Shown here one piece after another: positions 1-34,594 of a stretch of DNA of 34,594 nucleotides. Within the stretch, counting starts at the first letter, position 1; each line of letters begins with the position of its first letter. Source of the DNA: Chitinophaga pinensis (GTDB lineage: Bacteria > Bacteroidota > Bacteroidia > Bacteroidales > Prolixibacteraceae); contig CAMDGL010000003.1 of the NCBI GenBank assembly GCA_945897845.1, positions 1 through 34,594 of the forward strand, in the 5' to 3' direction. The notes under the pieces are model-generated. The model was given only the letters and a program-made list of their open reading frames with translations, did not search any database and was not told the DNA's origin. The position numbers and the translations under genes were made by a program.

Positions 1-263
1 GGAGTAGTTGGACGATTAATGGTTCCATCCCACCAAATGTGCTCATCTGTTACTGCATCCTTTACGAAAAATTTATCTTTAGGTGAACGTCCGGTAAATT
101 TACCTGTATCAACCGAAATAGCTCCGGTGTTTGTTAATATACCTTTTTCAAAACCTTCGTTAGAAGGATCAATTTCTGCCTGAAAAAGTTCCTCATAAGT
201 TGGATTGTGAAAAATTTCAACATTGGTATCAATACCATACTTTAATAAATCTGTGTTTTTCAT
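1..263 (-). CDS. pckA: Phosphoenolpyruvate carboxykinase (ATP), 5' part
   Basis: The gene runs off the left edge of the window, so only about the first 87 codons are present. It starts at the ATG whose complement is at 261-263. The peptide begins [12 protein letters not shown] and contains TGRSPKDKF followed by a W-rich stretch (HIWWDG). This is the N-terminal signature of ATP-dependent PEP carboxykinase, where the RSPKDKF segment contributes to substrate binding. The enzyme interconverts oxaloacetate and PEP in the cytosol. In anaerobic Bacteroidota it often works in the CO2-fixing direction toward succinate. The kinase motifs lie outside the window, so completeness cannot be judged. A possible -7 box lies 53 bp upstream of the start. 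Confidence 0.9.
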
Positions 264-315
264 GATAAGTAATTAAATTTTAACAAGTTTCAACGATTCA
301 AAATTTTCTCGGGAT

Positions 316-323
316 CAAAAATA
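316..323 (-). promoter_or_regulatory. Possible -7 box for pckA
   Basis: The minus strand reads TATTTTTG, which fits the Bacteroidota -7 consensus TAnnTTTG. It would give a leader of roughly 50 nt before the pckA start. I saw no good TTTG -33 box at the usual 19-21 bp spacing, so this rests on one element only. Confidence 0.3.
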
Positions 324-451
324 CCTTTTTTTGCCCCCTTGTCTGAATGGTAAATATTAAATTAAGATCAATTCATACCAACCCCGTTTCCGGTGCCAAA
401 TATTTCACACAACACTCTGAAAATCAATATCTAATAAATAATAGCACAAAA

Positions 452-492
452 AAAAGAATGTTAAGAAATTATTAATTTCAAAACATTCTTTT
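452..492 (-). terminator. xerD rho-independent terminator
   Basis: An 11-bp inverted repeat (aaaagaatgtt at 452-462, aacattctttt at 482-492) encloses a second small stem (gaaatt/aatttc). On the minus strand it is followed by a run of T from the A-tract at 448-455. It sits 24 nt past the xerD stop, in the right orientation to end that transcript. Confidence 0.7.
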
Positions 493-515
493 CGTAATTA
501 AGTTAGAAGAAAAAT

Positions 516-1415
516 TTATGATCTCGGATGAAATTGATTTAAAGTTGACTTTAAATAATCCCTATCGAGATGGGTGTAAATCTCAGTAGTTAAAATTGAT
601 TCATGACCAAGCATTTCCTGCACAGCACGCAAGTCAGCCCCCCCGTTAATCAAATGGGTTGCAAATGAGTGCCTGAAAGTGTGAGGACTGATCTTCTTTT
701 CGAAACCGGCTTTAATAGCAAGGTTTTTAATAATGGTAAAGATCATAACGCGACTTAGTTTTTTGCCCCTGCGGTTCAGGAAAAGAATGTTTTCACTTTC
801 TTTTGAAACTTTCAGTGACTTTCTGTAAACGTCCATGTATTTATTGATTTCTTCAATCGCTTTTTCGCTTACAGGAACCAATCTTTCTTTGTTGTTTTTA
901 CCTTCAACTTTAATATATCCCTGATCGAATGACAGATTGGATATTTTAAGGTTTACCAACTCAGAAACACGCAATCCGCAACTGTATAAAGTTTCGAGCA
1001 TTGCCTTGTTTCTCTGACCTTCCGGCTTGGCTAACTCAACGGTATCGATCATCAGATCGATTTCTTCGATGGTTAGAACATCAGGCAGTTTGCGGCCAAT
1101 TTTAGGAGATTCCAACAAAGTTGTCGGATCGCTGGTTATTTTTCCTTCCATAAGCATGTACTTATAGAAAGATTTGATACCAGAAATTGTACGGGCTTGT
1201 GTTCTTGGTGAAACTCCCTTGTCATTGATCCATTCTACGAATTTCTTCAAATTATTCAGTTTCACTTTTTCTGGAGCCAGTTTCTTAACTTCTTCGTCAG
1301 AAAAGGTCATCAGCTTGTTTATATCATTGATATAAGCAGCGATTGAGTTTGCAGACAAACCCTTTTCCAATCGTAAGAAAGACTCAAATCCTTTTTTGCT
1401 ATCTTCCCATTTCAT
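516..1415 (-). CDS. xerD: Site-specific tyrosine recombinase XerD
   Basis: A 299-residue tyrosine recombinase of normal length for XerC/XerD. The N-terminal SAM-like core-binding domain covers about residues 1-95 (SANSIAAYINDINKL, ARTISGIKSFYKYM). The catalytic domain follows, with the Arg in GLRVSELVNL, the Lys in the VEGKNNKERLVPV hairpin, HTFRHSFATHL (HxxR), the His in LGHESI and the nucleophile Tyr in EIYTHLD. These are the full R-K-H-R-H-Y set. Xer recombinases resolve chromosome dimers at dif together with FtsK, which is also encoded in this window. It is divergent from aroQ. The call of XerD over XerC or a phage integrase rests on length, the compact motifs and the housekeeping setting. 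Confidence 0.88.
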   Translation of the reverse strand: MKWEDSKKGFESFLRLEKGLSANSIAAYINDINKLMTFSDEEVKKLAPEKVKLNNLKKFVEWINDKGVSPRTQARTISGIKSFYKYMLMEGKITSDPTTLLESPKIGRKLPDVLTIEEIDLMIDTVELAKPEGQRNKAMLETLYSCGLRVSELVNLKISNLSFDQGYIKVEGKNNKERLVPVSEKAIEEINKYMDVYRKSLKVSKESENILFLNRRGKKLSRVMIFTIIKNLAIKAGFEKKISPHTFRHSFATHLINGGADLRAVQEMLGHESILTTEIYTHLDRDYLKSTLNQFHPRS

Positions 1416-1579
1416 AATTAAAAGCTTTAAATTTTTAATTCTATAACATTTATTGATAATTTTGGTTTGTAAATCCTGATGATATTAAAAATATGACCAT
1501 CCACCCAGATTACATAATTTTTCAATACGAATTTACATTCGGTTAAGTTACTAATATTATTAAAATAAAAAATCAAAAT

Positions 1580-2008
1580 ATGAAAATTTTGTTAATAAAT
1601 GGCCCAAATTTGAATTTATTGGGTATTCGTGAGAAAAGTATCTACGGAAATTCCACATTTGAAAGCTATTTCAAGGTTCTTCAGGAAAAATACCATGCTA
1701 TAAGTCTTGAGTATTATCAGTCAAATATCGAAGGAGAACTGATTAATAAAATCCATGAAACAGGATTTAATTACGATGGCTTAGTTATCAATGCAGGCGC
1801 TTATACGCATACTTCCATTGCCATCCGTGATGCTATTTCAGGAATAAAAGCTCCGGTAGTTGAAGTTCACATATCGAACATCCTTACCAGAGAAAGCTTC
1901 AGGCACGAATCACTAATTGGTCCTGTTTGCATCGGAAGTATTATGGGATTTGGCCTTGATTCGTACAGGCTTGGAATTGAGGCAATTACTAAATATATTA
2001 AATCTTAA
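1580..2008 (+). CDS. aroQ: Type II 3-dehydroquinate dehydratase
   Basis: A 142-residue protein, the usual size for type II dehydroquinases. It converts 3-dehydroquinate to 3-dehydroshikimate in the shikimate pathway and acts as a dodecamer in the cytosol. Visible signatures are INGPNLNLLGIRE at the N-terminus, the flexible-loop Tyr in KSIYGNSTFE, NAGAYTHTSIAIRDAI, EVHISNI and the final RESFRHESLI. Together they carry the catalytic Tyr, Arg and His and the substrate-binding Asn/His. It is divergent from xerD and lies 85 bp before pyk on the same strand. A TAnnTTTG-like string (1457-1464) lies well upstream and could serve as promoter, but this is weak. Confidence 0.93.
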   Translation: MKILLINGPNLNLLGIREKSIYGNSTFESYFKVLQEKYHAISLEYYQSNIEGELINKIHETGFNYDGLVINAGAYTHTSIAIRDAISGIKAPVVEVHISNILTRESFRHESLIGPVCIGSIMGFGLDSYRLGIEAITKYIKS

Positions 2009-2061
2009 TGACCATTACATATTCTCAAGTGGATCAATAGATCTGAATTTAATAATTTACA

Positions 2062-2069
2062 TACTTTTG
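2062..2069 (+). promoter_or_regulatory. -7 promoter box for pyk
   Basis: TACTTTTG matches TAnnTTTG exactly and would start a transcript at about 2073, giving a leader of about 20 nt before the pyk ATG at 2094. No clear -33 TTTG is visible. Confidence 0.42.
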
Positions 2070-2093
2070 TCGCCCTCACCAAAAACATGAAAG

Positions 2094-3512
2094 ATGAAAC
2101 ACACTAAAATAGTAGCCACCATCTCTGATAAACGCTGCGATCCTGAATTTATCCGGCAACTGTACGAAGCAGGAATGAATGTGGTTAGACTTAATACCGC
2201 GCATATTTCACCCGAGAGTGCGCTTGAAATGATCAAAAATGTACGAAGCGTATCGGAAGATATCGGAATTCTGGTTGACACCAAAGGGCCTGAAATCAGA
2301 ACTGTCGGGATTTCGGAACCAATTAATGTCAAAGAGGGAGATATTATTAAATTAGCGGGCGGACAAGGTCAATCGGACAATCAAATGTTTTTTGTAAGCT
2401 ACGAAAAAATCCAGATGGAAGTTCCTGTTGGCAACCAAATACTGATCGACGATGGCGATCTCTCGCTCGATGTGATTGAACAATCGGATGAATTTTTAAC
2501 CTGCAGGGTTGGAAACAGCGGACAAATCAAAAACAAAAAGAGTATCAATACCCCGGGAGTAAGTGTTGACCTGCCGTCAATTAGTGAAAAAGATGCTGAT
2601 TTCATTGAATTTTCAGCAAAAAACAACATCGACTTCATAGCTCATTCCTTTGTCAGGAATAAACAAGACGTTTTGGCTGTTCAGGAAATTTTAAACAAGT
2701 TCGACAGCAAAATAAAAATTATTGCTAAAATTGAGAACCTGGACGGTGTCAACAACATTGATGAAATTCTCCAATATGCTTACGGCATTATGGTTGCCCG
2801 CGGTGACCTCGGAATCGAAATACCCGCTGAAAAGATTCCAAGTATTCAACGAAAATTAATTAAGAAAGCGGTTCAGCAAAAAAAACCTGTAATTATTGCA
2901 ACTCAGATGTTGCATTCCATGATCGACAATCCGAGGCCGACGCGGGCCGAAGTGGGAGATGTTGCTACAGCCATATACGATCGGACCGATGCGATTATGC
3001 TTTCAGGAGAGACAGCCTACGGAAGTTATCCGATTGAGGCCGTAAATGTTATGACAAAAATTGCACTTGAAGTGGAAGCAAGCAAAGACCGACGCAATGA
3101 CTTGCCAGTTCCTCGCCTTGACAATGAAACTTCTGCATTTCTTGCTGAAGCCGCAGTACTGGCCTCAAAAGAATTAAAAGTAAGTGCCATTGTAACAGAT
3201 ACACTAACAGGAAAAATTGCCAGGTATATTGCAGCTTTCAGAGGAACATTACCGGTATTTGCAAAGTGTCATAACGGACGGGTGAAACGCGAACTGGCCC
3301 TTTCATACGGTGTTTTCCCAAGCGAAATTAAATCAAAGAAAAACAAGCATAAACTGATTGAAACTTCTTTATTGGATTTAGTTGAAAGAAAAATGATTAC
3401 CGAAAAAGACACGGTGGTTTATGTTGGCGGAAACTTCGGTGTTGGCGGTGGTACTTCATTTATTGAAATTGCTTCAGTTGAACAAATGGCACATTCAAAA
3501 ATGAAAAACTAA
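2094..3512 (+). CDS. pyk: Pyruvate kinase
   Basis: A 472-residue pyruvate kinase of standard bacterial length. It catalyses PEP + ADP to pyruvate + ATP, the last glycolytic step. The A/B barrel motifs are present: TKIVATISDKR at the start, DTKGPEIRT, KIENLDGVNNIDEIL with the catalytic Lys, the metal-binding MVARGDLGIEIP, and the long signature around QMLHSMIDNPRPTRAEVGDVATAIYD and MLSGETAYGSYPIEAV. The C-terminal allosteric domain (about 350-472) is intact. The gene lies 85 bp after aroQ and has its own -7 box, so it is probably transcribed separately or in addition. It converges on lolA across a shared hairpin terminator. Confidence 0.97.
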   Translation: MKHTKIVATISDKRCDPEFIRQLYEAGMNVVRLNTAHISPESALEMIKNVRSVSEDIGILVDTKGPEIRTVGISEPINVKEGDIIKLAGGQGQSDNQMFFVSYEKIQMEVPVGNQILIDDGDLSLDVIEQSDEFLTCRVGNSGQIKNKKSINTPGVSVDLPSISEKDADFIEFSAKNNIDFIAHSFVRNKQDVLAVQEILNKFDSKIKIIAKIENLDGVNNIDEILQYAYGIMVARGDLGIEIPAEKIPSIQRKLIKKAVQQKKPVIIATQMLHSMIDNPRPTRAEVGDVATAIYDRTDAIMLSGETAYGSYPIEAVNVMTKIALEVEASKDRRNDLPVPRLDNETSAFLAEAAVLASKELKVSAIVTDTLTGKIARYIAAFRGTLPVFAKCHNGRVKRELALSYGVFPSEIKSKKNKHKLIETSLLDLVERKMITEKDTVVYVGGNFGVGGGTSFIEIASVEQMAHSKMKN

Positions 3513-3530
3513 TCCAATATATTACCATAA

Positions 3531-3560
3531 AAAAAGGGAGCCGTTTGGCTCCCTTTTTTT
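3531..3560. terminator. Bidirectional terminator between pyk and lolA
   Basis: A 7-bp GC-rich stem (gggagcc 3536-3542, ggctccc 3547-3553) with the loop GTTT is flanked by A5 on the left and T7 on the right, so it works on both strands. The lolA stop codon (3559-3561, read on the minus strand) lies inside the T-tract. Confidence 0.88.
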
Positions 3561-4209
3561 ATCTCATATCAACAATTTCAACGTCCTTGTATTTCGATGC
3601 ATCAAAAACAAAGTCCGAATCTTTGAAAACTCCGTCAGTTTTGAACTGGCTGATGGAAACTTTGTAACTATTTCCATCTTTCCCTGAAATATCCGCCCCG
3701 CGAATCAGCATCTTTTGTTTATCAATCATTAGCTTAATACTGCGAACATCGCCTGTTGCCTTTTGCGGTGTCAGGTTGATGTTGTAAACCGGAACACCTG
3801 CATCAGCAGATTCACTACCAAATTTATAATTGAACCCTCTTTCGTAAATGGTAAAAATACGGGTAGGATCCATTAAATCATCGGTTGATTCATCCAGACT
3901 TGAAATGCTGACTTCGTTAGAATTGACCATATAAGTCCAGATTGTTTTACCATCACAAGTAACCTGTAATCCCATCATTGGGATATTCAACTTATATTTC
4001 TTGCCTTTCAGAATAATTGTTCCACTGTTTTTTTCCTGAATGTTCTCGGCTTTGTTATTCATCTCGAAAGTGAATTTAGCTTCGATGGATGACAATGATT
4101 GTGTTGTCTTTGTAACTTTTTCAAGTATTTCTTTCGCTTTTGCATCTTGCTGGCTATATCCGGCTATGAAACAAATGGAAAGCACAGTAATTAAAAATAA
4201 TTTTCTCAT
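3559..4209 (-). CDS. LolA-like outer-membrane lipoprotein carrier
   Basis: A 216-residue secreted protein with a signal peptide (MRKLFLITVLSICFIAGYSQ, cleaved near the Q-rich junction). The mature part has the LolA fold pattern: an amphipathic N-terminal helix (AKEILEKVTKTTQSLSSIEAKF), then alternating beta strands with conserved turns such as GTIILKGKKYKLNIP and DGKTIWTYMVNSNEVSI. LolA carries lipoproteins across the periplasm to the outer membrane. It follows ftsK by 24 nt on the same strand, an arrangement also seen in other bacteria, which supports co-transcription. Sequence similarity across this family is low, so the transport role is inferred from fold pattern and context. Confidence 0.8.
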   Translation of the reverse strand: MRKLFLITVLSICFIAGYSQQDAKAKEILEKVTKTTQSLSSIEAKFTFEMNNKAENIQEKNSGTIILKGKKYKLNIPMMGLQVTCDGKTIWTYMVNSNEVSISSLDESTDDLMDPTRIFTIYERGFNYKFGSESADAGVPVYNINLTPQKATGDVRSIKLMIDKQKMLIRGADISGKDGNSYKVSISQFKTDGVFKDSDFVFDASKYKDVEIVDMR

Positions 4210-4233
4210 TTTGTTATATTAAATAATGCGGTT

Positions 4234-6714
4234 CTATTTTAAACCTTTCAATAACTGTTCCAAACTGTATTCGTCCTGAAGTAATACCTGTCTGGCCTTG
4301 CTTCCTTCACTCTGACCGACAATACCTGCAGCTTCCAACTGATCCATGATCCTGCCGGCCCGGTTGTATCCGATCGAGAATTTCCTTTGAATCATCGAAG
4401 TTGACCCCTGTTGATTGGCAACTATCAATCGTGCAGCATCGTCGAACATTTCATCGCGGTTGGTTAAGTCGGCCGCGCCATTGCCACCCTCTGTATCTCC
4501 CACATAATCAGGAAGAAGAAAAGCAGTGGTGTACCCTCTCTGATCTGCAATAAACTCACAAATACGTTCAACTTCAGGAGTATCCACAAATGCACACTGA
4601 ACACGGGTCATTGCACTTCCGCTCGAAACAAGCATGTCACCCTTACCAATCAATTGATTCGCGCCGGGAGTGTCGAGAATCGTTCTTGAGTCGATCATCG
4701 AAGCTACTTTAAAGGCAATACGGGTCGGGAAGTTTGCTTTGATTACACCGGTAATAATATTAATAGACGGACGCTGGGTGGCAATGACCATGTGAATACC
4801 CACTGCACGCGCCAACTGGGCAATACGTGCGATCGGCAATTCAACTTCTTTACCGGCGGTCATGATCAGATCGGCAAACTCGTCAATGATGACTACTATA
4901 TATGGTAAGAACCTGTGACCTTTCTCCGGATTCAGTCGCCGGCCAATGAATTTGGTATTGTATTCAATGATATTGCGCACATGCGCTTTTTTCAGCAAAT
5001 CGTAGCGCGAGTCCATTTCGATATTTACTGAATTCAGCGTATTTTTAACTTTCTGAATATCAGTAATAATTGCATCTTCCTCATCGGGCATTTTAGCTAA
5101 AAAGTGCTTTTCGAGCGACGAATAAAGATTGAGCTCTACCTTTTTTGGATCGATCAGAACAAATTTTAACTGCGAAGGATGTTTCTTATATAATAAGGAG
5201 GTAATAATTGCATTCAATCCAACCGATTTACCCTGACCGGTAGCGCCTGCCACCAATATATGGGGCATTTTGGTCAAATCGACCATGAATGTTTCGTTCG
5301 ATATGGTTTTTCCCAAAGCAATCGGAAGTTCGAAATTCGATTCCTGAAATTTCTTGGATCCGATGATCGAACGCATCGAAACGATTTCAGGCTTTTGGTT
5401 CGGCACTTCAATACCGATGGTTCCCCTTCCCGGAATGGGAGCAATAATACGAATGCCCAATGCGGACAAGCTCAGTGCGATATCGTCTTCCAGGTTTTTA
5501 ATTTTTGCAATCCTGATGCCAGGCGCAGGTACAATCTCGTATAAAGTAATTGTCGGTCCAATGGTAGCCCTGATTTTGGTAATCTCAATTTTGTAATGAC
5601 GAAGCGTTTCTACGATCTTGTTCTTATTTGAAATCAGTTCCTCGTTGCTTACTTCTGCGTTGCCCGATGCGTGATCGTCAAGTAAATCAGGAGTTGGATA
5701 TTTATAAGTTGACAAATCCAAAGTCGGGTCATAATCTTCCATAACCGGAAGCCCATGATCATCAACTTCAGCCTCAACAATTTTAGTAACCTGCAGTTCC
5801 GGATCTTTGATTTTTGATTTCTCAGGTCTGGGGGTGTTACTGAATATCATGTCCTCAATACTCATTTCAACGTCCTTTTGCGACAAGGTATTTTCAATCT
5901 CAAAATCATCATCGTCAACATCAACTTCAGTATCATCTTCATCGGGCGAATCAGGATTGAAAATTGCTTCAATTTTGTTGTCTTCATTGATCACTTTCGA
6001 AATCGATACAACTTCTGTTTCCATCAACGGGGTCTTCTCCAGCGCCAATTCCGGAGATTTTTCTTCTGATAATTGATCAGCAATTACTGGTTCTTTTTCT
6101 TTCCTTGTGAAGACGCGGGTCAGCCATGGAATAAACTGCTGGAAGGTTACAATCAGCAATATAAACAATACAAAAATCAGGATTAAAGTCGCTCCAAGGG
6201 TTCCCAAAATTGACGAAAGTAATTTGGACAATATAAAGCCGTACATTCCTCCGAAATTCAAAAATTGACTATCTATAGAATTGGTCAACAGACCAAGAGC
6301 GATGGAGGCCCAAAGCATCCAAACAATTGAAAAAACAAGTGTTTTGAAAAATTTGATCTTTCGATAGCCAAACAAATTGAGAGCAGCTACAAAAAATATC
6401 AGCACAAAAAAGAAGGATGGAAATCCGAAACCATGATTAATAAACCATTCGCTCAAAAAAGCACCACCTTTTCCGGCTATGTTCTGAACTTTCTCTGAAG
6501 GATCAGTAAATAAATTCCATCCAAGTGACAGTTTACTTTGGTCAACTCCTCCTGAAATAACATAAGAAACAAAGGCTACAGCCATGTATCCGCTGATGAT
6601 CATCAGAAAAAGCCCTAATGTATATCTGAATTGGTTGCTCTTGAAAAAAAGTACAATTCCCCCTGTTTTTTTAGGCGCGGGAGCCTTTGCCGGTTTCTTG
6701 ATTTGCTTTGCCAT
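4234..6714 (-). CDS. ftsK: DNA translocase FtsK/SpoIIIE
   Basis: An 826-residue FtsK with the usual three parts. About four membrane segments occupy residues 30-200. An acidic linker (TEVDVDDDDFEIE) follows to about 340. The motor domain has Walker A GATGQGKS near 490-497 and Walker B VVIIDEFADL with its Asp near 611, followed by a C-terminal winged-helix gamma domain (IGYNRAGRIMDQLEAAGIV) that reads KOPS-type sequences. It pumps DNA at the division septum and activates XerCD recombination. The reading frame extends 25 codons further upstream to 6789. I chose the internal ATG at 6714 (MAKQIKKPAK) because the extension is not conserved-looking and because a promoter box lies within it. lolA follows by 24 nt. 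Confidence 0.95.
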   Translation of the reverse strand: MAKQIKKPAKAPAPKKTGGIVLFFKSNQFRYTLGLFLMIISGYMAVAFVSYVISGGVDQSKLSLGWNLFTDPSEKVQNIAGKGGAFLSEWFINHGFGFPSFFFVLIFFVAALNLFGYRKIKFFKTLVFSIVWMLWASIALGLLTNSIDSQFLNFGGMYGFILSKLLSSILGTLGATLILIFVLFILLIVTFQQFIPWLTRVFTRKEKEPVIADQLSEEKSPELALEKTPLMETEVVSISKVINEDNKIEAIFNPDSPDEDDTEVDVDDDDFEIENTLSQKDVEMSIEDMIFSNTPRPEKSKIKDPELQVTKIVEAEVDDHGLPVMEDYDPTLDLSTYKYPTPDLLDDHASGNAEVSNEELISNKNKIVETLRHYKIEITKIRATIGPTITLYEIVPAPGIRIAKIKNLEDDIALSLSALGIRIIAPIPGRGTIGIEVPNQKPEIVSMRSIIGSKKFQESNFELPIALGKTISNETFMVDLTKMPHILVAGATGQGKSVGLNAIITSLLYKKHPSQLKFVLIDPKKVELNLYSSLEKHFLAKMPDEEDAIITDIQKVKNTLNSVNIEMDSRYDLLKKAHVRNIIEYNTKFIGRRLNPEKGHRFLPYIVVIIDEFADLIMTAGKEVELPIARIAQLARAVGIHMVIATQRPSINIITGVIKANFPTRIAFKVASMIDSRTILDTPGANQLIGKGDMLVSSGSAMTRVQCAFVDTPEVERICEFIADQRGYTTAFLLPDYVGDTEGGNGAADLTNRDEMFDDAARLIVANQQGSTSMIQRKFSIGYNRAGRIMDQLEAAGIVGQSEGSKARQVLLQDEYSLEQLLKGLK

Positions 6715-6735
6715 TCGGGTTATAAAATTCGTGCG

Positions 6736-6743
6736 CAAAGTTA
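6736..6743 (-). promoter_or_regulatory. -7 promoter box for ftsK-lolA
   Basis: The minus strand reads TAACTTTG, an exact TAnnTTTG. Transcription would begin at about 6732, some 18 nt before the chosen ftsK start, which supports that start over the longer frame. The -33 region is not convincing. Confidence 0.42.
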
Positions 6744-6886
6744 ACGATTTTTGCCTATCATATATTTTATCTGCACATCCAATCCACACTTTTATTTATT
6801 CCTGAAATATTTTATCATCTGTTTAACAGCATCCTTTTCCGGCGCTACAACAATCGTTAATCATGATTATAATTGGTTCCTTTTTG

Positions 6887-6894
6887 TACGTTTG
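6887..6894 (+). promoter_or_regulatory. -7 promoter box for arcC-argF
   Basis: TACGTTTG fits TAnnTTTG and lies 66 bp before the carbamate kinase start. The expected -33 TTTG at 19-21 bp spacing is absent; a TTG occurs closer, at 6873-6875. Confidence 0.38.
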
Positions 6895-6960
6895 TCAGCA
6901 ACAGATTATGGCCAAAATGACTGTAAAACCTACTATTACAAAGACTTAACAATTTACTAA

Positions 6961-7911
6961 ATGAAGAAAATTGCAGTTGTGGCGCTTGGCGGAAATGCCT
7001 TACTGAGAGAAAATGAAACCGGCACCATCGAACAACAGGAATCAAATACGACGGAAACGCTTGAAAATCTGATTTTTCTGCTGAAGGAAGGTTTCGAATT
7101 GGTGATAACCCACGGAAACGGGCCGCAAGTTGGCAATATCCTGATGCGGAATGAGGCAGGAAATCAGTTGTACAACATCGCTCCAATGCCACTGGACGTT
7201 TGTGTGGCTGATTCTCAAGGAGGAATTGGGTACATGATTGAACGAATGATTCGAAATGTGTTGAAGAAACATGGCATTCAGAAAAATGTCATCACTTTGG
7301 TTACCATGGCAACAGTCGATCCCAACGATCCGGCATTCGCGAATCCGACCAAGGGAATCGGGAAAATATATTCGGAACCGGAAGCAAAAAAACTTCAGGA
7401 AGAAAAGGGCTGGATTTTCAAACCTTCAGCAAAAGCCAATGGTGGATGGCGGCGAATGGTATCTTCCCCACAGCCAATTGACATCATCAATCAGGAAATC
7501 ATCGAAAATCTGGTCAGGGCCGGGAACATTGTGATTGCAGTTGGCGGCGGCGGCATTCCGGTTTATTACGATGAAAACAATGATCTTCGCACGCTGGATG
7601 CAGTGATCGACAAAGACCTGGCTTCGGCATTGCTGGCTGCTAAGATTAAGGCAAACGAGTTTTATATCCTGACCGATGTGTCATTCATTTATAAAGATTT
7701 TGGCCTGCCAACTCAGGAAAAACTCGAATTCCTGAATTATGCCGATACCGTTAAATATTTAGAAGCAGGAACTTTCTCCGAAGGAACAATGTCGCCAAAG
7801 ATAAAAGCGTGCTTGTACTTTATTAAAAACGGCGGCGAAAAAAGTGTGATTACAGAAGCAAAAAAGCTGGAAGACAAATCGTACGGATCGAAGATTACGA
7901 TGGAATATTAG
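6961..7911 (+). CDS. arcC: Carbamate kinase
   Basis: A 316-residue amino-acid kinase family enzyme of the length usual for carbamate kinase. It opens with KKIAVVALGGNALL and carries THGNGPQVGNI, the long variable arm (about 115-165), IAVGGGGIPVYYDENND and VIDKDLASALLAAKI, all typical of ArcC. The reaction is carbamoyl phosphate + ADP to carbamate + ATP in the cytosol. The next gene on the same strand is an ornithine carbamoyltransferase 131 bp downstream. The pair can run citrulline phosphorolysis with ATP formation. No arginine deiminase (arcA) lies in the window, so the source of citrulline is unknown. The gap holds an intergenic GC-rich repeat. Confidence 0.95.
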   Translation: MKKIAVVALGGNALLRENETGTIEQQESNTTETLENLIFLLKEGFELVITHGNGPQVGNILMRNEAGNQLYNIAPMPLDVCVADSQGGIGYMIERMIRNVLKKHGIQKNVITLVTMATVDPNDPAFANPTKGIGKIYSEPEAKKLQEEKGWIFKPSAKANGGWRRMVSSPQPIDIINQEIIENLVRAGNIVIAVGGGGIPVYYDENNDLRTLDAVIDKDLASALLAAKIKANEFYILTDVSFIYKDFGLPTQEKLEFLNYADTVKYLEAGTFSEGTMSPKIKACLYFIKNGGEKSVITEAKKLEDKSYGSKITMEY

Positions 7912-7992
7912 TAGAGTGATCAGTGGTCAGTCGCAGTTGGCAGAAAAAAAAGGGAAATTAAATGACGGAAATTAATCATTAACGAATTGCCA

Positions 7993-8026
7993 AAAGCCCA
8001 TCCTGTGGAGGGGTTGGGGAGGCTTT
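7993..8026. repeat. GC-rich intergenic repeat
   Basis: The stretch between arcC and argF contains ggggttggggaggcttt bounded by aaagcc/ggcttt arms. A related string, agggttggggatggggcttt, occurs in opposite orientation at 19836-19855. Strings of this kind are scattered between genes in many Bacteroidota, and its function is unknown. The rest of the 131-bp gap shows nothing clear. Confidence 0.45.
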
Positions 8027-8042
8027 AATAAAATACATCGCT

Positions 8043-9041
8043 ATGAAAATCAACCTTAAAAACAGAAATTTCTTAAAATTGCTCGACTTTAATGCAGAAG
8101 AGATTTATTTCCTGCTGAATCTTGCAACAAAATTAAAAAAAGCGAAGGCTTCCGGTCTGGAAGAGCAAATGCTGAGTGGAAAAAACGTGGCACTGATCTT
8201 CGAAAAAACCTCGACACGAACACGTTGTGCATTCGAAGTAGCCGCTTTCGATCAGGGTGCACATGCCACTTATCTGGGACCAACAGGATCACAAATCGGT
8301 CACAAGGAATCGATCAAAGATACAGCAAGGGTTTTGGGCCGGATGTACGATGGCATCGAATACCGCGGATATGGCCAAAGTATCGTGGAAGAACTGGGCA
8401 AATATGCAGGAGTTCCGGTTTGGAATGGGTTGACCGACGAATTTCACCCGACACAGATCCTGGCCGATTTTCTGACAATGAAGGAACACTCGTCAAAACC
8501 GCTCTCGGAGATCAAATTTTGCTATTTGGGCGATGCACGCAACAACATGGGCAATTCGCTGATGGTGGGAGCCGCAAAACTCGGAATGGACTTTAGGGCG
8601 GCAGCGCCGGTGAGTTGCCAGCCATCCGCACAGTTACAGGAAACCTGCCGCGAAATTGCTTCCGAAACCGGCGCCCGGTTGCTCATTACCGATGATTTGG
8701 CTTTGGCTGTAAAGGATTGTGACTTTTTGTACACCGACATCTGGGTTTCAATGGGCGAACCCGAATCAGTATGGGCCGAAAGGATTAAACTGCTCCTACC
8801 CTACCAGGTGAATAAAAAAGCCATGGAACTTACCGGAAATCCGAACGTGAAATTTCTGCATTGTTTGCCGGCATTTCACAACAGAGAAACCAAAGTGGGA
8901 GAAGAAATGTACCAAAAATTCGGTCTCGACGGACTGGAAGTTTCAGAAGAAGTTTTTGAAAGCGAGGCTTCGATTGTTTTCGACCAGGCAGAAAACCGCA
9001 TGCACACGATAAAGGCGGTGATGGTGGCGACAATTGGGTAG
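8043..9041 (+). CDS. argF: Ornithine carbamoyltransferase
   Basis: A 332-residue transcarbamoylase. Carbamoyl-phosphate site motifs are [12 protein letters not shown] (about 58-69), the [11 protein letters not shown] loop near 136, and [10 protein letters not shown] with the catalytic Cys near 275. The ornithine-specific [11 protein letters not shown] loop separates it from acetylornithine and succinylornithine enzymes. It interconverts ornithine + carbamoyl phosphate and citrulline + phosphate. Because it follows carbamate kinase, a catabolic (ArcB-like) role is at least as likely as arginine synthesis, and the sequence does not settle it. The last 57 bp, including the stop, recur downstream as a diverged copy at 9620-9676. 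Confidence 0.93.
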
Positions 9042-9058
9042 AAGTTAAAACAATTGCT

Positions 9059-9604
9059 ATGAGAATTTTATCATTTTTATTTGGTCTCGCAATTTTATTT
9101 TCCTGTAGCCATAAAAGCGAGAATATTGATAATTCTGTGATCATTGGTGATAGCCATAGAAATTATACAATTATCAAACCCGACCCGGCAATTGTGGTTA
9201 CAATATCCCATGAAGATTCACTTGACTTAAATTCAGATGGAATTTCCGAACTCAGATTCGCAATATCTCCTATTCATACGGTAACAGAAATTGGATCGGA
9301 AACTAAAATTTATACAAAAAACAAATTACAGATTCTTCTTTCCGGAATAAATTCCCCAGATGCATTGAATATTAATGCGGTTTTAAATAACAACTCTGCC
9401 TGGTCTGATGCTTATTCTGATCACCTCTCATTTCTTATTCAAAGTTATGCCTGTTATTCCTATGATCATTGTCTGAGTTGGGGTAATTTTCTAAATACTT
9501 CAGGAAAGTATTTAGGGTATAAATTAGGAGAGAAATTTGGCTGGATATTGGTTGATAGTTCAGCTTCTGAACTAAAGATTAAAGAATATACAATTTTGAG
9601 ATAA
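9059..9604 (+). CDS. Hypothetical lipoprotein
   Basis: A 181-residue protein of unknown function, starting 17 nt after the argF stop. The N-terminus MRILSFLFGLAILFSCSHK is a lipoprotein signal with the lipobox Cys at residue 16, so the mature protein should be membrane-anchored and periplasmic or surface-exposed. Residues about 58-68 (LDLNSDGISEL) match the D-x-N-x-D-G calcium loop seen in EF-hand/dockerin-like and VCBS-type segments. No further domain is recognised. Four Cys/Tyr-rich positions near the C-terminus (QSYACYSYDHCLSWG) could form a disulfide. The gene is AT-richer than argF and is followed by a second copy of the argF 3' end, so it looks inserted. Confidence 0.75.
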   Translation: MRILSFLFGLAILFSCSHKSENIDNSVIIGDSHRNYTIIKPDPAIVVTISHEDSLDLNSDGISELRFAISPIHTVTEIGSETKIYTKNKLQILLSGINSPDALNINAVLNNNSAWSDAYSDHLSFLIQSYACYSYDHCLSWGNFLNTSGKYLGYKLGEKFGWILVDSSASELKIKEYTILR

Positions 9605-9619
9605 ATACCTGAAAAATAA

Positions 9620-9676
9620 CAGGCTGAAAACCGGATGCACGCGATAAAAGCGGAGATGATGGCAACAATTAGGTAA
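9620..9676 (+). pseudogene. Diverged duplicate of the argF 3' end
   Basis: This 57-bp segment matches the last 57 bp of argF (8985-9041) at 48 of 57 positions with no gaps. It would encode QAENRMHAIKAEMMATIR and a stop, against [18 protein letters not shown] in argF. Similarity begins and ends sharply: nothing matches upstream of 9620 or beyond the stop codon. It is not translatable by itself and is best read as a relic of gene-end duplication that flanks the lipoprotein gene. Confidence 0.85.
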
Positions 9677-9743
9677 TCGAGTGTACGACAAAATTCCCAA
9701 ATAGATAATTTCAGTTTTTTCAGTTATTAATTTTTCTTGAAAT

Positions 9744-9792
9744 CCTGAAGGGATTTAATGTCAATAGCCCCGGATTCCATCCGGGGTAAAAT
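9744..9792 (+). repeat. REP-like element, copy A
   Basis: The unit reads cctgaaggga, tttaatgtcaatag, then an 8-bp hairpin ccccggat/atccgggg (9768-9775, 9779-9786) and taaaat. Copy B at 19939-20004 has the same order with a longer hairpin. The shared skeleton is tttaatRtYaatagccccgg followed by its complement. Such units are scattered in Bacteroidota genomes. Confidence 0.7.
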
Positions 9793-9807
9793 AGCGATAA
9801 TGAACAA

Positions 9808-9864
9808 CAACCCTGCAAAGGGTTGAATTTCTGAAATGAACATATTCAACCCTTCGCAGGGTTG
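9808..9864. repeat. 21-bp inverted repeat hairpin
   Basis: The arms at 9808-9828 and 9844-9864 pair at 20 of 21 positions (core aaccctgcaaagggttgaat) with a 15-nt loop. Each arm also holds an internal ccct/aggg palindrome, so the arms could fold separately in a REP-like manner. No T-run follows, so it is not an ordinary terminator. Confidence 0.75.
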
Positions 9865-9913
9865 GATATAGTCTTTCGCAATTGTCCATTCAAATAAAAT
9901 AATGCTTAGATAT

Positions 9914-10123
9914 TGTGAAATGGCATCTCATGCTTCTGAAATGAAACTTCATGATCGTGAAATGACATTTCATTGTTATGAAATGAAGCTTAAAAATCGT
10001 AAAATGGCATCTGAAGATTCTGAAATGAAGCTTGAGAATCGTGAAATGAAACATAGAGATTCTGAAATGAAACATAGAGATTCTGAAATGGAACATAGAA
10101 GTCGTAAAATGACATTTTATCAT
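9914..10123. repeat. Ten-unit 21-bp tandem repeat
   Basis: Ten consecutive 21-bp units run without indels, with core (t)NtGAAATGaaacttNNNgat. Units 7 and 8 differ only at the first two bases; others differ at five to ten positions. Reading frames stay open on both strands: the plus strand gives seven-residue repeats of the type SEMKHRD and the minus strand gives HFRISMF-type repeats. Neither frame has a convincing ribosome site. GAAATG and CATTTC occur together in several units, giving small internal palindromes. It lies in an 810-bp stretch (9605-10414) with no confident gene. The part from 10140 to 10414 is AT-rich and shows nothing else. Confidence 0.85.
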
Positions 10124-10414
10124 CAAAAAAGATGAATTTTTACTAAATTGAAGGATAATCAAGTTTAAATGATGGAAATCCGGAAGAAGTGGCAATGTTT
10201 TTTATTATTTCATTTCCATTTATTGATGGAAAACAGAGTTATAACAAATCCGAATGATTGTTTAGCGACAAAGCATTAAACTCCAATGAAATGGAATGAA
10301 AATCACAAACCTAAAAAAAATAATTATCTGATGATTTTTTATGTGAATTATTGAACAATTATTTGTATATTTATTGTGATATAGGTTAATGTTAAACTCA
10401 TAAACTCAATTTTT

Positions 10415-10783
10415 ATGCAAAAGATTCAAGAGAGTAGAATTAAAATGGGCAGATCAGTTTCAGGAATTCTTACCGCTTTTGTGGACATCATAATGAGAAC
10501 TCCGGGATTGAATGCTGCGCATGAATTGTTAAATTATTTGATCGGTGAAACGGAGCGGCACAATCGGGGGCAGCTCAATAAAGGAACCGAAATTACGACT
10601 CAAAAGAAAGATGTACGCTCACTTCTCGAAACCTTAATAATTCAGATTTGTGCTGCTATGGCGGCATTTGCAACTGCCTCTGCCGACAAGGTACTTAAAC
10701 CGCTCAAAGAAAAATATCAGCTCAGTGATTCGGATATTACAAAGTTGGCGGTCAGTTTAATTGCGTCGAAATTGACAGAATAA
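10415..10783 (+). pseudogene. Bacteroidota hypothetical gene, N-terminal part
   Basis: A 122-residue frame beginning MQKIQESRIKMGRSV. This start, the mid-region TTQKKDVRSLLETLI and the helix-rich AMAAFATASADKVL resemble the N-terminal half of a group of about 220-residue helical proteins of unknown function that is common in Bacteroidota (family recalled, not searched). The expected C-terminal half is missing here. It appears 1.8 kb downstream at 12589-12954. The frame stops just after a segment (AVSLIA) that recurs at 11976-11995. I read it as the 5' piece of a gene split by an insertion. It may still be expressed as a short protein. Confidence 0.6.
10745..10764 (+). repeat. Left short direct repeat flanking the radical SAM segment
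   Basis: ttggcggtcagtttaattgc matches tttgcggtcagtttaatcgc at 11976-11995 at 18 of 20 positions, with 14 contiguous identical bases. Both lie in frames that encode AVSLIA. It could be a trace of the event that placed the radical SAM gene here. Confidence 0.55.
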
Positions 10784-10812
10784 TACATGTTGTTGCTAAA
10801 AAATAAACAATT

Positions 10813-11871
10813 ATGAAAACTCTTAAAATTGAATCTGAGAATAGATTAGCATCTAGATCCTCTTCTCTCCATAAATCATTAAAAAGACATGCGTCCTTCT
10901 TTTTTAAATATTTAACCGTAAAAAAAACCATAAATCTTATTTTGTGTTTTTTTGAATTTAAGTTAAAAATTGTAAGATGCAAGAGCTTTCCTGTATATAT
11001 TCGTTTTGAGGTATGTTCGGTATGTAACTTAAGGTGTTCTGGATGTCCCCTTGGTGGTGCGGAAAATATGAGTGTCGAAAAACATAAAGAAAAAGTGACT
11101 TCGTTGATTGAATTTAAAAAATCGATTAATGATTTTATTCCATATCTTCTGAAAATTAATCTTTATGATGAAGGAGAACCTTTCTTAAATAAAGAGATAA
11201 CTGATATTGTCAAATATTTGAATCAAAACAAAGTAGCGACGTGCATTAGTTCTAACTTTTCTCTAAAATTTAGTGATATAGATTTAAACGATATTATTAA
11301 CTCCGGGTTAGACCATTTAGTTATTTCAGTTGATGGCATTGATCAAGAATCGTATTCCAAATACCGAATAGGAGGAAATTTTAGTTTGGTTATAAGCAAT
11401 ATTAGAAGACTAACATCTTTAATTAAAGAAAAAAACTCAACTCTAAAAGTTGAGTTCCAGTATTTGGAATTTGTGGATAGCACAATTGATAGAGATGAAG
11501 TTAAGAAATTGGCTGAATCTCTTGATGTGTGGAGATTTACGGTGAAAACAAATTGTACTCGAAATGGTTGGAAAGATACATTTTTTAAAGGAACTTCTGA
11601 CCAAAGGAAGAACTTGGGGTGCTACTATATCTGGTTTTCTGGTTCTATATTATCAAACGGAACTTATTTTGCCTGTGATTTTGGTGAAGATATTGGAATG
11701 GAAAAAATTGGACATGCAATGAATTTTTTAAAAAATAAATTAAGAAACCATAGCAATATTGTTAATCTACGAAAGTCTTTTACCCAAGATGGTAAACTCA
11801 CAGAGATATGCTTAAAATGCCCACAATTCGCAAAAAAGGAAAAACGGAACGCCAGCATTTTGAATAAGTAA
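10813..11871 (+). CDS. Radical SAM/SPASM domain protein
   Basis: A 352-residue radical SAM enzyme. The cluster motif CNLRCSGC (Cys71, 75, 78) binds the [4Fe-4S] that cleaves S-adenosylmethionine. YDEGEPFLN is the GGEP-like SAM-binding segment and DHLVISVDGID is a typical barrel strand. The C-terminal part carries a SPASM-like arrangement: GCYYIWFSGS, then NGTYFACDF and CLKCPQF, suggesting extra Fe-S clusters as in peptide- or sugar-modifying members. The substrate is unknown. It has an unusually long, basic N-terminal region of about 60 residues. Base composition is clearly AT-richer than the surrounding genes, and it lies between two halves of another gene, both signs of transfer. A 43-codon frame overlaps its stop codon. 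Confidence 0.88.
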   Translation: MKTLKIESENRLASRSSSLHKSLKRHASFFFKYLTVKKTINLILCFFEFKLKIVRCKSFPVYIRFEVCSVCNLRCSGCPLGGAENMSVEKHKEKVTSLIEFKKSINDFIPYLLKINLYDEGEPFLNKEITDIVKYLNQNKVATCISSNFSLKFSDIDLNDIINSGLDHLVISVDGIDQESYSKYRIGGNFSLVISNIRRLTSLIKEKNSTLKVEFQYLEFVDSTIDRDEVKKLAESLDVWRFTVKTNCTRNGWKDTFFKGTSDQRKNLGCYYIWFSGSILSNGTYFACDFGEDIGMEKIGHAMNFLKNKLRNHSNIVNLRKSFTQDGKLTEICLKCPQFAKKEKRNASILNK

Positions 11872-12002
11872 TGGCAGGGAAAGTGCAAAATATCAAGGTT
11901 TATAGCCCGCTCAAACAGCATCATGATTTGACTGGAAAGTACTACGCAATCTGCCACTACTCATACAATTTCCCGTTTGCGGTCAGTTTAATCGCTACTT
12001 GA
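11871..12002 (+). CDS. Possible small ORF coupled to radical SAM gene
   Basis: A 43-residue frame starts at the ATG that overlaps the radical SAM stop codon (TAATG), an arrangement favouring translational coupling. The peptide begins MAGKVQNIKVYSPLKQHH, is rich in Lys, His and Tyr, and ends FAVSLIAT. Its end coincides with the direct repeat of the upstream gene, so part of it may be scrap from the insertion event. A small peptide after a radical SAM/SPASM gene is a classical layout for a modified-peptide precursor, but nothing here shows a leader or core motif. Equally it could be random. Confidence 0.25.
   Translation: MAGKVQNIKVYSPLKQHHDLTGKYYAICHYSYNFPFAVSLIAT
11976..11995 (+). repeat. 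Right short direct repeat flanking the radical SAM segment
   Basis: This is the second copy of the segment at 10745-10764 (18 of 20 identical). It lies at the left edge of the TTTGACAG repeat field. Confidence 0.55.
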
Positions 12003-12423
12003 AATGTTTTTGGCTACTTGAGACAGTTTCGTATTTCGGCAAATCTAAGCCGTTTGACAAAGTTTTATAATTATCTGTTTTAGTGCTATTTGATAGAGTT
12101 ACGTAGTTTGACAGAGCCGAACCGTTTGACAGGTTTTTTTAAGTTTAAGTCGTTTGATAGAATTTATTGGTTTGACAGTTTCGAGCCGTTTGACAGGTTT
12201 TTTAAATTTTGGGTTCTATTGGTTCGGTTTCGACAAGTTCCCTTTTCATTGACAGGAAAGCTTGTATAAAACGTTCATTCACAGCTTGACACAGTTTGTA
12301 TTTAGAAACGCATTCTTGACCAAAGTTTTTTAAACTTCGTGGACACGTCAGCGGAGAATCAGGTGGATAAAATTCTGCAATTTGACACATAATTCGTTGA
12401 CAAACAGCGATTTCATTTGACAG
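11998..12423. repeat. Degenerate 18-bp TTTGACAG-type repeat field
   Basis: An octamer close to TTTGACAG recurs at 12053, 12089, 12107, 12125, 12153, 12171 and 12189, with steps of 36, 18, 18, 28, 18 and 18. Weaker copies start at 12248, 12285, 12315, 12381, 12396 and 12416. The extended unit is approximately gYcgTTTGACAGagtttt. Two related units, gctacttgaaat and gctacttgagac, begin the field at 11995 and 12014. Regular 18-bp phasing in the core and decay to the right suggest an old minisatellite. No convincing gene lies between 12003 and 12588. A minus-strand frame through 12202-12531 merely reads the repeats. Confidence 0.65.
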
Positions 12424-12588
12424 AGATAAAAAAAGATATTTCAAGTGAGCGAAAACTGAACCGCCAACAGCAAAATACCCGCAAGTCGGGCAGCCAGCTT
12501 CGTGGACAGGAGATTGGTATTTGAAAAGCAATACTTCGTAGGAAGTTCATCGGTTAAATCCCGTCCTGCGTGTATTTGCGGAACGAAG

Positions 12589-12954
12589 CGCGACATGCAA
12601 TTGTACGCATTTGCCTATACCCTTTTTGACGATGCAACTCCTTATGCCGCACAACTCGAACCTTTTGTGACTGCCGATGATGTTGCTCAGTTGAAAGACC
12701 TGGCCGACAATTTCAACACCTTATTACCACAGAAACGGACACAACAAAACAAGAGCACCGTTTCGACCAAGAACCTCGAAGATGCTATTGCACAGATGGA
12801 TTTGTTACTGAACGGTACGATTGATATTTTGGTAAAACCATGGGAAACCAAAGAAGCCGAATTTTTCAATGCATACAAAAATGCACGCACGATTGTTGAT
12901 TCAGCTTCACGCAAAACCAAAGAAGCCGATAAATCGACCGCCTCACAGCAATAA
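12589..12954 (+). pseudogene. Bacteroidota hypothetical gene, C-terminal part
   Basis: The frame from 12589 encodes RDMQLYAFAYTLFDDATPYA and ends with FFNAYKNARTIVDSASRKTK. This is the pattern of the C-terminal half of the helical family whose N-terminal half lies at 10415-10783 (QLYAxAxxLFDDA, then LEDAIAQMDLLLNGTIDILV). The open frame extends upstream to a GTG at 12502, but that part (VFEKQYFVGSSSVKSRPACI) is unlike the family and is probably junction sequence. An internal ATG at 12595 could restart translation. A matching hairpin terminator follows, consistent with this being the genuine 3' end of the split gene. Confidence 0.6.
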
Positions 12955-12983
12955 CCATCACCAACAGATATCATAGTATTAAA

Positions 12984-13015
12984 AAACCTTGTCGTAAACT
13001 GGCAAGGTTTTTTTT
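12984..13015 (+). terminator. Terminator of the split hypothetical gene
   Basis: An 8-bp stem (aaaccttg 12984-12991, caaggttt 13003-13010) with an 11-nt loop is followed by a T-run to 13015. It lies 30 nt past the stop at 12954. Its loop and right arm (taaactggcaaggt) recur at 14697-14710. Confidence 0.75.
12995..13008 (+). repeat. Left copy of a 14-bp direct repeat
   Basis: taaactggcaaggt, part of the terminator above, is found again exactly at 14697-14710, beyond the two toxin-antitoxin modules. The 263 bp from 13016 to 13278 shows no convincing gene apart from the promoter box noted next. Confidence 0.55.
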
Positions 13016-13231
13016 ATGCGATTGCATTATACCGAACATGAAGTTTCAAAAAAAATGGGATCACATACCCCCGGGTCCTCGGGGTGGAGAACGCAAAGCA
13101 AGTCCACAATAAATTTTTATTACAATGAAAAACAAGCTAATTTGTTAAAGAATAGAACCCGACACATTGGGAAGTGGCAACAGAAGCTGCAAACTTTTGT
13201 GCATATCCGGAAGAGTGAGAGCTTTGTTTCT

Positions 13232-13239
13232 TATCTTTG
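13232..13239 (+). promoter_or_regulatory. -7 promoter box for toxin-antitoxin pair
   Basis: TATCTTTG is an exact TAnnTTTG, lying 39 bp before the antitoxin ATG. The -33 position has no good TTTG, although one occurs only 5 bp upstream of the box. Confidence 0.42.
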
Positions 13240-13278
13240 TTTAAAATATATAAATTACAAATATCAAAATAAAAGATC

Positions 13279-13515
13279 ATGTACACGACATATCATTTAA
13301 CATCAGCGCAGGAAGTAAATACCGACCTACTGGATGCCATTAAAGCGGCTTTTAAATCAAAGCCTATAACGATTATTGTGGAAGAGAGCGACAACGATTT
13401 TGACCTGACAAGCGATATGAAAGCGGTTTTGGATGAACGTTTGCAGGAAGATGAGAGTACTTATCTGATCGCCGAAGATTCCATCAACCAACTCAATAAA
13501 AAATATTGTTTATAA
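13279..13515 (+). CDS. Probable antitoxin of a RelE/ParE-type pair
   Basis: A 78-residue acidic protein with no recognised DNA-binding motif. It opens MYTTYHLTSAQEVNTDLLDA and has a beta-rich stretch (KSKPITIIVEES) followed by an acidic helix (TSDMKAVLDERLQEDES). Size, acidity and an overlap of 11 nt with the following RelE/ParE-like frame (13505-13801) are the grounds for calling it an antitoxin. Antitoxins of this size often neutralise by wrapping the toxin with the C-terminal helix. By itself the sequence is not diagnostic. Confidence 0.6.
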   Translation: MYTTYHLTSAQEVNTDLLDAIKAAFKSKPITIIVEESDNDFDLTSDMKAVLDERLQEDESTYLIAEDSINQLNKKYCL

Positions 13516-13801
13516 AATCATCGTTTCGCCACGTGCCCAAAAGGAAATTGAAAACGCTATTGATTATTACGCTTTATACAGCTCCGATGCTCCTTTAAAT
13601 TTTATTACAGCGCTCAAAGATGTTTATAACTCTTTGAAAACAAACCCTTTTTTCAGGGTACGGTATAAAAACGTCCGTGCTTTAAAAATCAAACACTTTC
13701 CGCATTCTTTGTATTTTATCATCAACGAAAATCAAAATACCATCCGGGTTCTTTCCTGCTTCCACAACAAACGAAACCCAAATAAAAGACCAGGATATTA
13801 A
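13505..13801 (+). CDS. RelE/ParE-superfamily toxin, non-canonical or lost start
   Basis: A 98-codon frame encodes VYKIIVSPRAQKEIENAIDY, then FITALKDVYNSLKTNPFFRV, LKIKHFPHSLYFIINENQN and VLSCFHNKRNPNKRP. This is the RelE/ParE plasmid-stabilisation fold: an N-terminal strand with SPRAQKEI, two helices, then the HFPxxLYFII and VLSxFHxKRxP strands. The frame is open from 13469 but holds no ATG, GTG or TTG near the expected start. The codon before VYKII is ATT at 13505, one base from ATG. Either ATT is used, which is rare but known, or the toxin is silenced by a start-codon change. It overlaps the antitoxin by 11 nt. Confidence 0.75.
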   Translation: MVYKIIVSPRAQKEIENAIDYYALYSSDAPLNFITALKDVYNSLKTNPFFRVRYKNVRALKIKHFPHSLYFIINENQNTIRVLSCFHNKRNPNKRPGY

Positions 13802-13847
13802 CACAAAAAAACCTGACAACGCCGAATAAGAATAGCGTCCATTAGGT

Positions 13848-13878
13848 TAGTAGTTTTATCATAACTGTAAAACTACTA
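13848..13878. repeat. 11-bp hairpin downstream of the toxin
   Basis: tagtagtttta (13848-13858) and taaaactacta (13868-13878) are perfect inverted repeats with a 9-nt loop. No T-run follows on the plus strand. On the minus strand the outer flank is mixed. It could be a weak terminator or an operator. The rest of 13802-14012 holds only a possible -7 box (TAAATTTG, 13992-13999) just ahead of mntA. Confidence 0.55.
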
Positions 13879-14012
13879 AAAAGCACGAGAGCTGAGGTAT
13901 AATGTTAATTCTTTTATTGATCCGATATAATTGTTCCCTTATAGATATGGATTTCAAAATGAGACAGAACGTATAAGTCCACAAGAAATATTAAATTTGA
14001 ACAAAAAAGAAC

Positions 14013-14321
14013 ATGCAACAGATACTTGAAAAAAAGAGAGAAGATTTAAAAGCCATCTGTCGGACCCTGAAAGTTAAAAGGCTGTATGCTTTCGGGTCAG
14101 TTGTTTCTGAAAAGTTTCGGGAAGACAGTGATATTGACTTTTTGTTTTCGTTTGCCGATAATCTGACAGTGGAGGAATATACGAACAACTATTTCTCACT
14201 TCATTACCGGTTACGTGAAATTTTCCATCGTGAAATTGACCTGGTTACAGAACGAACTTTGTCAAATCCGTATTTCATTGATAGTATTAACGAAACAAAA
14301 GAATTGATTTATGAAGCGTGA
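14013..14321 (+). CDS. mntA: MNT-domain antitoxin (MntA family)
   Basis: A 102-residue minimal nucleotidyltransferase. The catalytic motif GSx10DxD is exact: GSVVSEKFREDSDID with Gly28-Ser29, Asp40 and Asp42. The third acidic residue probably lies in HREIDLVTE (about 87-95). In studied HEPN/MNT pairs, MntA transfers AMP from ATP to a Tyr of HepT and thereby blocks its RNase. The following HEPN gene overlaps this one by 11 nt, the usual operon form. All catalytic residues are kept, so it should be active. A role outside toxin-antitoxin, for example in phage defence, is possible for this pair. Confidence 0.88.
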   Translation: MQQILEKKREDLKAICRTLKVKRLYAFGSVVSEKFREDSDIDFLFSFADNLTVEEYTNNYFSLHYRLREIFHREIDLVTERTLSNPYFIDSINETKELIYEA

Positions 14322-14649
14322 AGTTAAAAAGTTTCTTTATGACATTAAGACTTCTATTGAATCAATCAATTCCTACCTTGGAGAAAGTAGAAATTTCTTT
14401 GAATATCAGAATAATAAATTGCTTCGAAGAGGAATCGAAAGAGAAATTGAGATCATCGGAGAAGCTATGAGCAGAATACTAAAGCTTGCTCCTGATTTAC
14501 AAATTGAAAATGCCAGACAAATTGTTGATACGAGAAATTGGGTCATTCATGGTTACGACAAAGTGGATGATGTTGTTATCTGGGGTATCATATCAAATCA
14601 TTTACCGAAATTAAAAATAGAGATTGACAAATATTTAGACCAGAAATAG
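14311..14649 (+). CDS. hepT: HEPN-domain RNase toxin (HepT family)
   Basis: A 112-residue all-helical HEPN protein. The RNase motif Rx4HxY is present as RNWVIHGY with Arg75, His80 and Tyr82; Tyr82 is the residue expected to be AMPylated by MntA. It starts inside the 3' end of mntA (ATG at 14311). The preceding helices RGIEREIEIIGEAMSRIL are typical of the HepT/DUF86 group. HEPN toxins act as homodimers and cut mRNA or tRNA. The pair sits between the RelE/ParE pair and the fucosidase gene, within a segment bounded by a 14-bp repeat. Confidence 0.88.
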   Translation: MKREVKKFLYDIKTSIESINSYLGESRNFFEYQNNKLLRRGIEREIEIIGEAMSRILKLAPDLQIENARQIVDTRNWVIHGYDKVDDVVIWGIISNHLPKLKIEIDKYLDQK

Positions 14650-14696
14650 AGCCAACTATCAATTAATCAGAATCAATTTCCAGTCCTATACCCTAT

Positions 14697-14710
14697 TAAA
14701 CTGGCAAGGT
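14697..14710 (+). repeat. Right copy of a 14-bp direct repeat
   Basis: taaactggcaaggt is identical to 12995-13008. Here it lacks the left stem arm and has only a short T-run, so it is not a working terminator. It looks like a leftover of the terminator half. Confidence 0.55.
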
Positions 14711-14758
14711 AAGTTTTTAAAATGAACAAATAATTGAAATAAACCTAAACTCAAATTC

Positions 14759-16084
14759 ATGAACTCAAAAAAAGTAATTGCAGGAATTATTCTTTTCCTC
14801 TTTTTATCCGGAAGTATTATGGCACAATCCGGTTATAAGCCAACTGAGAAAAATATCCAAAACCGCGAATGGTTTCAGGATGCAAAATTCGGACTGTTTA
14901 TTCACTGGGGCTTGTATTGCCAAATGGCTGGCGGCGGCGATCAGGGCATTGCAGAATGGATCATGAACCAGAAAAAAATCCCCATTCCACAGTACGAAAA
15001 ACTCACCAACTTCTTTAATCCTGTCGCTTTTAATCCTGCAGAATGGGTTGCGATGGTAAAAAAAGCGGGGATGAAATACATCACCATTACCAGCAAGCAC
15101 CACGAAGGATTTGCCATGTACGACTCGAAAGTAAGCGATTACAATGTGGTTGATAAAACTCCTTATGGCAAAGACATTATTAAGATGCTGAAAGACGAAT
15201 GTGACAAACAGGGAATCAAACTTTTCTTCTACTATTCGCAGTTAGACTGGCACCATCCCGATTATTTTCCGCGCGGAAATACCGGTCAGGGTTTTACAGG
15301 GAGACCGGAAAAGGGAGACTGGAACAAATACATTGATTACATGAATGCCCAACTTAGTGAACTTCTGACCAATTACGGCGAAGTTGGCGGAATCTGGTTC
15401 GACGGAATGTGGGACAAACCGGATGCACCGTGGCGTTTGGACGAAACCTACGCTTTGATTCACAAACATCAGCCGGGAGCATTGGTTGGAAGCAATCACC
15501 ACAAATTCCCGATAGCCGGTGAAGATTTCCAGATGTACGAACGTGACCTTCCGGGTGAGAACTCAATGGGTTTCAACCACACCGGAGCAATGTCGGATTT
15601 ACCGCTCGAAATGTGCGAAACAATGAATGGTTCATGGGGTTTCAATCTGGCCGATAACAACTACAAATCAACCACCCAATTGCTTCAGACATTGATAAAA
15701 TCAGCCGGTTACGGAGCAAACTTTTTACTGAATACAGGCCCCATGCCAAACGGAAAAATTCAACCTGAAAATATTGACACGCTGATGGTTATGGGCAAAT
15801 GGCTCGATAAATACGGCGAAACCATTTATGCAACGCGCAAAGGCCCGATCAATCCAACAACATGGGGCGCTTCGACTCAAAAAGATGGAAAAGTTTGGGT
15901 GCATGTTCTTAAATGCAACGAAGAAAATCTGTTTATCGGCAAACTTCCGAAGAAATTAAAGTCGGCTATTTTCTTCGATGATCAGTCGGCTGTGAAATTC
16001 AAAGAAACAGAGTTTGGGGTCATCCTGAACATTCCCGATTCAAAGAAAAAACCGGTTGATACCATCATTCAACTCGAAATGTAA
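14759..16084 (+). CDS. GH29 alpha-L-fucosidase, exported
   Basis: A 441-residue fucosidase with an N-terminal signal peptide (VIAGIILFLFLSGSIMAQ, cleavage near residue 22). The GH29 barrel is evident: REWFQDAKFGLFIHWGLY near 37-53, TSKHHEGFAMYDS near 111-123 with the two substrate-binding His, and GGIWFDGMWD at 210-219, where Asp215 is the expected nucleophile. Glycosidases of this family remove alpha-linked L-fucose from glycans with retention. The acid/base residue is not conserved in sequence and I cannot place it. The length fits a single catalytic domain with a short beta-sandwich tail. It has its own strong terminator and so is probably monocistronic. Confidence 0.93.
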   Translation: MNSKKVIAGIILFLFLSGSIMAQSGYKPTEKNIQNREWFQDAKFGLFIHWGLYCQMAGGGDQGIAEWIMNQKKIPIPQYEKLTNFFNPVAFNPAEWVAMVKKAGMKYITITSKHHEGFAMYDSKVSDYNVVDKTPYGKDIIKMLKDECDKQGIKLFFYYSQLDWHHPDYFPRGNTGQGFTGRPEKGDWNKYIDYMNAQLSELLTNYGEVGGIWFDGMWDKPDAPWRLDETYALIHKHQPGALVGSNHHKFPIAGEDFQMYERDLPGENSMGFNHTGAMSDLPLEMCETMNGSWGFNLADNNYKSTTQLLQTLIKSAGYGANFLLNTGPMPNGKIQPENIDTLMVMGKWLDKYGETIYATRKGPINPTTWGASTQKDGKVWVHVLKCNEENLFIGKLPKKLKSAIFFDDQSAVKFKETEFGVILNIPDSKKKPVDTIIQLEM

Positions 16085-16107
16085 TCATTATCAATTTCTT
16101 ATAAACT

Positions 16108-16139
16108 AAAAAAGCCATCCGTTCCCGGATGGCTTTTTT
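16108..16139 (+). terminator. Terminator of the fucosidase gene
   Basis: The stem gccatccg (16114-16121) pairs with cggatggc (16126-16133) around a TTCC loop, extended by A/T pairs and followed by T6. It lies 24 nt past the stop codon. Confidence 0.9.
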
Positions 16140-16330
16140 AGTTTATTCTGAATAAATTTACAGGTGAAATTTGATTGTTTAAACAAACGACAACTCATGC
16201 ATATATCTACATACTTTATTAAATATTTTTTGATATATTCGAAAACTTAAAAAGAACAAAATAGTAGTGGCATTGTTAAGATTGTTGTATAAAGGTTACC
16301 TTGAAATTGTTATCACAAAAAACCAAAAAT

Positions 16331-18592
16331 ATGTTTGATCTGGATTTAATTACAAAAAGTTATCAGGAATTAAGTGCCAAAATTGAAAAAGCTAAAAAAC
16401 ACTTAAACAGGCCGTTAACCCTTTCAGAGAAAATTCTCTATTCCCATCTGTACGAAGATCAGCCGTTGCAGGATTTTAAACGCGGAATCGACTATGTTGA
16501 TTTTGCACCTGACCGTGTAGCAATGCAGGATGCCACTGCCCAAATGGCCCTGCTGCAATTCATGAATTCAGGCAAAACAAAAACTGCAGTTCCTTCAACA
16601 GTGCATTGCGATCACCTGATCCAGGCCAGCAAAAACGGCCTTGCAGATTTGAACGATGCAATCAAAATCAACAAGGAAGTGTATGATTTTCTTGAATCGG
16701 TTTCAACCAAATACGGAATAGGATTCTGGAAACCGGGTGCAGGGATTATTCATCAGGTAGTTCTCGAAAACTATGCGTTTCCGGGAGGAATGATGATTGG
16801 TACCGACTCGCATACCGTGAACGCAGGCGGTTTGGGAATGGTTGCAATTGGAGTAGGCGGCGCTGATGCCGTTGATGTGATGGCAGGAATGGCCTGGGAA
16901 CTTAAATTTCCGAAGTTAATCGGAGTAAAACTCACCGGTAAACTGAGTGGCTGGACTGCACCAAAAGATATTATCCTGAAAGTTGCCGGAATCCTCACTG
17001 TAAAAGGCGGAACAGGTGCAATTATCGAATATTTCGGCGAAGGTGCACAATCTATTTCATGCACAGGAAAAGGAACCATCTGTAATATGGGCGCTGAAGT
17101 TGGCGCAACCACTTCTACATTTGGATACGACGAATCGATGGAACGTTACCTGCGTGCTACAGGCCGTGCAGAAGTTGCCGAACTGGCAAATCAGGTCAAA
17201 GAACATCTGACTGCCGATCCTGAAGTATATGCAAATCCTGAAAAGTACTTTGATCAACTGATCGAAATTAATCTGGATGAGTTGGAACCTTATATCAATG
17301 GTCCGTTTACGCCCGATCGTGCAACGCCCATTTCAAAAATGGCAGAAGTTGCCAAAGAAAACGGCTGGCCAACCAAAATTGAAGTCGGTTTGATCGGTTC
17401 CTGCACCAACTCGTCGTATGAAGACATTTCGCGGGCTGCATCGCTTGCTCAGCAGGCAGTCGATAAAAATCTGAAATCGAAAGCAGAATTCACCATTACT
17501 CCCGGTTCCGAATTGGTACGTTTTACCATCGAACGCGATGGTTTTATTGGTATTTTCAATCAAATAGGCGCAAGCGTTTTTGCCAATGCCTGCGGACCGT
17601 GTATCGGCCAATGGTCGCGCCCCGGTGCCGAAAAAGGCGAAAAGAACACGATCATTCACTCGTTTAATCGTAATTTTTCGAAGCGTGCCGATGGGAATCC
17701 AAATACGCATGCTTTTGTGGCTTCTCCTGAAATTGTAACGGCAATGGCCATTGCAGGAGATCTGACATTCAATCCGCTGACCGATTACCTGATCAATGAA
17801 AAAGGCGAAAAGGTAAAACTTGACATTCCTTCTGGACAAGAACTTCCGGAGAAAGGTTTTGATGTTGAAGACGCAGGCTATCAGGCTCCGGCCGAAAACA
17901 GCTCTGCCGTAGTTGTAAAAGTTGATCCTGAATCTTCCAGATTGCAGTTACTTTACCCTTTTGCCCCCTGGAACGGTGAGAACCTGTTGGGTGCAAAACT
18001 ACTGATCAAGGCCAAAGGAAAATGTACTACCGACCACATTTCGATGGCTGGGCCATGGCTGCGTTTCCGCGGTCACCTCGACAACATTTCGAACAACATG
18101 TTGATTGGTGCAGTCAATTCGTTTAACGATGCAACCAATAAAGTGAAGAATCAGATGACCGGCGAATATGGCGAAGTACCTGCTGTTCAAAGGTATTACA
18201 AAGCTTCAGGAGTTGCTACAGTGGTGGTGGGCGACCATAACTACGGCGAAGGTTCATCGCGCGAACATGCTGCCATGGAACCACGGCATCTGGGTGTAAA
18301 AGCGGTGATTGTGAAATCGTTTGCCCGTATTCACGAAACCAACCTGAAAAAACAGGGAATGCTCGGATTGACTTTCGCAAACGAAGCCGATTACGAGTTA
18401 ATTCAGGAAGACGATACCTTTAACTTTATTGATCTGAAAGAATTTGCACCAGGCAGGCAATTAACGTTGGAAGTAGTTCATGCTGATAATTCAAAAGACA
18501 TTATCATGCTGAACCATACCTACAATCAGCAACAAATCGACTGGTTTATAGCCGGTTCGGCATTGGATTTAATTCGCAAACAAAACCTTTAA
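16331..18592 (+). CDS. acnA: Aconitate hydratase (mitochondrial-like)
   Basis: A 753-residue aconitase, close in length to mitochondrial enzymes and much shorter than AcnA/IRP-type (about 890). It isomerises citrate to isocitrate through a [4Fe-4S] cluster. Ligand Cys residues lie in [10 protein letters not shown] and ACGPCIGQW. Other active-site segments are [24 protein letters not shown] and [19 protein letters not shown] start it at the ATG at 16331 ([11 protein letters not shown]). The frame extends to a TTG at 16301 with ten extra residues, which is less likely. An NADP isocitrate dehydrogenase follows after 12 nt, so the two form an operon. No consensus promoter box was found. Confidence 0.95.
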
Positions 18593-18604
18593 TTTTACCC
18601 ATAA

Positions 18605-19834
18605 ATGATTAAAAAAATCAAAGTAGCAAACCCGGTTGTAGAGTTGGATGGAGATGAAATGACCCGGGTAATCTGGACGTTTATCAAAGAAAAACTGATT
18701 TTCCCTTACCTTGATGTTGACATTAAATACTTCGACCTGGGCATGGAAAACCGCGATCTGACCAACGACCAGGTAACTGTTGATGCAGCAAATGCAATCA
18801 AAAAATACGGAGTTGGAATTAAATGTGCAACCATCACTCCCGATGAAGCACGCGTAGAAGAATTCGGCCTGAAAAAAATGTGGAAATCACCCAATGGAAC
18901 CATCCGTAATATTCTGGACGGTACCGTTTTCCGCGAACCGATCATCATCAGCAACATCCCAAGACTTGTTCCAGGCTGGAAACAGCCGATCTGCATTGGC
19001 CGTCACGCATTTGGCGACCAGTATAAAGCGACCGATTTTGTTACCAAAGGGAAAGGGAAACTGACCATTACTTTCACTCCTGAAGATGGCACAAAGGAAA
19101 CTTCATTTGAAGTTTATGATTTCGCCGGAGATGGCGTGGCAATGGCAATGTACAATACCGACGAATCGATCACCGGTTTTGCCCGGGCCTGCATGAATCA
19201 GGCTTTGATGAAAAAATGGCCGCTATACCTTTCAACCAAAAATACCATTCTGAAGAAATACGACGGACGTTTTAAAGATATTTTTCAGGATGTATTTGAT
19301 GCCGAATTTAAAGCAGCTTTTGCTGAAGCAGGAATTACTTACGAACACCGCCTGATTGACGACATGGTTGCGGCCTGCATGAAATGGGAAGGTGGATTTG
19401 TTTGGGCATGCAAAAACTACGACGGCGATGTTCAATCGGACACTGTTGCCCAGGGATTTGGTTCACTTGGGCTGATGACTTCAACATTGGTTACACCTGA
19501 CGGAAAAACAATGGAAGCCGAAGCTGCACATGGAACAGTTACACGCCATTTCCGCCAACACCAGCAGGGAAAACCAACTTCTACAAATCCAATTGCATCA
19601 ATTTATGCATGGACACGCGGACTGGAATTCCGGGGTAAACTGGATGAAAACCAGGAATTGATCAATTTTGCTGAAGCAATAGAAAAAACATGTGTCGAAA
19701 CGGTGGAAAGCGGAAAAATGACCAAAGATTTGGCCATGCTGATTTACGGGAATGACATAAGAACAGATCAATACCTGACAACCGAAGGATTTCTGGATGC
19801 TATTGACGCGAATTTACAGACGAAGTTAAAGTAG
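18605..19834 (+). CDS. icd: NADP-dependent isocitrate dehydrogenase, eukaryote-like
   Basis: A 409-residue enzyme of the subfamily that includes mitochondrial and cytosolic NADP-IDH (type II), not the E. coli type. Motifs are [16 protein letters not shown] at the N-terminus, [20 protein letters not shown] (substrate-binding), [20 protein letters not shown], the metal-binding [20 protein letters not shown], and [16 protein letters not shown], whose Arg/His positions contact the NADP phosphate in this subfamily. It oxidatively decarboxylates isocitrate to 2-oxoglutarate with NADPH formation. It follows aconitase by 12 nt. A second IDH of a different subfamily follows after a 271-bp gap with repeats. 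Confidence 0.95.
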
Positions 19835-19835
19835 G

Positions 19836-19872
19836 AAAGCCCCATCCCCAACCCTTCCCCATTAGGGAAGGG
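19836..19872. repeat. GC-rich intergenic repeat with hairpin
   Basis: The sequence begins aaagccccatccccaaccct. The hairpin cccttccc (19852-19859) pairs with gggaaggg (19865-19872) around a 5-nt loop. No T-run follows, so termination after icd is doubtful. The first part matches the complement of the repeat at 8010-8026. Confidence 0.55.
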
Positions 19873-19938
19873 AGTTTGAGCGACCAAAACTCTGATTATT
19901 CTTCCAATGAATAAAGTTTAGGAAATACGACATTGAAA

Positions 19939-20004
19939 CCTGAACTCCGAAGGAGTTTAATATTAATAGCCCCGGGTGCAGCAAAGCGGAACCCGGGGTA
20001 GAAT
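19939..20004 (+). repeat. REP-like element, copy B
   Basis: The order is cctgaactccgaaggagt, then ttaatattaatag, then a hairpin ccccgggt/acccgggg (19970-19977, 19991-19998) with a 13-nt loop, then tagaat. It has the same architecture and orientation as copy A at 9744-9792. The rest of the 271-bp gap between the two IDH genes shows no promoter I trust. Confidence 0.7.
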
Positions 20005-20105
20005 TGACAAATTGAAACAAGGCGCATCGACAAATCAAATTTGAAATAAAAACCTTGTATGCGCCGCATCAATAACAGTTGAAAAAAACAATATAAGATT
20101 TCAGC

Positions 20106-21371
20106 ATGAGCCAAAATATTCAATTCATAAACGGTCAGTTAATCGTTCCCGACCAGCCGGTGATTCCTTTTATTGAGGGCGACGGAATTGGGAAAGAGAT
20201 TACAGAAGCAAGTCAGCGGGTGATTGATGCCGCTGTAGCTGCGGCTTACGGTGACGAGAAAAAACTGATCTGGAAAGAGGTTCTGGCAGGTCACAAAGCT
20301 TTTGAAATTACCGGCAGTTACATGCCTGACGAAACACTGGAAGCATTTCAGCAATACCTTGTTGGAATTAAAGGCCCGCTCGAAACTCCGGTTGGCGAAG
20401 GAATCCGTTCGTTAAATGTTGCATTGCGTCAAACGCTCGATTTGTATGCCTGCATGCGTCCGATCCGCTGGTTCAAAGGTGTACCCTCTCCTATCCGTTA
20501 TCCTGAACTGGTTGACATGCATATCTTCAGGGAAAATACCGAGGATATTTATGCCGGAATTGAATTTATGACTGGCACTGAAAAAGGCATCAAATTCCGC
20601 GACTTCCTGATCAATGAAATGGGTGTTGACAAAATCAGGTTCCCTGAAACCAGTTCCTACGGTGTTAAACCTGTTTCGAAAGAAGGCTCTGAGCGATTGA
20701 TCAAAGCAGCCATTGAGTATGCGATCATGAGAAGTTTGCCGTCGGTTACCATTGTTCACAAGGGCAATATCATGAAATTTACCGAAGGCGCTTTTAAAAA
20801 CTGGGGCTACGATCTGGCCGAAACCGAGTTTGCAGAACAAACTTTTACCTGGAGAAAATATCAGGAAATAGAAAAAAAAGAAGGTAAACCAGCGGCAAAA
20901 GCAGCGCTCGAAGCAGCTAAAAATTCAGGAAAAGTGATTATCAAAGATGTAATAACAGATGCATTCCTTCAGGAAAGTTTGCTGCATCCGTATGATCATT
21001 CGGTAATTGCCACCTTAAACCTGAACGGCGATTACATTTCGGATCAGTTGGCAGCCATGGTTGGAGGTATCGGCATTTCGCCAGGGGCAAACATCAATTA
21101 CAACAGCGGCTATGCTATTTTTGAAGCCACCCACGGAACAGCCCCCAGCATTGCCGGAACCGGAAAAGCAAATCCGGGATCGCTCATTCTTTCAGGAGCA
21201 ATGTTACTCGAGTATTTGGGTTGGTTCAAAGCTGCCGAACATGTTTATGATGCCATGGAACATACTTTTGCCAAAAGAAAAGTTACTTCTGATTTGTTTA
21301 CAATGATGGAAGGTGCAACATTACTTTCAACTTCTGAGTTTGCGGACGAGATAATCCGAAATATTCATTAA
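20106..21371 (+). CDS. Second isocitrate dehydrogenase, E. coli-like, probably NAD-using
   Basis: A 421-residue enzyme of the E. coli Icd-type subfamily (type I). Substrate-binding [14 protein letters not shown] carries Ser102, Asn104 and Arg108, matching E. coli Ser113, Asn115 and Arg119. [29 protein letters not shown] and FEATHGTAP are all present. At the coenzyme site, E. coli Lys344, Tyr345, Val351, Tyr391 and Arg395 correspond to Ser348, Ile349, Ala355, Ser395 and Thr399. The 2'-phosphate contacts are therefore gone, and Ile and Ala are residues found in NAD-dependent relatives. I infer NAD preference; the usual Asp at the first position is missing, so this is not certain. citrate synthase follows after 40 bp. 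Confidence 0.9.
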
Positions 21372-21411
21372 TTTAGAAAACTTATTCTGAATAAAACTAA
21401 AAACCAAATAG

Positions 21412-22731
21412 ATGGAATATATTAAAAACAGATTCTACGAAAAGGCTACCAAAGATTTAGCCGAGTTTCAACGTATTCGCAAAGAGCACGGCGATGTTGT
21501 ATTGGGTCAGGTAACAATTGATCAGGTGCTTTCAGGTATGAAAGGTATACCTGCACTGCTTACCGAAACATCAAAATTAGATGCCAACGAAGGTATCAGG
21601 TTCAGAGGTTATTCGCTTCCTGAATTGCGTGAGAAACTTCCCAAAATGGATCCCGAAGGTGAACCACTTCCGGAAGGTTTATTTTACCTGATGATGGTCG
21701 GCGAAATTCCGGACAAGGAAGATGTGATAAACATTTCGAAAGACTGGGCAACCCGCGCTCATGTACCGCAACACGTTTTCGACGTAATTGATGCTTTGCC
21801 GAAAAATAGCCGTCCGATGACTCAGTTCGCAACTGCAGTGCTTTCAATGGCTTACGATTCGGTATTTCAGAAAGCATACAGGGCAGGAATAAACAAAAAG
21901 TTCTACTGGGACTTTATGTACGAAGATGTAATGACATTGATTGCACGTCTTCCACGCATCGCTGCCTACATCTACAGAAGGATTTACCACAATGGTAATC
22001 ACATCGAACCCAATCCGAATCTTGACTGGGCAGGAAATTTAGCCCACATGATGGGACACGATTCGCTTGAAGTGAAACGGCTTCTCCGCCTTTACATGGT
22101 GATACATGCCGACCATGAAGGTGGAAACGTTTCGGCCCATGCGACCCATTTGGTTGGTTCAGCTCTGAGCAATGCAGCATATTCTTTTGCTGCCGGAATG
22201 GTTGGACTGGCTGGCCCGCTACATGGTTTTGCCAATCAGGAAGTAATGAGCTGGCTGGAAGAATTGATCGAGCAAATCGGCACAGACGAACCAAGTGATG
22301 AACAAATTGCCGCCTATATTGAACAAACATTGATACAGGGAAGAGTTGTTCCGGGTTACGGACATGCTGTGCTTCGTATCACCGACCCAAGGTTTACTGT
22401 TCAGCAGGAGTTTGCCGAAAAATACATTAAAAACGACAAACTGATCAACATTGTAAATGCTGTTTACCGCGTTGCTCCTCCTATTCTTGAAGGTACAGGG
22501 AAAATAAAAAACCCGTGGCCAAATGTGGATGCAATCAGTGGAGCGTTGTTGAACCATTACGAAATTACCGAATCGAGTTTCTATACTGTACTGTTCGGGG
22601 TTTCACGCTCGCTGGGTGTTTTATCCTCGCTTGTTTTCGACCGTTTTTATGGACTTCCGATCGAAAGACCTTCGTCGTTCCCACTCGAGTGGTTTGCTGC
22701 AAAAGCCAAAGCTGCCGCTGATAAAAAATAA
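21412..22731 (+). CDS. gltA: Citrate synthase, mitochondrial-like
   Basis: A 439-residue citrate synthase that condenses acetyl-CoA and oxaloacetate. It resembles the dimeric mitochondrial form, not the hexameric proteobacterial GltA. Visible motifs are GIRFRGYSLPEL, HADHEGGNVSAHATHLVGS (the first catalytic His region), GLAGPLHGFANQEV with the second, VPGYGHAVLRITDPR, and PWPNVDAISGALL with the catalytic Asp. The N-terminal segment (LAEFQRIRKEHGDVVLGQVT) is also of the eukaryotic type. It closes the acnA-icd-icd-gltA cluster and has its own terminator. Confidence 0.95.
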   Translation: MEYIKNRFYEKATKDLAEFQRIRKEHGDVVLGQVTIDQVLSGMKGIPALLTETSKLDANEGIRFRGYSLPELREKLPKMDPEGEPLPEGLFYLMMVGEIPDKEDVINISKDWATRAHVPQHVFDVIDALPKNSRPMTQFATAVLSMAYDSVFQKAYRAGINKKFYWDFMYEDVMTLIARLPRIAAYIYRRIYHNGNHIEPNPNLDWAGNLAHMMGHDSLEVKRLLRLYMVIHADHEGGNVSAHATHLVGSALSNAAYSFAAGMVGLAGPLHGFANQEVMSWLEELIEQIGTDEPSDEQIAAYIEQTLIQGRVVPGYGHAVLRITDPRFTVQQEFAEKYIKNDKLINIVNAVYRVAPPILEGTGKIKNPWPNVDAISGALLNHYEITESSFYTVLFGVSRSLGVLSSLVFDRFYGLPIERPSSFPLEWFAAKAKAAADKK

Positions 22732-22751
22732 TATTAGCTACTGATAATTTC

Positions 22752-22786
22752 AAAAGGCTGTCCGGATTGGGCAGCCTTTTTTGATT
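22752..22786 (+). terminator. Terminator of the TCA cluster
   Basis: The stem aaaaggctg-tcc pairs with ggg-cagcctttt (22752-22763, 22769-22780) around a 5-nt loop and continues into T6. It ends 55 bp past gltA. Confidence 0.88.
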
Positions 22787-22935
22787 ATTGTTCAGAAGAA
22801 GAAATGATCAATTTTATTTATCATATATTTAGGTCCCGAAACTAAGTTTGACGGATCTTTTAGGTGGCTCAACACTAAATTTAAACTCGTGCTATTTTTT
22901 GAACAGATAGTCAATTTTATATGAAAAACGTGGAT

Positions 22936-23871
22936 TTACCTTGGTCCTAAAAATCTATCACCATTGAAATGGATCATGTGTTCCGGAAATTCCATTATCC
23001 AGACTTCAGTATCCCATGCTATATTACTGGTATGCCGCTTAAATTCAGCAAAATCAGGAAAAGCCGACACATATATTTTACCGGCTTTACAATCAGCGAG
23101 AAGCTTTTCGAGTTCAAACAATCTTTTGGGCGACATGGGGCCATGCGAGGTTACGGCCTCAATCAAATAAAGCCAATTCTTTGATTCATCAAAAATTACC
23201 ACATCGGGCAACTTGCTATGTTCGTTAATCGGGATTCCTAAATTTTCCAATTTGTCCTTATTTAGAATAATATCTTTATTTTCCGTATCACCTAAATATA
23301 AAAGGACAGACCCTTGTGCAAAACGTGATGCAAACTCTTCAACAATTGCCGCAATAACTTCATTGTGTTTGCCCGGAGATAACAGAATTACTACTCCATC
23401 GGGTAAATGGAGCGGAACCCGAGCCATTCCCCTACCCTTACTATACTTATCATTTAGCTCACCAACTTGCTCTTTAAACGACCTGAGAGCCCGGCTCCAT
23501 TTCTTTGTTTTATAAGTTTTGATTGTTTCCAAAGCAATGGTAGATAAGGCATAATGGGCTCTTGGGCTGTTAACCGGCAAATCCGGAAGATCTGGATTAT
23601 AATCAGCTATTCCAGCTTGCACAAATTGGTGTAATACCTGCCTTCTTACAGTTTCTCTGGTATTCGGAGCATATTCTCGTTGGTAGTTTGTTGAAATAAA
23701 TGACATTATTCCTTTCGAAACGCCCAAGCTTTGTTGTTCTGCATTTGACCAATTATCACCTTCTTTGATGTTGCACAATGCCAGTAATGTATAAGCTGAA
23801 ATTTCATTTTGCTGTGCATTAGGCAACCCCAACTCGTGCAAAATCGCCTGAGCTTCCACTATTTTCGTCAT
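22936..23871 (-). CDS. PstI/BsuBI-like type II restriction endonuclease
   Basis: A 311-residue protein matching the BsuBI/PstI restriction endonuclease family in length and motifs. The C-terminal half holds KLPDVVIFDESKNWLYLIEA, continuing with VTSHGPMSPKR (about 221-250). In the family this is the PD-(D/E)xK-like metal site followed by a conserved SHGPxSxKR stretch. RGMARVPLHLPDG (148-159) and SPGKHNEVIAAIVEEF (165-180) are also family-like. The N-terminal half is helical and probably forms the DNA-binding part. Known members cut CTGCAG; this specificity is an inference. Its start lies inside the methyltransferase gene, with a 53-nt overlap. That order (M then R) lets protection precede cutting. 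Confidence 0.9.
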   Translation of the reverse strand: MTKIVEAQAILHELGLPNAQQNEISAYTLLALCNIKEGDNWSNAEQQSLGVSKGIMSFISTNYQREYAPNTRETVRRQVLHQFVQAGIADYNPDLPDLPVNSPRAHYALSTIALETIKTYKTKKWSRALRSFKEQVGELNDKYSKGRGMARVPLHLPDGVVILLSPGKHNEVIAAIVEEFASRFAQGSVLLYLGDTENKDIILNKDKLENLGIPINEHSKLPDVVIFDESKNWLYLIEAVTSHGPMSPKRLFELEKLLADCKAGKIYVSAFPDFAEFKRHTSNIAWDTEVWIMEFPEHMIHFNGDRFLGPR

Positions 23872-25414
23872 ATTGATTTACTAATAAAGTTTCGTTTATG
23901 ATCTTGTCAATGTCATTTCTTCTCGGTGTCACCAATCGTTTAACTGCTTGTCCAATCGCAATTAGCTGATGGTATGGAGGCATTTTTATTTGTTTTAATT
24001 CTGAAGCGCCTACCTGAGTATTCCCGTTAAATGTTCTGAAGTAAGTATCAAAAAGGCTGCTATTAAACAGCGCTGAAATTCCCCAAACTTCATCGTCAGA
24101 AAGTTCTCCGTTGGGTCGATAAATGTAATTCAGATGATTTTCGATGCCTAACCATTCAGAACTTGCATTTGATGCAAAGTATGGTGCGCATACCAATCTG
24201 CTCTTATCGTCTTTTGAACTAAACCTCCGGATCAATATATAATTCCTATTTCTCAGTAACAATTTACGACTGGCCTCCGAATGAATGATATAACTCTGTT
24301 TTTCGCCCTTTTTTAATGGAAAAACAAACTCCATTTCCTTGATATTGTGCAACCAAAGCAATGGCACCAATGTAAACTCGTTGTTAAAATCAGAGATCAG
24401 AAATTCAAGGCTTCTGAACGCGACAACCGGGCCTGTCGAGATTTGAATATTGTAATCGTTCAACGAGTTTTTCCAATTCTTAAAAACATGAATTGTGTCT
24501 TTTTCAACAGAGTTGGATGGTATAAAAAGTATCTTTTCCCTTGAGTTTAAATCGATCAGCTCTTCCGTTTTAAAGACTGATACATTAGATGAATTCATAT
24601 CTTTTTCGCATTCAGAAACTGAAAGTTTAATCGTATTGCTTCGTTTCTTAGTGGCCCGGATTATAACATTTTCCTGAAGTACATTATCACCTTTAAACAT
24701 TTTATTTCTTGACTCAAAAATGTGAATATCGGCGATACTGACTTCTGCAAAAAAGAAATTTCGAAATGCTTTGAAATAATTACCGGCTGCAAAGCTTCTG
24801 GGAGTAATAATTATCAATTCACCCACAGGGTTAAGCAGACGAGCTGAAACGCCCATAAATAATGCATAAATATTCGGTTGACCGTAAACCAACTCATCTG
24901 CAATTTGGGCACGACTATCTGACTTAGATATTTTAAAATAGGGTGGATTTGAAATGACGTAATCATATTTGCTTACAGCATGGCTACCGAAAAGTGTATT
25001 AGGAGCAAAGACTGCCGAATTGGATAGAATAAAATCTTCTTGTATCAAAATAATATTTAACTCGATTTGCTTTTTGTGCAGCCAATTTTTCAGAAATGAA
25101 ATGACCTTGTGAAGCTCTTTGATCATATTAGAATCTGTCTCATACAGTTGTAAATCGATTTTGGTAATTCTACCTTTTTCAACCAGATTTTCGATCAGGC
25201 AACAACTTAAAATAGCCATCCCACAACCAGGATCGAGTATAGAAACGTGATCAGATTTGTGCTGGGCCAATTTACCCATGTAATCAGCAATCAACTTTGA
25301 AGTAAAAAACTGGCCACTCGATTTTTTGTGCAAATCTGTAGTCAAAACTGAATAGTTCAGTCCTACTTTTTCAGCATATTCCGACGGTAATATATTTATT
25401 TGATGTTCTCTCAT
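23819..25414 (-). CDS. N6-adenine DNA methyltransferase, PstI-like
   Basis: A 531-residue DNA methyltransferase. Motif X is GQFFTSKLIADYM (34-46), motif I is ILDPGCGMAILSC (59-71) for S-adenosylmethionine, and motif IV is SNPPYFKIS (155-163). NPPY marks N6-adenine methylation of the gamma class. The C-terminal half (330-531) is the target-recognition domain, with NTQVGASELKQIKMPPY near its end. The size fits M.PstI/M.BsuBI-like enzymes that protect CTGCAG. It is the first gene of the pair with the endonuclease. The start at 25414 is required to include motif X and lies almost at the predicted transcription start (see promoter). Confidence 0.9.
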   Translation of the reverse strand: MREHQINILPSEYAEKVGLNYSVLTTDLHKKSSGQFFTSKLIADYMGKLAQHKSDHVSILDPGCGMAILSCCLIENLVEKGRITKIDLQLYETDSNMIKELHKVISFLKNWLHKKQIELNIILIQEDFILSNSAVFAPNTLFGSHAVSKYDYVISNPPYFKISKSDSRAQIADELVYGQPNIYALFMGVSARLLNPVGELIIITPRSFAAGNYFKAFRNFFFAEVSIADIHIFESRNKMFKGDNVLQENVIIRATKKRSNTIKLSVSECEKDMNSSNVSVFKTEELIDLNSREKILFIPSNSVEKDTIHVFKNWKNSLNDYNIQISTGPVVAFRSLEFLISDFNNEFTLVPLLWLHNIKEMEFVFPLKKGEKQSYIIHSEASRKLLLRNRNYILIRRFSSKDDKSRLVCAPYFASNASSEWLGIENHLNYIYRPNGELSDDEVWGISALFNSSLFDTYFRTFNGNTQVGASELKQIKMPPYHQLIAIGQAVKRLVTPRRNDIDKIINETLLVNQYDENSGSSGDFARVGVA

Positions 25415-25418
25415 TCAG

Positions 25419-25449
25419 CAAAAATAGTTATTGTGTGATGTAATTCAAA
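25419..25449 (-). promoter_or_regulatory. Consensus promoter of the restriction-modification pair
   Basis: On the minus strand TTTG (25446-25449) is followed after exactly 19 bp by TATTTTTG (25419-25426), a full match to the Bacteroidota consensus TTTG-N19-TAnnTTTG. Transcription should begin near 25415-25412, at the methyltransferase ATG (25414-25412). The message would then be leaderless. The rest of 25427-25719 holds no gene and no other clear signal. Confidence 0.6.
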
Positions 25450-25719
25450 CAATTGAAATACTATTAAAAATTTATCACAAGTTAATGATTCTTACACAAT
25501 AATATCAATTGAATGAATTTGTGCAAATTCAAATCCATTGTTTTGTTTTAAACTTCAGATATGAGATCAAAAATTATTCAAAATAAACCCATTAAAAAAA
25601 GAATAAGCATTTCAACGGAATAAAAGAATTCCACTATTTTTAGGCCACGCAAACAAGGGGTACTTTTTGGAATTGGTTTTCGCGTTTCGGAAAATACCAA
25701 CAATTAAAAAATACTGATT

Positions 25720-27972
25720 ATGAGTACTAATAAACTTTACCTGCCAATCACGCTGGCAATATTGATGATCGTGTCGGGCTGTCAGAAAAAAACAGAAAAC
25801 CTAATTCAATATGTCAATCCGTTAATCGGAACAGGGCCATCAACTGGCCCCGGTGGTTTAAAACACAATCAAGGTTCCGAATCATGGGGCCAGGATATAC
25901 CGGCGGTTGCAACTCCGTTTGGAATGACACAATGGACTCCTCAAACACGCGACAGTGAAAACAAATGCGTTTCACCTTATTATTTTGGCGCTGGAAATCT
26001 TCAGGGATTCAGGGGAACACACTGGTTAGGAGGTTCGTGCACCCAGGACTATGGTAGTTTTACCATTATGCCGATGACAGGTTATTTACGCACTTTTGCC
26101 GTCGATCGTGCTGCAAGTTACATGCACGATAACGAAACATCTACCCCGGCTTATTATTCGTGTTTACTTCAGAAATACCTCACTTTTGTTGAAATTACAA
26201 GTACTGCCCGTGCCGGATTTTTCAGGTTTTCATACGTGCAAAAAGATCAGGCCATCATTCTGATTACCCCAAACAGCGACGAAGGAAAGGGATATATAAA
26301 AGTTGATCCTGAAAAACAGGAAATTTACGGTTACAATCCTGTTCATCGGATCTATCAGGGTTGGGGAGAGCCGGCAGGTTTCAGCGGATATTTTGTAGTC
26401 AGGTTCAACAGGCCATTGGAAAATTACGGATGTTACTACCAGATGGAAGATTTAAAAAAACAAACAGAGATTTCAGGAAAACCTGATATTGGCGCTTATG
26501 CGCGTTTCAGCGTCACTGAAAAAGATGTGATACTCGCAAAAGTTGGTACTTCGTTTACCAGCCTCGAAGCGGCCCGTGCCAACCTTGACGCAGAAATACC
26601 GCATTGGGAGTTTGAAAAAACCAAAGCCGAAACCGAACAAATCTGGAATGAATCATTGTCGGCCATTAAACTGAAAGGTGGCAAGACCGAAGATTTAACC
26701 AAATTTTATACTGCGATGTATCATTCCATGCTTTACCCGCGCACATTCAGCAATGTGGATGGTACCTACCCCGAATTTGACGGGAATAAATCAATCAAAA
26801 AAGTTGAAGACGGACATGTTTATTACGACGATTTCTCATTGTGGGACACCTTCAGGGCTCAACTTCCACTGGTAAGCCTAATTGCTCCTGATAAATATGA
26901 AGACATGATGAAATCGCTCGTTCTGAAAGCAGAACAGGGAGGTTGGATGCCTATTTTCCCGATGTGGAACAGCTATACTTCAGCGATGATCGGCGACCAT
27001 GCCAACACCGCTTTGGGCGACGCTTACCTCAAAGGTTTCGATATCGATATTGACCGTGCCTGGCCGTACATGCGGAAAAATGCTTTTGAGATTCCGTCAT
27101 ACGAAGACTTTAACAACGGTAAGGGACGCAGAGCAATTATGTCGTATCTCGAAAATGGATATATTCCGCTTGAAGACAGTGTAAAAGAAGCTTTCCACAA
27201 AATGGAACAGACCTCGCGCACATTGGAATATGCCATGACCGACGATGTGCTTTCGAAAGTTGCATCGAAATACGGAAAAACAGAAGATGCCCAAATGCTG
27301 GCCAAACGCGGGCAGAATTACCAAAATGTTTTCGACGATGAAACCAAAAGCATGCGTGGCCGCCATCTCGATGGAACCTGGAGCAAAGATTATAATCCGC
27401 TTGCGCGTGCATCGTACCTCACCGAAGGGACTCCAATGCAACATTTGTGGTTTGTTCCGCAGGATATTCCGGGATTATTCGATCTGATTGGCGATCAAAA
27501 ACAAGTTCGTGAAAAGCTGGATGAACTCTTTGATACCGGCGAATACTGGCATTCGAACGAACCTTGCCACCACATCCCCTATTTGTACAATTATCTGGGC
27601 GATCCGGCTGAAACACAGCGAAAAGTAAAGAACATTCTGGCAACCGAATACACTGCTTATGATGGAGGAATCCCCGGGAACGACGACTCAGGCCAAACTT
27701 CGGCATGGTATGTATTTTCGGCCATGGGCTTTTATCCTGTTTCGCCCGGAAGTGGCGAATACCAGCTGTCCTCTCCTATTTTTACTGAAGTTGAATTAAA
27801 CCTGAACCCAAAATATTATCCGGGAAAGAAATTCAAAATCAGTCTCGACGATCCGGATACCTCAAAAACTTTCGACAAAGTGGAGTTGAATGGCAAGGAA
27901 AGTCAGTTTGTACTGAAACATGAAGACATACGAAAGGGCGGAAAATTGGAATTCTCAAATTCTGTAAAATAA
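25720..27972 (+). CDS. GH92 alpha-mannosidase lipoprotein
   Basis: A 750-residue GH92 family glycosidase. The N-terminus (LPITLAILMIVSGC) is a lipoprotein signal with Cys21, so it is anchored to a membrane, probably the outer one. The beta-sandwich domain starts at YVNPLIGTGP. The (alpha/alpha)6 domain shows FYTAMYHSMLYPRTFSNVDG, YYDDFSLWDTFRAQLPLV, YLTEGTPMQHLWFVPQD with the expected general acid Glu569, HSNEPCHHIPYLYNYLGDP, and GIPGNDDSGQTSAWYVFSAM with the general base among Asp655/Asp656. The family uses calcium and inverts; most members act on alpha-1,2- or other alpha-mannosides of N-glycans or yeast mannan. Specificity cannot be told here. It converges on the LytTR regulator with 8 bp between stops and no terminator. 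Confidence 0.95.
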   Translation: MSTNKLYLPITLAILMIVSGCQKKTENLIQYVNPLIGTGPSTGPGGLKHNQGSESWGQDIPAVATPFGMTQWTPQTRDSENKCVSPYYFGAGNLQGFRGTHWLGGSCTQDYGSFTIMPMTGYLRTFAVDRAASYMHDNETSTPAYYSCLLQKYLTFVEITSTARAGFFRFSYVQKDQAIILITPNSDEGKGYIKVDPEKQEIYGYNPVHRIYQGWGEPAGFSGYFVVRFNRPLENYGCYYQMEDLKKQTEISGKPDIGAYARFSVTEKDVILAKVGTSFTSLEAARANLDAEIPHWEFEKTKAETEQIWNESLSAIKLKGGKTEDLTKFYTAMYHSMLYPRTFSNVDGTYPEFDGNKSIKKVEDGHVYYDDFSLWDTFRAQLPLVSLIAPDKYEDMMKSLVLKAEQGGWMPIFPMWNSYTSAMIGDHANTALGDAYLKGFDIDIDRAWPYMRKNAFEIPSYEDFNNGKGRRAIMSYLENGYIPLEDSVKEAFHKMEQTSRTLEYAMTDDVLSKVASKYGKTEDAQMLAKRGQNYQNVFDDETKSMRGRHLDGTWSKDYNPLARASYLTEGTPMQHLWFVPQDIPGLFDLIGDQKQVREKLDELFDTGEYWHSNEPCHHIPYLYNYLGDPAETQRKVKNILATEYTAYDGGIPGNDDSGQTSAWYVFSAMGFYPVSPGSGEYQLSSPIFTEVELNLNPKYYPGKKFKISLDDPDTSKTFDKVELNGKESQFVLKHEDIRKGGKLEFSNSVK

Positions 27973-27980
27973 CAATTGAG

Positions 27981-28715
27981 TTACACACCTGCCACCGAAC
28001 CGGTAAAATTCAAGGCACTTAATACCGCATTCTTGTAATTCCGTCCAATTGGTAGTTCTTTACCCTGAATTTCAATTGTATTGGCAGTAAATGCTTCTAT
28101 CTTGCTGACCGAAACAATGTATGATTTGTGAATCCGGAGAAAGTTTTCAGCGGGCAGTTTCTCTTCCATTAAAGTCATGCTGGTTTTGGTAATGATCTTA
28201 CGTTTATCGGTGTAAATCTGAACATATTCGCTTAATCCTTCAATGAACCTGATTTCGGAGAGATACAATTTTACAACCTTTTTATTTTCTTTCACATAAA
28301 TAAAACTTTCTTCCTGAACTTTTTCCGAAGTAGAATTGGAACCCACCTGAACTTCGTCCTGATTCATCTGATAAAACTTGTTTACAGACTTCAGGAAGCG
28401 CTCAAAAGTGATGGGTTTCAGTAAATAATCGACCACATCCAGTTCAAAACCTTCCAAGGCATATTCGCGGTAAGCCGTGGTAATAATCACTTTCGGCGGA
28501 TGTTTCAGTGTTTTAAGAAATTCGATGCCGGTAATCTGAGGCATTTGAATGTCCATAAATACCAGATCAACATGCTTTTCGCGTAATACGCCCAATGCTT
28601 TCATTGCATCGCTGCATTCAGCAACAATTTCAAAATTCTCCAGTTTTTCAACATGTCCACGTATGAGTTCACGTGCCAGCGGCTCATCGTCAACAATCAA
28701 ACATTTTGTCTTCAT
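27981..28715 (-). CDS. LytTR-family response regulator
   Basis: A 244-residue regulator. The receiver domain (1-115) has the acidic pair Asp9-Asp10, phospho-acceptor Asp55 in FMDIQMP, the switch Thr in IITTAY (about 79-82) and Lys100 in LLKP. The LytTR DNA-binding domain covers about 135-240 (FIYVKENKKVVKLYLSEIRF, FLRIHKSYIVSVSKIEAF, ELPIGRNYK). It is the last gene of a five-gene operon and begins 4 nt after the ACE-like lipoprotein gene. It should be phosphorylated by the LytS-type kinases upstream. All key residues are present. Target genes are unknown. Confidence 0.95.
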   Translation of the reverse strand: MKTKCLIVDDEPLARELIRGHVEKLENFEIVAECSDAMKALGVLREKHVDLVFMDIQMPQITGIEFLKTLKHPPKVIITTAYREYALEGFELDVVDYLLKPITFERFLKSVNKFYQMNQDEVQVGSNSTSEKVQEESFIYVKENKKVVKLYLSEIRFIEGLSEYVQIYTDKRKIITKTSMTLMEEKLPAENFLRIHKSYIVSVSKIEAFTANTIEIQGKELPIGRNYKNAVLSALNFTGSVAGV

Positions 28716-28719
28716 AGTG

Positions 28720-30465
28720 TCACAATTTATTCGTTTCGGTTTTCTGCTTCAACTGATTGACAAAATACATCGAATTCAACGGTTCGCCTGTCGCCTTTTC
28801 GATCAGTTTTTCCCAGGGTAAAAGGTTACCGTAGCGGTAAAGATTATCTTTCAAATACTGTCCAACAGCTTTATTATTCGTATAAACACCACTCGTTTGC
28901 TTTATGACGCGGCTTTCGATGGAATGTTGCAGTTGAGCAGCAAAAACATCGGCAATTAAAACATTGTGGGTTGAACACGACAGGCTGGTTGCAAACTTAT
29001 TGGCCGCCCAAACACCGGAATTCCTTTCAGCTGGATAACTGATTCCCAAATATTTGAGGTTAAGTTTGTACCACAACGAATCCAGATCCTGATAAGGATT
29101 CCGGTAAATTTCCTGCTCAAAGTCTGACAGGGCAAGCAATTTACGGCATCTGAACAACTGATCGACTTGCTGCAAATGCTGACAAACCAACACAATCTCT
29201 TTCTGGTTTTCCTCATTAAGATTTAACTCATTTTTCAGCCAACTGTAATCCGATGCGAGGTTTTCGAAATATCTGGCGACCCCTTCATAAATAACCGGAA
29301 TCGGAGTTTTCAGCAAATACGGAATATCATCAGGAATAGAACTGTAATGAGATGCATGTCCGCCAAGGTGCATCATTCGGTACATTCCTTTGTGCGTATT
29401 CTGAATACCGGAAATCAGGCGAATGTCGTTTTTAAAATCCACATTGATCATGGCGTTTAAGGATGACTTTTCCGGACGGTATGCCAAATCGCTGTTATCA
29501 ATCACATCCTGGATGGGCAGGCCAATTCCTTCATAAAACTCAGCAGTTTTCTGAATCGGATCAATATCTGTAAAAAGCGAATCCATTTTTGCACTATATT
29601 TCTCAGGCAGATAACCGGTGCGCTCATTGTTGTAATGCCAGGGCTTTAATTCGGTCACCTGAATTTTGAAACGATCTGCCAGCAACTTATCAATTTCCCG
29701 TTTTGCCTCAAAGAACAGATCTCTGGTATTCATTTCAATTTCATCAATCATCCGTTTAATCTTTTGCGGAGTCTGATCTTTCGATTCTAGCGAGAGTGTG
29801 TAATAATCGGGATACCCAAAATTAGCGGCGAATTCATTTCGATCTTTAACCATCCTGATAATATCAGGGGCTAAAATCTTGCCTTTCTGCTGGTAAGCCT
29901 CAAAAATACGCTTCCGTACAGATTCATCATTGGTATGTTTCTGAATGGAATCAATTTTACCGGCACCATATTTTTTACCGTCAATTTCAATTTTCAGTAC
30001 TGAAAATACCTGCCACAATTTCAATTCATTTGATATGAGCTTCTGATATTTTTCGGGTTCTATCTGTGGCCCCATAAATGCCTGATAAAGAACATTCAAC
30101 TGGCGAATCAGCAAGGTGTCGGTAATCAATTCTGAATATTTTAATTTTCTGAGAAGCTGAAAATCCTCCTCGTTGGTAAATACATTTTGGGTGATTGACG
30201 AAAACCTGTCGGGATTAAAAAAATTGGAATCTTTTTGATTGGTTTTATTGAATTCGAGATCGATATCAATTAACTTTTGGTAATCTTTCTCGTTGCCCGA
30301 AACAGTGGCGTTCCACAATGCAACCGCACTTTCCATCGAATAATTCCTTATCAGGTCAACCTTCTGATCGATATAATGCTGCAGAATTTTTTCGGCCTGT
30401 TGTTTTTGATTCATGCAGGCAGAAAGCGCAAAAAACAATCCTATGGTAAAGAGAATCTTACGCAT
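28720..30465 (-). CDS. M2 (ACE-like) peptidase homologue lipoprotein, catalytic Glu missing
   Basis: A 581-residue lipoprotein (signal ILFTIGLFFALSAC, Cys17) with the all-helical fold pattern of the M2 angiotensin-converting-enzyme family. Its zinc motif reads HLGGH (366-370) where active enzymes have HExxH; His366, His370 and a third acidic ligand, Glu394 in YEGVARYFENL, remain. The His366-Glu394 spacing of 28 equals that of ACE (His383-Glu411, from memory). The catalytic Glu is Leu367, so hydrolysis is unlikely though zinc may still bind. The C-terminal half (GNLLPWEKLIEKATGEPL) is typical of the family. It overlaps the kinase gene upstream by 8 nt and sits 4 nt before the regulator gene, so it probably senses or modulates. 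Confidence 0.85.
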   Translation of the reverse strand: MRKILFTIGLFFALSACMNQKQQAEKILQHYIDQKVDLIRNYSMESAVALWNATVSGNEKDYQKLIDIDLEFNKTNQKDSNFFNPDRFSSITQNVFTNEEDFQLLRKLKYSELITDTLLIRQLNVLYQAFMGPQIEPEKYQKLISNELKLWQVFSVLKIEIDGKKYGAGKIDSIQKHTNDESVRKRIFEAYQQKGKILAPDIIRMVKDRNEFAANFGYPDYYTLSLESKDQTPQKIKRMIDEIEMNTRDLFFEAKREIDKLLADRFKIQVTELKPWHYNNERTGYLPEKYSAKMDSLFTDIDPIQKTAEFYEGIGLPIQDVIDNSDLAYRPEKSSLNAMINVDFKNDIRLISGIQNTHKGMYRMMHLGGHASHYSSIPDDIPYLLKTPIPVIYEGVARYFENLASDYSWLKNELNLNEENQKEIVLVCQHLQQVDQLFRCRKLLALSDFEQEIYRNPYQDLDSLWYKLNLKYLGISYPAERNSGVWAANKFATSLSCSTHNVLIADVFAAQLQHSIESRVIKQTSGVYTNNKAVGQYLKDNLYRYGNLLPWEKLIEKATGEPLNSMYFVNQLKQKTETNKL

Positions 30466-31540
30466 TTATTTCAGGAGTTTGGGTACAGTTTTTCATGATT
30501 GCCAGACGAACGAAAAACACACAATTTTCTTTCCTGATCTCTAATTCATGATTTTTGGGATAGATCAGTTCAAGTCGCCTTTTGATGTTTGTAAGGCCAA
30601 CGCCTTCTTCAATTTCATTACCGAAACACTTTGATTTCGGAATGCTGTTGGAAGCCTCGAACTCAAAAATATTGCCGCGCACCCTGATCAGAAGTTTGAT
30701 CCAGGGAGATTCGGGATCGGGGCTGCTGCCGTGTTTAAAGCAATTTTCGATAAATGTATAGAGCAGCATCGGGGGAATCAGACAATCCGGATTATCAACA
30801 TCCTTTTCAAAAGTGAACGAAAGCCGGTCGGAATAACGCAATTCTTCGAGCTGAATGTAATCTTCAATAAGCTTAATCTCTTTCTTAACAGGCACTTCAA
30901 TGGCATTGCACTCGTATAAAATATAATGAAAAAGATCAGCCATTTTGGAAATGACAATCGGGGTTTTATCGCTTTTTTGGAGTGCCAGAACGTATAAATT
31001 ATTGAAGGTATTGAAAAGAAAATGAGGATTTAACTGCGCTTTCAGTACCTGCAATTCTGAAGCCAGATGTTTTCGTTCGGCTTCATTGGCAAGGTTTCTG
31101 AAATTCAACCAGTTTTTGTAATACTTAAACATTGCAAACAGAATAGCAGGACCCAAAATCCAGATCAGGTTCCGAAAAAATATATCTGCATTAAACCATT
31201 CTGTCGGATGTAAAACCTCCGGGATGAACAATGCATAATAAACATATCTGCCGGTTAAAATCCTTAAACAAGCTGCTGCGCATGCCGCAAAGGCAAGTGC
31301 CAGGAAAAACTGCCAGTACTTGCGGTTCAGGAGAAAAGCAGGAACCAGAAAATAAACTACACCATAAGTAAAAAACACAAATACCGGCAAATGAACCAGG
31401 AAATTCAGAAGGTAAAAAGAATATGGAAAATTTTGCTGGTAACTAAATATGAATGATCCGATCAGCACAAAGAATGTCCAAAACACAAGGTGAATCACCG
31501 GGCGTTTATTCAGGAATTGATAGATAGTTTTTAATGCCAT
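30458..31540 (-). CDS. LytS-type sensor histidine kinase
   Basis: A 360-residue membrane kinase. About four transmembrane helices lie in residues 15-140 with short loops and no large sensor domain. The His_kinase domain follows: AQLNPHFLFNTFNNLYVLAL with the phospho-acceptor His173, the N-box FIENCFKHG with Asn266, and EEGVGLTNIKRRLELIYP as the G-box. All required residues are present, so it should be active. It starts 10 nt inside the end of the pseudokinase gene and ends 8 nt inside the lipoprotein gene, indicating translational coupling along the operon. The signal sensed is unknown. Confidence 0.93.
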   Translation of the reverse strand: MALKTIYQFLNKRPVIHLVFWTFFVLIGSFIFSYQQNFPYSFYLLNFLVHLPVFVFFTYGVVYFLVPAFLLNRKYWQFFLALAFAACAAACLRILTGRYVYYALFIPEVLHPTEWFNADIFFRNLIWILGPAILFAMFKYYKNWLNFRNLANEAERKHLASELQVLKAQLNPHFLFNTFNNLYVLALQKSDKTPIVISKMADLFHYILYECNAIEVPVKKEIKLIEDYIQLEELRYSDRLSFTFEKDVDNPDCLIPPMLLYTFIENCFKHGSSPDPESPWIKLLIRVRGNIFEFEASNSIPKSKCFGNEIEEGVGLTNIKRRLELIYPKNHELEIRKENCVFFVRLAIMKNCTQTPEINA

Positions 31541-32583
31541 GGCTCGATATTGATTTCGATGGACACTTCCACAAAGTTAATTTCAAAATTCGACATGACC
31601 TTGTGATTTTCAGGATAAAAATAGTCAAGGTATTTTCGGCAGTTTTCAATAACCACGGTATTAAACTGTTTGCCAAGCAAACGATCGTTCCAAATTGTCA
31701 TCGAAAACAGAAGATGTTGAGGCTCTGTTCTAATAAGTACGGAATAATCTGTACTGTTTTCAGATTCATCCAGAATCATAAACCCTTCTTCGACCAATTG
31801 GAAGAAAAGAAACCGAGGAATCAGGATGCCATTCAATTCACCGGAAACATGAAAATTGACATCATAATCATCAGGTAAACTCATCAGTTGAATGTCGATG
31901 TAACCTTTGATTAAGTCAACTTCCTTCTGAAGTAAAATTCGATCCGATCGGTCATCTGAAATCATGCTGTTCATCAGATTCGATAAACGAATGATCATCT
32001 CCGGTGTTTGTGGTGAATGATTCTTTGCCAGATCCTCAAGTTTGTCTGCCACGTTCAGAAGAAATCGGGGATACGACTGGATTTTAAGGAGTTCAATCTC
32101 TGTTGACAATTTTCTGTTCAGTAAATCAGTCTTCTCGCCCATTTTCAAATTCCAAAAACGGACCACTTTTACCGACAGAAAAACTATGATAATATATTCG
32201 TTTCCCAAACCGTTGATCAGGATATTCTGCCAGCCAAAATAATTACCCGGTTGCTTATTCTCAGGTTTTACCAGCGCCCATACCACTTCGTTGCTGATAA
32301 GCATCTCAAGGATTGATGCAATAATAAGCAAAACAATGATCCACAGCGCAAATAATCCATAGCGAGGTCTGAAAAAATATGCCGGAACAAGCCAGTATGC
32401 AATAAGGTATGTGTGCGCCATGAATAAAGGAAGTGTTACCAGATAATAGACTAACCAGGCCATAAAATCATGCATTCCAAAGCCAAAACTTTGAATGAAA
32501 GTAAAACCAAAAATCCAGCACATCCAGAAAATGGTGTGTTGTGTCACCCGTTTTTTATCGATATGTATTGAAAATTCAGTCAT
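31531..32583 (-). CDS. LytS-type pseudokinase
   Basis: A 350-residue paralogue of its two neighbours with the same four-helix membrane region (about 15-140) and the same domain spacing. The expected NPHFLFN box is YPRFLLN (171-177): Arg173 replaces the phospho-acceptor His. The N-box ENCFKHG has become EEGFMIL (265-271), losing the Asn that holds Mg-ATP, and the Gly-rich G-box is missing. The ending YFYPENHKVM still aligns with the kinases' IYPKNHELE. The reading frame is intact over its whole length, so this looks like a maintained inactive partner and not decay. It could heterodimerise with the flanking kinases. It begins 6 nt after the first kinase gene stop. Confidence 0.88.
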   Translation of the reverse strand: MTEFSIHIDKKRVTQHTIFWMCWIFGFTFIQSFGFGMHDFMAWLVYYLVTLPLFMAHTYLIAYWLVPAYFFRPRYGLFALWIIVLLIIASILEMLISNEVVWALVKPENKQPGNYFGWQNILINGLGNEYIIIVFLSVKVVRFWNLKMGEKTDLLNRKLSTEIELLKIQSYPRFLLNVADKLEDLAKNHSPQTPEMIIRLSNLMNSMISDDRSDRILLQKEVDLIKGYIDIQLMSLPDDYDVNFHVSGELNGILIPRFLFFQLVEEGFMILDESENSTDYSVLIRTEPQHLLFSMTIWNDRLLGKQFNTVVIENCRKYLDYFYPENHKVMSNFEINFVEVSIEINIEPWH

Positions 32584-32589
32584 TTCAAT

Positions 32590-33645
32590 TTAGCTAAGTT
32601 CCAAATCAAGTTTAACTGTAAATTCCTGTTCTTTTGGCTGCACAACCAAACTGTATTTCTTTGGATAGATTAAATCCAGACGTTGCCTTAATCTTACAAG
32701 GCCCTGATTTTCTGACGCTTGAACCAATAGAATTTTCTTTGGCATACTGTTTTTTGTCTCAACGGAAAGTCTGTTTTTTTTACAATTCAAACTAAGTTCG
32801 ATCCACGGATTACCGGCGTCAGTGCTGCTTCCATGTTTAAAGCAATTCTCGATCAGGGAAAACAATACGAATGGGGCAATTACCTGTTGACTGATTTCAC
32901 CTTTTACATTGTTAATCAGATGTAGCCGTGAACCATAACGCAATAACTCTATCCGGATATAATCCTGAATCATGGCTATTTCGTTGTTCAGAAGAACTTT
33001 TTCTTGCTGGGCATCCACAATTGCAAAATGCAGCACTCGTTTAAGTCTGCAAATCAAATCCAATGTTTCATCAAAATTACGGAGCGACAATGCGTATAAA
33101 TTATTGAGCGTATTGAACAGAAAATGTGGTTCAAAATGATTTTGCAATAATTTCAGGTTCAGCCCGGCATATTTTTTTTGCAATATTTTGTGTTGCTTTT
33201 CGGCTATCAGCCAGTCTTTGCTAAATTTTGCAATCACAAACAATGCAACAATAAACGACATGTCTTTTGTATTGATCAGGATAAACCGGACACTGAGCAT
33301 TCCTTTGGAACCAATGAATTCAGGAGAAATGGCTGAATAAAAAATATAGTCCGAAACACTCAGCTTGATTGCCGACAGCACTAATCCAAGCGAAAGGAAG
33401 GAGACTGAGAACAATACATATTTTCTTCGAAGTACGAGGAATGGAATTAGAATGAAAATGGTGAGATATCCATATCCAAGAAAAATAAGCGCATTGATGA
33501 AAGTGAGGTTCAGTTGGTACAAAAAAGGCTGGTCGCTGTTCCTGCTGTAAAGAACAAGCGTGAAAACAAGCACCACAATGGTAAAAAAAACGATGTGTCT
33601 GCTTATCCTGAATTTCAGGGCATTATCAAACAAAAATTTATTCAT
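32590..33645 (-). CDS. LytS-type sensor histidine kinase, first of operon
   Basis: A 351-residue membrane kinase with about four transmembrane helices (15-140), a short coiled linker (EKQHKILQKKYAGLNLKLL) and the LytS His_kinase domain: FEPHFLFNTLNNLYALSL with His174, the N-box LIENCFKHGSS, and a reduced G-box (ENQGLVRLRQRLDLIYP). Catalytic residues look complete, although the G-box is less Gly-rich than in the third gene. It is the first gene of the five-gene operon ending with the LytTR regulator. The 292 bp upstream to 33937 shows no exact TAnnTTTG box on this strand and contains only the terminator of the next gene. Confidence 0.93.
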   Translation of the reverse strand: MNKFLFDNALKFRISRHIVFFTIVVLVFTLVLYSRNSDQPFLYQLNLTFINALIFLGYGYLTIFILIPFLVLRRKYVLFSVSFLSLGLVLSAIKLSVSDYIFYSAISPEFIGSKGMLSVRFILINTKDMSFIVALFVIAKFSKDWLIAEKQHKILQKKYAGLNLKLLQNHFEPHFLFNTLNNLYALSLRNFDETLDLICRLKRVLHFAIVDAQQEKVLLNNEIAMIQDYIRIELLRYGSRLHLINNVKGEISQQVIAPFVLFSLIENCFKHGSSTDAGNPWIELSLNCKKNRLSVETKNSMPKKILLVQASENQGLVRLRQRLDLIYPKKYSLVVQPKEQEFTVKLDLELS

Positions 33646-33882
33646 TCTGTACCCGGATTAGCTTTCCCTGACCATTTTCCCCTGACGTTTAACTTCAAAT
33701 AAATGTAGCAAAATATACAATCGGCTAAGGCAACAAGCTGCAAACAACTCAAGGAGATCAGTTAATTGACTGATTGGACAATTAATAACCATTCGCCCGG
33801 CGCAATGCATCGTTGAGACGGAGTTTATTGTAATTCGCAGACAAAAAACTTGAAATCAAATAATTATAATCGTAACATAAAA

Positions 33883-33912
33883 AAGTTTCCTGACCATACG
33901 ATCAGGAAACTT
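33883..33912 (-). terminator. Terminator of the 33938-34429 gene
   Basis: An 11-bp perfect stem (aagtttcctga 33883-33893, tcaggaaactt 33902-33912) with an 8-nt loop is followed on the minus strand by T6. It lies about 25 nt past the stop of the small exported protein gene and separates it from the kinase operon. Confidence 0.85.
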
Positions 33913-33937
33913 CAAACTTAAAGATTAAAATGTAATT

Positions 33938-34429
33938 TCAGATTTGTGCCCTGAATTGTTCTTTTATCAGCAATGGGAAATAACACGCAATTAAACCCAA
34001 TAATTCTTCCTCATTTTTTGGATTTTGAGAAATCACCCTTTGTGCATAATACTGCGAATTATCCAACATTGCATTAACAGTGGCAAGATCAACTTCACGA
34101 TATTCTTCATTCACCTTTTTTACACCAAATACATGCTTTTTACAAATGTATTCAATTTCAAAATCATCGGTCCTGACAATAAAATTCATACATTTCTTTG
34201 TCTTCTTTACCCCAATCAAAACAGGAGAATCCGACTCGGAATAAACCAATTGGTAAGTATTCAGAAGTTCATTGCCAATGGTGATGGCTTCGGGTGAAAG
34301 ACTGATGGTGTACTGACCTAATTCGGTCAATGACTGCCCGCTAACGACGGTTGTTCCTCTTTCTTTTGCGACGGTGAATAAAGTTACCAGCAGCAAACCA
34401 AATGTTAAAAATGCAAGTTTTGTTTTCAT
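33938..34429 (-). CDS. Small exported protein of unknown function
   Basis: A 163-residue protein I do not recognise. It has a clear signal peptide (KLAFLTFGLLLVTLFTVAKE, cleavage about residue 22) without a lipobox. The mature part is beta-rich at first (GQYTISLSPEAITIGNELL, TYQLVYSESDSPVLIGV), with Cys at KKCMNF and EYICKKH, about 15 residues apart, that could pair. A helical end follows (LATVNAMLDNSQYYAQRV, EEELLGLIACYFPLLIKEQF). It has its own terminator and is probably monocistronic. The 165 bp upstream to the window edge is AT-rich and shows no clear promoter box. Confidence 0.75.
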   Translation of the reverse strand: MKTKLAFLTFGLLLVTLFTVAKERGTTVVSGQSLTELGQYTISLSPEAITIGNELLNTYQLVYSESDSPVLIGVKKTKKCMNFIVRTDDFEIEYICKKHVFGVKKVNEEYREVDLATVNAMLDNSQYYAQRVISQNPKNEEELLGLIACYFPLLIKEQFRAQI

Positions 34430-34594
34430 GACTTTTTGTTTTTAAATAATTGTTCTTAATAGCTGAAGTAAATTTATTTCAATTATCAAGGCCCATTATT
34501 ACAAATCAATCAACGAACGTTTTTCAGGCTGAAAAACAAAAAATCAGGATACAAACGCCATTCGTTTACTACATTTTGCTGACAAATTGGATTT

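Follow-up and report, generated by a model that had tools for sequence, protein, structure and literature searches.

What is a peptidase-like lipoprotein that has lost its catalytic glutamate doing among the genes of a LytS/LytTR-type two-component system? The question is raised by a locus of the window, the 34,594-nt stretch of Prolixibacteraceae DNA analysed here. An uninterrupted run on its minus strand contains, in this order, the genes HK3 (32590..33645), HK2 (31531..32583), HK1 (30458..31540), an ACE-like lipoprotein of 581 aa (28720..30465; P0001, hereafter pseudo-M2, as identified by ORF, homology and motif reading) and a LytTR response regulator (27981..28715). Neighbouring genes in the run either overlap or lie 4 to 6 nt apart. 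The pseudo-M2 gene overlaps the HK1 gene by 8 nt and is separated from the regulator gene by 4 nt, and the coordinates thus agree with the earlier note, which had described an overlap with a sensor kinase gene and a 4-nt distance to the regulator gene. Pfam assigns PF06580 (His_kinase) to all three genes upstream of pseudo-M2, and Response_reg and LytTR domains to the product of the downstream gene, so that both gene order and domain content bear out the proposed membership in a kinase/regulator operon. HK1, with four predicted TM segments and intact NPHFLFN and ENCFKHG motifs, and HK3, whose motifs are also intact, carry the full set of LytS/LytTR marks (PF06580, the phospho-acceptor His, the N-box and an adjoining LytTR regulator). 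HK2 fails on this count: it has the same fold, but its phospho-acceptor His is replaced by Arg173 (codon 32065-32067) and its N-box is lost. A small exported protein that belongs to no Pfam family, SM163, is encoded at 33938..34429 on the same strand.

The pseudo-M2 lipoprotein has the features expected of an accessory lipoprotein, namely a lipobox signal peptide, an operon shared with the kinase and, as described below, co-inheritance with it. The predicted lipidation site is Cys17 (codon 30415..30417, minus strand; lipobox LSAC), which does not vary among the kinase-linked relatives in the alignment. In Bacteroidota, an acidic stretch after the lipid-bearing Cys is a mark of surface-exported lipoproteins; there is none after Cys17 in P0001, and a periplasmic position is therefore assumed.

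The ancestry of this protein had been read as M2-type, with a search against PF01401 proposed as a check. A direct match above the curated cut-off is absent: Pfam gives for P0001 only PF02074 (M32), in the C-terminal part, with 34.4 bits, and PF01401 is matched at E <= 0.1 by 5 of 14 kinase-linked relatives. The connection was found at the family level, through the closest homologues of P0001 outside kinase operons. These match PF01401 in 14/14 cases, and the profile of these homologues can be aligned with ACE and ACE2 throughout its length (E 1e-31). Moreover, a profile built from eight proteins with an HLxGH motif aligns with this PF01401-positive unlinked clade over 557 columns (E 7e-102), placing HLGGHA opposite HE.GH and YEGVARYF opposite TE.IA.F, the third-ligand segment. 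Because the HLxGH profile aligns with HE.GH in this way, HLGGH occupies the active-site position, as the earlier note had supposed. By homology, then, the pseudo-M2 lipoprotein is a descendant of M2 (ACE-type) peptidases. It resembles M2/ACE (PF01401, with the M3 and M32 relatives) in its end-to-end homology through the unlinked clade, in the zinc-ligand positions and in their 28-residue spacing; unlike these enzymes, it has no direct PF01401 match and is a lipoprotein within a signalling operon. An AlphaFold2 model of P0001, based on an alignment of P0001 and L031 alone, had a mean pLDDT of 31.5, too low to be of use.

In ACE, Glu384 acts as the general base, His513 and Tyr523 stabilize the transition state, and Lys511 and Tyr520 hold the substrate carboxylate. 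We read ten ACE-equivalent positions in 65 aligned homologues, with totals that omit three of the most divergent. In P0001, HLGGH (residues 366-370; 29356..29370, minus strand) stands where active enzymes have HExxH with the catalytic Glu: His366 and His370 are retained and the Glu is replaced by Leu367. The third ligand position (ACE E411) is held by Glu394 (29284..29286, minus strand), which sits 28 residues beyond His366, exactly as in ACE. All three zinc ligands are thus in place, and all six other catalytic or substrate residues checked are altered. Besides Glu384, the equivalents of H353, K511, H513, Y520 and Y523 are Leu336, Asn489, Phe491, Thr499 and Val502, the last four lying in the ancestral substrate/transition-state segment (residues 485-502; 28960..29013, minus strand). 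The HLxGH motif is present in 12 proteins, P0001 among them, so HLGGH is not a chance variant. Throughout this clade H383, H387 and E411 are kept (12/12), E384 is Leu (12/12), and H353, K511, H513 and Y520 are lost (12/12), as is Y523 in 9/12; the unlinked homologues keep all ten positions in 36/36 cases. In a set of 11 members 20.5% of the columns are invariant, including residues 366, 369, 370, 371 and 394, that is, the three ligands, Gly369 and Ala371. The earlier reading of the motif, of the lost Glu and of the ACE-like ligand spacing was therefore correct. As far as active-site residues can tell, the pseudo-M2 of P0001 is catalytically dead. The retention of the ligands together with the loss of the catalytic Glu suggests binding without cutting, and the cleft may still hold zinc.

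We then asked with which gene this protein is inherited. A scan of genome contigs gave a single close relative, and alignment searches gave matches in 24/140 genomes of the same family, 88 of 393 sampled from the order and 31 of 396 from the phylum; the order and phylum surveys are samples in which at most three candidates were scored per genome, so that rarer linked cases are possible elsewhere, and many of the genomes surveyed are draft assemblies. The suggested survey of M2 homologues beside LytS/LytTR genes yielded 20 kinase-linked loci, all in the window's own family, the Prolixibacteraceae. HK1 lies immediately upstream of the M2 gene in every one of them (20/20), usually overlapping it; in the complete g17 loci the M2 gene has no regulator after it. 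Among more than 40 other loci examined, none had a co-directional LytS-type kinase beside the M2 gene, with one exception (L103:4998-10686), where the M2 gene is fully conserved and a propeller-type LytS kinase of 1006 aa and a LytTR regulator come after it; this is possibly an independent M2-kinase pairing.

The distribution of the two genes within the family is the same. HK1 orthologues (at least 384 bits; the next best score was 238) and pseudo-M2 proteins of the HLxGH and ligand-lost clades are found in an identical 15 of the 140 Prolixibacteraceae genomes, and HK1 orthologues are absent from the remaining 125. The formal chance of this 15/15 overlap, about 2e-20, overstates the independence of the observations, because the phyletic match partly reflects shared ancestry. 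In the kinase tree, every lipoprotein-linked HK1 falls into one clade (97/89), the internal order of which largely mirrors the M2 tree. Regulator orthologues, 63-75% identical, extend to further genera that lack the lipoprotein, and 15 loci with high-scoring regulators from other genomes (L125-L139) served as an M2-less comparison set. SM163 and the regulator were present in 15/15 of these, and neither HK1 nor M2 in any. Between SM163 and the regulator, 12/15 contained two or three array kinases, arranged as HK0-HK3-HK2 or HK3-HK2, and 3/15 contained none; HK3 and HK2 are thus variably present across loci. Since the M2-less operons have SM163, the regulator and the array but neither of the other two genes, HK1 and pseudo-M2 are, judging by gene content, a two-gene cassette lying between the kinase array and the regulator. 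The earlier note had proposed the lipoprotein as a partner of the kinases in general; on the strength of the 15/15 co-occurrence and the cassette, the proposed partner is best limited to HK1, and of the other two HK2 is a pseudokinase.

Two other components of the locus deserve mention. The HK2 motif reads YPRFLLN, and the His is missing in all 20 orthologues, including those of M2-less operons; by its motifs HK2 is a conserved dead kinase within the kinase array. SM163 lies beside most such operons whether pseudo-M2 is present or absent, and 119/140 genomes of the family carry it or a relative. Its part in the system could be that of a target or of a ligand. The idea of a regulator target found no support: at lags 20-22, direct repeats of the LytTR type (21 nt) were no commoner upstream of SM163 than in shuffles.

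HK1 itself is predicted to have four hydrophobic segments, joined by loops that do not exceed about 20 residues, and no periplasmic domain, with its phospho-acceptor and ATP-site motifs intact. Having no periplasmic domain of its own, it would receive its signal through the membrane helices and a partner, and the best explanation for an exported partner inherited only with HK1 is that it senses for this kinase or modulates it. We assign a probability of about 0.6 to the reading that pseudo-M2 is a catalytically dead M2-type lipoprotein serving as the dedicated extracytoplasmic partner of HK1. In its best form, this partner would be a repurposed, probably zinc-binding pseudopeptidase that acts as a periplasmic co-sensor. 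Pseudo-M2 would face the periplasm, and its old active-site cleft would bind Zn2+ or another metal and capture a ligand without cutting it, most likely a peptide or a peptide C-terminus, or else the metal itself. The ligand-bound and unbound forms would then differ in their effect, of either sign, on HK1 activity, through a putative contact with the HK1 membrane helices. The target of HK1 phosphorylation would be the neighbouring LytTR regulator, and the array kinases (HK3, the pseudokinase HK2 and, where present, HK0) may feed additional inputs into the same regulator. The most specific version, in which a zinc-dependent, non-cutting peptide receptor made from a peptidase supplies a LytS-type kinase with its outer half and hence represents a new type of receiver, is tentative, with the odds leaning against it.

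The partnership might also do without metal. Pseudo-M2 could act on HK1 as a lipoprotein that needs no metal, in an accessory or inhibitory role, with the M2 body as a scaffold and the His/His/Glu residues in a structural role, by analogy with CseA-CseC. Two kinase-linked members (L042 and L087) have lost the metal ligands wholly or in part and still retain the HK1-M2-RR order, so metal is not essential to every version of the cassette; and CseA, a lipoprotein of a two-component operon, provides a model, in that its loss upregulates the target promoter (PMC6767563). However, the three ligands are invariant in 13/13 members of the main pseudo clade (the 12 HLxGH proteins and L040). Furthermore, a second pseudo-M2 clade of the Bacteroidales, not linked to kinases (L048, L055, L056, L099, L123 and L124), has lost exactly these residues in 6/6 cases, replacing them by Tyr, Phe or Ile, and Asp, and has kept E384, K511, H513, Y520 and Y523, the opposite of the HLxGH pattern. 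This difference between the two routes to inactivation argues that something maintains the ligands in the kinase-linked clade and that they are not merely what the usual decay of the fold leaves behind. We therefore regard a metal-independent role as possible but rather unlikely.

Non-canonical hydrolysis of a peptide or other bond, acting on the signal ahead of the kinase, would likewise make use of the retained zinc ligands, and a sister clade that is also kinase-linked speaks for it. All five of its members (L058, L059 and L088-L090) keep HExxH and E411, and the four complete ones also keep H513 and Y523 and have lost K511, Y520 and H353; they look catalytically competent, with a changed specificity. 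Processing may thus be the ancestral role, and the HExxH of this clade makes an active ancestor of the kinase-linked pseudo-M2 likely. In P0001 and its clade, however, the general-base Glu has become Leu and the equivalents of His513, Lys511, Tyr520 and His353 are all replaced, so that hydrolysis by these proteins is very improbable. One protein of the same genus (L040:6974-8707, minus strand) has HEGGH, with the Glu present though most other catalytic residues are missing. It is nested within the HLxGH clade as the sister of L041 (100/100), and a Leu-to-Glu reversal is therefore the simplest reading.

The pseudo-M2 gene is under purifying selection, with a dN/dS of 0.147 between the window and its nearest relative, which is 92% identical. 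The same pair gives 0.034 for HK1, 0.051 for the regulator, 0.163 for HK2, 0.142 for HK3 and 0.093 for SM163. That pseudo-M2 is no more than the decaying remains of an M2 peptidase gene caught in the operon, as the missing catalytic residues and a deleted M2-regulator chimera in one genome (G003) might suggest, is hardly credible in view of this dN/dS, the full-length ORFs of the relatives, the new signatures MMHLGGHASHY and SLSC conserved among them and the exact co-retention with HK1. In the chimera (L057:6900-8100), an apparent deletion leaves the ~120 N-terminal residues of the lipoprotein fused, in one ORF, with the later part of the regulator; on the same contig SM163 has an internal deletion, and HK1 was not found.

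Systems of the LytS/LytTR type such as BtsS/BtsR and AgrC/AgrA combine a kinase that has a membrane-helix input with a LytTR regulator. The HK1 operon is built alike, but it also encodes a lipoprotein that resembles a peptidase, and its kinase array includes a conserved pseudokinase. Many LytS-type kinases of Bacteroidota consist of just membrane helices and a kinase, and hence the signals they sense are largely unknown. Lipoproteins that modulate a sensor kinase are familiar from enterobacteria (RcsF and NlpE), and none of these two or CseA is, to our knowledge, a pseudopeptidase. CseA, which belongs to a different kinase system, is encoded in the Streptomyces sigE-cseABC operon and has been proposed to modulate the kinase of the same operon (PMC6767563). 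Inactive relatives of ACE are also on record: C. elegans ACN-1 and Drosophila Ance-2 to Ance-5 are ACE-family proteins predicted, like pseudo-M2, to be catalytically inactive, and ACN-1 is essential and has been suggested to bind substrates without cutting them (PMC9518657). Unlike pseudo-M2, these are animal proteins with no tie to a kinase, and ACN-1 lacks several zinc-ligand histidines (PMC9518657), whereas pseudo-M2 keeps the ligands and loses the Glu. A limited, open-licence literature search for histidine kinases accompanied by a pseudopeptidase or pseudoprotease returned nothing relevant, nor did it return a paper combining an inactive ACE relative with a kinase-modulating lipoprotein; within that search, no counterexample turned up to the earlier note, which knew of no described LytS/LytTR system with an M2-like component. 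In other words, inactive ACE relatives in animals and kinase-modulating lipoproteins of the same operon are already known, and their combination, for which we found no precedent, is apparently new.

With a candidate ligand-binding protein inherited alongside it, one LytS-type kinase now has a concrete, purifiable sensor to test. If the receptor reading is true, a living lineage spans members with an intact site, with zinc ligands only and with the ligands lost, all of them kinase-linked. Within this one family, active sites that are intact, partly lost or more fully lost occur at the same place in the operon, which opens each step on the way from enzyme to receptor to a separate test.

The surroundings of the operon offer two minor observations. 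In the window it is bordered by a GH92 glycosidase gene (25720-27972, plus strand), and a GH92 gene also lies near the related operon in six other loci (L042, L057, L127, L131, L137 and L138). Further along, on the minus strand at 22936-25414, a BsuBI/PstI-type restriction endonuclease gene is found together with an overlapping gene for an Eco57I-type/N6 DNA methylase.
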